From a bacterium BMS3Abin08 (GTDB lineage Bacteria > Nitrospirota > Thermodesulfovibrionia > Thermodesulfovibrionales > JdFR-85): 50,286 bases of DNA. A program made the position numbers and the translations under genes. Position 1 is the stretch's first letter. Every line of letters begins with the position of its first letter. The stretch lies in assembly GCA_002897935.1 (NCBI GenBank), contig BDTA01000076.1, positions 1 through 50,286 of the forward strand, in the 5' to 3' direction. The notes under the pieces were generated by a model that was given only the letters and a program-made list of their open reading frames with translations, was not told the DNA's origin and searched no databases. This document shows positions 1 to 50,286 of the stretch, one piece after another.

Positions 1-1
1 G

Positions 2-994
2 TTGTCCGTAAGCGCTAAAATGAATCTTACCGATGCTGAAAGATCAGGGAAGCTTGTGCTTGAGGCAAAGGGGATTGGGTGTACATTTGACGGGCTAAAA
101 CTTATAGATAATTTTTCAACGGTAATTATGAGAGGCGACAGGATAGGGATTATCGGCCCCAATGGCTCAGGAAAAACTACACTGATAAACATCCTTCTCG
201 GTACCATGGTAGAGCATGAAGGTTCTGTGCGCAGGGGAACAAAACTTGAGGTTGCATACTTTGATCAGCACCGTGCACAGTTGAATGATGAAAAATCCGT
301 AGTGGAAAATGTGGCTGACGGTGAGCACGTTACTGTAAACGGCATAAAAAGACATGTGATCGGCTATCTCGAGGACTTTCTCTTTCCGCCGGATCGTGCC
401 CGAATGCCGGTAAAGGTCCTCTCCGGCGGCGAACGTAACCGGCTTCTGCTCGCAAAGCTTTTTACACTGCCTTCAAATGTAATCGTCATGGACGAGCCGA
501 CAAACGACCTTGATATAGACACGCTTGAACTTCTTGAAGAGATGCTGATGGAATATAAAGGTACGGTCCTGCTGGTGAGCCATGACCGGGAATTTCTGAA
601 CAACATTGTGACAAGTACGATCGTTTGCGAAGGAGGCGGCAGGATCGGCGAATATGTCGGGGGATATGATGACTGGCTGAGACAGCGTGTACCTGATGCA
701 GTGAATCGGAAAGTGAAGATCACGGGGCGGAAAAAGCCCCGTCAAAAAAAAGAGGGGCCCCGCAAACTCACATTTAAAGAAAACAGAGAGATAGAAGCAC
801 TCCCCGCCATGATTGAATCAGTGGAAGCAGAGCATGCCGGTCTTTATAAGAAACTATCAGATCCTGAATTCTACAAAGGTGATGGAAGCAGGGTGGCCGA
901 AGCAAAATCGAAGATCGAGAAGCTGGAAAAGGATATTGCCGACGCTTATGAACGCTGGGCCTTGCTCGATCGGATATCAAAGGAGTCTGCCTGA
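2..994 (+). CDS. uup: ABC-F family ATPase (Uup-like), C-terminal part
   Basis: This is the second half of a duplicated-ATPase ABC-F protein; the gene continues off the left edge, so the TTG at position 2 is only the first codon visible. In the visible 330 residues the second nucleotide-binding domain is complete: Walker A GPNGSGKT (about 52-59), signature LSGGERNR (about 140-147), Walker B VIVMDEP (about 160-166) and the switch histidine in LVSHDREF (about 194). A Lys/Glu-rich tail with coiled-coil character (about 240-330) matches the C-terminal extension of Uup. ABC-F proteins lack membrane domains and act on ribosomes or, for Uup, also on branched DNA. The assignment to Uup rather than another ABC-F branch rests on the tail and is moderately sure. 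Confidence 0.85.
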   Translation: MSVSAKMNLTDAERSGKLVLEAKGIGCTFDGLKLIDNFSTVIMRGDRIGIIGPNGSGKTTLINILLGTMVEHEGSVRRGTKLEVAYFDQHRAQLNDEKSVVENVADGEHVTVNGIKRHVIGYLEDFLFPPDRARMPVKVLSGGERNRLLLAKLFTLPSNVIVMDEPTNDLDIDTLELLEEMLMEYKGTVLLVSHDREFLNNIVTSTIVCEGGGRIGEYVGGYDDWLRQRVPDAVNRKVKITGRKKPRQKKEGPRKLTFKENREIEALPAMIESVEAEHAGLYKKLSDPEFYKGDGSRVAEAKSKIEKLEKDIADAYERWALLDRISKESA

Positions 995-1069
995 AATACG
1001 CGGTAGTATCCTTGGGGTCAGAGCCCGTTAGTCAAGCAAATAATTTAATGTGGAGTATATAATATTATT

Positions 1070-1264
1070 ATGGATGGGGGAAAAAGATTAAATATAACGC
1101 AAGGCCTTAGAGTCAAGATAGTATTAAAGCAGGACCAAAAAAGCGGTAAGTTAACCGAAGGAATTGTCAAAGATATCTTGACAAATTCTCCTTCACATCC
1201 TCATGGCATAAAAGTAAGATTAGATAGTGGAGAGGTGGGACGAGTCAAAGAGATATGCAGATGA
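1070..1264 (+). CDS. YwbE-like small protein
   Basis: A 64-residue protein with the pattern of the YwbE family (DUF2196): an N-terminal ITQGLRVKIVLKQDQ stretch, then KLTEGIVKDILT, and the C-terminal HPHGIKVRLDSGEVGRV. The family is widespread in bacteria and archaea and its function is unknown; the GLRV...GIV...GEVGRV pattern suggests a small beta-barrel. The length is normal for the family. The ATG lies 75 nt after the ABC-F gene, with a purine-poor leader, so a separate promoter is possible; a TATAAT-like hexamer sits at about 1055-1062. It is followed by a GIY-YIG nuclease gene on the same strand. Confidence 0.8.
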   Translation: MDGGKRLNITQGLRVKIVLKQDQKSGKLTEGIVKDILTNSPSHPHGIKVRLDSGEVGRVKEICR

Positions 1265-1359
1265 CACTCTGCAAAATTAATATGCGATTAAATCTTCGAA
1301 TGCCTTTTGTCGGTGCCCGACCCCTTGTCCTTTTTTTGCATAGACAGGCATACAATAAA

Positions 1360-1641
1360 ATGGAGATCTGGTTTTTATATTTAATAAGGTGCAAAGACGG
1401 GAGCTTGTATACGGGGATAACAACCGATGTGAAGAGGCGGTTCGAAGAGCATAAGGGCGGCAGCCGGGGCTCGAAATATTTAAGAGGAAAGGCACCGCTA
1501 AAACTGGTTTTAAAAAAGAAGATAGGTGACAAAGGCCTTGCACTGAAGGTTGAAGACAGGGTAAGAAAGCTTAAGAAGATCAAGAAAGAACTGCTCGTGG
1601 AAGGCAAAATCAGGATAAGGGAAATAAAACGGGTAATATGA
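1360..1641 (+). CDS. GIY-YIG superfamily nuclease, UPF0213/YhbQ type
   Basis: A 93-residue single-domain GIY-YIG protein. The first motif half is FLYLIRCKDGSLYTGIT near the N-terminus, followed by the conserved arginine and histidine region TDVKRRFEEHKGG and the KYLRGKAPLKLV strand typical of the YhbQ/UPF0213 group. I start it at the ATG at 1360 because that places WFLYLIRC at the usual N-terminal position; the frame stays open 105 nt further upstream but that part looks non-coding. Small GIY-YIG proteins of this type are DNA-binding nucleases of uncertain role. A Lys/Arg-rich C-terminus is consistent with nucleic-acid binding. Confidence 0.85.
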   Translation: MEIWFLYLIRCKDGSLYTGITTDVKRRFEEHKGGSRGSKYLRGKAPLKLVLKKKIGDKGLALKVEDRVRKLKKIKKELLVEGKIRIREIKRVI

Positions 1642-1654
1642 TTAATACTAATTA

Positions 1655-1798
1655 TGACAAACTCGTAAAAAGTCCCTGATTGTCACCCTGAACTTGTTTC
1701 AGGGTCTCATAAGTTCTTGATTTATATAGATTTCCCGAATTAAGTTCGGGATTCAGAATGACAGAATACGGTATTTCTGATTTTTTACGAGACTGTCA
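1655..1798. repeat. Family-2 repeat, CTCGTAAAAA ends
   Basis: An element of about 144 bp with inverted ends: TGACAAACTCGTAAAAA at the left and a matching TTTTTTACGAGACTGTCA at the right. The inside holds short palindromes (CACCCTGAAC...GTTTCAGGGT; CCCGAATTAAGTTCGGG). A near-identical copy lies in opposite orientation at 47420-47554 and a related one at 47282-47416. No ORF of note is present. It looks like a non-autonomous miniature transposable element or palindromic repeat. Confidence 0.75.
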
Positions 1799-1802
1799 AT
1801 TA

Positions 1803-1947
1803 TAGTCTGTGTATAAATAACACAAATGCTCAAAAGCATGTCATTCCCGCAAGCGAAGCGAGTCGGGAATCCTTCTTAAAGAAACGATTCCGGACAAGCC
1901 GGAATGACGGAAAAACGACAACTGTTTGAGTTTATACACAGACTCTA
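1803..1947. repeat. Family-1 miniature element (copy A)
   Basis: Terminal inverted repeats AGTCTGTGTATAAA and TTTATACACAGACT bound 145 bp holding GTCATTCCCGC and GCCGGAATGAC palindromes. It is flanked by AATTA on both sides (1798-1802 and 1948-1952), which looks like a target-site duplication. The left AATTA is the end of the adjoining family-2 repeat. The element ends 32 nt upstream of the parvulin gene, so it supplies that gene's upstream sequence. Confidence 0.8.
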
Positions 1948-1979
1948 AATTAATAAATCACTATGAAAAGGAGACAACG

Positions 1980-2258
1980 ATGGCTAAAGCTGCTGCAAGT
2001 CACATCCTGGTAAAGACTGAGGAGGAATGCTCAAACATTAAGAAACAAATTGAAGAGGGATCTGATTTTGCCCAAATGGCAAAGGAGCATTCCCAGTGCC
2101 CTTCGGGACAACGGGGCGGAGATCTGGGTGAATTTTCACCGGGACAGATGGTGAAGGAATTTGATGAGGTTGTGTTCAGCGAGGAAGTTGGAAAAGTGCA
2201 CGGCCCGGTCAAAACCCAGTTCGGATATCACCTTATTAAAATTACGAGCAGAAGATAG
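1980..2258 (+). CDS. ppiC: Parvulin-type peptidyl-prolyl isomerase, PpiC-like
   Basis: A 92-residue stand-alone parvulin domain, the same size as E. coli PpiC. The family signature is clear: [11 protein letters not shown] at the N-terminus, [13 protein letters not shown], the [14 protein letters not shown] loop, [16 protein letters not shown] and the C-terminal FGYHLIKI. It catalyses cis-trans isomerisation of prolyl bonds and, having no signal peptide, should be cytoplasmic. The start is the ATG at 1980, preceded by AAAAGGAGA with good spacing; the open frame upstream is only the end of the repeat element. A zinc-ribbon ORF begins 9 nt after its stop. Confidence 0.9.
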
Positions 2259-2266
2259 AAGTCATT

Positions 2267-2500
2267 GTGTCTTCCTGCAAACACAGCATTCTCGATCTAT
2301 TGCCTGTCAAGAAGAACGTGTTGCGATGTCGGTACTGCCATTTGACGATAAAGGCTGATGAACTTGGAGAGAGCTATTGTCCTGAATGTTATGAAATAAA
2401 TGGTAATAAACAGTTTGATTTTGAAGAAGTTGCAAAGGGAGACAATGGAAGGGCGAAATACAGATGTGAAGACTGTGGTCTAATTGTGGAAAGTGATTAG
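2267..2500 (+). CDS. Small zinc-ribbon protein, function unknown
   Basis: A 77-residue protein beginning at GTG, 9 nt after the parvulin stop. It has cysteine pairs CRYCH, CPEC and CEDC, plus an early single cysteine, arranged as in zinc ribbons or rubredoxin-like knuckles. The middle is acidic (FDFEEVAKG) and the tail is short. I do not recognise a named family. Closeness to ppiC suggests co-transcription. A start a few codons away cannot be excluded because no strong ribosome-binding site is visible. Confidence 0.65.
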   Translation: MSSCKHSILDLLPVKKNVLRCRYCHLTIKADELGESYCPECYEINGNKQFDFEEVAKGDNGRAKYRCEDCGLIVESD

Positions 2501-2526
2501 CAGGAAAAAAGAAAGATGAGGCATTC

Positions 2527-3207
2527 ATGATCCCATGGGAACTGCTCGAATGCGCACAGGTACCTGGAGACGGTGGGGAGCTTTGCCTGTACAGGCGCGG
2601 TGGAGAATTTTCGATAAGGGTGAACGGCCATGAGCTTATGAACAGCCGCTCTCATGGATCGGAGGAAGCCCTGGCCGAGCTTGCCTGTGCAAGGATTACA
2701 GAACGTGGCAGTCCCCGGGTACTGATCGGGGGACTCGGTATGGGATTTACATTGGCATCGTCGCTTAAGCGGCTCAGCACTGGTGCCCGGGTAGTTGTAT
2801 CTGAATTAGTACCTGCGGTAGTGAAGTGGAACAGGGGACCTCTTGCCGGCCTGTGCTGCAACCCTCTTCAGGACGGCCGGGTCAGTGTATGCGAAGTTGA
2901 AGTAGGACATATGCTGAAGCAGGAGGAGATGGCATATGATGCTATTCTGCTGGACGTGGACAACGGACCCGGGGGACTGACGCGGGAGAGCAATGACCGG
3001 CTATATTCACAGGCCGGGCTTGACGCATCCCTTGCAGCGCTTCGGCCTGCGGGTGTGCTTGCTGTATGGTCTTCAGCTCCTGACCGTGCCTTTGCAAGGC
3101 GTCTTCGCAGGTCGGGCTTCGGGGTAGATGAGGTGCGTGTAAGGGCGCGCAGTCCTCGCGGTGGCTGGCGACATACAATCTGGATTGCCGTGCGCGGTTC
3201 CGGATGA
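2527..3207 (+). CDS. Spermidine synthase-like methyltransferase-fold protein
   Basis: A 226-residue Rossmann protein of the spermidine/spermine synthase superfamily. It carries the nucleotide loop VLIGGLGMGFTLAS (about 65-78), an acidic residue at the end of the next strand (VVVSELVPAVVKW, Glu about 93), and the LLDVDNGPGGL motif (about 141-151) that takes the place of the catalytic Asp loop. The N-terminal beta extension is short, and SpeE polyamine-binding residues are not obvious. Bacterial relatives are usually annotated as spermidine-synthase-like proteins of unknown substrate. It starts 24 nt after the zinc-ribbon stop. Confidence 0.65.
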   Translation: MIPWELLECAQVPGDGGELCLYRRGGEFSIRVNGHELMNSRSHGSEEALAELACARITERGSPRVLIGGLGMGFTLASSLKRLSTGARVVVSELVPAVVKWNRGPLAGLCCNPLQDGRVSVCEVEVGHMLKQEEMAYDAILLDVDNGPGGLTRESNDRLYSQAGLDASLAALRPAGVLAVWSSAPDRAFARRLRRSGFGVDEVRVRARSPRGGWRHTIWIAVRGSG

Positions 3208-3236
3208 GGAATAAAACAAATACTGCAAACTACAAC

Positions 3237-3343
3237 TGCTCAGGTGTTTAGGCTGAAGGCTGAAGTAAATCAAGTTTCACTCAGCGCTTTAATCAAAACC
3301 TTTTCAGTTTTTTCCTATAGCCTTCAGCCTATTAACCTGAGCA
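3237..3343. repeat. Inverted repeat between convergent genes
   Basis: Two 25-bp arms (3237-3261 and 3319-3343), both built on TGCTCAGGT...AGGCTGAAGGCT and nearly perfect inverse complements, separated by 57 bp. It fills the gap between the converging spermidine-synthase-like and SWIB genes. The loop is large and there is no clear U-tract, so it may be a palindromic repeat rather than a classic terminator. Confidence 0.6.
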
Positions 3344-3344
3344 C

Positions 3345-3671
3345 TTATTCTATATTTGCGCCGACAATAGCAGCCATCTGCATCATGTTGATTGTCTGCC
3401 CTTCTTTCAGCTTTGTAAGGTCAGTGACCTTGCCTGATTTGCTTTTGGATTTTGTGTTTTTGAAGATCGGGAGCAATTTAGCATCAGCCACAATGAACTT
3501 GCCTGCGTTTTCAGGCTTTCCATTTTCAGTCTTTGTCTGAAGTTTATTCGCTTTGATATAGTCCCATAGTTTTTTGGTGATCTCTGTTCTGGGAAGCTCG
3601 GTTGCTCCGAGAAGATCCGCCAGTTCATTTTTCAGCTTTACCGGTTTATTCAATCCTTTTGCTTCTGCCAT
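3345..3671 (-). CDS. SWIB/MDM2 domain protein
   Basis: A 108-residue protein containing a SWIB domain: the segments LADLLGATELPRTEITKKLW, DYIKANKLQ and KFIVADAKLLPIF are diagnostic. A Lys/Ser-rich linker follows, then a short C-terminal helix ending MMQMAAIVGANIE. In eukaryotes SWIB occurs in chromatin remodellers; in bacteria single-domain SWIB proteins are sporadic (Chlamydia is best known) and their role is unclear. I use the ATG at 3671 because AAGGAG lies 6 nt upstream; the frame is open further upstream but without a site. It converges on the gene to its left and overlies no other gene. Confidence 0.85.
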   Translation of the reverse strand: MAEAKGLNKPVKLKNELADLLGATELPRTEITKKLWDYIKANKLQTKTENGKPENAGKFIVADAKLLPIFKNTKSKSKSGKVTDLTKLKEGQTINMMQMAAIVGANIE

Positions 3672-3749
3672 TTTTAACTCCTTCATATTTGGATTTTCCA
3701 TCAATCAGCTAAACTTGACCGTAAGTTTACTACAAAGCAGCTAAATATT

Positions 3750-3940
3750 GCTAATCCTGCAGAGGGGATTGAAAAAATCGGGAATGTCATGCCTGGGATG
3801 AAACTCCCGGGAGTTATAACCAACATAACCGCCTTTGGTGCCTTTGTGGATATAGGGGTGCACCATGCGGCCTGATGCATATCAGTCAACTTTCAGACCG
3901 CTTGACCCTCGAATTACCAGGATCGGAACGAAGGGTTTAA
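3750..3940 (+). pseudogene. Relic of a Tex-type S1 RNA-binding domain
   Basis: Reading + from about 3753 gives [17 protein letters not shown] followed by [18 protein letters not shown], which matches the end of the Tex transcription accessory protein, where an S1 domain follows a linker. A stop appears at about 3873; shifting frame by one base restores MHISQLSDR, the next S1 strand. Nothing of the roughly 700-residue body of Tex is present upstream. This is therefore a truncated, frameshifted fragment. A functional tex gene may exist elsewhere. Confidence is limited by the short match. Confidence 0.65.
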
Positions 3941-4009
3941 GGCAGGGTTACCCATCAACCAAACTAAATGAGGACAATGAATGAATGAATCAACAAATAA
4001 TTCAGATTA

Positions 4010-4912
4010 TTAAGGGCTTGACTTGTTTAAACCAGCTTCGGCCCCTTGTCGTCCGGTTGATAAACTCTTAGCGGCTTTTCTGATTTCCTGCAGCATGTCC
4101 TGGACCAAATCCTTACTAAGTCTTTTTGAATAGCGTATGTGATCAATATATTTTGCATCTTGTATGATCCTGATTATATCGGTTTTTTGAATTACATTAT
4201 GAGGCGGGAGGTCGCACTGTTTTGCATACTTATCCCTGATATCAAAAACTTTCCGGAAATTTTCTTTTTGGTCATCTTGAAGCCTGCTGTATCCACTTAT
4301 TTTTTTGTATTTATCTTCCGGATCCCTCGTATAATCCTTGTTCTGTATCTGCAGGTTCTTCAGGAGAAAGATCTCCATCAATTTCCTTGCGTACAGTTTT
4401 GCTAAAATGATGTCTTTCAATGCCGGCAGATGCCTTACATCATTGAGGGCGTAATCGATCGCCTGTTCGGAAACAGGTCTTTTCATCCAGTTATATTGCT
4501 GATATGTCCTTTTCTTCTCCAGGATAATCCCGAGTTCAGATGCGATTACGGAATGAAGGTCCTTCTTTTTATAGTTAAGAAGCTCGACCGCCGGTCTTAA
4601 ATCCAGTATCGATTTTATTTCTATTCCGGCAGAGTTTTTCAGCAGCGATAAATCGCTTCCCGCATCGTACATGATTTTCAGAACGTTCGGATTCTCAAAG
4701 AGAAGTTTAAGGGCATTACTACCTATATTGAATGGATCAATGATTACATGGTTCACTCCATCGAAGATCTGCGTTAAGCACAATTTTTCTCCGTAGGCAT
4801 GACAATTAGACTCCGCTTCTATATCCAAAGCGATAATATGAAGCTCTTTCTCATTGAACCTCTTCAGGTATGACCGGAGTCCGGCCTCATTTTCAATATT
4901 AATATAACTCAC
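4010..4912 (-). CDS. rnd: Ribonuclease D
   Basis: A 300-residue DEDD-family 3'-5' exoribonuclease with a C-terminal HRDC domain. Exonuclease motifs: ALDIEAES (Asp30, Glu32), IMYDAGSDLSLL (Asp87) and IDYALNDVRHL (Tyr154, Asp158), the DEDDy arrangement. The HRDC-like segment lies at about 215-290 (FDIRDKYAKQCDLPPH...). RNase D trims tRNA and other small RNA 3' ends. At 300 residues it is shorter than E. coli Rnd (375), with one HRDC domain. The start is GTG at 4912, with GGAGA about 7 nt upstream. Confidence 0.85.
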   Translation of the reverse strand: MSYINIENEAGLRSYLKRFNEKELHIIALDIEAESNCHAYGEKLCLTQIFDGVNHVIIDPFNIGSNALKLLFENPNVLKIMYDAGSDLSLLKNSAGIEIKSILDLRPAVELLNYKKKDLHSVIASELGIILEKKRTYQQYNWMKRPVSEQAIDYALNDVRHLPALKDIILAKLYARKLMEIFLLKNLQIQNKDYTRDPEDKYKKISGYSRLQDDQKENFRKVFDIRDKYAKQCDLPPHNVIQKTDIIRIIQDAKYIDHIRYSKRLSKDLVQDMLQEIRKAAKSLSTGRQGAEAGLNKSSP

Positions 4913-5052
4913 AATAATCTCCTATCCAGTCATAGCTAACGGCAGGCTTCGGCAACAGCAGGCAGAAGCAATATATTGATTATAAGCTTCTCCGGCGTAA
5001 AGATAAAGTGCAGGGGGAATCCTGTTCGAACGTTCAAAGAGCTTCATTTACC

Positions 5053-5595
5053 TTACCCCCTGGTCAAGTGCCTGTACTTAATCCGGTGGGGCTGGTCCGC
5101 GGCTGTGCCGAGACGTTTTTGTCTGTCCGCTTCGTATTCCGAATAATTACCGTCGAACCAGACTGCCCGGCTGTCACCCTCAAAGGCAAGTATGTGGGTA
5201 GCGATACGGTCGAGGAACCAGCGGTCGTGACTGATGATTACGACACATCCGGCAAAATTCTCCAAAGCCTCTTCCAGGGCACGCATGGTGTTTACCGTTT
5301 CCTTTACCCCTTCTTCGACGATTTCGCGAACCGTCTTTGTATCATCCAGTTCCGGCTCCTGTTCAAGCAGCCCTACAGTGTGGCCGGGTGACAGGACCGT
5401 TTCACCGTTAAAGTCCCTGTCCTTTCCCGCGAGTATACGGAGAAGGGAGCTTTTCCCGGACCCGTTGAGGCCGAGAACCCCTATCTTCGCTCCGTAGAAA
5501 TAGGACAGGTAGATATCTTTCAGTACAGGTTTCTTGTCATAATATTTACTCACTCCGACCATGGAGTAAATGATTTTATCGGGTTCATTGCTCAT
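5053..5595 (-). pseudogene. ettA: EttA-type ABC-F gene with large in-frame deletion
   Basis: The 180-residue product begins exactly like EttA (MSNEPDKIIYSMVGVSK; Walker A GLNGSGKS; LSPGHTVGLLEQEPELDDTK) and ends exactly like EttA (ALENFAGCVVIISHDRWFLD, then FEGDSRAVWFDGNYSEYEAD and ADQPHRIKYRHLTRG). About 375 residues between are missing: signature and Walker B of domain 1, the linker/arm and most of domain 2. The join, near 5290-5300 at KETV/NTMRALEE, keeps the frame. EttA normally gates translation at the ribosomal E site according to ATP/ADP; this product cannot form either complete ATP site, so I treat it as a pseudogene. An assembly collapse is the alternative. Confidence 0.8.
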
Positions 5596-5932
5596 TTTGA
5601 TGTTAATTCCTTTCTTTATTAATATCAGATGCAGGGTTGAATTATACCATAAAAACAGTCTCAACCATTGAACAGCTCGTGAGTAGAAGAACCGTCCAAC
5701 CGTTCAAATGATCAACCGGTTGAAAGGGATGAAATGGCAATAGATGCGCTTCCACGGGGTGTGCCTGTAAAAAAAGAGATAGTATACGGAATCCTTATTT
5801 CTATATAATACCGATAGACCCGGCGTACGAAGTCTGCCGGATAAACGGAGTATCACAGTTTAACGGTTCAAGTTAACAAGGCGGAGATTCGGTTGCAGAG
5901 GCAATACTTGCAGGATTCCTGGAGGTTCTGAG
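5596..5932. other. Intergenic region with possible decayed coding sequence
   Basis: This 337-bp gap separates the deleted ettA from the small HTH/zinc-ribbon gene. On the + strand short open stretches in changing frames (MAIDALPRGVPVKKEIVYG from 5733; GDSVAEAILAGFLEVL ending at 5935) look protein-like but are broken by stops, so a decayed gene is possible; I cannot name it. A GGAGG at about 5921 serves the next gene. No repeat element or clear terminator is visible. Confidence 0.3.
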
Positions 5933-6259
5933 ATGAGAATGAATGTGAAAAACCCTGGTCCGGAAATCAGGAAGGAAACGATCAGGCAGGAGATAGTATC
6001 CCTGTTGCAGGATGATACCCTCTCTGCACAGGATATCTCTGTAGAGGTGGACATATCCGAGAAGGAGGTCTATGAGCATCTCTACCATATTCACCGGACG
6101 ATGAACAGGGGAGACAGTAAAATGAGGGTCATCCCCTCTGAATGCAGGGCCTGCGGGTTTATATTCAGAAAGAGGGACAGAATGAATAAGCCGGGGAAGT
6201 GTCCGGTCTGCCGTTCACGTCTGATCAGTGCCCCCCTTTTCCGTATTGAGAGGAGATAA
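5933..6259 (+). CDS. Predicted transcriptional regulator: HTH plus zinc ribbon
   Basis: A 108-residue protein with an N-terminal winged-helix-like segment (about 11-60: ETIRQEIVSLLQDDTLSAQD, ISVEVDISEKEVYEHLYHI) and a C-terminal zinc ribbon with CRAC (71-74) and CPVC (90-93). This two-part arrangement matches the family of predicted regulators with an HTH fused to a Zn ribbon (COG3357 type), common in archaea and some anaerobic bacteria. The ATG at 5933 has GGAGG about 8 nt upstream. The target is unknown; the gene stands alone and converges on the TonB-like gene. Confidence 0.75.
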   Translation: MRMNVKNPGPEIRKETIRQEIVSLLQDDTLSAQDISVEVDISEKEVYEHLYHIHRTMNRGDSKMRVIPSECRACGFIFRKRDRMNKPGKCPVCRSRLISAPLFRIERR

Positions 6260-6307
6260 TATCCCGGAGCATGTGGGGCGCTGCAGTAAGGTTTTCTTCT
6301 CCGTCCT

Positions 6308-7150
6308 TCACCGGATGTATGTCCCGTACAGGGTGTATATGAAATGGCCTGTTATTGTGAAGCCCTTCTGCTTCCACTTTTCCGGCAACGGCCAGTAAGG
6401 CTCACCATCCCGCAGTGCCTGGATTGCCGCCTCATCCAGTTCCCTGTAACCGGATGTCCTTACCAGTTCCACCGCCCCAAGGTAGCCGTCTTTCTTTATT
6501 GTGAACCTGATGTAGAGATCGCCATATATACCCTGTGCCGCCGCACTTCTGGGGTAGGTCCAGATATTCTCAATCCTGTTCTTCAGCTTCATCATGTAGC
6601 TGTAGTACTTCAGTTCCCTTGTGCTGAATGTGACGGCGGAGTTATCCTTCTTCTTCTTGGCCTGCGACTTTCTTGCTACCTCACCAATGATTTTTTTGTC
6701 TAACAGTTCCTTCTCCGAGAGGAACCTTTCCCGTGATCCCCCCTTTTTTGTTACGGGAGGTGCTGCTTTACCCTCCTCGATGCCCTTCTTGGGTACTGTC
6801 GGTTTTGCCGGTTTTCGGAGCCCCTCGCCACCAAAGGGGATCATGCTTTTTTTCTTTTTTGAAGGCAGGGGGGTTTTCTTTTTGAGGGTGTGTTTTTTTT
6901 GAACGGGCGGCTTAGCAGAGAACTTCGGGGCCCTCTTTCCGGGTTCAGGCGGTCTTTTTTCAGGTATTCCTATGGACGGGGCTTCTTTGTGGGGAACCCG
7001 GGGCGGGGGTGTGGGTTCCGGTTCAACGAGCCTTGCTATCAGAGGTCCCCCCGGTTTCTGTTCAGGCGGCATCAGCGGCAGCCGCAACAGGAGAGTTACT
7101 ATTACTGAATGCAGGATGATTGATAAAAGGAGGAAATACTTTATCTTCAA
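6308..7150 (-). CDS. TonB-family energy transducer
   Basis: One N-terminal membrane anchor (YFLLLSIILHSVIVTLLL), a long Pro/Lys-rich periplasm-spanning stretch and a C-terminal TonB domain (YGDLYIRFTIKKDGYLG, TSGYRELDEAAIQALR, then the WPLP signature). It should couple the ExbBD motor to an outer-membrane partner, but no exbBD or receptor is nearby. I choose the TTG at 7150: it overlaps the stop of the upstream flavoprotein gene as TTGA, has AGGAAA about 9 nt upstream, and gives MKIKYFLLL with the anchor at the N-terminus (280 residues). A longer GTG start at 7219 would overlap the neighbour by 73 nt. Confidence 0.8.
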   Translation of the reverse strand: MKIKYFLLLSIILHSVIVTLLLRLPLMPPEQKPGGPLIARLVEPEPTPPPRVPHKEAPSIGIPEKRPPEPGKRAPKFSAKPPVQKKHTLKKKTPLPSKKKKSMIPFGGEGLRKPAKPTVPKKGIEEGKAAPPVTKKGGSRERFLSEKELLDKKIIGEVARKSQAKKKKDNSAVTFSTRELKYYSYMMKLKNRIENIWTYPRSAAAQGIYGDLYIRFTIKKDGYLGAVELVRTSGYRELDEAAIQALRDGEPYWPLPEKWKQKGFTITGHFIYTLYGTYIR

Positions 7151-8241
7151 TGTAAGAATTTCCTGAAGAGATTTATATAACTTAAAAGATTCCCGCGGCC
7201 GGATTCCTTCCTTAGCCACAGCTTCATCGATATCTCCTGGAACTCTTTCCGGCTGAAGATACCATAGAGCTTCTCGATCTGTCCGTCATTCTTCAGGAAT
7301 GTCTCCTGGAGTTTTTTCATCAGAATAAACCTTGAGTAAAACCTCCCCCGCCAGAGCTTTCTGTAAAGGGACGGTTTCCTCCGGATCAATGCCTCTGCGG
7401 CAAACTGTCCTGATTTCATTGCGTAATAAATCCCCTCATAAACAAAGGGCATAACCTGACTTGCTGCATCCCCGACAAAAAGAACCCTGTTCTTTTGACA
7501 CAGACCCGCTTGCCAGAGGGGTACCCTGTATCCCCTCAGTTCGAGGTCATCGGTCACCTCGATGCCTGCCCTTCTTGCGAACCTTTCAAAGGACACCCTG
7601 GCCTCCCGGGGTCTCGCCGTGCCTGTCCCCACAGAGAGGGACCCTGTCTTTGGAAATATCCAGGAGTAAGTGCCGGGGGCATGATTATTCCCGAACCAGA
7701 ACTCGCAGGCATCCGAACTCCTGCCCCTTATTCCGGCGGAGAGGGTGTAGATGTAACCGGGATGCACTTCTCCAAGCGACCTCCTGACCCTTGAGTTGAC
7801 GCCATCAGCGGCGATGACAAAATCCGAGACGATCTCTTCCCTGACGCCGTTGACCGAGACCTCGGAGATAATGCGGTTGCCGTTCTCCCTCAGCGAGAGG
7901 AACGTGCCTTCGATAATGTGTGTGCCCTGCTCTTTGGCGATAGCCCTCAGCATGGGGTCGAATTTCACCCTCTCCACAACCGCAATGCTGCCCCCATGAA
8001 GAGGGATATCAATCCGTCTTCCGGAAGGGAAGTGGACCTTCAGGGCCTTTACCTCTTTGTAGGCGATCTCGAGGGGTATATCGAGGTCTTCCAATGCCCC
8101 GAAAGGTATACCGCCGCCGCAGGGCTTGTTGTGTTTCAGGTTGCTCTCAACGAGTATTGTCTCAATCCCGTTCCCTGAGAGGAACCTTGCAGCAGTTGCC
8201 CCTGCAGGTCCACCCCCGACAACAAGGACTTCTGAACGCAT
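7147..8241 (-). CDS. Geranylgeranyl reductase-family FAD oxidoreductase
   Basis: A FAD-dependent oxidoreductase of the geranylgeranyl reductase/digeranylgeranylglycerophospholipid reductase family. It has the dinucleotide motif VLVVGGGPAGATAA at the N-terminus, NKPCGGGIP with the family's conserved cysteine, VIAADGVNSRVRRSLG, and FVGDAASQVMPFVYEGI near residue 270. Members reduce isoprenoid double bonds on chlorophyll, lipids or quinones; the substrate here is unknown. I start at the ATG at 8241, placing the FAD motif at residue 5 as usual; an in-frame TTG at 8271 is the alternative. Its stop overlaps the TonB-like gene, implying translational coupling. Confidence 0.8.
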   Translation of the reverse strand: MRSEVLVVGGGPAGATAARFLSGNGIETILVESNLKHNKPCGGGIPFGALEDLDIPLEIAYKEVKALKVHFPSGRRIDIPLHGGSIAVVERVKFDPMLRAIAKEQGTHIIEGTFLSLRENGNRIISEVSVNGVREEIVSDFVIAADGVNSRVRRSLGEVHPGYIYTLSAGIRGRSSDACEFWFGNNHAPGTYSWIFPKTGSLSVGTGTARPREARVSFERFARRAGIEVTDDLELRGYRVPLWQAGLCQKNRVLFVGDAASQVMPFVYEGIYYAMKSGQFAAEALIRRKPSLYRKLWRGRFYSRFILMKKLQETFLKNDGQIEKLYGIFSRKEFQEISMKLWLRKESGRGNLLSYINLFRKFLH

Positions 8242-8277
8242 CCTGGATTTATCTATAGGAGCCTCTCGCAAAATTCT

Positions 8278-8397
8278 TTATTCCGTCACCCTGTGGCAAT
8301 GTCCTGAGCTGAGCGGGTGGACTGCAAAGGGGCTCCTTATTGGTTTAATGAGGTTGTTCACTGCCTTTAGAACGACTTTTTTCGAAGTCTTCTGCAT
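8278..8397 (-). CDS. Possible 39-residue basic small protein
   Basis: An ATG-to-TAA frame of 39 codons lies between the uspA-like gene and the flavoprotein gene, on their strand. The product is basic (MQKTSKKVVLKAVNN at the N-terminus). It ends 6 nt before an in-frame TTG that could start the flavoprotein. No convincing ribosome-binding site is visible, and frames of this size arise by chance, so this is only a candidate. Confidence 0.15.
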   Translation of the reverse strand: MQKTSKKVVLKAVNNLIKPIRSPFAVHPLSSGHCHRVTE

Positions 8398-8422
8398 CTT
8401 GCAGGAAGCCCGAAATGTGTTG

Positions 8423-8866
8423 TTACCCCTTAACCCTTACCGTCATTACAGGGCATTGGGCTTGTTTTATCACCTTCTCTGCAGTACTCCCGAAGAAGAG
8501 CCTGTCAAGGCCCTTTCTGCCGTGTGTACCGATCACAATGAGGTCAATACCCTTGTCCTCGGCAAAGTTGATTATCTCTTCATAAGGGACACCCTTCACG
8601 ACGACATACTCTACATCTTCAAATCCCCTCAGCTCTTCAATGTAGACCTTCTTGATCTCTTTTTCAGCCTCCGTCTTCATGTTTTTATAGAGATCGTCGA
8701 GGGTGACATGGGGCACATAGAGCCCGGAGGCCCTTGTAACTTCAAATATGACATGAAATATATAAAGTTTTGCCCCATACTTCTTTGCAAGGTCAACAGC
8801 GTAAGGGATTGCCTGGGCCGTTCCCTCCATAAAGTCGGTAGGGAAGAGAATCTTCTTAATCTCCAT
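8423..8866 (-). CDS. UspA-family universal stress protein
   Basis: A 147-residue single-domain Usp. It opens MEIKKILFPTDFMEG and contains the ATP-binding pattern GTHGRKGLDRLFFGSTAEKV (G-x2-G-x9-G-S type) followed by CPVMTVR. Usp proteins of this class bind ATP and act in stress survival; targets are usually unknown. The ATG at 8866 has AAGGAGG 6 nt upstream. The start lies inside the end of the galT-like gene (11-nt overlap), so the two are probably co-translated. Confidence 0.9.
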   Translation of the reverse strand: MEIKKILFPTDFMEGTAQAIPYAVDLAKKYGAKLYIFHVIFEVTRASGLYVPHVTLDDLYKNMKTEAEKEIKKVYIEELRGFEDVEYVVVKGVPYEEIINFAEDKGIDLIVIGTHGRKGLDRLFFGSTAEKVIKQAQCPVMTVRVKG

Positions 8867-9863
8867 CTGAAACCTCCTTAAGGTATTTTGCAGCATCCTC
8901 AGGGGATGTGCTTAGTGTGTACATGCCCGAGCCGAGTTCGAAACCGCTCAGCCTCCTTATCCTCGGCATAACCTCTATATGCCAGTGAAAGTCCTCACCA
9001 AGCGTATGCCACTGGTTTCTGCGGGGTATCCTGCTTGGTGCAGTATGAATGATGTAGTTGTAAGGAGGGTTGTTCAGCACTTTACGGAGTTTTTTAAGGG
9101 TAACGGTAAGTGTATAGGCAAGGTCGTTCTTTTCATCTTCGCTGATATCCCTGAATGAACACCTGTGGTGTATGGGGACAATCCAGACCTCAAAGGGAAA
9201 CCGTGCGGCAAAGGGGGCGAAAGTAAAAAAGTGTTCAGTCTTGAGAATTATCCTCTCATTAAGGCGTTCCTCTTCCCGCAGCAGATCACAGAAGATGCAC
9301 CTCTCCTTGTATTCATAATAGCGCTTGGAACCGTCGAGTTCTTCCTTGATGCGTTTTGGTATTACAGGTACGGCGGTTATAAGGGAGTGGGGATGGCCGT
9401 AGGTGTCAGCTGAGGGGAGGCCGTAGTTTTTGTGAATCATTATGTATCTGAGACGCGGGTCTTTTTCAAGCTCGAACATCCTCGTGAGGAATACATTAAT
9501 CACACGTCGCATCTGCTCCGGTCCGAGGTCTTCAGCCGGCCTGTCATGGTCGGGGGACTCTATGACTATCTCGTTTGTCCCGATCGAATTCATTTTGTCA
9601 TACATGCCCACGCCGTGCCTTCCAAGGTCTCCTTCAAGGGTGAATACACCGGCCGTGCGCTGTATTACCTTCACGCTCCAGTCTCCTTTGTCGTCAGAGA
9701 GTCTGTATATCTCCCGGGAGTTATCTTCGCTTTCACCGGGACAGAGCGTGCAGGGCCCGCCATGTCGGGTTTTTTCAGGGGGGGTGTAATCCTGCGGTTT
9801 TAGAGAACTGCTCAGGACAGAGACCCATCTGCCAAGCAGTGGTTCGCGCCTTAGTTCATTCAT
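8856..9863 (-). CDS. galT: GalT-like galactose-1-phosphate uridylyltransferase
   Basis: A 335-residue HIT-superfamily nucleotidyltransferase. It shows the zinc cysteines CTLC (38-41) and CIFC (about 192), the active-site HPH at 157-159 (His159 would carry the UMP), and the second histidine segment EDFHWHIEVMPR. GalT exchanges UMP between UDP-glucose and galactose-1-phosphate; relatives in this branch may use ADP-glucose or other sugar phosphates. The glutamine that normally follows in HPHxQ is leucine here (HPHSL, Leu161). The gene overlaps coaX upstream by 8 nt and uspA downstream by 11 nt. No other Leloir-pathway gene is present, so substrate assignment is uncertain. Confidence 0.8.
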   Translation of the reverse strand: MNELRREPLLGRWVSVLSSSLKPQDYTPPEKTRHGGPCTLCPGESEDNSREIYRLSDDKGDWSVKVIQRTAGVFTLEGDLGRHGVGMYDKMNSIGTNEIVIESPDHDRPAEDLGPEQMRRVINVFLTRMFELEKDPRLRYIMIHKNYGLPSADTYGHPHSLITAVPVIPKRIKEELDGSKRYYEYKERCIFCDLLREEERLNERIILKTEHFFTFAPFAARFPFEVWIVPIHHRCSFRDISEDEKNDLAYTLTVTLKKLRKVLNNPPYNYIIHTAPSRIPRRNQWHTLGEDFHWHIEVMPRIRRLSGFELGSGMYTLSTSPEDAAKYLKEVSDGD

Positions 9864-10605
9864 TTATGTTCCTCTCATAAATAAGCCTCAGACCTGAGAG
9901 CGTAAGATCGGGGACATGGTACACATTTCCCCTCAGAAGATCCTTTATATAAGTTGCGTTCCCGCCTGTCAGGACAACCTCCGAGGGACCTATAGTACCG
10001 GTAATTTCGGCTGCAAGTCGTTCAACAGCCCCGGCTGATCCATAAAGGACTCCTGAAATTATACTACTTTTTGTGTCATTACCTAAAGCCCCGGAGGGTA
10101 TGTCGAGGGTTACAAGGGGGAGTTCCCCCGTTTCCCTCTTAAGGCAGGTACACATCATTTCCATACCCGGCATGATTGCACCGCCGAGGAGGTTGGCCCT
10201 TTCATCCACTACTGTGAGAGTGGTTGCAGAACCACAGTCCACAACAATAACGTTCCCCTTTATCATATCGTAGGCTGCCACGGCATTGGCAATCCTGTCT
10301 GCACCGATCCTTCGGGGTTCCTCTATCAGGTATTTCAGGCCTGTGCGTATTCTGTAGTCCACCATCAACGGCCTGCAAGCCCCGAAGTTACTCAGGACAT
10401 CCGTGATTGTCCGGTTCAGGGAGGGTACAACGGAGGAGACGATTGAACCTGAGACCGGACGGCCCCGGATAATTCCCCTCAGCAGTTCCATGTAAAACGG
10501 CTTTCCCTTCAGGGGGTCTGTGGTGAGGGCGGTCCTGTCTGTTAACCCGTCTGCGAAGAGACCTATCTTTATGCTCGTGTTCCCTATGTCAACTGCTATG
10601 ATCAT
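9856..10605 (-). CDS. coaX: Type III pantothenate kinase
   Basis: A 249-residue CoaX: phosphate-binding AVDIGNTSIKIGLF at the N-terminus (Asp6), the GADRIANAVAAY motif with the catalytic aspartate (about 103), VVDCGSATTLTVVD (about 121-134) and GGAIMPG. It phosphorylates pantothenate in the first step of CoA synthesis; this class is feedback-insensitive and uses a monovalent cation. panC, which makes pantothenate, lies in the same window (35.3 kb) but is not linked. Its stop overlaps the galT-like start. Length is typical. Confidence 0.95.
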   Translation of the reverse strand: MIIAVDIGNTSIKIGLFADGLTDRTALTTDPLKGKPFYMELLRGIIRGRPVSGSIVSSVVPSLNRTITDVLSNFGACRPLMVDYRIRTGLKYLIEEPRRIGADRIANAVAAYDMIKGNVIVVDCGSATTLTVVDERANLLGGAIMPGMEMMCTCLKRETGELPLVTLDIPSGALGNDTKSSIISGVLYGSAGAVERLAAEITGTIGPSEVVLTGGNATYIKDLLRGNVYHVPDLTLSGLRLIYERNINE

Positions 10606-10765
10606 TGTCTGTTTTAACCCGGTGTGCGGATCCGGTGATAAGAAGACTTTGCGGTAATGGCCGGATGTTCACGTTTCCGGGAATGAGCAAGGGGTTAATC
10701 ATCCTGTTCCCGATACCGCCTTTGCCGGGTTTGAAATGGGTTTAAATTCCCGACCCCGCAGTAGT

Positions 10766-11608
10766 TTACAGGAGGTGTTCGATGTCGGCACTGTTTATGA
10801 GCACCTCCTCTGCGCCTTCCTTCCTGACCCTGAGAAAGCCCCTGCCGTCAATCCCGACGGCAACCCCTGAGATCTCTCCTTTGGCAGTCAGGACGCGTAC
10901 AGGGCTGTTGACCGTCCTGCTGAGGCCGCTCCACAGCCTTATGAGCCTGGAGGACGACACAAAGAGGTCGCCATAGAAGTTCGTGAAATGGCGGAGGATT
11001 TCCGATATCAACTCTCCCCTGTCGCTGGATTTCCCGGTTTCTGCCTTTATGCTTGTTATTTTCCCCGCAAGGTCCCCCGGGAATGCAGTTTCATCCATAT
11101 TGACATTGAGACCGATCCCGAGGATTAAAAAACTCAGAGAGTTCATCCTGAAGGCTGCCTCCGTAAGAACCCCTCCTATCTTCTTTCTGTCCCAGTAGAT
11201 ATCATTGGGCCATTTCGGCCAGGCAGGTCCTCCTGCCGTATCGGGGCTGCCGAAAGAAATCAGGCCATTCAGGGCCGTAACTACGGCGAGGGAGGCCGAA
11301 AGGGTGATAAGCTGTGGCGTAAAGTCCAGACCCCGGGGTCTCAAGAGGAGACTCATGTAAATATTGCTGTTGCCGGGTGAGAACCATGGCCTGCCACGTC
11401 TTCCCCTGCCCTTGTACTGTGAATCGGCAATTACGAGGGTTTTGTCAGGATAACCCTCTTCAGCAAGTTCTTTGGCAAGTCTGTTTGTCGAGGCCGTTGA
11501 CTCACAGAAGACTATCCTGAAATCCTTAATTTCTTCCTGAAAGGCTGCCAGGGATCGTAAATCGCTCGGCAATGATTCTCTTAAACCTCGGTGTGTATAT
11601 GAGATCAT
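10766..11608 (-). CDS. birA: Biotin--protein ligase, BirA catalytic type
   Basis: A 280-residue biotin-[acetyl-CoA-carboxylase] ligase without the N-terminal HTH, so a class I enzyme with no repressor function. Diagnostic motifs: GRGRRGRPW (67-75, biotinyl-AMP loop), KWPNDI (about 132-137), KKIGGVL (about 142-148), and a C-terminal SH3-like cap ending INSADIEHLL. It makes biotinyl-AMP and transfers biotin to carrier domains. The ATG at 11608 makes it overlap the upstream 86-residue gene by 83 nt; the first 30 residues are atypical, so the true start may be further downstream, but no better ATG/GTG is visible. Confidence 0.9.
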   Translation of the reverse strand: MISYTHRGLRESLPSDLRSLAAFQEEIKDFRIVFCESTASTNRLAKELAEEGYPDKTLVIADSQYKGRGRRGRPWFSPGNSNIYMSLLLRPRGLDFTPQLITLSASLAVVTALNGLISFGSPDTAGGPAWPKWPNDIYWDRKKIGGVLTEAAFRMNSLSFLILGIGLNVNMDETAFPGDLAGKITSIKAETGKSSDRGELISEILRHFTNFYGDLFVSSSRLIRLWSGLSRTVNSPVRVLTAKGEISGVAVGIDGRGFLRVRKEGAEEVLINSADIEHLL

Positions 11609-11786
11609 AGACTTCTTCCTTGTCCGGGAACAGATTCAGCACGGCCCTCTTTGTGTTGTTAAGGATAATAAAGGCTTCCTCAGGGCTGATCCCCTGTGTC
11701 TGCATAAGCAGGGCCTGGGCAAGGTCAACAATAACCCTCAGCCTCTTCATATTCCGTTCTTCTTCCTCTCTTAATCTCTCCATCAT
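11526..11786 (-). CDS. Conserved-looking 86-residue protein, unknown function
   Basis: A charged, mostly helical 86-residue protein (N-terminal ERLREEEERNMKRLRV, then VDLAQALLMQTQGISPEEAF and KRAVLNLFPDKEEVYDLIY). I recognise no named family. The gene is convincing because its ATG overlaps the nth stop as ATGA and its end overlaps birA, all on one strand, which points to a translationally coupled nth-orf-birA unit. No metal-binding or catalytic motif is evident. Confidence 0.7.
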   Translation of the reverse strand: MMERLREEEERNMKRLRVIVDLAQALLMQTQGISPEEAFIILNNTKRAVLNLFPDKEEVYDLIYTPRFKRIIAERFTIPGSLSGRN

Positions 11787-12409
11787 TTCCTCTTATCAGG
11801 CCATCGGCACTGATCATAAAGAATGCACTCCCCGCAGCGGGGATTCCCGGCAGTGCATGTCTCCCTTCCGTGAAGGATGGCAGCCAGGGTGAACTTTGTC
11901 CATGAATCCCGGGGGATTTTTTTCATCAGATCCTCTTCCACCCTGTCAGGGTTCCCGGATCCGGAAAGGCCCAGCCTGTTACTCACCCTCAGGACGTGGG
12001 TATCAACGGCTATTGCCTGTTTACCGAATGCAGAACCAAGGACGACATTTGCCGTTTTTCTTCCTACGCCGGGGAGTCTTGTAAGTTCCTCGAGTGTTTC
12101 AGGAACCCTTCCGTTAAATTCCTCAACAATTCCCTTACAGCAGTTTATTACCTGGCGGGCCTTGTTCCTGTAAAACCCGGTGGGTCTTATCTCCTGTTCA
12201 AGCTCGGATACGTCGGCATTTGCATAGTCGCCGGCTGTTTTGTACTTCCTGAAGAGTCTCTTCGTTACCTCGTTAACCCTTTTGTCCGTACACCGCGCAG
12301 AGAGAATAGTTGCAACAAGCAGCTCAAGGGGATTGCTGAAATTAAGAGCAATCCGGGGCTCCGGATATTTCTTGAAGAGTTCTTGAAGTATCTTCTTTAC
12401 GTCAGCCAT
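11783..12409 (-). CDS. nth: Endonuclease III
   Basis: A 208-residue base-excision DNA glycosylase/AP lyase. The helix-hairpin-helix LPGVGRKTANVVL holds the catalytic lysine (118); the catalytic aspartate is in AVDTHVLRVSNRLGL (136); the C-terminal cysteines 185, 192, 195 and 201 have the C-x6-C-x2-C-x5-C spacing of the [4Fe-4S] cluster. It removes oxidised pyrimidines and nicks the abasic site. Length matches E. coli Nth (211). It leads an overlapping gene set with the 86-residue protein and birA. Confidence 0.95.
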   Translation of the reverse strand: MADVKKILQELFKKYPEPRIALNFSNPLELLVATILSARCTDKRVNEVTKRLFRKYKTAGDYANADVSELEQEIRPTGFYRNKARQVINCCKGIVEEFNGRVPETLEELTRLPGVGRKTANVVLGSAFGKQAIAVDTHVLRVSNRLGLSGSGNPDRVEEDLMKKIPRDSWTKFTLAAILHGRETCTAGNPRCGECILYDQCRWPDKRK

Positions 12410-12451
12410 ACCGGATACCTGTAATATCCTTGCGCCGGAACCCGGGCGCTA

Positions 12452-13153
12452 TCACTCCTTCTTAAGAATCACGACCTCAATTTTACCCTTCAACGCCCCT
12501 GCAAACCTCTCCGCATCCGATTCAGTCCCGACAATGGACCCGTAATGCATGGGGATGGCAACCTTCGGGTGGATATCCAGGGCTGCCTGAACAGCCTCGT
12601 CAGCGGTCATTACATAGGTGCCGCTTACAGGCAGAAGGGCAACATCTATATCCTTGAATGTCTTCATTTCAGGAATATAGTCGGTATCTCCGGCTAAGTA
12701 GATCCTCCTGCCATCCACTGTGAATATATAGCCGACCCAGTTGCGGTCTCTGGGATGAAACTGCTTGTTTGTGTTATATGCGGGGACTGCCTCAATCAGG
12801 ACACCCTTGACCTCCAGCGTGTCGCCCGGTTTAACAGTCCTTATATTACCCGACAGCTTGTCGGCACAATCAGGGGTGGTGACGATCACGGTGTCTTCCT
12901 TCTGAATCCTCTTCACATCATCGGGAGAACAGTGGTCGTAATGATCGTGGGTAATGAGTATTATGTCGGCCCTGTCGGACTTTTTTAGTCTAAAGGGATC
13001 AGTGAAGACCGTCACGTCCCTACCTGCCACCTTAAAGGTGTCGTGTCCCAGCCAGTGGATGTTTTCGACCATTTTTGATACCTCCTTTGCAGACAATAGT
13101 CGTGTGGATACCGTGAGACTTAAAATCAGTATTATGAAATACCATCTTTTCAT
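12452..13153 (-). CDS. Secreted metallo-beta-lactamase-fold hydrolase, UlaG/YtkL-like
   Basis: A 233-residue protein with an N-terminal hydrophobic segment (WYFIILILSLTVSTRLL) that looks like a signal peptide or anchor. The metal site is clear: THDHYDHC (His69, His71, Asp73, His74), LAGDTDY and MHYG. This belongs to the UPF0173/UlaG-like group of MBL-fold hydrolases; the substrate is unknown. Export would be unusual for the UPF0173 branch, so a periplasmic role is inferred. Divergent from the small gene to its right; the 92-bp gap holds AT-rich sequence that could carry both promoters. Confidence 0.8.
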   Translation of the reverse strand: MKRWYFIILILSLTVSTRLLSAKEVSKMVENIHWLGHDTFKVAGRDVTVFTDPFRLKKSDRADIILITHDHYDHCSPDDVKRIQKEDTVIVTTPDCADKLSGNIRTVKPGDTLEVKGVLIEAVPAYNTNKQFHPRDRNWVGYIFTVDGRRIYLAGDTDYIPEMKTFKDIDVALLPVSGTYVMTADEAVQAALDIHPKVAIPMHYGSIVGTESDAERFAGALKGKIEVVILKKE

Positions 13154-13245
13154 ATACCCTTACCCTCCGGATATAGTATATTAAAATTATAGCAGAAAAC
13201 AGGGAGAGGTTACAGAGGGGTTGACGACACCCCTTTAGCAAGATC

Positions 13246-13476
13246 ATGTTCAGAAGGATAAAAGTCAGGGAATACTCAGGCGGGAGGAGTTCTGAGCGGC
13301 CTCAGGTGCTCTTCATAGATGATGAAGTTCTGGTGGTTGAGGTGATAGAGAGTTGGCTTGAGGAGGATTCTATTTTCAGGAAGAGAAAGAGGGTGTTCAG
13401 GGTGCGGGATACCCTGGACAGGAACTACCGTGTCCATTATGATTATGAGACGGGGCAATGGTATCTGAAGATCTGA
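13246..13476 (+). CDS. Small conserved-looking protein, unknown function
   Basis: A 76-residue protein with a short beta-rich pattern: RPQVLFIDDEVLVVEVIESW, KRVFRVRD and YDYETGQWYLKI. The order of elements (a strand with a basic/Pro start, V-x2-V-x3-W, then VYD...G-W-L) recalls DUF6504-type small proteins, but the match is weak. No cysteines and no membrane segment. It converges on the two-CW protein gene with only 21 nt between their stops. Confidence 0.55.
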   Translation: MFRRIKVREYSGGRSSERPQVLFIDDEVLVVEVIESWLEEDSIFRKRKRVFRVRDTLDRNYRVHYDYETGQWYLKI

Positions 13477-13497
13477 CCTTTATAAAAACCCCTTGAT

Positions 13498-13803
13498 TTA
13501 TTGCGGCCGGTATAACTGTCTCGGTTTCAGAAGACGGAACCTTGCAACTCCCTCTTCATCCTTCACCTTTATGAAAAAGTCACAGCTAAAGCAGAGAAGC
13601 CGCTTCTCTGCAAAGGTTCCTTGTACCTTCCCGTTGCATTGTGTGCCGGCTACCGTCCAACAGATCCTCCCACCGTTTTTACCACCATTAAGTCCATCAG
13701 CAGAGGTATCAACAGAAGCTGGACAGATACCAAGGCTTGATGTGTTAGGCCCACCGGATTCCCTCCCACACTTCATGAACTCCCAACAATTCGTCTTTTG
13801 CAT
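13498..13803 (-). CDS. Two-CW domain protein
   Basis: A 101-residue cysteine-rich protein with the pattern of the two-CW family: NCWEFMKCGRESGG near the N-terminus, LGICPAS, then GRICWTVAGTQCNGKVQGTF and LLCFSCDFF, and finally VKDEEGV. Seven cysteines, two of them in the CW pairs that name the family. These proteins occur mostly in Nitrospirota, deltaproteobacteria and other anaerobes, often near sensor or redox genes; function is unknown but metal binding is likely. The ATG at 13803 has AAGGAG 7 nt upstream. Confidence 0.85.
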   Translation of the reverse strand: MQKTNCWEFMKCGRESGGPNTSSLGICPASVDTSADGLNGGKNGGRICWTVAGTQCNGKVQGTFAEKRLLCFSCDFFIKVKDEEGVARFRLLKPRQLYRPQ

Positions 13804-13945
13804 CGGGGCTCTCCTTTTCGCTCTTAAGGCTTTAGAGACAGGAAAGGCATCTAATCCCACACGCTATATTATATTCATTATGTATTTAAAACTTCAAGAC
13901 ATTGGGAGAAACTCCCAATCCGCCCTTTGAGTCGTGGGTCAAATA

Positions 13946-14089
13946 GAGTCTGTGTATAAATTGCCGTTTTTTATTTTTGTCATACCCGAAGTCTGTAGTC
14001 GGGTATCCAGAAGTTATTGAAAAGACTGGATTCCCGCCCAACAGACCGCGGGAATGACGGCTCTATTGTTGAGTTTATACACAGACTCT
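13946..14089. repeat. Family-1 miniature element (copy B)
   Basis: 144 bp bounded by GAGTCTGTGTATAAA and TTTATACACAGACTCT, flanked by AAATA on both sides (13941-13945, 14090-14094). Its interior (CATACCCGAAG...GTCGGGTATCCAGAA, GAAAAGACTGGATTCC) is shared with copies at 16373 and 36309, forming a subfamily. It sits inside a larger repeated sequence whose uninterrupted, inverted counterpart lies at 19064-19100. Confidence 0.85.
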
Positions 14090-14139
14090 AAATAGAGGGC
14101 AGATGGGTCTATCGGCAGGTTTGGGCGCTGCGGGAGATT

Positions 14140-14194
14140 TAACATAACCGTAACAGAGGTTTCACAGTCCTGTAACAGATGGTAATGTAATATA
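14140..14194 (+). promoter_or_regulatory. Pho-box array upstream of pstS
   Basis: Four TNACA motifs repeat at an exact 11-bp period: TAACATAACCG (14140), TAACAGAGGTT (14151), TCACAGTCCTG (14162), TAACAGATGGT (14173). PhoB sites are direct 7-bp repeats with 4-bp spacers, the same period and a related sequence (CTGTAACA/CTGTCAT). An AT-rich TAATATAAA follows at about 14188 as a possible -10, replacing a -35 as in Pho promoters. pstS starts 39 nt downstream. Confidence 0.75.
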
Positions 14195-14232
14195 AACAAG
14201 TTGTAAAATAAAAAAACAAGAAGGAGGAACGT

Positions 14233-15252
14233 ATGAAGACTGTTGTAAGATTGCTTTTAGCTGCCATCTTTCTGTTTTCAATCGTCACAGTGGAAGCAGT
14301 GGAAGCAGCAGAGACACTGAACGGGGCCGGAGCCACATTTCCCTATCCCGTTTACTCTGCATGGGCATATGACTACAATAAGGTGACAGGTGTAAAGCTG
14401 AACTATCAGTCCATTGGATCCGGTGGTGGGCAGAGGCAGATTATTAACAGGACCGTAGACTTTGGCGCGTCCGATGCACCGCTCAAACCTGAGAAACTTG
14501 ACAAAGAACGACTCTTTCAGTTCCCTGCCGTTATCGGCGGAGTTGTTCCTGTTGTGAATATCCCGAAGATGAAATCCGGGACTTTGAGGCTTGATGCAGA
14601 TGCTCTCTGCAGGATCTTCCTGGGAGAGATAACTTATTGGAATGATGGTGAAATCAAAGGTATCAATCCCGGCCTGAAGCTCCCGAACAAGAAGATCACC
14701 ATAGTCCACAGGTCAGACGGTTCAGGGACAACGGCTATTTTTACCACCTACCTCAGTGATGCATGTCCTGCGTGGAAGGATAAGGTCGGAGCAGGAAAGG
14801 CCGTAAAGTGGCCTACAGGAATTGGCGGAAAGGGCAACGAAGGTGTCGCCAACTATGTAAAGAGGGTGAAATACTCCATCGGGTATGTAGAGTTTGCCTA
14901 TGCAAAGCAGAACAAACTCACATACATCCTCCTCAAGAACCCGGCCGGCAACTTTGTTGAGCCAAGCATTAAGAGCTTTCAGGATGCGGCTGCCTCGGGC
15001 AGTTTCGATCCTAAAAAGCACTTCTATCTCTGGCTTACCAATGCCCCCGGTGACAATGCATGGCCGATATCCGGTGCGACCTTTATACTCCTTGCAAGGG
15101 AGCAGCATGAGTCAAACAAGAATACAGTGAAGTTCTTTGACTGGGCCTTTAAAAACGGTGATGGCACAGCAGAGAGACTTGTCTATGTACCCCTGCCTGA
15201 TTCCCTGAAGAATACGATCAGGGCATACTGGAAAAAAGCAGGTATCTACTGA
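14233..15252 (+). CDS. pstS: Phosphate ABC transporter substrate-binding protein
   Basis: A 339-residue periplasmic phosphate-binding protein. The N-terminal hydrophobic segment (LLLAAIFLFSIVTVEAVEAA) is a signal peptide, followed by the family start LNGAGATFPYPVY, the phosphate-site segments SIGSGGGQRQI and FGASDAPL, and HRSDGSGTTAIFTTYL. It captures phosphate for PstCAB. AAGGAGG 5 nt before the ATG is strong. First gene of pstSCAB-phoU under the Pho-box array. A GC-rich stem-loop after its stop may make pstS mRNA more abundant than the rest. Confidence 0.95.
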   Translation: MKTVVRLLLAAIFLFSIVTVEAVEAAETLNGAGATFPYPVYSAWAYDYNKVTGVKLNYQSIGSGGGQRQIINRTVDFGASDAPLKPEKLDKERLFQFPAVIGGVVPVVNIPKMKSGTLRLDADALCRIFLGEITYWNDGEIKGINPGLKLPNKKITIVHRSDGSGTTAIFTTYLSDACPAWKDKVGAGKAVKWPTGIGGKGNEGVANYVKRVKYSIGYVEFAYAKQNKLTYILLKNPAGNFVEPSIKSFQDAAASGSFDPKKHFYLWLTNAPGDNAWPISGATFILLAREQHESNKNTVKFFDWAFKNGDGTAERLVYVPLPDSLKNTIRAYWKKAGIY

Positions 15253-15273
15253 TTTTCATTGAATATTTCCCCG

Positions 15274-15308
15274 GAGGACTTCCTGCGGCAAGCCCGCGGG
15301 AAGTCCTC
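15274..15308 (+). terminator. Stem-loop between pstS and pstC
   Basis: A near-perfect 15-bp stem (GAGGACTTCCTGCGG pairing with the CCCGC...AAGTCCTC arm) with a 4-nt loop, 21 nt after the pstS stop. There is no U-run behind it, so it is more likely an mRNA-stabilising or attenuating hairpin than a full terminator. Confidence 0.55.
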
Positions 15309-15405
15309 TCCCTATAAAAATATTCCTGTATAATATATATAATTTTTAAGGAACACTGTTATGGTATAATTTGCTCATTAACCATATCATGTGAAGGAGT
15401 TCTGT

Positions 15406-16347
15406 TTGCCGGTACTTTTCAGAAAAAATCCCGTTGACCTCATCTTTTCTGCAATAACTGCTATTGCATCATTATCCGTACTTATCTTTGTTGCAGGCAT
15501 TCTCCTTGTCCTCGTTCTTGAGTCCAGGGTCTCCTTTGAGCGCTTTGGAGTATGGAGGTTTATAACCTCCGTTGACTGGGACCCGGTCCGTGAGTCATTC
15601 GGCGCCGCAACCAACATCTTCGGGACTGTGGTTACAACATTTCTGGCCCTTATTTTCGCCATTCCCGTTGCCATAGGGATTGCTGTATTCGTAACGGAGA
15701 TTGCCCCCGGTTGGATGAAAGGACCGGTCGGGGTTGCCATAGAACTTCTTGCCGCAATACCAAGCATCATCTATGGTATGTGGGGGCTGTTCACACTTGC
15801 CCCCATCATGTCGGATTATATTGAACCCGCACTCCAGGGGACCCTGGGTAAGGTCCCTATCCTGGGACTCCTCTTCGAAGGCACACCAATGGGAATCGAT
15901 ATCCTCACTGCAAGCATCATCCTGGGTATCATGATCATACCCTTCACCGCAAGTATCTCACGGGATGCATTTAACCTGACCCCTGCCCTCGTGAAGGAGT
16001 CAGCCTACGCAGTAGGGGCCACTAAATGGGAGGTGGTGAAGAATGTCATAATCCCATATTCCCGGATCGGCGTGTTTGGCGGAATAGTCCTTTCACTGGG
16101 CAGGGCACTGGGTGAGACGATGGCCGTTGCCTTTGTCCTCGGAAACAATCATCAGATCACCAAATCACTTTTCGATGCGGCGGCAACAATAACGGTAACT
16201 CTCGCAAACGAATTTACCGAGGCCGATACCGATATATACCTCTCGTCACTTTTTTATCTTGCCCTTATCCTCTTTGTCATGAGTTTCATCATCCTTGCAA
16301 TCGCAAAGTTCTTCCTTATCAGGGCGGAGAAGAGGTATTCACGGTGA
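15406..16347 (+). CDS. pstC: Phosphate ABC transporter permease PstC
   Basis: A 313-residue multi-spanning inner-membrane permease of the PstC type. It has an N-terminal helix (VDLIFSAITAIASLSVLIFV), the IYGMWGLFTLAP segment typical of PstC, and the permease loop KESAYAVGATKWEVVKNVI, which contacts the PstB ATPase, followed by GRALGETMAVAFVLGN. I use the TTG at 15406, which has AAGGAG 6 nt upstream (15394-15399); a GTG at 15391 in the same frame has no site. Distance from pstS is 153 nt; a family-1 repeat separates it from pstA. Confidence 0.92.
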   Translation: MPVLFRKNPVDLIFSAITAIASLSVLIFVAGILLVLVLESRVSFERFGVWRFITSVDWDPVRESFGAATNIFGTVVTTFLALIFAIPVAIGIAVFVTEIAPGWMKGPVGVAIELLAAIPSIIYGMWGLFTLAPIMSDYIEPALQGTLGKVPILGLLFEGTPMGIDILTASIILGIMIIPFTASISRDAFNLTPALVKESAYAVGATKWEVVKNVIIPYSRIGVFGGIVLSLGRALGETMAVAFVLGNNHQITKSLFDAAATITVTLANEFTEADTDIYLSSLFYLALILFVMSFIILAIAKFFLIRAEKRYSR

Positions 16348-16372
16348 TAGAATATTCTTTATGTATGTGTAG

Positions 16373-16516
16373 TGTCCGTGTATAAACTGCCGTTTTTTAT
16401 TTTTGTCATGCCCGAAGTCTGTAGTCGGGCATCCAGAATTTATTGAAAAGACTGGATTCCGGCCTAAGGACTGCCGGAATGACGGATTGAGAGACCGACT
16501 TTATACACAGACTCTA
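16373..16516. repeat. Family-1 miniature element (copy C) inside the pst operon
   Basis: 144 bp between pstC and pstA, starting TGTCCGTGTATAAA and ending TTTATACACAGACTCTA, flanked by TGTAG on both sides (16368-16372, 16517-16521). Same subfamily as copies B and 36309. It starts 26 nt after the pstC stop and ends 50 nt before pstA, so the transcript of the lower genes must run through its palindromes or start after it. Confidence 0.85.
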
Positions 16517-16566
16517 TGTAGTAGCAAAGACGCCGTTGATGGCGCCTCTACGGGTAAGATTTAATA

Positions 16567-17412
16567 ATGACAAAGGAAAAGATAAGAAAGATCGAAAGTT
16601 TTGTTGCACTATCCCTCAGTGCACTGGCGGCTTTTGCAGGCCTCTTCTGGCTCATTTTCATCCTTGGTGATGTCCTGATAGAAGGCATAAGCGCCCTGAA
16701 TCCGAACCTCTTTTTAAAGGACCCGGTACCACCCGGAGTTGAGGGAGGCGGACTCAGGAACGCCTTTGTGGGGCAACTGCTTATCACCATAGGTGCTACT
16801 GTTATCGGTGTCCCCCTCGGTGTCCTCGGTGGGACGTTCCTGGCTGAATATGCACGGGGTCGGAAGATTTCTCAGCTTATCAGTATCCTCTCAGATATCA
16901 TGGTCAGTGTGCCGTCGATTGTTGTGGGGACTTTTATATACGCTGTATTGGTCAAGCCCTTCGGACACTTCAGCGGGTGGGCGGGTGCAATTGCCCTTGC
17001 AATTATTATGGTTCCCGTCGTGCTCAGGACCACTGAGGATATGCTGAAACTCGTTCCCTGGACACTGAGGGAGGCGGCCTTTGCCCTGGGGGCACCTTAT
17101 TACAAAGTAATCGTGCAGGTTGTATACCGCGGTGCCGCAACGGGTATAATTACCGGTATTCTCCTTTCGATTGCCCGTGTTGCCGGTGAGACGGCGCCTC
17201 TTCTTTTTACCTCTTTCAATAATTCCTTCTTTTCCCTTAATATGAACGAACCGATCGCATCCCTTACAGTTACCATATTCCAGTATGCAATGGGTCCCTA
17301 TGATTCATGGCATGCCCAGGCGTGGGCGGCCGCACTGATTATAACGGTCTTTATTCTCCTGCTGACATTAACCGGCAGGGCTATTATCAGATGGAGGTAC
17401 GGAAAGCAATGA
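16567..17412 (+). CDS. pstA: Phosphate ABC transporter permease PstA
   Basis: A 281-residue permease, partner of PstC. After an N-terminal helix (about 14-38) comes the family segment [20 protein letters not shown] and FLAEYARG, then [14 protein letters not shown] and the ATPase-contact loop [20 protein letters not shown]. The last helix ends [12 protein letters not shown]. The ATG at 16567 has only a weak ribosome site, perhaps a result of the repeat insertion just upstream. Its stop overlaps the pstB start by 4 nt (ATGA). Confidence 0.95.
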
Positions 17413-18170
17413 CAGGATTTGAACTTGAGGTCAAGGACCTCGATTTCTTTTATGGTGGCGGTGTTCATGCCCTTAAGAAGATCAAACTTCCCGTACACAA
17501 ACATGATATTACCGCCTTGATCGGACCTTCCGGCTGCGGTAAGACCACACTGCTTAGATGCTTTAACAGGATGCATGACCTCTATCCGGGAAACAGGTAT
17601 GAGGGTGAGATTATTTTTGAAGGCACTAATATACTTAAGAAAGAGATCGACCTTATCGATCTCAGAAGCCGTATCGGTATGGTCTTTCAGAAACCGACAC
17701 CGTTTCCGATGAGCATTTTCGACAATATCGCCTATGGGCTGAGATTGAAGGGGACAAAAAAGAGGTCTGAACTCTCTGAACTGGTGGAATTGGCGCTGAG
17801 GCATGCAGCTCTCTGGGAAGAGGTGAAGGACAAGCTGAATGCGAGCGCCTATGCCCTCTCCGGTGGCCAGCAGCAGAGGCTTGTTATTGCACGTGCCCTT
17901 GCGGTTGAACCGGAGGTGCTCCTCTTTGACGAGCCCAGTTCTTCCCTTGATCCCATCTCGACCTCCAAGATAGAGGAACTGGTTGTGGAATTGAAAAAGG
18001 AGGTAACCATTATAATCGTAACCCATAATATGCAGCAGGCGGCACGTGTTTCAGACTGGACGGGGTTTCTGATGCTTGGGGAGTTGATAGAATTTGACAG
18101 AACTGATAAAATCTTTACGAACCCCTCTCAGCAGCTCACAGAGGATTACATAACAGGGAGGTTTGGTTAA
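17409..18170 (+). CDS. pstB: Phosphate ABC transporter ATPase PstB
   Basis: A 253-residue ABC ATPase: Walker A GPSGCGKT (39-46), Q-loop in [20 protein letters not shown] (the FQKP-x-PFP sequence is typical of PstB), signature LSGGQQQR, Walker [14 protein letters not shown] and the switch histidine in VTHNM. The ATG at 17409 is chosen because it overlaps the pstA stop as ATGA; the longer open frame lies within pstA. phoU follows directly after its TAA. Confidence 0.95.
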
Positions 18171-18839
18171 ATGCCGGTAAGAAGCGAAGAACTGAAGCGC
18201 CTTAAGGAGATGCTACTGAAGATGGCGGCCCTTGTAGAGGTCTCGATAAAGGACTCTATACGTTCCCTTGTGGATAGGGACTCGGATCTTGCCAGAGAAG
18301 TGATTGAGAAGGACCATACAATAAACTCCTTCGATGTAAGGATCGATGAGGAGTGTATAAAACTCCTTGCCCTGAAGCAGCCTATGGGGAAGGACCTGAG
18401 GTTCATAACCACCGCAATGAAGATAACCACCGATCTTGAGAGGATTGCGGATAACTCTGTAAATATCGCTGAACGAGCAATTGAGTTGAACGAGGAACCA
18501 ACCCTGAAACCATACATCGATATCCCGAGGATGCGGGAGATAGCACAGGGCATGGTCCGTGATGCGATTGATGCATTCGTGAATGAGGACAAAAAGCTCG
18601 CGATGGACGTAATCATGAGGGATGATGAGGTTGATGACCTCAATGGTATGGTCTTGAAGGAACTGATGTTTATAATGACACAGGACCCGGCGACCGTATC
18701 CAGGGCGATGAAGGTGAGTTATGTATCAAAATACCTTGAGAGGATCGCCGACCATGCAACGAATGTGGCGGAGATGGTTATCTACATGGTAGAGGGCAAG
18801 ATTGTCAGGCATATGCTTCCCGAACAGATAGAGTTATAG
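18171..18839 (+). CDS. phoU: Phosphate-signalling protein PhoU
   Basis: A 222-residue, all-helical PhoU with two similar three-helix repeats. The metal-binding motif E-x3-D-x3-R appears as DLERIADNSVNIAE in the first half and YLERIADHATNVAEMV in the second. It links Pst transport to PhoR signalling as a repressor of the Pho response. The ATG follows the pstB stop with no gap. No phoB/phoR genes are in the window. Confidence 0.95.
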   Translation: MPVRSEELKRLKEMLLKMAALVEVSIKDSIRSLVDRDSDLAREVIEKDHTINSFDVRIDEECIKLLALKQPMGKDLRFITTAMKITTDLERIADNSVNIAERAIELNEEPTLKPYIDIPRMREIAQGMVRDAIDAFVNEDKKLAMDVIMRDDEVDDLNGMVLKELMFIMTQDPATVSRAMKVSYVSKYLERIADHATNVAEMVIYMVEGKIVRHMLPEQIEL

Positions 18840-18940
18840 GAAGCGCCGGTTTCCTCATTATTGGTAGCTTCCATTTTTTTTCCAGCCCCTGATACCGAAT
18901 ACTCTGAATTGCCGATAGAGATTCTGTAAATCCTTGAAAA

Positions 18941-19100
18941 GGGCAGATGGGTAATGGCTTTGAGCGGTTTCCAAGCAATCGTTATGCTTCACCGGGAGGG
19001 TGAAGCCGATTGCTTGCCTCGGAGTCCCGGCTTGACGCCGGGACGAGAATGAGACGAAAAGCCATTACCCATCTGCTCTCAATTTGACCCACGACTCAAA
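18941..19100. repeat. Complex palindromic element after phoU
   Basis: An outer 17-bp inverted repeat (CAGATGGGTAATGGCTT at 18944-18960 with its complement at 19059-19075) encloses two further hairpins: AAGCAATCG.../...CGATTGCTT with inner GCTTCACC/GGGTGAAGC (18973-19015) and GTCCCGGC/GCCGGGAC (19024-19044). Transcribed or extruded it would form a three-arm structure. Just beyond it, TTTGACCCACGACTCAAA (19083-19100) is the exact inverse complement of 13927-13944. The rest of the 342-bp gap to argS shows nothing further that I can assign. Confidence 0.65.
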
Positions 19101-19181
19101 CGGCTGATTTGGGGAATACTCTTCACTTGTTACGGCCGGAAGGGCTATGTTATTCTAATCAGCCCCCGGACCTGTTAAGTT

Positions 19182-20816
19182 ATGGATATAAGAGAGACCA
19201 TAGAGAAGGCTATTAAGGAGATCGGCGCTGAGGCGCCCATTGTGGAGCTTGAGGTGCCCAGGGTCCCCGAGCATGGAGACCTCTCAACACCGGTCGCCAT
19301 GCTCATGGCGAGTGCCCTGAGGCGCCCGCCGAGAGAGATCGCCGGGGAGCTCTCAACGATACTGTCGGGATCCGGTATATTTGAGAATGTGGAAGTTGCC
19401 GGTCCCGGATTTATCAATCTCAGGTTCAGGAAGGACTTCCTCCTGAATGAAATGAAGAGGTTGATTGAGGACCCCCGGGAATACCTTTACAGGGATATCG
19501 GCAGAGGGAAAAAGATCCAGGTCGAGTTTGTAAGTGCCAACCCTACAGGTCCCCTTCATCTCGGTCATGGCAGGGGCGCCGCAGTGGGGGCTGCCCTGAG
19601 CAACCTCCTCAGTAAGGCGGGATATGACGTGGAGAGGGAGTTTTATATCAATGATGCAGGCAGGCAGGTCCGCCTCCTTGGAGAGAGCATCTTCTCCCGT
19701 TATAAGGAGGCCCTTGGCGGAGACCACCCCATCCCTGAAGACGGCTATCGGGGTGAGTACGTAAGAGAAGCGGCAGAGAGGATTGTTAAAGAGACGGGCG
19801 GCAGGTTTGCCGGGGTGGATTACAGGAGTGCTGAGGATTATTTTGTCGGCCATGGAACGGAGCTGATGCTGAAGGAGATAGAGAGGGACCTTGCAGACTT
19901 CGGTGTCCATTTCGACAGGTGGCAGAGTGAAAGGGCCCTTTACTCCGAGGGGCTCGTTGAGAAGTGCATCGGGGAGCTGAGGGCTAAGGGGAGGATCTAC
20001 GATAAAGACGGAGCGCTCTGGTTCAGGGCAACCGACTACGGGGACGACAAGGACAGGGTGGTGATCAAGAGCGACGGCTCATATACATACTTTGCTTCCG
20101 ACATCGCATATCACTGGTACAAGATCCAGCGTGGGTTTGATGAGCTTATCGATATCTGGGGAGCCGACCATCATGGTTATGTCTCCCGGATCAAGGCGGT
20201 GATAAGGGCCCTCGGGCAGGAAGGGGATAAGCTCAACGTCCTCCTCGTCCAGATGGTTACCCTCCTCAGGGGAGGCAGGCCTGTTCAGATGTCCAAGAGG
20301 ACAGGGGAGTTTGTTACCCTCAGGGAGGTAATGGAGGAGGTCGGTGCGGATATTACAAAGTTTATATTCCTTACCAGGAGGCCGGACAGCCAGCTTGAGT
20401 TTGATATTGAGACGGCAAAGAAGGAGTCATCTGAAAACCCCGTATATTATGTGCAGTATGCCCATGCAAGGATCAACAGTATCTTCAGAAAGGCTAAAGA
20501 ACAGGGGATTGATCCGGATAAGACTGATACACGGTATATCGATTCCCTGGGAGAAAAAGAGGATTTCAGCCTCATAAAGAAGATACTCTTCTATCCACTC
20601 ATGTTTGAGGGTGCGGTAAGGGCGCGTGAACCCCACCGTGTTACATTCTATCTCCAGGATCTTGCAGGCATCTTCCACCCCTATTACAACACCCACCGTG
20701 TGCTCGGGACGTCCCGGGAGACCACAAGCGCAAGGCTGTTGCTCTGCCGTGCCGTCAAGACCGTCCTGGAAGAGGGGCTTTCCGTCCTTGGGGTCTCTGC
20801 TCCTGAGAGGATGTAA
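19182..20816 (+). CDS. argS: Arginyl-tRNA synthetase
   Basis: A 544-residue class I aminoacyl-tRNA synthetase. The N-terminal Add-1 domain (EVPRVPEHGDLSTPVAMLMA) is followed by the HIGH-type motif in SANPTGPLHLGHGRG (HLGH at 126-129), the TYFASDIAYHWYK segment, the KMSKS-equivalent VQMSKRTGEFVTL and the helical anticodon-binding domain with NPVYYVQYAHARI, ending in APERM. The ending matches the family's usual terminal ALRM-type sequence. Length is normal. The ATG at 19182 is the first in frame. Confidence 0.95.
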   Translation: MDIRETIEKAIKEIGAEAPIVELEVPRVPEHGDLSTPVAMLMASALRRPPREIAGELSTILSGSGIFENVEVAGPGFINLRFRKDFLLNEMKRLIEDPREYLYRDIGRGKKIQVEFVSANPTGPLHLGHGRGAAVGAALSNLLSKAGYDVEREFYINDAGRQVRLLGESIFSRYKEALGGDHPIPEDGYRGEYVREAAERIVKETGGRFAGVDYRSAEDYFVGHGTELMLKEIERDLADFGVHFDRWQSERALYSEGLVEKCIGELRAKGRIYDKDGALWFRATDYGDDKDRVVIKSDGSYTYFASDIAYHWYKIQRGFDELIDIWGADHHGYVSRIKAVIRALGQEGDKLNVLLVQMVTLLRGGRPVQMSKRTGEFVTLREVMEEVGADITKFIFLTRRPDSQLEFDIETAKKESSENPVYYVQYAHARINSIFRKAKEQGIDPDKTDTRYIDSLGEKEDFSLIKKILFYPLMFEGAVRAREPHRVTFYLQDLAGIFHPYYNTHRVLGTSRETTSARLLLCRAVKTVLEEGLSVLGVSAPERM

Positions 20817-20878
20817 AGAGACAATCCTTATCACCTGCTGAAATCCCTTTTGAAGCAACAATCCATTATACTTATATA

Positions 20879-21020
20879 GTGTCCGTGTATAAATTACAGT
20901 CGTTTGTCATTCCCGCAATCCCGAACGCATTCGGGACGGGAATCCTTCTTTAAGAACGATTCCGGACAAGCCGGAATGACGGAAAAACGACAACTGTTCG
21001 ACTTTATACCCGGATTCTGA
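20879..21020. repeat. Family-1 miniature element (copy D), degenerate right end
   Basis: Begins GTGTCCGTGTATAAA and ends TTTATACCCGGATTCT, the latter decayed. It contains GTCATTCCCGC, CCCGAACGCATTCGGGA and GATTCCGGACAAGCCGGAATG palindromes, the same subfamily as copy A. No clear target duplication remains. Confidence 0.7.
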
Positions 21021-21058
21021 ATAAGCCCGGACAATCTTAACCCCTTTCGAAGGGTTGA

Positions 21059-21264
21059 ATTACAATGCACCTTGCCGAAAGGCCCGACCTTAGGTCGGGG
21101 ATGAAGGCAAGGAATATAATTAATCAAGTTTTCCTTACAATGTTCTTTGCCGAAAGCACCGAAGTGCCGGAGGCAAATATAAAGATAAAATATCAAAACC
21201 TTACATTGCTATGCTGTAAGGCATACCATTGGCAAGCTCCGACCTTTGGTCGGAGAGCTTGACA
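21059..21264. mobile_element. Hairpin remnants resembling IS200/IS605 ends
   Basis: Contains two hairpins with short loops: CCCGACCTTAGGTCGGGG (about 21086-21103), followed by ATGAAGGCAAGGAATATAATT, one base longer than quoted families allow me to match exactly, and GCTCCGACCTTTGGTCGGAG followed by AGCTTGAC (21236-21263). Such GC-rich hairpins next to a short AT or TTGAC sequence are typical of IS200/IS605-family ends. No tnpA or tnpB remains. Similar pieces occur at 35060, 36140, 36470 and 47130. Most of the 463-bp argS-glnE gap is this and copy D. Confidence 0.4.
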
Positions 21265-21279
21265 GGGGGTAGAACTCTC

Positions 21280-24063
21280 TTGCTTAAAAAGACAGGACCC
21301 ATCATACAGGCGATGCCTGATCCTGTCATGGCCGAGCGGGGGCTCCGGAGGCTCCTTGAACTTAAGGAAAAACTTGAGCCCTTGCATCCCTTCCTTCATG
21401 AAATTGCCCTCCTCTTTTCCTGCAGTCCTTTCCTGACGAACTTTTCGGTAAACAACCCCGAACTTCTCTTAAAGGCACTGAAAGGGGTCAAAGTCCCTGT
21501 TACAAGGGATGTTGTTGTGGCGGGGGCGAAAGACCTTTTCAAGGTAGAGGAACTGACTGATTTAAACGAGGCCATGGAGTCGGTCCGTTACCTGAAAAGG
21601 GCTTTTTTGTTAAGGATAACGTTAAGGGACCTCCTAAGGGAGGCGGGGTTTACAGAGTCAATGCAAGAGCTGAGCCTTCTGGCTGATGTGATTATAGACC
21701 TTGCCCTTAAATGGTCGCTCCGGTACTGCAGCAGGAGATACGGTGACCCCCCCGAGGCCTGCCGTATAGCGATGATCGGGCTGGGGAAGCTGGGGGGAGT
21801 TGAGCTGAATTACAGTTCCGATGTTGACCTCATGGCGGTTTATGAGGGAGAAGGACAGACAGCGGGTGTCATGAGCCCGGCAGGTGTGAGGGTCAACAGG
21901 ATCGGTGTCCACCGGTTTTTCTGCAAGGTCGTTGAGATCTTTAACAGGCTCCTGTCCGGTCAGACGGAGAGCGGTATCGGATACAGGGTCGACCTGAGGT
22001 TGAGACCCCAGGGACAGAAAGGGGACCTTGTCCTTCCGTTAAGTGCGTACCGCAGTTATTATGAGTCGTGGGGAAGGACCTGGGAGCGGATGGTGCTCAT
22101 AAGGGCAAGGGAGGTTGCCGGTGATTCGGCCCTCGGTGCGGATTTCATGGACTCAATAAGTCCCTTTGTCTGGAAGACGGTTGACTATTCCGAGATTGAG
22201 GAGATAAGGACGATGAAGAAGAGGATAGATTCCACCTTCTCAAGGGACGATATAAAGAGGGGATATGGCGGGATACGTGAGGCGGAGTTCTTCGTTCAGA
22301 CACTGCAGCTCATCTATGGTGCAGAGAACCATGCCCTGAGGACGAACAGGATGTTCGATGCGGTCAAGTCCCTCAGAAGGATGGGGATTATACCCGACAA
22401 TGAGCTTTCAGGCCTCCTTGATAGTTATCTCTATCTGAGGCGGCTTGAGCACTTCCTCCAGATGAGGGATGACCTCCAGGTTCATAAACTGCCGCAGGAT
22501 GGGCATGACCTCGATGTGCTGGCCAGGAAGATGGGACATACTACACGCGGGGAGTTTTTGATGGAACTCAGGGTGCGCAGGATGGGCATCAAGAGCATGT
22601 ACAACTTACTTCTTGGGACACAGGAGGATATACACGCCGAGGCCCTTACACTGCTTGAGGGTGATCTGAAGGATGAAGAACTGAAGGGGTATCTGTCATT
22701 GAGGGGGGTAAGGAATCAGGACAATGCCCTGCGCAATCTGAAAAAAATGACTGAAAAAATGGCGCTCTTCAAGACCCAGCGGGAGAGGGCAACGATGCGG
22801 AAGGTGTTTCCCCTTTTTCTGGAGGAGGCACTGAGGGCAGAGGATCCTGACAGGGCGCTTAACGGGCTTGAACAGTTCTTCTCTGCCTATGGTGCAAGGG
22901 AGGCATACCTCGAATGGTTTTATGAACAGCGCAGGATTATCGGCGGAATAACAAGGATATTCTCGGTAAGCAGTTATCTGAGCAGGGTGTTGTTAAGTGA
23001 CCGTATCTACCTTGACCTCTTGATCGAGGAGACAGCCATCAGAAAGAGGCGCGGTTATCTGAGGAGTCAACTCTCGCGATATGCCGGCGGAGGAGAAATA
23101 GTACCCTGCCGGATTGCAGAGTATAAACGCTTCGAGGAATTCAGGATCGGACTTTTTTATCTGATGGAAGTCATTGATTTGCGGGTTATGATGAGGTTTA
23201 TTACAGGACTGGCAGAGGCAATACTGGATCTTGTCGTACAGGGGCCGGCCGGTTCAGCGGGGCTGATAGTGGTCGGGATGGGCAAGTTTGGCGGGCGTGA
23301 GCTCACCTTCGGGTCGGATCTTGATCTTATGTTTGTTGCCGAGGATGATAAGGCGGCCAGGGTAGCTGAACAGGTGTTGAAGATCCTGACAACCTATACC
23401 GACAGGGGGCAGGTTTATGCGATCGATGTACGCCTGAGACCGGATGGGTCAAAGGGGACACTTGTAAAGGATATGGACGGCTTCGGTAACTACTATCTAA
23501 ACAGCGCACAGGACTGGGAGGTCCAGGCCCTGCTGAAGGCAAGGCCTATTACCGGCAGCAGGTCGCTCAGGGAGGCATTTATGAAGCTGCGGGGAGAGGT
23601 GCTTTCCCGGAGGGGTGAAGGGGTGAGCCTGGAGGCTATCAAGGGGATGAGGAAGAGAATCGTTTCAGAGGTATCTGCCGAGGGTGAAGGGATTGACGTA
23701 AAGTTCGGGCCCGGAGGTATTGGGGATATAGAGTTTTACACACAGTGGCTTCAGCTCAGACATGCAGGAAGACAACCCTCGGTCACTGTACAGAACACCT
23801 CAACGGCATTAAAGAGACTGGCAGGGGTTGGCGCCATAGGCGGTGCCGAGTCTGAACGTCTCCTGAAGGCATATCGGTACTTGCGGACGGTTGAGACCCT
23901 GCTGCGGCTGAATGAGGAGAATGTTGTTAAAGCAGGTTCAGAGACCTTGAGACTCCTCCCGGGGTTGATGAGGTTTGAAGGAGAGGAAGGAGAATTTCTG
24001 GATTATATCGAGAGGATCAGGAGGGGAGTCCTTAAGATAATCGGGGATCAGAGGGAGTTGTAA
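21280..24063 (+). CDS. glnE: Glutamine synthetase adenylyltransferase/deadenylase
   Basis: A roughly 927-residue two-headed nucleotidyltransferase. The N-terminal (deadenylylating) half carries GLGKLGGVELNYSSDVDLM (about 167-185); the C-terminal (adenylylating) half carries GMGKFGGRELTFGSDLDLM (about residue 660). Each is followed by a helical bundle with RLRPQG or RLRPDG. It adds and removes AMP on glutamine synthetase in response to P-II signals. The start is uncertain: I favour the TTG at 21280 with AGGGGGT about 9 nt upstream; the frame stays open to 21229, but that part lies in a repeat hairpin. Its end overlaps the opposing ogt end by 16 nt. Confidence 0.93.
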   Translation: MLKKTGPIIQAMPDPVMAERGLRRLLELKEKLEPLHPFLHEIALLFSCSPFLTNFSVNNPELLLKALKGVKVPVTRDVVVAGAKDLFKVEELTDLNEAMESVRYLKRAFLLRITLRDLLREAGFTESMQELSLLADVIIDLALKWSLRYCSRRYGDPPEACRIAMIGLGKLGGVELNYSSDVDLMAVYEGEGQTAGVMSPAGVRVNRIGVHRFFCKVVEIFNRLLSGQTESGIGYRVDLRLRPQGQKGDLVLPLSAYRSYYESWGRTWERMVLIRAREVAGDSALGADFMDSISPFVWKTVDYSEIEEIRTMKKRIDSTFSRDDIKRGYGGIREAEFFVQTLQLIYGAENHALRTNRMFDAVKSLRRMGIIPDNELSGLLDSYLYLRRLEHFLQMRDDLQVHKLPQDGHDLDVLARKMGHTTRGEFLMELRVRRMGIKSMYNLLLGTQEDIHAEALTLLEGDLKDEELKGYLSLRGVRNQDNALRNLKKMTEKMALFKTQRERATMRKVFPLFLEEALRAEDPDRALNGLEQFFSAYGAREAYLEWFYEQRRIIGGITRIFSVSSYLSRVLLSDRIYLDLLIEETAIRKRRGYLRSQLSRYAGGGEIVPCRIAEYKRFEEFRIGLFYLMEVIDLRVMMRFITGLAEAILDLVVQGPAGSAGLIVVGMGKFGGRELTFGSDLDLMFVAEDDKAARVAEQVLKILTTYTDRGQVYAIDVRLRPDGSKGTLVKDMDGFGNYYLNSAQDWEVQALLKARPITGSRSLREAFMKLRGEVLSRRGEGVSLEAIKGMRKRIVSEVSAEGEGIDVKFGPGGIGDIEFYTQWLQLRHAGRQPSVTVQNTSTALKRLAGVGAIGGAESERLLKAYRYLRTVETLLRLNEENVVKAGSETLRLLPGLMRFEGEEGEFLDYIERIRRGVLKIIGDQREL

Positions 24064-24584
24064 TACTCAATTTCAAGGAGCCTCCTCTTTATTTCCACAC
24101 CGGATGAGTATCCACCAAGTCCGCCGTCAGACTGTATGACCCTGTGACAGGGGAGTATTATCGAGAGAGGGTTCCTGCTCAATGCCCCGCCCACGGCGCG
24201 TTCACCACCCGGAAGCCCGATGCGTTCAGCCACCCATTTGTAGGTCCTTGTTTCACCGTAGGGGATATCCTTCATGGCTTGCCATACGCGTTTGTCAAAA
24301 TCAGTCCCTTCAATCCATACCGGTATATCAAAGTTCCTTCTTTTTCCTGAAATGTACCGGTTGAACTGTCTTCTGATCCCTTCGGGGAGGGCCTGCTTCT
24401 TCAGGGCAAGGTCTTCTTCTGCGCCCGCCTCTCTTGATAAGAGGAACTCAACCGTAAGGAGGACGGCCACGGAGTGTTCCCCCGGTATATAGGTGATCCT
24501 CAAGTCACCCAGGGCGGTACTGATGATATCATAGAGGGGTTTATGGCTGGCAAGCCCTTTCCATTTCTGTTGAGTATACTTCAA
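24048..24584 (-). CDS. ogt: Methylated-DNA--protein-cysteine methyltransferase
   Basis: A suicide DNA-repair protein of the Ogt/AGT family. The C-terminal domain shows FDKRVWQAMKDIPYGETRTY (recognition helix region), AVGGALSRNP and the acceptor cysteine in LPCHRVI (about residue 146), then GGLGGYSSGVEIKRRLLEIE. It removes alkyl groups from O6-guanine. I place the start at the TTG at 24584, which has AGGGGGGTG a few nt upstream and gives 178 residues; the frame is open to 24632. Both options overlap the 3' end of the large sensor kinase gene, so coupling is likely. Confidence 0.88.
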   Translation of the reverse strand: MKYTQQKWKGLASHKPLYDIISTALGDLRITYIPGEHSVAVLLTVEFLLSREAGAEEDLALKKQALPEGIRRQFNRYISGKRRNFDIPVWIEGTDFDKRVWQAMKDIPYGETRTYKWVAERIGLPGGERAVGGALSRNPLSIILPCHRVIQSDGGLGGYSSGVEIKRRLLEIEYYNSL

Positions 24585-27500
24585 CCCGGTCACCCCCCTT
24601 GTTGATAGCATGGGTAAGCGCCTTTTCAGCACAGAGTATGAACTCCTCCGGTGACTGGCCCTCGAGGAAGGCGAGTCCCGCGCTCGCAGTTATCCGCCCC
24701 TTTGGTTGAACTTCCTCACCATGGAAGGGGTAGTTCTTTATTATTGCATTAAAGCGGTTGCTAAGGGAAAGTCCGGCGCCGAGCACCGTGTTCGAAAGGA
24801 GTACGGCAAAGGAATCTCCCCCGTAACGGACCACGATATCCGATCCCCTGATGTTTTTCCGTATGAGTTCGGAAACCTTTTTCAGGACGAGGTTTCCATT
24901 GTACTCATCCTGGTTTTTAACAAAATGGCCGAAGTGATCGATATCGATGATTACAAGTATCAGTGGCAGTTTGTATCTGCCGGCACGTTCAACCTCCTGG
25001 GCGAGGCGTATCTGGAAGTAGCGGTGACTGAACAACCCTGTGAGGTCGTCAATAAGCCCGGCCCTTTTGGGATATATTATCTCCAGTTCCTTGATATGGT
25101 TGATAAGTTCCTTGGCATCATAACCATGCTTTTTGATAATCCGTTCAATCTTGCCGAGGAGGCTCATCCTGTCCTCCACGGACATATCCTTGTCCGTCAT
25201 TATAAAGATGGGGATGTCCTTGGTGGACTGGTTAATCTTAAGCTCCTGTATAAGTTCAAAGCCGTCGATGGTGGGAGATTCAATATTGAGCATTATCAGG
25301 TTTGGCCTGAGCGCCACCGCAAGCTCGACCCCCTTCTTGAGATCCTCCGCACTGTAGGTCACGATACCTTCATTCTGCAGCAGGGCTTTCAGATCCTCTG
25401 ATTCCCTGGTCTCAGGCTCAACGAGTAACACAGTCTGCGGTAAGGAGACCTTTCCCTTTGAAGGAGACAGTTCCTGGAGCTTCCCGAGGAGGTCGTCCTT
25501 GTCAAGGGGCTTGATGAGGTAGTCCGTGGCCCCTAAGGCGAAGGCAAGGTCCTTGTTATTAACAATCGAATGGATGATTATCGGTATTTGGGAGGTGAGG
25601 CTGTCTGCCTTCAGTTCCTGCAGGACTTCCCATCCGTCCTTTCTGGGAAGCATGATGTCAAGGGTTATGGCAAAGGGTCTCAGTTGTCTGGCCTTAGCTA
25701 CCGCCTCTTCTCCATCGTATGCATGAACTACCTTATACCCGGCCTGGGACAGGTGGAGGGTAAGTATTTCAGCAGTCGGAGGGTCGTCTTCGACTACGAG
25801 GATCAGGGGTGCCTCTTCCTTCATCCACGGGAAGTTCAGCCTAACGGCCTCGACCTCCGTAACCTCCGCCTCCTCTTTTACGGTGCCTGAGGGTATGGTA
25901 AATGAGAAGGTGCTTCCCTTACCCAGGGTGCTTTCAGCCCTGATGTTTCCACCATGGAGTTCCACGAGCTTTTTGGTGAGAGCAAGTCCAAGGCCCACCC
26001 CCCCCTGCCGGCGTGAGAGGGATGAGTCAATCTGTTCAAACTCCTCGAATATTCTCTCTATATCATCTGGGGGTATCCCGATACCGTTGTCCTTTACGAC
26101 AAACCTGACGGATTCGATGTCTTCAGACCTCATCTTCTCCGCCTGTATTTCAACGGTGCCACCTTCGGGTGTGAACTTGATTGCATTTGAAAGGAGGTTG
26201 TAGAGTATCTGTTTTATCTTGATCCTGTCGGCAATCAACTGCTCGACGTCGGGGTCTATCGTGACAGTCATGACTATATCCTTCTTTTCTGCAAGTGGTT
26301 TCATTGTGTTGACCACTTCATGAAAGAGTTCATCAATATAGAATGCCTCATACTGAAGTTCATATTTTCCGGCCTCGATCTTGGCAAGGTCGAGGACATT
26401 ATTAATCAACTGTAAAAGGTGCTTGCCGGCCAGTCGTATGTTGGATATATACCTCTTCTGTTCCTCTTTGAGGTCGCCAAAGGTGCCCTCAATGAGAACA
26501 TCGGAAAAACCGATAATTGAGTTCAGGGGGGTTCTCAGTTCATGACTCATATTTGCAATGAATCTCCCCCTGAGCTGATTTGCCCGCTCCAGTTCCCTGT
26601 TGATCCTTCCGAGAACCTCGGTCCGCTCAACAACCTTTTCTTCAAGGATCTCCTGAAGTTCATTCAGCTCCAGGGACTTCTTTTTCATCTCACTCTTGAG
26701 TTCTGCTGTTGCGGTTACGTCGGTCAGGACGAATATCCCCCCTGTTGTCTTCCCCTTTTTGTCGGTTAATACAGTTGCATTGACCATGAACTCGCACGTC
26801 TTTACAGGATCCGATCCCGAGGGGAAGCTTATTGTTACCGGTAAGTGTCTGACGGATTTTTTCCTGTCAAGCTCCCTCTGGAGTATGGATTTGTCTTCAC
26901 TGTTCAGCAGGTGACTTAAGGGTTTACCTATAATATCATCCCTCCCGGCCCCCATTGTTGAGACTGTATCGTTACATTCGGTCACAATGCCCTCTTCATC
27001 GGTTATAAGCACCAGGTCGTTTGTGTTATGAAGCAGGGTTTCAAGGATTACGCTACTCTGTGAAACCTTTGAAGAAAGGTTATATCTGCCGATTGACTCT
27101 GCAATTATACGCGAAAGGAGCGCAATGGATGATTTCTGCCTTGTGGAGTATCTCCGGGGTTTAAAGTCGTCTATAAAAAGTATGCCCGTTGCGGTGTCGC
27201 CCATCAACAGGGGCACGGCAAGAACCGACCTTATGTTTTCAATCAGGAATGCCGGATTATTGTAATCGCTTGTCAGGGTGTCCTGGATCTCGACCATCTT
27301 CTTGTCCTTTAAAACCCTTTCCGTAAGCCCCCCTGCCTGGATGGAACTGCCGATGTTTTCGAGAAACCGTTTGCTTAACCCCATAGATGTCATGAGGGTT
27401 ATCATGCCACCCTGGTAAGTGACAATGCTTCCGGCAGGGGCATCTACAATCTGGAGTGCCCCTTTGAGTGTTTTTTCAAGGAATGATGTTTTATTTTTTT

Positions 27501-27891
27501 GAGAGAATATTTCAAGAATGTTACCGAGGACGGTATGATCCTGCAGGGTCTTCAGTGTCTCAACCCTTGCCTTTTTCTGCCTCTCGATGATGTCCCAGAT
27601 CATCTTGGCGCCCTTTGAATCGATGGTCTCAATCCGGTCACCAAAGAGATTCTGTATCTCCCGTGTCATCTGATAATCCCCTGTGACGTTAATGATAATG
27701 TCCGGGCTTTGTTTCGATAGGGATACTATCTCCTTACAGACCGGGATACCCCATTTTACGGCAAGAAGACAACCTGGTGCGTCGGGGTTTTCTTCGTAGA
27801 GGGATACAACCTTTAACCGGGGTTCCGTCCTCAGAAGCGAGAGGAGTGCGCCCCCTGCAATATTCCCTCCCGCAATAGCTATCTTTATCAT
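24541..27891 (-). CDS. Hybrid sensor histidine kinase with Rossmann-GAF-PAS input and REC-REC-GGDEF output
   Basis: A 1116-residue soluble multidomain kinase. In order: a Rossmann-like N-terminus (IAIAGGNIAGGALLSLL, 1-110), GAF (about 120-270), PAS (about 280-395), a coiled coil (400-440), HisKA with MSHELRTP (His450), HATPase (N-box about 565, DNGIGI at 601, GVGLGLAL at 631), REC1 (Asp702/703, Asp745, Lys794), REC2 (about 818-935) and GGDEF (about 945-1108). REC2 has Asn869 where the phosphoacceptor Asp should be, and the cyclase motif reads GGDSF with a lost lysine in DIDHFG, so both look inactive. No membrane segment is visible. It starts 3 nt after the HD-GYP regulator gene and probably forms a signalling pair with it. 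Confidence 0.88.
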   Translation of the reverse strand: MIKIAIAGGNIAGGALLSLLRTEPRLKVVSLYEENPDAPGCLLAVKWGIPVCKEIVSLSKQSPDIIINVTGDYQMTREIQNLFGDRIETIDSKGAKMIWDIIERQKKARVETLKTLQDHTVLGNILEIFSQKNKTSFLEKTLKGALQIVDAPAGSIVTYQGGMITLMTSMGLSKRFLENIGSSIQAGGLTERVLKDKKMVEIQDTLTSDYNNPAFLIENIRSVLAVPLLMGDTATGILFIDDFKPRRYSTRQKSSIALLSRIIAESIGRYNLSSKVSQSSVILETLLHNTNDLVLITDEEGIVTECNDTVSTMGAGRDDIIGKPLSHLLNSEDKSILQRELDRKKSVRHLPVTISFPSGSDPVKTCEFMVNATVLTDKKGKTTGGIFVLTDVTATAELKSEMKKKSLELNELQEILEEKVVERTEVLGRINRELERANQLRGRFIANMSHELRTPLNSIIGFSDVLIEGTFGDLKEEQKRYISNIRLAGKHLLQLINNVLDLAKIEAGKYELQYEAFYIDELFHEVVNTMKPLAEKKDIVMTVTIDPDVEQLIADRIKIKQILYNLLSNAIKFTPEGGTVEIQAEKMRSEDIESVRFVVKDNGIGIPPDDIERIFEEFEQIDSSLSRRQGGVGLGLALTKKLVELHGGNIRAESTLGKGSTFSFTIPSGTVKEEAEVTEVEAVRLNFPWMKEEAPLILVVEDDPPTAEILTLHLSQAGYKVVHAYDGEEAVAKARQLRPFAITLDIMLPRKDGWEVLQELKADSLTSQIPIIIHSIVNNKDLAFALGATDYLIKPLDKDDLLGKLQELSPSKGKVSLPQTVLLVEPETRESEDLKALLQNEGIVTYSAEDLKKGVELAVALRPNLIMLNIESPTIDGFELIQELKINQSTKDIPIFIMTDKDMSVEDRMSLLGKIERIIKKHGYDAKELINHIKELEIIYPKRAGLIDDLTGLFSHRYFQIRLAQEVERAGRYKLPLILVIIDIDHFGHFVKNQDEYNGNLVLKKVSELIRKNIRGSDIVVRYGGDSFAVLLSNTVLGAGLSLSNRFNAIIKNYPFHGEEVQPKGRITASAGLAFLEGQSPEEFILCAEKALTHAINKGGDRVEVYSTEMERACQP

Positions 27892-27894
27892 GAC

Positions 27895-28923
27895 CTATCC
27901 CTTCAGATTAAAAATCATCCTTGAATTATGCAGGAGAATATCCTCACCCATTATTGCCGTCATCTCGATAAAATAGTCCAGAAGCTGCGGGTCCCATTGT
28001 CCCATCTCCCTCTCTTCGTTCATTAATTCCAGAACGTTTTTATAGCTCCTGCCCTCCCTGTACGGCCGTTCGGATAACATGGCATCGAAGGAGTCCACTA
28101 TGGACAGCACCCTTGCATGAACAGGGACCTCTGTTCCCTTGAGACCATCGGGAAAGCCGAGGCCATCCCACCGTTCATGATGATGCCTTATTGCAGGCAG
28201 GATGTTTTTAAGGGAATGCAACGGCTTGCAGATTTCTTCACCGATGATTGGGTGCTGCTTGATGATGGTCAGTTCTTCGTCCGAGAGAGGGGCAGGTTTC
28301 AGCAGCAGGGACTCGCTGAGACCTATCTTTCCGATGTCGTGCAGAAGCCCCGCCTTTCTTACCAGTTCCTGGTCATGCGGGGTAAGCCCAATGAAGGCGC
28401 TGAACTCCCTTGAAAGTTCGCCTACTCTCGTGGAGTGTCCCTTTGTATAAGGGTCCCGTGCCTCAAGTGCAACTGCAAGGGTAAGTATTATGTTTTCCGA
28501 GTGTTCGAGTTCATCATGGAGGGACTTGATCTTCAGGAGCGATCTGACCTTGGCTACGAGTTCCTTATGGTCAAAGGGTTTGCTGATGAAGTCATCGGCC
28601 CCGGACTCAATGCCCTTGATTCTGCTTGACCTGTCGGAAAGTGCGGTAAGGAGTATGATAGGGAAGTAGTTCTTTCCGGCCATATCCTTTAGTATCTGAC
28701 AGAGCTGGAATCCGTCGATTTCCGGCATCATTACATCCACTACCGCAATATCGGGTGTGTAGTGTTCAAACTTATCTATGGCCGTACGCGGATGTTCCGC
28801 CTTAACCACATTGAACCCTTCAGAGGTGAAAACCGCCTCAATCAGTTCCAGGTTTGAAGCAAGGTCGTCCACTATCAGAACGGTAGCCACCGGGCGACCT
28901 GTCTGGGTGGTCGTAATGGGCAT
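27895..28923 (-). CDS. Response regulator with HD-GYP phosphodiesterase domain
   Basis: A 342-residue protein with an N-terminal receiver (Asp20, phosphoacceptor Asp63 in VVDVMMP, Lys115 in ISKPF) and a C-terminal HD-GYP domain: HSTRVGELS, LLHDIGKIGL (His195-Asp196), HPIIGEE, HHHERWDGLGFPDGL and DSFDAM. HD-GYP proteins hydrolyse c-di-GMP; the signature here reads HHE...DGLGFP, close to the HHExxDGxGYP consensus. I prefer the ATG at 28923; an in-frame TTG at 28959 overlaps a TTGACA promoter hexamer. It is first in a pair with the large hybrid kinase, which probably phosphorylates it. Confidence 0.9.
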   Translation of the reverse strand: MPITTTQTGRPVATVLIVDDLASNLELIEAVFTSEGFNVVKAEHPRTAIDKFEHYTPDIAVVDVMMPEIDGFQLCQILKDMAGKNYFPIILLTALSDRSSRIKGIESGADDFISKPFDHKELVAKVRSLLKIKSLHDELEHSENIILTLAVALEARDPYTKGHSTRVGELSREFSAFIGLTPHDQELVRKAGLLHDIGKIGLSESLLLKPAPLSDEELTIIKQHPIIGEEICKPLHSLKNILPAIRHHHERWDGLGFPDGLKGTEVPVHARVLSIVDSFDAMLSERPYREGRSYKNVLELMNEEREMGQWDPQLLDYFIEMTAIMGEDILLHNSRMIFNLKG

Positions 28924-28930
28924 ACCATAA

Positions 28931-28959
28931 TTAAAACACCTTTTTATCAAACTTGTCAA
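28931..28959 (-). promoter_or_regulatory. Possible promoter of the HD-GYP/kinase pair
   Basis: On the minus strand TTGACA (28959-28954) lies 17 bp before TTTTAA (28936-28931). If used, transcription would begin only a few bases before the ATG at 28923, giving a very short or leaderless message. The -10 match is weak. Confidence 0.35.
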
Positions 28960-29143
28960 GTAAAATATGTTATAATTTAGAAGGTTAGTAAGTAAACTTC
29001 AATTATTTCTTTAAAGATATCCGGTCTCCATGCAGGATTTGGAATATACAGGTTTTCAATCGGCGGATTTGGAACGGCAAAAGGACTTCCCGGGATACTG
29101 TTAAACTTTTATATTGAAGTCAGAAGTTGACGTACTTTGATCG

Positions 29144-29815
29144 ATGATACCCTTTAACGACGATAACCCAACAAGGACCTTCCCCCATATCACGATAGGG
29201 CTTATTGTGCTGAACTCCCTGGTCTTCCTGATTGAGATAATGTATCCGGGGGGTATGAAATATATTCTATTTAACTTTGGCGCAATCCCGAAGAACCTGC
29301 TGTCCTTCGGCGGGGATCAGCCCATCTCCCCACCCCTTACCGTGTTGACATCGATGTTTCTCCACGGGGGGTTTCTTCATATCGGGGGTAACATGTTGTA
29401 TCTCTGGATCTTCGGCAATAATATCGAAGACAGGCTGGGCCATTTCAGGTTCCTCGTATTCTATTTAATAAGCGGAATAGTGGCAGCATATGCATATGCA
29501 CTGAGTTCTCCCGGTTCACGGATTCCCATGGTTGGGGCGAGCGGAGCGATTGCCGGTATACTCGGGGCTTATCTGTTGCTTTATCCCCGCGCAAAGGTGC
29601 ATACTTTAGTATTCTTTGGGTTTTTTGTTACTATCATAAAAATTCCGGCGTTTTTCGTTATAGGCTTCTGGGGCCTTATACAGGTGATAAACGGTTTGTT
29701 AAGCAAGGGGCTGATGGCTCGGGGAGGTATTGCATGGTTTGCCCATGTCGGAGGTTTTCTCTTTGGTCTGTTGACAATCAGGTTGTGGCTTCCAAAATCC
29801 AGGTGGAGGGAATGA
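29144..29815 (+). CDS. Rhomboid family intramembrane serine protease
   Basis: A 223-residue six-helix rhomboid: an N-terminal MIPFNDDNPTRTFP as in many bacterial rhomboids, the HGGFLHIGGNMLYLWIFG segment, the catalytic serine in VGASGAIAG (Ser133) and the catalytic histidine in WFAHVGGFLFG (His201). It cleaves transmembrane substrates in the inner membrane; the substrate is unknown. It is divergent from the HD-GYP gene, and the 220-bp gap holds AT-rich sequence without a clear operator. The zinc-ribbon/receiver gene follows 31 nt downstream. Confidence 0.92.
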   Translation: MIPFNDDNPTRTFPHITIGLIVLNSLVFLIEIMYPGGMKYILFNFGAIPKNLLSFGGDQPISPPLTVLTSMFLHGGFLHIGGNMLYLWIFGNNIEDRLGHFRFLVFYLISGIVAAYAYALSSPGSRIPMVGASGAIAGILGAYLLLYPRAKVHTLVFFGFFVTIIKIPAFFVIGFWGLIQVINGLLSKGLMARGGIAWFAHVGGFLFGLLTIRLWLPKSRWRE

Positions 29816-29846
29816 GGGTCTCGCTGTCTCTTTCGGGGAGGGAATC

Positions 29847-30689
29847 GTGGTAGTAATCTGCCCGAAATGCAAGGTGAGGCTAAAGATCCACGACGAAAAG
29901 ATCTCGCCGGACGGCAGCAGATTTTGCTGCCCGAAATGTGACACAGTCCTTCTTGTAAAAAGGCCTTCTGCAAGGAGGAAAGAGATCAACAAGCGTCTGA
30001 TAATGGTGGCACATTCAGACGACTCTTTCATCGAACGGGCCTTGAATATACTCAAGGGAGAGGGGTTCGAAGTAATTACCTCAAAGGATGGAATCGATGC
30101 AATGGTAAAATCGATGAAGGAGCTGCCTTTCCTGATAATTATAGACGTTGCCCTCCCCAAGATTTACGGTTTTGAGGTTACTAAGAGGATAAAGGAGAGG
30201 GCGGAGACGAGGGATATAAAGGTAATTCTCATTACATCCGTATATGACCAGCGGAGATATAAACGGCCTCCCTCAACACTGTACGGTGCTGACGATTATA
30301 TAGAAGAACCTGATCTTGAGGATCTCCTTTTGGCGAAGATCAGGGCCCTTACAGAGGGAGGGAGGGTTGAGAAGGAGACGGCAGAGGAGCATCCCCCCCA
30401 ACCGGAGGAGAAGGCGGTTACCGAAAAGGCAGCGCCCCATGCCGCCGGTGTGGAGAGGGCACGCCGGCTTGCAAGAACGGTGCTTTCAGACCTCTATCTC
30501 TACAACCCCAGGAAGGCGGCGGAAGCCATAGCCGATGGAAACTTCAGGGAGGTCTTCCAGGTACAGCTATCAGAGGGGTTCAAACTGTATCAGATGAGAA
30601 TACCTTCAGAGATTAGGACGCAGGGGGACTTCTTTAATGAGGAGATCGAACGGTTCATTGAGAGGAAAAAGAAGGAGACAGGTAAATGA
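29847..30689 (+). CDS. MJ0042-type zinc ribbon fused to receiver-like domain
   Basis: A 280-residue cytoplasmic protein. Residues 1-40 are an MJ0042-type zinc ribbon (VICPKCKVRLKI and CCPKCDTVLLV; Cys5, Cys8, Cys28, Cys31). Residues 50-168 form a receiver with acidic DD (58-59) and an acceptor aspartate in LIIIDVALPK (Asp100), but the conserved lysine before proline is glutamate (YIEEP, 154). A Pro/Glu linker (170-210) leads to a roughly 70-residue C-terminal domain (RARRLARTVLSDLYLYNP...). This layout occurs in deltaproteobacteria and relatives. GTG start with GGGAGGG just upstream. Confidence 0.75.
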   Translation: MVVICPKCKVRLKIHDEKISPDGSRFCCPKCDTVLLVKRPSARRKEINKRLIMVAHSDDSFIERALNILKGEGFEVITSKDGIDAMVKSMKELPFLIIIDVALPKIYGFEVTKRIKERAETRDIKVILITSVYDQRRYKRPPSTLYGADDYIEEPDLEDLLLAKIRALTEGGRVEKETAEEHPPQPEEKAVTEKAAPHAAGVERARRLARTVLSDLYLYNPRKAAEAIADGNFREVFQVQLSEGFKLYQMRIPSEIRTQGDFFNEEIERFIERKKKETGK

Positions 30690-30776
30690 TTTTGATAAAA
30701 AATGCGAAAATGCAATGAATCTTGAGAAAATCCGCATTATTTGCTACTAACGTCCAATATCCTGCCATATCCGAAC

Positions 30777-30806
30777 TTGCCCTTTATGTGTAAAACCTTT
30801 TATATT
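30777..30806 (+). promoter_or_regulatory. Sigma70-type promoter of groESL
   Basis: TTGCCC (30777-30782) and TATATT (30801-30806), 18 bp apart, directly before and overlapping the CIRCE operator. Transcription would start at about 30813, inside the operator, which suits repression by HrcA. Confidence 0.65.
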
Positions 30807-30831
30807 AGCACTCACCTCAGGTGAGTGCTAA
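30805..30831. promoter_or_regulatory. CIRCE operator (HrcA-binding site)
   Basis: A perfect match to the CIRCE consensus: TTAGCACTC, nine bases, GAGTGCTAA. HrcA repressor binds it and heat shock releases it. It lies 40 nt upstream of the groES start. hrcA itself is not in the window. Confidence 0.97.
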
Positions 30832-30871
30832 CAAGCCACACAAAAATCTAATGAAGAAAGGAGAGAACGCC

Positions 30872-31135
30872 ATGAAGTTTAAACCACTCAAAGACAGGGT
30901 CTTCATCTCTTACACGGAGGATGTTGACAAGACACCCGGTGGGATCTACGTGCCAGATACCGCCAAGGAAAAGCCCCAGAAGGGGAAGGTTGAGGCCATC
31001 GGCTCAGAGGTCAAGGAGGTTAAGGTCGGTGACGAGGTTATGTTCGACAGGTATTCAGGTTCCAAGATAAAGATGAATGGCACGGAGTATCTGATTGTCA
31101 AGGAAGAAGATATTCTTGGAATAGTTGCAGAATAA
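30872..31135 (+). CDS. groES: Co-chaperonin GroES
   Basis: An 87-residue Gro[17 protein letters not shown] at the start, the mobile-loop segment [19 protein letters not shown] that docks to GroEL, and the C-terminal [13 protein letters not shown]. The ATG at 30872 has AAAGGAGAG about 7 nt upstream; the open frame further upstream crosses the CIRCE operator and is not coding. It forms the groES-groEL operon under CIRCE control. Confidence 0.97.
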
Positions 31136-31173
31136 GAAAATCACTCAAGAAAATTACTAAGGAGGTTGGTGAT

Positions 31174-32811
31174 ATGGCAAAGCAGTTACTATTTAACGAA
31201 GAAGCAAGAAACGCCATACTCAGGGGCGTCACTGTTCTTACAGATGCTGTGAAGGCCACACTTGGCCCAAAGGGCCGTAACGTAATTATCGACAGGAAGT
31301 TCGGTGCACCCACTATTACCAAGGACGGTGTGACCGTTGCCAAGGAGATCGAGATCAGGGATCCCTTTGAGAACATGGGAGCCCAGCTTGTTAAGGAGGT
31401 TGCTTCAAAGACCTCGGATGCCGCAGGTGACGGTACCACCACGGCAACCGTCCTTGCCTATGCGATCTACCGTGACGGCATGAAGAATGTTACAGCAGGT
31501 GCAAACCCCATGGATCTTAAGAGGGGTATTGAGAAGGCCGTTGAGGTCGTAGTCGAGGCATTAAAGAAGATGAGCAAGCCGGTCCAGGACAAGAAAGAGA
31601 TAGCCCAGGTAGGAACCGTCTCTGCGAATAACGACCCCTCCATAGGTGATCTGATTGCCGATGCAATGGACAAGGTCGGCAAGGATGGTGTGATCACCGT
31701 GGAAGAGGCAAAGAGCATGGCCACAACCCTTGAGGTGGTTGAGGGTATGCAGTTTGACAGGGGGTACATTTCCCCTTACTTTATTACCGATCCGGAGAGG
31801 ATGGAGTGCAGCCTCGAGGATGTATATATCCTCATCCACGACAAGAAGATCTCAAGCATGCGTGACCTCGTGCCGCTCCTTGAGCAGATTGCAAAGATGG
31901 GCAGACCCCTTCTCATTATAGCTGAGGATGTTGAGGGCGAGGCACTTGCCACACTTGTAGTAAACAAGCTCCGCGGCACCCTCCAGGTTTCTGCAGTGAA
32001 GGCCCCCGGTTTTGGTGAGAGAAGGAAGGCGATGCTCGAGGATATCGCAATCCTCATCGGTGCTACGGTTATTTCCGAAGACCTTGGTATGAAGCTTGAG
32101 ACCGTAAGGGTAGATGATCTCGGGAGGGCAAAGAAGGTAAATATCGACAAGGAGAACACCACCATAGTTGAAGGTGCCGGAGATAGCTCCACTATCCAGG
32201 GTCGTATTAAACAGATCAAGGCACAGATCGAGGAGACCACCTCTGACTACGACATGGAAAAGCTCCAGGAGCGCCTTGCAAAACTGGCCGGTGGTGTTGC
32301 CGTGATCAATGTTGGAGCTGCAACTGAGACCGAGATGAAGGAGAAGAAGGCAAGGGTCGAGGACGCACTACATGCCACCAGGGCCGCAGTGGAGGAAGGT
32401 ATTGTACCGGGTGGAGGTGTTTCACTCCTGAGGTGTCTCTCCAGTCTCGAGAAATTCGATCTTGAGGACGACCAGCAGATCGGCATTGAGATAGTAAGGA
32501 AGGCACTTGAAGAGCCTATAAAGCAGATAGTCAACAATGCCGGGGTTGAAGGCGCCATCGTGGTTGAAAAGGTCAAGGAATCAAAGGAGCACAACCTTGG
32601 CTATGATGCCCACAAAGAGGAGTACAGCGATATGATTGAGGCCGGCATTATAGACCCGACCAAGGTAACAAGGACGGCGCTTCAGAACGCTGCCTCGGTT
32701 GCCTCACTGATGGTAACGACAGAGGCAATGATCACCGACTTGCCTGAAAAGGAAGATAAGATGCCAGCCCCTGATATGGGTGGTATGGGTGGTATGGGCG
32801 GTATGTACTAA
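31174..32811 (+). CDS. groEL: Chaperonin GroEL
   Basis: A 545-residue group I chaperonin. Conserved segments include [28 protein letters not shown], the ATP loop [11 protein letters not shown], and [19 protein letters not shown] in the apical domain. The C-terminus is the usual GGM repeat ([11 protein letters not shown]). It folds proteins in its cavity with GroES. AAGGAGG is 6-7 nt before the ATG, and a strong terminator follows. Length and sequence are normal. Confidence 0.98.
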
Positions 32812-32833
32812 GCGAGTTAATTGTTAACCTTCA

Positions 32834-32866
32834 GGGGCAGGGCAGAATATGCCCTGCCCCTTTTTT
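32834..32866 (+). terminator. Rho-independent terminator after groEL
   Basis: An 11-bp GC-rich stem (GGGGCAGGGCA with its complement) with a 5-nt loop, followed by TTTTTT, 23 nt after the groEL stop. Confidence 0.93.
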
Positions 32867-32915
32867 ATATGCGCCCGATCTGATTTTATCCCTGAGTTTA
32901 TTTTATATTATATCT

Positions 32916-33944
32916 ATGGGTTACGGCAGAACGATTCTTGCTTCATTCCTGGTACTTCTGTGTACAGGACTCTTTTATATTTTTTCGGTTTTTATTCCCC
33001 TGCCTCTGAACACAGATAAAGAAGTAGCCATCAGGAGGGGATTGAGCTATGATGAAACCCTGACACTTCTCAAGAGAAAAGGTCTTATAAGGGATGGGGT
33101 CATCCTTTCATTCCTGGGCAGAGTCCTCAATCTTGACGGCAGGATAAAGAGCGGATACTACAGGTTCAGCGGGTCCGTGACACCCTTCAAAGTGCTGTCC
33201 AACCTTGTTAAAGGGAGGGTAGAGGAGGTCTCCGTCACAATTCCGGAGGGCTTTAACCTCTGGCAGATAGCAAAGAGACTGGATGATTCAGGAATTATCG
33301 CTGAGAACAGCTTCTTCAGTCTCGCTTACGACAGGGGTTTTCTCAACAGCTTAGGTATTGAAGCCCCGTCGCTGGAAGGATATCTCTTTCCCGATACGTA
33401 CAGATTTCCAAAGGGGGCCTCAGGGGAATATGTCATCAGAGAGATGGTTGAAAACATGAGGCGACAGTTCAATAAGGAAATGCACGGAAGGGCGGAGGCG
33501 ATCGGTCTTTCCGAGAGGGAGGTGCTTACACTTGCCTCAATTATCGAGAAAGAGACCGGGGTTGATGATGAGAGGCCTGTCATATCCGCCGTCTTTCATA
33601 ACCGGCTCAGGAGAGGGATGCCACTGCAGGCAGACCCCACGACGGTTTATGGTGTCAAGGACCAGTCTGCGGGTATCACACTTAAAGACCTGAAGAGGAA
33701 GTCGGCATACAATACTTATCAGATAAAGGGTCTTCCCGCTGGGCCCATAGCATCTCCGGGGCTTAAATCAATCAGGGCCGCCCTGTTTCCGGCGGATGTA
33801 CCCTACCTCTACTTTGTATCGGAAAGCAATGGAAGACATTATTTTTCAATTACCGAGTCTGAGCACAGGAGGGCCGTACAGAGATTCAGGGCAAAGAGGC
33901 ATATATCGGTTAAAAGGCCGAGACCGTTGGTGGTGAACAGATGA
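32916..33944 (+). CDS. mltG: Endolytic murein transglycosylase MltG
   Basis: A 342-residue membrane-anchored YceG-family protein. One N-terminal helix (ILASFLVLLCTGLFYIFSVF), a LysM-like region (GLSYDETLTLLKRKGLI), then the catalytic domain with LEGYLFPDTYRF (about 153-164), LASIIEKET (catalytic Glu about 211), FHNRLRRGMPLQADPTTVYG and YNTYQIKGLPAGPIASPG. It cuts nascent glycan strands and sets their length. Its stop overlaps the ispG start as ATGA. Confidence 0.93.
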   Translation: MGYGRTILASFLVLLCTGLFYIFSVFIPLPLNTDKEVAIRRGLSYDETLTLLKRKGLIRDGVILSFLGRVLNLDGRIKSGYYRFSGSVTPFKVLSNLVKGRVEEVSVTIPEGFNLWQIAKRLDDSGIIAENSFFSLAYDRGFLNSLGIEAPSLEGYLFPDTYRFPKGASGEYVIREMVENMRRQFNKEMHGRAEAIGLSEREVLTLASIIEKETGVDDERPVISAVFHNRLRRGMPLQADPTTVYGVKDQSAGITLKDLKRKSAYNTYQIKGLPAGPIASPGLKSIRAALFPADVPYLYFVSESNGRHYFSITESEHRRAVQRFRAKRHISVKRPRPLVVNR

Positions 33945-35002
33945 TAAAGAGGAAAAAGACAAGGAAGATCCTGGTCGGGGGGGTCGCCGTCGGCGGTGAC
34001 GCACCTGTCTCCGTCCAGTCCATGACAAAAACCGATACAGCGGATGTGAAGGGCACGGTGAGGCAGATCAGGAGGCTTCAGAAGGAGGGGTGCGAGATCG
34101 TCCGCACCGCTGTGCCTGACAAGGCGGCGGCGGTTGCCGTTGGTGAGATAAAGAAGATGATCGATATCCCTTTGATTGCCGACATACACTTTGACTGGAG
34201 GCTTGCACTTGAGACAATAGGGATGGGTGTTGACGGCTTGCGGATAAACCCGGGGAATATCGGTGCTAAATGGAAGATAAGGGAGGTTGTTAATGCGGCA
34301 AAGGAGAGGCAGGTACCGATAAGGATAGGTGTAAACTCGGGGTCCCTGGAGAAGGATATCCTGAAGAGGCATAAGAGTCCGACACCTGAGGCGCTTGTGG
34401 AAAGTGCGGCAAGGCATATCAGTATTCTTGAGGAGATGGATTTTACCATGATCAAGGTTTCTCTGAAGGGTTCCGATGTGCCCCTGACGGTTGAGGCATA
34501 CCGCATGTTCTCAGAGAGGTTTGATTATCCGCTTCATGTTGGGATAACAGAGGCAGGACCTCCTCCTACGGGAGTTGTTAAGAGTTCTGTCGGACTCGGA
34601 ATTTTACTCTATGACGGGATAGGTGATACAATCAGGGTATCCCTTACCGCAGCGCCATATGAGGAGGTGCGTGTTGCCTATGGTATTCTGAGGTCCCTTG
34701 GGTTAAGGAGCAGAGGTGCGGATCTTGTCTCGTGTCCGACATGCGGCCGTTGTAATATAGATATTATAAGGATTGCAAGGAATGTCCAGCGGAGACTATC
34801 CGGTATGGAGACCGCTGTTACCGTTGCGGTAATGGGTTGTGTGGTTAACGGTCCCGGTGAGGCCCGGGAGGCGGATTACGGTATTGCAGGCGGAAAGGGA
34901 GAGGGGATTCTATTCAGGAAAGGGAAGGTAATAAGGAAGGTTCCCGAGGAGGAGTTGATCGATACCCTTGTGGATACCATCAGGGAGGATGAAGGAAAGT
35001 GA
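33941..35002 (+). CDS. ispG: 4-hydroxy-3-methylbut-2-enyl diphosphate synthase
   Basis: A 353-residue IspG (GcpE), the iron-sulphur enzyme of the MEP isoprenoid pathway that converts MEcPP to HMBPP. N-terminal TIM barrel (PVSVQSMTKTDTADV, ADIHFDWRLAL, LRINPGNIG) and a C-terminal [4Fe-4S] domain with SCPTCGRC (Cys265, Cys268), GCVVNGPGEA (Cys300, Glu307). It is the compact two-domain bacterial form. Translationally coupled to mltG (ATGA). Confidence 0.96.
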   Translation: MIKRKKTRKILVGGVAVGGDAPVSVQSMTKTDTADVKGTVRQIRRLQKEGCEIVRTAVPDKAAAVAVGEIKKMIDIPLIADIHFDWRLALETIGMGVDGLRINPGNIGAKWKIREVVNAAKERQVPIRIGVNSGSLEKDILKRHKSPTPEALVESAARHISILEEMDFTMIKVSLKGSDVPLTVEAYRMFSERFDYPLHVGITEAGPPPTGVVKSSVGLGILLYDGIGDTIRVSLTAAPYEEVRVAYGILRSLGLRSRGADLVSCPTCGRCNIDIIRIARNVQRRLSGMETAVTVAVMGCVVNGPGEAREADYGIAGGKGEGILFRKGKVIRKVPEEELIDTLVDTIREDEGK

Positions 35003-35036
35003 GTCTTGCGCCGGAAAAGGGTGAGTGCCCTACATG

Positions 35037-35250
35037 AATCCTGCTGAAACTCCCCGCTGTCAGTGGGGGGATGAAGACAAGGAATGTAATTAGAGTCTGT
35101 GTATAAAGTCGAACAGTTATCCTTTTTCCGTCATTCCGGCTTGTCCGGAATCTGTCTTTAAAAAGGATTCCCGACTCGCTTCGCTTGCGGGAATGACAAA
35201 TAACTGTAGTTGTCGTTTTTCCGTCATTCCGGCTTCCCTGGCGTGGCATT
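35037..35250. repeat. Repeat mosaic between ispG and panC (copy E)
   Basis: A hairpin CCCCGCTGTCAGTGGGG followed by ATGAAGACAAGGAATGTAATT, partly like the IS200/IS605-type remnant at 21059. Immediately after, from about 35093, a family-1 left end (GAGTCTGTGTATAAA) with GTCATTCCGGCTTGTCCGG and GCGGGAATGAC palindromes. The right end of this copy is missing; a second GTCATTCCGGCTT arm breaks off about 25 nt before the panC start. Confidence 0.65.
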
Positions 35251-35265
35251 CACGGAGAGAATGAA

Positions 35266-36129
35266 ATGGAGATAATAAGAGACGTAAAGATGATGCAGCG
35301 GACCGGAAGGTCCTTTGGAATGAAGGATAAGAGTGTGGGGCTTGTCCCCACAATGGGGGCGCTTCATGAGGGGCATCTGAGCCTCATAAGGAGATGTAAA
35401 GAGGACAATGAGATAACGGTGGTGAGCATTTTTGTTAATCCTGCACAGTTTGGTCCTTCAGAGGATTTCAATGGGTATCCCCGGGATCCGGAGAGTGACA
35501 TGATGAAGCTGGAGGACCTCGGAGTCGATCTCCTGTTTTTTCCGGAAAAGGGTAATATCTATCCGGATGGCTTCTCTACGCATATCATCGTTGAGGGGCT
35601 TTCGGACAGGCTGTGCGGGCTTTACAGAGAGGGTCATTTCAGGGGTGTTGCAACGGTTGTTGCCAAGCTTTTTAATATTGTAAATCCTGACAGGGCATAT
35701 TTCGGGCAGAAGGACTATCAACAGGTCCTTATCATAAAGAGGCTTGTCCGGGATCTGAATTTTGATTTAGAGATAATCGTCTGTCCCACGGTCCGGGAAG
35801 AGGATGGTCTTGCAATGAGTTCGAGGAACCTGTATCTCTCGGAGCAGGAGAGGGCGGCATCCGCCGTGATCTACAGGACTCTGATTGAAGCAGGAGAGAT
35901 GATCAGGTCAGGCAGCCCCGTGAGTGAAGTCGGAAGATTCATGGAGGTGCAGCTGAAAGGGGCCCCCATGATAAGAGAGATACAGTACGCCTCGGTCTAT
36001 GATCCCGAGACCCTTGAAGATATATCGATGACTGATGTTAATATATATGTAAGAAAAAGATTCCTCCTTGCCCTATCAGTCTTTATTGGGAAGACAAGGC
36101 TTATCGATAATATTCTCGTTGAGTCTTAG
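35266..36129 (+). CDS. panC: Pantothenate synthetase
   Basis: A 287-residue PanC that joins pantoate and beta-alanine with ATP. Motifs: VGLVPTMGALHEGHLSLIRR (the HIGH-type HEGHL), VSIFVNPAQFGPSEDF, LYREGHFRGVATVVAKLFN, FGQKDYQQ and the KMSKS-like GLAMSSRNLYLS. Length is typical. The ATG at 35266 lies close to the truncated repeat copy E, so its promoter may include repeat sequence. panB and panD are not present. Confidence 0.96.
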   Translation: MEIIRDVKMMQRTGRSFGMKDKSVGLVPTMGALHEGHLSLIRRCKEDNEITVVSIFVNPAQFGPSEDFNGYPRDPESDMMKLEDLGVDLLFFPEKGNIYPDGFSTHIIVEGLSDRLCGLYREGHFRGVATVVAKLFNIVNPDRAYFGQKDYQQVLIIKRLVRDLNFDLEIIVCPTVREEDGLAMSSRNLYLSEQERAASAVIYRTLIEAGEMIRSGSPVSEVGRFMEVQLKGAPMIREIQYASVYDPETLEDISMTDVNIYVRKRFLLALSVFIGKTRLIDNILVES

Positions 36130-36136
36130 CTTAAAC

Positions 36137-36180
36137 GGAAACCCCGACGCTGGTCGGGAATGAAGGCAAGGAATGTAATT
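36137..36180. mobile_element. IS200/IS605-like end remnant
   Basis: Hairpin CCCCGACGCTGGTCGGG followed by AATGAAGGCAAGGAATGTAA, the same tail as at 21086 and 35063, right after panC. It abuts a family-1 element that begins at an AATTA site. Confidence 0.4.
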
Positions 36181-36181
36181 A

Positions 36182-36304
36182 GAGTTTGTGTATAAACTGT
36201 GTTGTCGTCATTCCCGTGGAAACGGGAATCCAGTCTTTTCAGATAGTTACACTCTTCCTGGATTCCCGCTTTCGCGGGAATGACGACTTTTTACGAGAAT
36301 ATCA
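36182..36304. repeat. Chimeric repeat: family-1 left end, family-2 right end
   Basis: Starts GAGTTTGTGTATAAACTG (family 1) but ends GACTTTTTACGAGAATATCA (family 2). The inside (GTCATTCCCGTGGAAACGGG...TTTCGCGGGAATGACGA) is shared with the family-2 copy at 47282-47416. It appears to be a recombinant between the two families. Confidence 0.65.
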
Positions 36305-36308
36305 ATTA

Positions 36309-36452
36309 ATGTCTGTCCATAAACTGTTGTTTTATGTTTTTGTCATACCCGAAGTCTGTAGTCGGGTATCCAGAACTTATTGAAAAGACTGGATTCCGGC
36401 CTAAGGACTGCCGGAATGACAGATAGAGAGACTGACTTTATACACGGACACT
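36309..36452. repeat. Family-1 miniature element (copy F)
   Basis: 144 bp, ends ATGTCTGTCCATAAA and TTTATACACGGACAC, flanked by AATTA (36304-36308 and 36453-36457). Same subfamily as copies B and C. Another IS605-like hairpin (CCCCGAACTTTGGTCGGAG, then AGCTTGAC) follows at about 36476-36501, so the whole 412-bp panC-to-36542 gap is repeat sequence. Confidence 0.8.
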
Positions 36453-36541
36453 AATTAATCAAGATATTGGCAAGCCCCGAACTTTGGTCGGAGAGCTTGA
36501 CTTAAAACCGTTACTGATACCGATATCTATCTATAACAACA

Positions 36542-36880
36542 ATGATTCAGAGAGTGTATCTCCAGATACTGGACAATCCCTTCGAGGACCTGGTCTATAG
36601 TGAATCGTCATACGATGACGCGGTAACCAATCATGCGATTGCCGAGGAGTTACAGAACTCCTTTGATTTTCACTATCCCAATATGGTCCATGTTGAGTAT
36701 ATCGACCTCTTCCTTGAGGATGATGGAAGGTTCCCCGAGATAAGGGAGATGCTCAGCCATGGCCTTATAAGACTCCCTGTTATCCTGATAAACGGGAGTC
36801 CTTTTCTACATGGTGGAATCTCCTATGACATCATAATGGAGGAGATTGAAAAAATACTCTCCTCGGGACCATCCCATTAA
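36542..36880 (+). CDS. Small protein, possibly thioredoxin-like fold
   Basis: A 112-residue acidic protein. The C-terminal part LIRLPVILINGSPFLHGGIS followed by a helix (YDIIMEEIEKIL) looks like the cis-proline/beta-beta-alpha end of a thioredoxin fold, and the N-terminal alternation (VYLQILDNPF, YPNMVHVEYIDLF) would fit the first half. The usual CxxC is absent, with no cysteine at all, so it would not be a redox enzyme. I cannot name a family with confidence. The next gene follows within 35 nt. Confidence 0.5.
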   Translation: MIQRVYLQILDNPFEDLVYSESSYDDAVTNHAIAEELQNSFDFHYPNMVHVEYIDLFLEDDGRFPEIREMLSHGLIRLPVILINGSPFLHGGISYDIIMEEIEKILSSGPSH

Positions 36881-36914
36881 ATCCATAAATCATAAGGGGG
36901 ACCCTTATCCAGCC

Positions 36915-37376
36915 GTGCTTAAACAGGCAGACATAGGGGAGATCAAGGGGTACCTCAGGGACCGTTTTGGTATTCCGGAGGATGCCCTGAGCGGATACCG
37001 GTTCCTGGAGTCAGGACAGGGTACATGGATGACCACCCTTGAAGACTGTGACATGTTTGTCCCCATGAAGCGCCTTGAGCACGTTGGCATGAGGCTTCTC
37101 AGCAGGGTAGATACAGATCTTGAGCCTATGACCTTTGCACTTCAGATAATCGGTGGTCTTGCCACAAGGAATGTTGTTGAGCTCGACAGAGAACTACTCT
37201 CTTCCCTTCTATCCGTGGGCGGTATATCGCACGAATTCGAAGATCTTGACGAGGGTTACGTGATAGTACGGTACGGGGGGCAGGTTCTGGGTTGCGGACT
37301 ATACAAGGGAGGGACTCTTAAGGCCCGGTTCCCAAAGGGAAGGACCGAGGCACTATCCGTGTCGGGGCTTTATTAA
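36915..37376 (+). CDS. Stand-alone PUA-like domain of NOL1/NOP2-type RNA methyltransferases
   Basis: A protein of about 153 residues. Its end, DEGYVIVRYGGQVLGCGLYK then TLKARFPKGRTEAL, matches the C-terminal RNA-binding domain of RsmB/RsmF (NOL1/NOP2/Fmu) cytosine methyltransferases (G-x-V-x-V-x-Y-x-G-x2-LG-x-G...LK-x-R-x-PKG). The SAM-binding methyltransferase domain is missing. The start is unclear: GTG at 36915 gives 153 residues; TTG at 36846 overlaps the previous gene. It sits 6 nt before the GH57 gene, so it may be co-transcribed with it. Confidence 0.55.
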   Translation: MLKQADIGEIKGYLRDRFGIPEDALSGYRFLESGQGTWMTTLEDCDMFVPMKRLEHVGMRLLSRVDTDLEPMTFALQIIGGLATRNVVELDRELLSSLLSVGGISHEFEDLDEGYVIVRYGGQVLGCGLYKGGTLKARFPKGRTEALSVSGLY

Positions 37377-37382
37377 TCTCTG

Positions 37383-39830
37383 ATGAAATATATAGTTATA
37401 CATGGTCATTTCTATCAGCCCCCGAGAGAGAATCCTTGGACGGAAGTGATAGATCATCAGGAGTCCGCCCACCCCTACCACGACTGGAATGAACGGGTGA
37501 ATGCCGAGTGCTATGCCCCGAATACGGCTGCAAGGGTACTTGGTCGAGAGGGGAGGATTATCAGGATCCTGAACAACTACCGCTGGATCAGCTTCAACTT
37601 TGGTCCCACCCTCATTTCCTGGCTCGAAAAATACTCACCAGGGGTGTACGGATCCATCGTTGAGGCGGAGACCTTCAGCGCCCGGAGACACGGTGGCCAT
37701 GGCAATGCAATTGCACAGCCATACAATCACATGATCATGCCGCTTGCAAACAGAAGGGACAAGGCTACGCAGATAAAATGGGGGAAGAGGGATTTCAAGA
37801 AGAGGTTCGGCAGACGGCCCGAAGGTATGTGGCTTCCTGAAACAGCGGTCGATATGGAGACTCTACAGATAATGGCTGATGAGGGGATCAAATTTACAGT
37901 TCTTGCGCCGCACCAGGCGGGAAGGGTAAGAAAAAAATCCGGGGACGGGAGGTGGGAGGATATCGACAACGGTTCAATAGACTCCACCCGTCCTTATCTG
38001 GTGAGGTTCTCCCCGGGAAGTAAGATAGCCGTTTTTTTCTATAACGGGAAGATCTCCCATGATATTGCCTTCGGAGATCTCCTCAATAACGGTGCAACCC
38101 TCACAGCCCGGCTGACAGACGTCCCTGTTGATGATGGTTCCGGTCTTATTCATATTGCAACCGACGGCGAGACCTACGGGCACCATCATAAGTTCGGGGA
38201 TATGGCCCTTGCCTATGCAGTTGAACTTATGGAAAACAACCCGGGGGTTGTATTATCAAACTACGGTGAATTTCTCTCAAAACATCCCCCCGAGTATGAA
38301 GTTGAGATTCTCGAAAACACCTCATGGAGTTGTATCCATGGGATCGAACGCTGGAGGTCTGATTGTGGATGCACCACAAACAGTGAGCCGGGATGGAATC
38401 AGGCATGGAGGACCCCCCTCAGGAATGCCCTTGACTGGCTGAGGGATCAACTTATTGAGATATATGAGGATCATTCAGAGGGGCTGTTAAAAGACCCGTG
38501 GTCGGCACGGGACGATTATTTTGATGTGATACTCGAAAGAAAAAATAAAGCCGTATTTATCAAAAAACATGCCCTGTCGCCCTTATCCGGAGAGAAACAA
38601 ATCAAACTATTTACCCTCCTCGAGATCCAGAGGAACGCAATGCTCATGTATACAAGCTGCGGATGGTTCTTCGCGGATATTTCAAGGATAGAGACGGTTC
38701 AGATCCTGAAATATGCAGCAAGGGTCATTGATCTGGCCGGGAGCATATCAGACAGGGACATAGAGACCCCCTTTATCGAGATCCTCTCTGAGGCAAGGAG
38801 TAACATGAAGGAGCTTGGTACAGGGGCGGATATTTACAGGAATCTGGTACTCCCTTCAAAAGTTGATGCAATAAAGATAGCGGCTACCTTTGCAGTATCC
38901 TCACTTGACTACGACAGGTCTTCCGTCCGGAAGAGGATTGGATGTTTCCTGATAAAGGGTTCAGAGCAGATGAGGCTTGACAACGGAGAGGACCTCCTGA
39001 CGTCCGGAAAGATGGAGGTGAGGACCGATATCACGGGAGAGAAAGAGAGAATATCATATATTGCATTTTGTTCCGGTAAGACAGACTACCTCAGCAGGGT
39101 CTGGAAAGACGGTAAATTGGACGCTTCAGCATTGAAAAAAGAGATGGATGCTCTTATCACCAAGCCCTTTAATGAGGGTGATATACAGAAGGTCATACGG
39201 GGTTTGAAGGAGCTGAAGGGGGGACAACTGTTTACCCTTGGAGAAATCCTCAAAGACAGGCAGGAGGAAATCATCGCCAGGTGGAGCAGGAGATGGAGTG
39301 ATGAAATAAATGAGATGATACGGGGTTTTCTGGAAAAAAACAGGCGCTGCATTGACCTCATGGAGGAACTGCACTTTACCCTGCCGCAAAACCTGAGAGC
39401 AGCCATTGAGATCTACCTCCCGGGGCTACTCCTCTCGGAGATAGGCTCGGACATGCCCAAAGAGGAGAGAATCACCGGGGTTCTTTCTGAGATGAAAAGG
39501 TGGGGGGTGACATTTGAAAAAAAAGAGGTTGAGATTGCGGTGAGACGAAGGCTTGAGGAATCCATGAACGTCCTCATTGAGAACCCCGGCATAAAAGCGG
39601 TCAAAAGGTTTACCCGGATGCTTACCATCTTTAGACGGATCCCCGTCGGGGTGAACCTGTGGACTGTCCAGAACAGCTATTTTGAGATGGTAAGGAGCCA
39701 CTACCCACATATCAGTGAACTGTCAGAGAAGGCTGATCCGGATGCTATGGCATGGGTGGAGGAGATAAGACGTCTCGGTGAACTGCTGAACTTCGGTTTC
39801 GAGGAGATTATCGCTGGTAATGAGCAGTGA
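37383..39830 (+). CDS. Glycoside hydrolase family 57 protein with DUF3536 C-terminus
   Basis: An 815-residue GH57 enzyme. The family start IHGHFYQPPRENPW is followed by FNFGPTLISWLEK, GHGNAIAQPYNHMIMPLA, the MWLPETAVDMETL motif, IATDGETYGHHHKFG and SWSCIHGIERWRSDCGC. The C-terminal part (about 470-800) is helical and corresponds to the domain usually labelled DUF3536. GH57 covers alpha-amylases, branching enzymes and 4-alpha-glucanotransferases; which activity applies here cannot be told. No signal peptide, so cytoplasmic. Overlaps malQ by 11 nt, pointing to glycogen or maltodextrin turnover. Confidence 0.88.
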   Translation: MKYIVIHGHFYQPPRENPWTEVIDHQESAHPYHDWNERVNAECYAPNTAARVLGREGRIIRILNNYRWISFNFGPTLISWLEKYSPGVYGSIVEAETFSARRHGGHGNAIAQPYNHMIMPLANRRDKATQIKWGKRDFKKRFGRRPEGMWLPETAVDMETLQIMADEGIKFTVLAPHQAGRVRKKSGDGRWEDIDNGSIDSTRPYLVRFSPGSKIAVFFYNGKISHDIAFGDLLNNGATLTARLTDVPVDDGSGLIHIATDGETYGHHHKFGDMALAYAVELMENNPGVVLSNYGEFLSKHPPEYEVEILENTSWSCIHGIERWRSDCGCTTNSEPGWNQAWRTPLRNALDWLRDQLIEIYEDHSEGLLKDPWSARDDYFDVILERKNKAVFIKKHALSPLSGEKQIKLFTLLEIQRNAMLMYTSCGWFFADISRIETVQILKYAARVIDLAGSISDRDIETPFIEILSEARSNMKELGTGADIYRNLVLPSKVDAIKIAATFAVSSLDYDRSSVRKRIGCFLIKGSEQMRLDNGEDLLTSGKMEVRTDITGEKERISYIAFCSGKTDYLSRVWKDGKLDASALKKEMDALITKPFNEGDIQKVIRGLKELKGGQLFTLGEILKDRQEEIIARWSRRWSDEINEMIRGFLEKNRRCIDLMEELHFTLPQNLRAAIEIYLPGLLLSEIGSDMPKEERITGVLSEMKRWGVTFEKKEVEIAVRRRLEESMNVLIENPGIKAVKRFTRMLTIFRRIPVGVNLWTVQNSYFEMVRSHYPHISELSEKADPDAMAWVEEIRRLGELLNFGFEEIIAGNEQ

Positions 39831-42027
39831 AGGTTTAATAGACACCCTCTCGGAACTCTGCGGAATCTTTCCGGAATACCACGATATCTGGGGGAACCTG
39901 GTAAAGGTCCCCCATGAGACAAAACTCTCTCTCCTCCAGGCCCTTGGGTACAGGGTGGAGACCCCCTCCTGCATCGAGGATGAAATAAGGGAGATCAGGG
40001 AGAAGGGGCTAACGAGGATGCTTGAGCCCGTAAAGGTCTTCCAGAACGGGGATAACAGGAAGGAGATCAGCATATTTGTTCCTTCCCGGTCTTCATCAGA
40101 ACCGGATGCTTCATTAAAGGTTGGAATAACCGGTGAGGATTCCCTTGACCTGACAACCACGGTCTTCCTTACCGAACTCGGTGATTTCAGGACGCATACC
40201 TTCCGTAAAGGCGAGGTCAGGGAGTATATCTTTCCACTCACAATGGACCTGAAGGAAGGATACTATAGTCTCAACGCTGATCTTACTTCAGGCACTGAGA
40301 GGCTGCATGGGGTGATGAGACTCATCATTGCACCCGGCGGCGGGTGTTTTATGCCTGATACTATCAAGGGGGGCAGGAGGGTATGGGGGCTTTCCGTCAA
40401 CCTCTATGCAGTGCGTTCAGGAAGGAACCATGGTGTTGGAGACCTCGCCGACCTTGACTTCCTTGTCAGATGGGTAGGTGGTGAACTCGGTGGTGACTTC
40501 GTTGCCGTCAACCCCCTTCATTCAATCCCCAACTCGGCGCCCTACGGCATCAGTCCTTACTATCCCCTGAGCAGGCTCTTCCATAACCCCCTTTATATCG
40601 ATATTGACGGTGTTGAGGATGTGTTGAAATCCGAACAGGCAGTGAAGATACTCGAAGGCCGCAGATTCAGGGAAGAGGTGAGGAGGTTAAAAGAAGAGGA
40701 CCTTGTTGATTACGATAGGGCATACAGACTGAAGCTGAGGGTCCTTGAAGCAGGATTCCGGTATTTTCTTGACAATCACTATATGAAGGGAAGCGAAAGG
40801 GGGAAGGCTTTCAGTCAATACGTGGCGGAGGAGGGGGGGGTACTGAAGGCCCACTCGACGTTCATGGCCCTTTATGACCATTTCAGCAGGGCGGGGGTAT
40901 TCCACTGGAGGGACTGGCCGGCAGCGTACCACTTACCTGATACCGATGAGGTCAGGGCATTTCAGGAAAGCCACGGAAAGAGGATACTGTTTCATATGTA
41001 TCTCCAGTGGTTATTGCACGGCAGGGTTGCGGCCATACAGGAGATGTCGGAGGATCTGGGAATGACAATCGGCCTTTACTGTGACTTTGCCCTTGGTTCT
41101 GCTGATTCAGGCAGCGATGTTTGGGCCGACAGGGGGAGCTTTGTCCGCGGGGTTGAGGTCGGTGCTCCCCCTGATGACTTCAGTCTCAGGGGACAGAACT
41201 GGGGGTTGCCTCCCCTCAACCCTGAAAGGATGAGGGAGGATGGATATGAATTTTTTGTGCGTCTCTTCAGAAAGAACCTCTCCCTCTGCGGTGCCATGAG
41301 GATAGACCATGCCCTTGGGCTATTCAGGCTCTTCTGGATACCTCAGGGGATGGAGCCTCAGAAGGGGACATATGTGAAGTATCCCCACGAGGAACTTTTA
41401 AGGATCATCGCCCTTGAGAGCGTAAAAAACAGAACGCTTATAATCGCTGAAGACCTCGGGACGGTCGGAGATGAGGTAAGGGACGCCCTCAGGATGTACG
41501 GGATGTTATCTTTCAGGCTCCTTTACTTTGAAAGGGACTATAACGCTTACGAGTTCCTTGCTCCTGAGGCTTACCCCGAAATGGCAATAGCCTCCGCCAC
41601 CACTCATGACCTCCCAACGCTCGCCGGTTTCTGGGCTGGTCGTGATATAGAGGTTAAGAGGGAGCTTCAACGATACCCCGACGATGAAACTTACCGGCGT
41701 GAACTTTTAGAAAGGGGATATGACCGGTGGAGACTACTGAGGGCGCTTGGTAACAGGGGGCTCCTACCCGATGGTATTTCTGTCGACCCCGGTACGGTTA
41801 AGGAGATGAACGAGGATCTGGTCATCGCCATTTACCGGTACCTGGGAATGACGCCGGCAAGACTGCTTGTAATAAACCTCGACGATATTCTCCTTACCCC
41901 GGATCAGCAGAACCTCCCGGGTACCATTGACGAATACCCCAACTGGCGACGGAAGATACCCCTTAACCTTGAGGAGTTGAGCAAAAAGGATGTCTTCAGG
42001 AGGCTGAAGAAGATCCGTAATCCTTGA
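39820..42027 (+). CDS. malQ: 4-alpha-glucanotransferase (GH77)
   Basis: A 735-residue amylomaltase of the long type with an N-terminal beta extension (about 1-165) before the GH77 barrel. Catalytic segments: CGAMRIDHALGLFRLFWIP (nucleophile Asp), IIAEDLGTVGDEV (acid/base Glu), TTHDLPTLAGFWAG (transition-state Asp), and LTPDQQNLPGTIDEYPNWR at the end. It moves maltodextrin chains between acceptors. It overlaps the GH57 gene by 11 nt, so the two are translated together. Usual short MalQ enzymes have about 500 residues; the extension is as in E. coli-type enzymes. Confidence 0.93.
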   Translation: MSSEGLIDTLSELCGIFPEYHDIWGNLVKVPHETKLSLLQALGYRVETPSCIEDEIREIREKGLTRMLEPVKVFQNGDNRKEISIFVPSRSSSEPDASLKVGITGEDSLDLTTTVFLTELGDFRTHTFRKGEVREYIFPLTMDLKEGYYSLNADLTSGTERLHGVMRLIIAPGGGCFMPDTIKGGRRVWGLSVNLYAVRSGRNHGVGDLADLDFLVRWVGGELGGDFVAVNPLHSIPNSAPYGISPYYPLSRLFHNPLYIDIDGVEDVLKSEQAVKILEGRRFREEVRRLKEEDLVDYDRAYRLKLRVLEAGFRYFLDNHYMKGSERGKAFSQYVAEEGGVLKAHSTFMALYDHFSRAGVFHWRDWPAAYHLPDTDEVRAFQESHGKRILFHMYLQWLLHGRVAAIQEMSEDLGMTIGLYCDFALGSADSGSDVWADRGSFVRGVEVGAPPDDFSLRGQNWGLPPLNPERMREDGYEFFVRLFRKNLSLCGAMRIDHALGLFRLFWIPQGMEPQKGTYVKYPHEELLRIIALESVKNRTLIIAEDLGTVGDEVRDALRMYGMLSFRLLYFERDYNAYEFLAPEAYPEMAIASATTHDLPTLAGFWAGRDIEVKRELQRYPDDETYRRELLERGYDRWRLLRALGNRGLLPDGISVDPGTVKEMNEDLVIAIYRYLGMTPARLLVINLDDILLTPDQQNLPGTIDEYPNWRRKIPLNLEELSKKDVFRRLKKIRNP

Positions 42028-42243
42028 GTCCTTTACCCCTGTTCAGCAACTATAGGAGCCTGTCCGTGTAGCCGGATGTATAGCATTGTTGTCATTCTGA
42101 AGTAATTTTCAGCATGAATAAAGCCGGCGCCTTTGTTGATTGTCGGACATCCTGTTGATGGGAAGGGATATCATGTCAATTTCTCCAAGCCATTCACTAT
42201 AATATGGAAGAGGCATACCCTGAGAAGTGGTTTATAATTAAAG

Positions 42244-42948
42244 ATGCAGAATTTTAAGGGTTATTGTAATATCGGCCTGGTGCTTTTATCGTCGGATTTC
42301 CGGGTGATCGGAGTGAACTCTTATGCCCGCAAGGCCCTGGGTTCTGCAATATCAGAGTTAGGCAGGAGCGTGTTTCATTATCACCACAGAAAAAGCCGTT
42401 TGAAGATCGAGTACCTCCTCCGGAGATCGAGCGGACAGGAAAGCGATATGCCTGTAGCCATGATTGTCGATGTACTGAATAAGGTTTTAATGATAAATGT
42501 ATGCAACATAGAGATGAAGGAGGAGTCAACGGACCCGCTTTTTGCCATGACCTTTATAGATGTAACTGAACAGACGGGTGCTGAAGTTAATCCCCGCAGC
42601 GGGATGGTGGAGTTAAAAAAGTTTCCGGTCTGCTGCAGGGATTCTTTTCTGTTTCTCGATGCATCCTCTATTTATTTCATACAGTCAGACGGGAATTATT
42701 GCAGGGTCTTTACGGAAAAGAGTTCTTATTATCTCCACCTTACCTTAAAGAATATACTCAGCCGGTATACCGGTTCAAATTTTCTCAGGGTGCACAAAAG
42801 CTTTATTGCCAACCTGGATCATGTACAAAAGATAAAGCGTGTTAATAAGGGACAAACCGTTATTATCTTTGACAGGGAAGATATTCCACCCGTACCGGTT
42901 GCCAGGCGCAGAATCAGCGATCTCAAGAAGGCCCTACCCCTCATTTAG
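42244..42948 (+). CDS. RcoM-like PAS-LytTR transcriptional regulator
   Basis: A 234-residue regulator with an N-terminal PAS domain (about 1-110) and a C-terminal LytTR DNA-binding domain (about 132-232: IYFIQSDGNYCRVFTEKSSY, LRVHKSFIANLDHVQKI, VPVARRRISDLKKAL). RcoM, a CO-sensing heme regulator of CO oxidation genes, has exactly this layout; a His in its PAS binds heme. Here FHYHHRKSRLKIEYLL (about 44-59) offers His45, 47 and 48, and Met69, 73 and 83 or Cys87 could supply a second ligand. The CO dehydrogenase genes directly downstream support the CO-sensor reading. Its stop codon TAG is formed at the edge of an inserted repeat. Confidence 0.8.
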   Translation: MQNFKGYCNIGLVLLSSDFRVIGVNSYARKALGSAISELGRSVFHYHHRKSRLKIEYLLRRSSGQESDMPVAMIVDVLNKVLMINVCNIEMKEESTDPLFAMTFIDVTEQTGAEVNPRSGMVELKKFPVCCRDSFLFLDASSIYFIQSDGNYCRVFTEKSSYYLHLTLKNILSRYTGSNFLRVHKSFIANLDHVQKIKRVNKGQTVIIFDREDIPPVPVARRRISDLKKALPLI

Positions 42949-43089
42949 GGTCTGTGTATAAAGTCGAAAAGTTGTCGTTATTTCGTCATTCCGGCTTGTC
43001 CGGAATCGCTCTTTGAGAAGGATTCCCGACTCCCAAATGCGTTCGGGATTGCGGGAATGACAAAAAACCGCAGTTTATACACAGACTCT
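42948..43089. repeat. Family-1 miniature element (copy G) at a stop codon
   Basis: 142 bp, ends GGGTCTGTGTATAAA and TTTATACACAGACTCT, flanked by ATTTA on both sides (42943-42947, 43090-43094). Removing it and one ATTTA joins CTCATTTA to AGCC, so the original stop was TAA; with the element it is TAG. It lies between the regulator and its predicted operator. Confidence 0.85.
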
Positions 43090-43095
43090 ATTTAA

Positions 43096-43125
43096 GCCGT
43101 TTATCACCTCATTCCAACCGTTTAT
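43096..43125 (+). promoter_or_regulatory. Two LytTR-type half-sites upstream of cooF
   Basis: Direct repeats GCCGTTTAT (43096-43104) and ACCGTTTAT (43117-43125), 12 bp apart and exactly two helical turns (21 bp) centre to centre. The LytTR consensus as I recall it is [TA][AC][CA]GTTN[AG][TG]: the second matches 9/9, the first 8/9. The array ends 10 bp before the -35 hexamer, a good place for an activator. Confidence 0.75.
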
Positions 43126-43135
43126 CATAAATTCC

Positions 43136-43163
43136 TTGACCATTTGAAATATACATCTATAAT
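43136..43163 (+). promoter_or_regulatory. Sigma70 promoter of cooF-cooS
   Basis: TTGACC (43136-43141) and TATAAT (43158-43163) with 16-bp spacing; predicted start near 43170, giving a leader of about 75 nt that contains a GC-rich palindrome (about 43186-43212: CCGCCGCCCGG...GCGGCGCCGG). Confidence 0.7.
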
Positions 43164-43243
43164 AGGAATATAGATGATCAGGTCCCGCCGCCCGGAAGGC
43201 GGCGCCGGCCGGCATTATCGTAAAGACCGGGAGGTGATTAAAT

Positions 43244-43813
43244 ATGAAAGAGGTTTTCATTAAGCTTGAGAGATGCACTGCCTGTAAATCCTGCGAGATT
43301 GCCTGTGCAGTTGAGCATTCCTCCTCCAAAGACCTTTTTGCAGCCATTTTTGAAAGGCCCTCACCGCTGAAGAGGGTACACGTGGAGAAGGCCTTTTCCT
43401 TTTCATATCCTGCAAGGTGTCTGCATTGTGCCGATGCCCCCTGTATCAGGGCCTGTCCTGTAGGGGCAATGAGCAGGGAGGCGGATATCGGCAGTGTTGT
43501 TGTCAATGAAGACAGGTGCATGGGATGCTTCATGTGTGCCATGGTCTGTCCCTTTGGTGCTATTTCTTTAAATCCCGGGGAAAAGACGGCGCTTAAGTGC
43601 GACTTCTGCAGGTCCCGCTTAAGAGAGGGAAGGATACCGGCCTGTGTGGAGGCATGCCCGACTCAGGCCCTGATGTTCGGTGAGGTGGATGCCCTTGGCA
43701 GAGAGAAGAGGATGATTACCGCTGAGACCGTTGTTAGGGCAATGGGCAGTATAAAAGATGAAAAATCCGGGGTTACGCCATTGGATTTATTAAGAAAAAT
43801 GGGAGGTGTGTAA
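43244..43813 (+). CDS. cooF: CooF-type ferredoxin for CO dehydrogenase
   Basis: A 189-residue polyferredoxin with four [4Fe-4S] motifs: RCTACKSCEIACAVE (11-21), RCLHCADAPCIRACPVGA (about 58-76), RCMGCFMCAMVCPFGA (about 91-106), and KCDFC...PACVEACPTQA. This is the CooF/HycB pattern; CooF takes electrons from the CO dehydrogenase CooS and passes them to a hydrogenase or oxidoreductase. GGGAGGTGA precedes the ATG. Its stop is 1 nt before cooS, so the two are coupled. Confidence 0.93.
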   Translation: MKEVFIKLERCTACKSCEIACAVEHSSSKDLFAAIFERPSPLKRVHVEKAFSFSYPARCLHCADAPCIRACPVGAMSREADIGSVVVNEDRCMGCFMCAMVCPFGAISLNPGEKTALKCDFCRSRLREGRIPACVEACPTQALMFGEVDALGREKRMITAETVVRAMGSIKDEKSGVTPLDLLRKMGGV

Positions 43814-43814
43814 T

Positions 43815-45716
43815 ATGGCAATAAAGAGACTTGACAGGGCCTCACAGACCTTGATGGATAAGGCGGTGGAGACAGGGATAGAGACGGGGTTTGACAGGCT
43901 TGAGAGCCAGAAACCACAGTGCGGTTTCGGACAGCTTGGAAGCTGCTGCAGGATGTGTTATATGGGGCCGTGCAGGATAGACCCCTTTGGCAACGGTGCA
44001 TCCAGAGGGGTCTGTGGTGCCTCGGTGGACACCATAGTATGCAGAAACCTGCTGAGGGAGGAGGTCGGCGGTGCAGCATCACATGTGGGACATGCCCGGC
44101 ATGTCGCCCTTGCCTTTAAAAAGATGATCGAAGGAAAGGCCCCGGGATATAAGATAACCGACAGGGATAAGTTGATGGAGGTGGCCGGGGGGCTTGGTAT
44201 TACGATAAACGGCAGGCCTGATAAGGAGATTGCCGCGGAAGTGGTGGATAAGGCATTGGAGGACCTGTCGCGGCAGGACGGTGAACCAATGAACTGGCTC
44301 AAGTTCAGGGCGCCGGACAAGGAAATCGCGATGTGGGATAATCTGGGGCTGCTTGTCTCCAATGCCCATAACGAGATTGAAGAGGCAATGCACAGGACCT
44401 CTATGGGCAATGATGCAGACCCAACCAACCTGCTTCTGGCCTGTCTCAGAATGGGGATCGTGGATGGTTATGCAGGCTTGCATGTAGCTACGGATCTTCA
44501 GGATATTATGTTCGGTACCCCGCGGGTCAGGACAATAGAGGCAAACATGGGGGTCCTTGAGAAGGATAAGGTAAATATAGCCATGCATGGCCATAACCCC
44601 GTTCTTTCGGAAAAGATACTCGAATGGGCCGGTAAACTCGATGGTGAGGCAAAGGAAGCAGGTGCAGGGGGCATAAATGTGGTGGGTGTCTGTTGTACAG
44701 GCAATGAGCTTACCATGAGGCACAATGTCCCGATGGCAGCGCACAACCTCCAGTCGGAGCTGATACTCCTGACCGGGGCAGTGGATGCCATGGTTGTGGA
44801 TATCCAGTGTATATGGCCCTCTATAACAAAGATCTCCGAGTGTTACAACACAAAGATTATCACCACCGAGGCATCTGTTAAAATTCCCGGGGCGACCCAT
44901 GTCTCCTTTGAACCCGAGCATGCAGACGAGGAGGCAAAAAGGATCGTCGGTATGGCGATAGAGGCATTTAAGGAAAGGGAGGGCAGGGAGGTAACAATCC
45001 CGAAAGAGAAATCAGCTGCCCTTGTAGGGTTTTCACTTGAGGCCATTATCGACGTGCTTAAGAAGGTTGATCCCTCAGATCCGCTGAAGCCTGTAATTGA
45101 TAATATAGTGAGTGGAAATATCTATGGTGCAGTGGGTTTTGCCGGGTGTCCCAGTATAAAGTTGAGAGATACTTTTATGACAGAGAAGATGGTAGAAGAA
45201 CTCCTGAAAAAGAATGTGCTGATAGTAACCACCGGGTGCACAGCCCATATATGCGCGCAGGCAGGCTTTATGAACCCGGATGCCACTGATAAATACTGTG
45301 GAGAGGGATTAAGGACGGTGCTTACCGCCCTTGGAGAGGCTGCCGGACTCAATGCACCACTGCCTCCTGTGTGGCACATGGGATCGTGTGTGGACAACTC
45401 CCGCATCGCCACCCTTCTTGGCGCCCTGGCAGCTAAGCTTGATGTAAAGATAAGCCAGCTCCCGGTCGCCGGCTCAGCTCCCGAACTTGTCCAGGAAAAG
45501 GCGATATCCATAGGCACCTGGTTGCTTGCACTGGGTCTGCTGGTTCATATAGCACCGTCACCGAGGATTCTCGGAAGTCCTGTGGCCACCAAGGTTCTGA
45601 CAGAGGACCTCGAAGGGATTACAGGCGGCAGGGCATATGTGGAACTTGACCCCGTAAAGGCAGCGGAGGGAATCGTCTCCCATATCGAAAAGAAGAGGAA
45701 GGCGCTGGGGATATAG
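43815..45716 (+). CDS. cooS: Anaerobic nickel CO dehydrogenase catalytic subunit
   Basis: A 633-residue CooS that oxidises CO to CO2 with the release of two electrons. The N-terminal cysteines of the D and B clusters are present (CGFGQLGSCCRMCYMGPC, then GVCGAS). C-cluster ligands: AMHGHNPVLSE (His), VVGVCCTGNE, VDIQCIWPSI, GFAGCPSI, TGCTAHICAQAGF and MGSCVDNSR. No ACS-binding extension, so it is the monofunctional type. The ATG at 43815 has GGGAGGTG just upstream. No cooC or cooT/J maturation gene lies in the window, so nickel loading must be served from elsewhere. Confidence 0.97.
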   Translation: MAIKRLDRASQTLMDKAVETGIETGFDRLESQKPQCGFGQLGSCCRMCYMGPCRIDPFGNGASRGVCGASVDTIVCRNLLREEVGGAASHVGHARHVALAFKKMIEGKAPGYKITDRDKLMEVAGGLGITINGRPDKEIAAEVVDKALEDLSRQDGEPMNWLKFRAPDKEIAMWDNLGLLVSNAHNEIEEAMHRTSMGNDADPTNLLLACLRMGIVDGYAGLHVATDLQDIMFGTPRVRTIEANMGVLEKDKVNIAMHGHNPVLSEKILEWAGKLDGEAKEAGAGGINVVGVCCTGNELTMRHNVPMAAHNLQSELILLTGAVDAMVVDIQCIWPSITKISECYNTKIITTEASVKIPGATHVSFEPEHADEEAKRIVGMAIEAFKEREGREVTIPKEKSAALVGFSLEAIIDVLKKVDPSDPLKPVIDNIVSGNIYGAVGFAGCPSIKLRDTFMTEKMVEELLKKNVLIVTTGCTAHICAQAGFMNPDATDKYCGEGLRTVLTALGEAAGLNAPLPPVWHMGSCVDNSRIATLLGALAAKLDVKISQLPVAGSAPELVQEKAISIGTWLLALGLLVHIAPSPRILGSPVATKVLTEDLEGITGGRAYVELDPVKAAEGIVSHIEKKRKALGI

Positions 45717-45718
45717 GG

Positions 45719-46939
45719 ATGAAGACAGTAATCATAGGTAATGGAGTTGCCGCCGTCAGTGCAGTAGAGGCAATTCGTAAAAGGGATAGGAATTGCGAAA
45801 TTACCGTGCTGTCAAAGGAGGGCGAGATAGCCTATACCCCCTGTTTTCTTGCCCGATACGTCAGCGGCGAGATCGGAAAGGATAAGCTCTATATGAGGGA
45901 GAGCAATTTCTACGACGAAAATCAGATAAATACACTTTTTAACGTTGCCGTCAATGAAGTCAACCCCGGTGATAATACAGTAAGCCTATCTGACGGCAGA
46001 GAACTTGTGTATGACAGGCTCCTGTTAGCAGCAGGCTCAAAGCCCGTTGTCCCGCAACTGCCGGGCATCGAGGGAGACGGGGTGTTTTTCTTCAGAACTC
46101 TTCCGGATGCCGAGAGGATCATCTCTGCTGTCAGGGAGGCCGAAGGGGTTGTTGTGATGGGTGCCGGATTCATCGGCCTTGAGATTGCTGAGGCACTATC
46201 GAAAACAGGGCATAGAGTTACCGTGGTCGAAAAAGAGGACAGGGTGCTTCCGAGGATGCTGGATGGAGAGGTTGCCGGTATACTTGAGAAACATATAAAG
46301 GCCGAGGGCATAAACATAATCACAGGCAGGACAATCGAATCCGTAAAGAGGGGCGGCGGCAAGCAGAGGCTGGAGGGGGTTGTGCTGGATAAGGGGGAAA
46401 GTATTTCCTGCAAAGTATTGATTGTATCCGTCGGGGTAAGACCCAACCTTGAGATGATTAGGAACAGCTCCTTAAAAACCGGGGCAGGAGTAATGACGGA
46501 TAACCGGATGAGAACAAATATTCCAAATATCTATGCAGCAGGGGACATTGCGGAGATGGAGGTTTACGGCGTAAGCAGGGTAAATCCCGTACATATCAAT
46601 GCAGTAGCGGGTGGAGAGGTCGCAGGATGTAATATGGTCGGTGCTGAAAAAGTATTCGAGTCTCATTTAGAGGATATGAATGTGGTAACCCTCTTTGGAT
46701 TACCGGTCCTTTCCCTTGGCATACAGAAAGGAGACAGGGTCCTGAAGAGAGCTGATTCAAGGGGAATAGTGAAGATTTATTTAGGAGAGGATGAACGAAT
46801 TAAAGGGGTGCAACTGATAGGTGACACAATTAGGGGCGGGATATATCTGTCCCTCATGAGAAGGGGAGTTCCTCTAAGTGAAACCTATGACATCCTTTCA
46901 TCTCATTTTAATTATGGATCTACTATAAAAGTCTTTTAA
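45719..46939 (+). CDS. FAD/NAD(P)-dependent oxidoreductase of the coo cluster
   Basis: A 406-residue pyridine nucleotide-disulphide oxidoreductase-like flavoprotein with two Rossmann folds: FAD motif VIIGNGVAAVSAVEAI at the N-terminus and NAD motif VVVMGAGFIGLEIAEAL (about 145-161), then YAAGDIAEM. It resembles nitrite-reductase-type and rubredoxin reductases; a conserved TPCFLARY segment takes the active-site position. CooF-CooS-flavoprotein sets are known, for example in the CODH-IV cluster of Carboxydothermus, where they are thought to send CO electrons to NAD(P) or to peroxide reduction. It begins 2 nt after cooS. Confidence 0.88.
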   Translation: MKTVIIGNGVAAVSAVEAIRKRDRNCEITVLSKEGEIAYTPCFLARYVSGEIGKDKLYMRESNFYDENQINTLFNVAVNEVNPGDNTVSLSDGRELVYDRLLLAAGSKPVVPQLPGIEGDGVFFFRTLPDAERIISAVREAEGVVVMGAGFIGLEIAEALSKTGHRVTVVEKEDRVLPRMLDGEVAGILEKHIKAEGINIITGRTIESVKRGGGKQRLEGVVLDKGESISCKVLIVSVGVRPNLEMIRNSSLKTGAGVMTDNRMRTNIPNIYAAGDIAEMEVYGVSRVNPVHINAVAGGEVAGCNMVGAEKVFESHLEDMNVVTLFGLPVLSLGIQKGDRVLKRADSRGIVKIYLGEDERIKGVQLIGDTIRGGIYLSLMRRGVPLSETYDILSSHFNYGSTIKVF

Positions 46940-47110
46940 TATTTCCCGTGCTTTTGCGTGAATACATGAATTTCAGGTTCATTCGTAAAAGAGTTGAAAA
47001 CACTCGATCAGTCCGTCATTGCGGCTTGTCTTGTCATTCCGGCTTGTCCGGAATCGTTTCTACAATATCCTCGTATAAATCACTAAATGCCGGATTGTTT
47101 TGTCTAATGA

Positions 47111-47262
47111 AAGTCTGTTTATAAATTACAATGCACCTTGCCGAAGGCCCCGGCCTTTGGTCTGAGAGCTTGACAGTCATTTGTCATTCCCGCAATCCCG
47201 AACGCATTCGGGAGTCGGGAATCCATACTTAAAGAACGATTCCGGACAAGCCGGAATGACAT
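47111..47262. repeat. Family-1 repeat (copy H) with embedded hairpin remnant
   Basis: A family-1 left end (AAGTCTGTTTATAAA) is interrupted by an IS605-like piece (CACCTTGCCGAAGGCC..., GAGAGCTTGACAG) and continues with GTCATTCCCGC, CGAACGCATTCGGGA and CCGGAATGAC arms. The right end is lost. The 171 bp before it hold only broken copies of the same arms. Confidence 0.6.
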
Positions 47263-47281
47263 TGTGCGTTGTGGTTAATGT

Positions 47282-47416
47282 TGATGAACTCGTAAAAAGT
47301 CTGAAAAAGTGTTTTTTTGTCATTCCCGTGGAAACGGGAATCCAGTCTTTTCAGATAGTTACACGCTTCCTGGATTCCCGCTTTCGCGGCAATGACGATT
47401 TTTTACGAGAATATCA
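47282..47416. repeat. Family-2 repeat, second copy
   Basis: Ends TGATGAACTCGTAAAAAGTC and TTTTTTACGAGAATATCA; inside GTCATTCCCGTGGAAACGGG and TTTCGCGGCAATGACG. The interior matches the chimeric element at 36182-36304. Confidence 0.75.
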
Positions 47417-47419
47417 ATG

Positions 47420-47554
47420 TTGACAGTCTCGTAAAAAATCAGAAATACCCTATTCTGTCATTCTGAACTTGATTCAGAATCTATATAAATCAAGAAGTTA
47501 TGAGACCCTGAAACAAGTTCAGGGTGACAATCAGGACTTTTTACGAGTGCATCA
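47420..47554. repeat. Family-2 repeat, third copy
   Basis: Ends TTGACAGTCTCGTAAAAAAT and GACTTTTTACGAGTGCATCA. It is the reverse complement of the copy at 1655-1798 almost throughout (GATTCAGAATC, CCCTGAAACAAGTTCAGGG). Confidence 0.75.
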
Positions 47555-47576
47555 ATGTTGATTAAGTTTTTTAATA

Positions 47577-47708
47577 CCCCACCCCGAAATATCGGGGCTG
47601 TGGGGTTTCCTCATAATCCCCCCCTTTGGAAAAGGGGGGCGAGGGGGGATTTTTAAATCTAATAAACTCTACCTGACGATACTCCGCCGTCTCTGCGGCG
47701 GGGAGTTT
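47577..47708. repeat. Three consecutive GC-rich hairpins
   Basis: CCCCACCCCG/CGGGGCTGTGGGG at 47577-47605; AATCCCCCCC/GGGGGGATT at 47615-47651 followed by TTT; ACTCCGCCG/CGGCGGGGAGT at 47681-47706 followed by TTTTC. The first and third could act as terminators; the second is a common G/C-run interspersed repeat. The third also resembles an IS200/IS605 end. Confidence 0.5.
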
Positions 47709-47831
47709 TCATTCGGGATTTAAGAGGAGTACAAAACGACAGCCTTTGATAAGGACAGGCCTTTATCCGCCTGATGAAAGTAATTTAGTGAGTACAAAGC
47801 GTGACTTAACAAGAAGGACAGAGAAAAAGCC

Positions 47832-47860
47832 TTGACAATGAAAAATGGACTGTTTTATAC
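47832..47860 (+). promoter_or_regulatory. Strong sigma70 promoter of a short transcript
   Basis: TTGACA (47832-47837), 17 bp, TTATAC (47855-47860): a consensus -35 with optimal spacing. It points to the roughly 150-nt segment that ends in a terminator at 48017. Confidence 0.7.
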
Positions 47861-47865
47861 TTCAC

Positions 47866-48017
47866 CCATGTTTTACAAACACCTGCTTTTAGCAAAGATT
47901 CTTTTCGGTGCAGCCTGGCATATAAGGGCCGAGGCTGATGAGGGATTCTATTAGCTGATAGCAGGTAATTCAGGAGAACCTCAAAGGCCACGGCAATAAA
48001 CGCCGTGGCCTTTTTTT
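47866..48017 (+). ncRNA. Candidate small RNA of about 150 nt
   Basis: Bounded by the promoter at 47832-47860 and the terminator at 47983-48017, with no convincing gene inside; the only frame is a 28-codon one from the ATG near 47868. Possible pairing includes GCAGCCT with AGGCTG (about 47911-47938) and ATTAGC...TAAT (about 47950-47970). It does not match 6S, SRP, tmRNA, RNase P or a riboswitch that I know. It may be an independent small RNA or the leader of the gene at 48157. Confidence 0.45.
47983..48017 (+). terminator. Rho-independent terminator
   Basis: AAAGGCCACGGC pairs with GCCGTGGCCTTT across a 7-nt loop (AATAAAC), followed by a run of T. No gene precedes it, only the candidate small RNA. 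Confidence 0.9.
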
Positions 48018-48156
48018 GTTTTATACATAAGAAATTATAACCACAGAGGCACGGAGATATTTTAGAAAAGAGATAATTGAGCCGCAGATTTGTTTGGATT
48101 TTAAAGAGGATTCATTCCTTATATAACTGTAAGGTATACAAAGAGGAGGCGTTGTT

Positions 48157-48696
48157 ATGAGTAATAGAAAAAAGGAGATAAAAGACAGAGCCGTTATTAT
48201 TGAGCTACTCAATACCTGCCATACCGGCAGGCTGGGGACTGTCGGCAAAGACGGCTACCCAATGGTTAAGCCGCTCAATTTCGTGCATCATGAAGGGAAG
48301 ATATATTTTCATACTGCAAAGGAAGGGGAGAAGATTGACGACATAAAGAGGGACAGCCGGGTCTGCTTTGAAGTGGACCTCCCGATAGCCTATGTAAGGG
48401 CAAAGAATCAACCCTGTGAGGCCGAATATCTCTACAGGAGCGTTATCATAAAAGGCAGTGCCCATATTGTTGAAGACAGTGAGGAAAAACTATTTGCCCT
48501 GAAATGCCTGATGGAAAAATATCAGCCTGAAGCTAACTACGGGGAATTCCCTGAAGAAAAGCTGGCAATAACAGGGATTGTCGGAATAGATATCGAGGAG
48601 ATGACCGGCAAGGAAGACCTCGGCAAAGGCAGCCTTAAGGATGCCGTACTGAAGGCATTGAGAGACAGGGTACAGTTACCCATAGTCCTTGAATAG
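48157..48696 (+). CDS. Pyridoxamine 5'-phosphate oxidase-family flavoprotein
   Basis: A 179-residue split-barrel protein of the PNPOx-like/NimA group: LLNTCHTGRLGTVGKDGYPM at the N-terminal strand pair, VKPLNFVHHEGKIYFHTAKE, KIDDIKRDSRVCFEVD, then YRSVIIKGSAHIVED. Members bind FMN or heme; some reduce nitroimidazoles. The substrate is unknown. GAGGAGG about 8 nt before the ATG is strong. It stands alone between the candidate small RNA and a repeat. Confidence 0.85.
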   Translation: MSNRKKEIKDRAVIIELLNTCHTGRLGTVGKDGYPMVKPLNFVHHEGKIYFHTAKEGEKIDDIKRDSRVCFEVDLPIAYVRAKNQPCEAEYLYRSVIIKGSAHIVEDSEEKLFALKCLMEKYQPEANYGEFPEEKLAITGIVGIDIEEMTGKEDLGKGSLKDAVLKALRDRVQLPIVLE

Positions 48697-48711
48697 AAAG
48701 GCGCATCGGTG

Positions 48712-48815
48712 GTTTGTCACCCTGAACCCTGAGTCCCGAAAGCCTTCGGGATATTGTTTCAGGGTCTCAAAAGAGACCGTAACAGAGAGATGCTGAAATA
48801 AATTCAGCATGACAG
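48712..48815. repeat. Palindromic repeat related to family 2
   Basis: Arms CACCCTGAAC...TTGTTTCAGGGTCTC, as inside family 2, here interrupted by CCCGAAAGCCTTCGGGA, and a second palindrome ATGCTGAAATAAATTCAGCAT. It directly abuts, and probably truncated, the methyltransferase relic that follows. Confidence 0.6.
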
Positions 48816-48972
48816 CGACGGAGAGAATGATGAATATTGGTTCTCTAAGTATCTCGAGGAAGATTCGGTTGAAAACCAGTTCAAATGGCTGAGAGCAGCT
48901 GGATTTGAGGATGTGGGATGTCACTGCCGCTACCTTAACTTTGCCATCTTCGGGGGACGGAAACCGGAATGA
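48811..48972 (+). pseudogene. C-terminal relic of a class I methyltransferase
   Basis: An open frame without start encodes EYWFSKYLEEDSVENQFKWL, then AAGFEDVGCHCRYLNFAIFG and GRKPE before TGA. This is the typical C-terminal end of small SAM-dependent methyltransferases (W-L-x-x-AGF-x-x-V...NFA-x-FGGRKP). The SAM-binding part is gone; the palindromic repeat at 48712-48815 replaces it. The 143 bp between its stop and the next gene show nothing recognisable. Confidence 0.7.
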
Positions 48973-49115
48973 CCTGTTAAGAAAACATACGGCGGGTTCG
49001 CTTGGATTGTGTTTTCGAAGTTTATTTGAGAGAATAATGGCGATAAAGGAGATTGGTCCTGGATTCAAAATTGAGATATAGGAGAAAATATCCGAAAGCT
49101 GGATGAAATAAAATC

Positions 49116-49940
49116 ATGGAGAGACAGACAATGGAATCCTTTAAATGGGATGGCAGGGATTATCAGCAATTCTCAAAGTACCAGACCGAAGAGGGGATAA
49201 AACTCATCGAACTCCTTAATGTAAGAAACGGAGAGAGCATACTGGACGTTGGATGCGGCAATGGACTCCTGACTCTGGATATTGCAAAGAATGATCCTAA
49301 GGGGTTGGTGCTTGGGATAGATTCCTCAGGTGATATGCTGAAAAAAGCGGAAGAAAACAAGAGAGAGCAGGACGTCGGAAATGTCGATTTTCAACTTAAA
49401 GATGTCCTCTCCGTAGATTATGAAAACCGCTTTGATGCGATATTCTCCAACTCCGCCCTGCACTGGATTAAGGACCACGGAGAATTGCTGACAAGATTCC
49501 ATAAGGCTTTAAACCCCGGTGGTCGTATGGCATTGGGATTTGCATCAAGGGGTAATATAGATTCATTCCTGGAAATCATTAACCATATAATGGAAGATGA
49601 TGAATTCTCGACCTCGTTTAAAGGCTTTAACTTTTCATGGTATTTCCCGGGAAAAGAATATAATGGTCTGCTTAAAGATGCGGGTTTTGAAAGATGTGAG
49701 CTGAAGTTCAAATCTGTAGAGATAAGGATGACCAAAGAAGAACTGATGGGGTGGTTCAGAACGGTGGGAATGCCATACTGGGGTCACTTGCCCGCGCCCC
49801 TGTCCGGGGAGTTTTTTGACAGGGTGGTTAATGAATATATAAAGAGCAGGCAGGGCCAAGGGATTGCCGTGGTATTTAAACGGGTGATTGTAACGGGGAT
49901 AAAGGAGGATTCCCATTTTAACGGAAAATCATCATGCTGA
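49116..49940 (+). CDS. Class I SAM-dependent methyltransferase, trans-aconitate methyltransferase-like
   Basis: A 274-residue methyltransferase. It opens with WDGRDYQQFSKYQTEEG, then the SAM motif SILDVGCGNGLLTLDIA (about 41-57), LGIDSSGDMLKKAEEN, VLSVDYENRFDAIFSNSALH, WIKDHGELLTRFHKALNPGG, and a C-terminal substrate domain with MTKEELMGWFRT. The SNSALHW...H pattern resembles Tam and BioC-type enzymes; the substrate is unknown. ATG at 49116; a second ATG at 49131 is also possible. The VOC-family gene follows 44 nt later. Confidence 0.85.
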   Translation: MERQTMESFKWDGRDYQQFSKYQTEEGIKLIELLNVRNGESILDVGCGNGLLTLDIAKNDPKGLVLGIDSSGDMLKKAEENKREQDVGNVDFQLKDVLSVDYENRFDAIFSNSALHWIKDHGELLTRFHKALNPGGRMALGFASRGNIDSFLEIINHIMEDDEFSTSFKGFNFSWYFPGKEYNGLLKDAGFERCELKFKSVEIRMTKEELMGWFRTVGMPYWGHLPAPLSGEFFDRVVNEYIKSRQGQGIAVVFKRVIVTGIKEDSHFNGKSSC

Positions 49941-49984
49941 GTAAAAGAGGTCTTTAAGAAGAGATTCGAAAGAGGACAAACAGA

Positions 49985-50286
49985 ATGAAGATACTGAAAG
50001 TACTGATGAGAGTATACCTCAGCCCAGAGGATCTGGACAGGGCGATTGCCTTTTATGAGGACATCTTCGGCGAGAGATGCCAATTGCGCTTCAAGTATGA
50101 GGATGCCGGATTGGAACTCGCAAATGTGGGTTCTGTTCTTCTCATTGCCGGGCCGGACCGGATCCTCAGGCGATTCAAAAATACGCTGGCGACATTTTTG
50201 GTTGATTCCCTGAATGATTTTAAGGAGGAATTCACGAAGATAGGTGTTGTGATTTTGGAGGAACCTAAAAAGGTTCCCACCGGAAT
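49985..50286 (+). CDS. VOC/glyoxalase-family protein, cut by window end
   Basis: The first 100 codons of a vicinal-oxygen-chelate protein: VYLSPEDLDRAIAFYEDIFG is the standard first beta-alpha unit, followed by LELANVGSVLLIAGPD and, after a helix, ATFLVDSLNDFKEEF, the start of the next unit. VOC proteins include glyoxalases, dioxygenases and resistance proteins; function cannot be assigned from the half. The ATG at 49985 has AGAGGA about 9 nt upstream. The end is outside the window. Confidence 0.75.
   Translation, partial: MKILKVLMRVYLSPEDLDRAIAFYEDIFGERCQLRFKYEDAGLELANVGSVLLIAGPDRILRRFKNTLATFLVDSLNDFKEEFTKIGVVILEEPKKVPTG

Follow-up and report, generated by a model that had tools for sequence, protein, structure and literature searches.

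An RcoM-type PAS-LytTR gene and a conserved pair of direct repeats precede an anaerobic carbon monoxide dehydrogenase operon in a Nitrospirota genome

The window, the whole 50,286-nucleotide stretch of DNA that was analysed, contains a gene for a single-component regulator, a miniature inverted-repeat element (MITE), a pair of direct repeats, a promoter and a coo operon. The original prediction was right to the base in its coordinates and motifs for the open reading frame at 42244-42948, the repeats, the promoter and cooF-cooS. The features, each with the evidence that defines it, are:

42244..42948, + strand: rcoM-type gene encoding a PAS-LytTR single-component regulator of 234 aa (domain searches, relatives, profile alignments)
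42382..42384, + strand: codon of H47, equivalent to RcoM His74 and candidate proximal heme ligand (invariant in 15/15 orthologues; falls on the cox-linked RcoM His)
42460..42462, + strand: codon of M73, equivalent to RcoM Met104 and candidate CO-replaceable heme ligand (alignment to cox-linked RcoM)
42948..43089, no strand assigned: MITE of about 142 bp with 17-bp terminal inverted repeats (GTCTGTGTATAAA...) (genome copies)
43096..43106, + strand: distal repeat of the putative operator, GCCGTTTATCA, 11 bp (kept in relatives; above shuffles)
43117..43127, + strand: proximal repeat of the putative operator, ACCGTTTATCA, 11 bp, 21 bp from the distal repeat (kept in relatives at a fixed distance to the -35 TTG)
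43136..43141, + strand: -35 element TTGACC of the cooF promoter (relatives; promoter scan)
43158..43163, + strand: -10 element TATAAT of the cooF promoter, spacer 16 (promoter scan)
43244..43813, + strand: cooF, 4Fe-4S electron-transfer protein (domain search)
43815..45716, + strand: cooS, catalytic subunit of a Ni,Fe carbon monoxide dehydrogenase (CODH) (TIGR01702; solved CODH relatives)
45719..46939, + strand: FNOR, FAD/NAD(P) oxidoreductase of the coo operon (domain search)

CooS scored 694 bits against the anaerobic CODH family TIGR01702 (cut-off 478), and its nearest solved relatives are the Ni,Fe-CODHs 6elq and CODH-II (1su6). Alignment to 6elq shows that the C-cluster His and five Cys are present, at positions that we take to be those of CODH-II. 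The same genome encodes a second, divergent CODH on contig C108 (L108:7140-9026, - strand; TIGR01702 520 bits) near NuoE- and NuoF-like genes, and the RcoM operator is absent there among the genome pattern matches.

The LytTR domain (PF04397) covers residues 135-231 of the regulator with an E-value of 4.7e-21. The N-terminal region matches Pfam PAS_9 at E 0.037, which is below the cut-off because the domain is too divergent; a PAS fold is nevertheless supported by profile and model comparison, and the PAS-LytTR layout read from the translation stands. A model of the PAS domain alone (mean pLDDT 66, pTM 0.61) resembles many PAS domains, among them the heme PAS domains of SrrB, FixL and EcDOS, and also LOV. 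The structure prediction and His74 alignment for which the original prediction called gave a PAS-like fold with H47 falling on His74; the loop that carries H47 is the least certain part of the model, which does not prove a heme pocket. A full-length AlphaFold model built from 5 sequences had a mean pLDDT of 45.7 and was discarded. No RcoM family in Pfam or NCBIfam matched the protein, and the solved structures similar to it by sequence are LytTR relatives only.

We searched 72,556 plasmids with the window protein as query. The best match, and the only one to reach at least 80% coverage of the query, was a LytTR protein of Paraburkholderia aromaticivorans encoded next to and divergently from coxMSL (L050:3920-4735), which served as our reference for RcoM-1 and RcoM-2 of P. 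xenovorans. It carries the RcoM signature of a His, a Cys at +20 and a Met at +30. The window family matched cox-linked RcoM over its full length (hhalign 99.9%, E 4.5e-31), and the PAS domain alone gave a profile match of 98.7% (E 1.4e-16). The PAS profile scored higher for cox-linked RcoM than for a second group of RcoM-like proteins from Desulfobacterota, and a tree separated the window clade plus cox-linked RcoM from this second group with branch supports of 99/98 and 100/98, the tree being unrooted, with flagged long branches and a set of sequences without non-RcoM LytTR proteins. By the profile matches and the conserved ligand positions described below, we regard the product of 42244-42948 as a true RcoM relative.

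Members of the second Desulfobacterota group (L098-L107, L109) all lie beside cooS, and they keep the His while carrying Phe, Leu or Ile at the Met104 position, so that their sixth ligand must differ if heme is bound. Three of them (L106:5752-6792, - strand; L107:4080-4907, + strand; L109:3420-4190, + strand) have CTCACCA twice, about 21 bp apart, immediately past the stop codon of rcoM; these copies may be the operator of this subgroup. In the window's own phylum, L047:8822-9553 (- strand) is an aerobic-type RcoM that adjoins cox-type CODH genes (neighbours read by eye) and keeps the His, the Cys and Met-Met.

His74, Cys94 and Met104 follow the residue numbering of RcoM; in Burkholderia RcoM-2, Cys94 is the residue that ligates Fe(III). 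H47 is among 19 residues invariant in the alignment of 15 orthologues, and the equivalent His is present in every other examined RcoM relative that reaches the region. The original prediction had placed the heme ligand in the histidine cluster FHYHHRK and staked its case on a conserved His among orthologues of the PAS domain; H47 bears this out as the candidate ligand, and the other two (H45 and H48) are not conserved. Its partner Met, which had escaped notice, is conserved too: M73 falls on the first Met of the AMMI stretch of cox-linked RcoM, which lies 30 residues past the His of that protein, and is kept in all CODH-linked orthologues, with Ile in its place in L046, where CODH is absent nearby. 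The Cys94 position and its loop are gone from the window clade through a 4-residue deletion. Among the proteins encoded in the genome is an AhbD-like heme b synthase, which is full-length and at 437 bits falls short of the 500-bit cut-off. RcoM is known to ligate heme through His and Met, including Met104 (PMC9670170), and we infer that the window protein binds heme and CO.

Relatives of the regulator at 55-70% identity came from the window's phylum, Desulfobacterota genomes and named metagenome-assembled genomes (MAGs). There are 14 distinct loci, the window included, with rcoM directly before a Ni-CODH operon. Most loci from the window's order continue with cooF-cooS-FNOR. In L020, L022, L042 and L095 the genes that follow are cooS-cooF-FNOR, and in L021 cooS follows. 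Closely similar RcoM-CODH loci occur in a named Nitrospirae MAG (L019) and in a genome of the window's order (L039), and it is these loci that point to Nitrospirota as the source of the window. Within the order rcoM is patchy (9/176 genomes). At three further loci (L046:8838-9563, L096:6072-6803 and L097:8007-8813, all - strand) a clade rcoM has the paired operator just downstream and no CODH within the fetched region; in L096 a ferritin/rubrerythrin-like gene follows (read by eye).

The original prediction gave the two repeats matches of 9/9 and 8/9 to the LytTR consensus, 12 bp apart and ending 10 bp before TTGACC-16-TATAAT. We find the same, the 9-mers scoring 8/9 and 9/9, and the cooF promoter is the best sigma-70-like match within 5.2 kb (11/12). 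No chance copy of the pair appeared at 3 mismatches in 100 shuffles of the window, and in the 2.6 Mb genome the degenerate pattern is matched exactly at the operator only. The composite of operator and -35 occurs in 2/176 genomes of the order, in each case immediately past rcoM (reversed-pattern controls, 0). At 3 mismatches the genome holds eight further matches as compared to four in the reversed control, and thus no clear second target.

By comparison with 16 relatives, we mapped the operator of the clade as RCCKTTYRTCA, 10 bp, RCCKTTYRTCA, with TTG, or in a few cases TTC, 19 bp from where the proximal repeat starts (ungapped anchoring, all members); the proximal repeat ends 8 bp before the -35 TTG in every relative. 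Repeats spaced at exactly 21 bp are found in 14/14 distinct CODH-linked loci, the distal half being weak in one. In L041, L044 and L045 the distal repeat can still be made out, although it falls within the 3'-terminal part of rcoM. The pair scored 19-22 of 22 in 11/12 of the CODH-linked loci of the first set (shuffle maxima 16-18) and 19 in the three CODH-less loci; the score of 16 in L042 reflects a degraded distal repeat (6/11). With that one weakened half-site, the paired site, whose loss in relatives of the same gene order would have spoken against it, is kept wherever the gene order is kept. Since the motif was derived from these same sequences, it is judged fairly only on a genome that turned up once the motif had been fixed. 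That genome, G833, scored 21/22, and its spacing, phase, residues and operon were all as expected. Second-group loci mostly lack the motif; L101 scored 20, and the motif may therefore extend beyond the window clade. Upstream of rcoM no operator scored above shuffle level in any clade member, giving no sign of autoregulation. A possible third repeat in the window (ACCATTTG, 43139-43146, overlapping the -35) is not conserved in relatives and was rejected.

The homology to RcoM, the conserved ligand positions, the geometry of the site and the gene linkage make it highly probable, in our judgement, that this RcoM activates cooF-cooS-FNOR in response to CO. The regulator would be a cytoplasmic one-component protein with a b-type heme in its PAS domain and H47 and M73 as the ligands of that heme, and CO would displace M73 on the ferrous heme. 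In an RcoM dimer, one LytTR domain would then sit on each of the 11-bp direct repeats, which lie two helical turns from each other and immediately upstream of the -35, and the dimer would activate the promoter. The encoded enzymes would oxidise CO and pass the electrons to CooF, to FNOR and on to NAD(P). Points that weigh against this reading are the missing Cys94 and its loop, the two repeats where P. xenovorans RcoM has three of a different kind, the poor distal repeat of L042, and the three relatives in which gene and operator occur and no CODH lies nearby.

The direction of regulation is suggested by the position of the site, since RcoM1 and most activating LytTR proteins have their operator upstream of the -35 (PMC11347149). 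The same regulator and operator could act instead as a repressor released by CO, as CoxC, a CO-responsive LytTR repressor, does at PcoxB (PMC11347149). We regard this as quite unlikely: the CoxC operator overlaps the -35, whereas a proximal repeat ending 8 bp upstream of the TTG is in the position of a LytTR activator, and the window protein is a PAS-type RcoM rather than an MHYT-type protein. It is about equally improbable that redox state, O2 or NO is the signal read by the PAS domain, whether through heme or not, and that only the neighbouring operon links the protein to CO. PAS domains bind many ligands, the folds matched by the model range from LOV to FixL, EcDOS and SrrB, and some clade members have no CODH nearby, including the one that precedes the ferritin/rubrerythrin-like gene; but it is specifically CO-sensing RcoM that has its His and Met at these same positions, and at 14 loci the gene stands directly before a CODH operon.

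The MITE between rcoM and the repeats went unmentioned in the original prediction. The genome holds at least 40 near-full copies, and the element also occurs at 20876-21009 (- strand) of the window. ATTTA stands on either side of the copy next to rcoM (42943-42947 and 43090-43094), and this copy provides the G that completes the stop codon of rcoM. Counting one ATTTA as a duplication, the length of which the other copies do not settle, gives an insertion of 147 bp. The distance from the rcoM stop to the start of the proximal repeat is 168 bp in the window and 21 bp in six relatives; 168 minus 147 is 21, so operator and promoter appear to have been shifted as an intact block, which fits a cooF with its own regulated promoter. 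The repeats lie 6 bp from the MITE end and the LytTR consensus is short, but that they are a chance occurrence, part of the MITE or the site of another regulator is very improbable, because they occur in MITE-less relatives at fixed spacing and phase, and the pair is unique in the genome and missing beside most unrelated RcoM groups. The repeats are most likely the binding sites of the RcoM.

In the CooS tree one clade comprises the cooF-cooS operons and another L020, L022, L042 and L095, with L021 apart on a long branch. The RcoM tree places the window with L020, L022 and L095 (90/94), a grouping that loses resolution when long rows are omitted. An RcoM tree forced to unite the cooF-cooS set was rejected (p 0.015), and one forced to unite the L020/L022/L095/L042 set was not (p 0.21). 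The trees suggest, short of establishing it, that regulator cassette and CODH have been exchanged or reshuffled. Perhaps RcoM and its two-repeat operator form a portable CO-sensing cassette, placed before at least three CooS lineages and sometimes before non-CODH genes in Nitrospirota, Desulfobacterota and Nitrospinota, and using a His/Met heme without the Burkholderia-type Cys redox switch; we offer this tentatively.

The original prediction held that pairing of RcoM with an anaerobic Ni-CODH in this lineage seems less described. This was too strong, since the combination is already known in Geobacter, Deferribacter and Rubrivivax (PMC4703632, PMC6896113, PMC4257681), and the pairing itself is not new. 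We found no description of RcoM in Nitrospirota or of the window-clade operator in the literature searched, a body to which the founding RcoM papers did not belong. What is new here is the clade operator, the loss of the Cys94 loop and the spread across Nitrospirota and Desulfobacterota, with a hint of regulator/CODH reshuffling. Within that literature, the Paraburkholderia cox promoter is the only one at which DNA recognition by RcoM has been worked out; for an RcoM clade with anaerobic CODH, comparative genomics now gives the operator's exact sequence, 21-bp period and fixed promoter phase. Proteins that retain His and Met but lack the Cys94 loop offer a natural experiment on whether CO sensing needs the Fe(III) Cys ligand, and the motif is a tool to find CO-regulated genes in uncultured subsurface bacteria.

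Among known systems, the locus resembles those of Geobacter sulfurreducens GSU2099 (RcoM, with cooS-cooC-cooF-FNOR; PMC4703632) and Deferribacter autotrophicus (rcoM-cooS-cooC-cooF-FNOR; PMC6896113) in that a Ni-CODH/CooF/FNOR operon directly follows the RcoM-type gene, and differs from both in its order cooF-cooS-FNOR and in lacking cooC. The second Desulfobacterota group (GSU2099 itself was outside the sample) is unlike the window protein at the Met104 position, where it has Phe, Leu or Ile, with the His kept. CoxC of Afipia carboxidovorans is likewise a LytTR regulator of CO oxidation acting at direct repeats (PMC11347149), but it is an MHYT-LytTR protein with a membrane MHYT sensor, a repressor, and has an aerobic cox target. 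P. xenovorans RcoM-1 and RcoM-2 share with the window protein the PAS-LytTR layout, a His and a Met at the His74 and Met104 positions, adjoining CO-oxidation genes and direct repeats about two helical turns apart upstream of the -35. By comparison with the P. aromaticivorans reference, the window protein is about 29-31% identical to them and differs in its 4-residue deletion of the Cys94 loop and in Ile or Val in place of Met105; its apparent target is an anaerobic Ni-CODH rather than an aerobic Mo-CODH, and its clade has two RCCKTTYRTCA repeats where P. xenovorans RcoM has three of TTCNNGCA.
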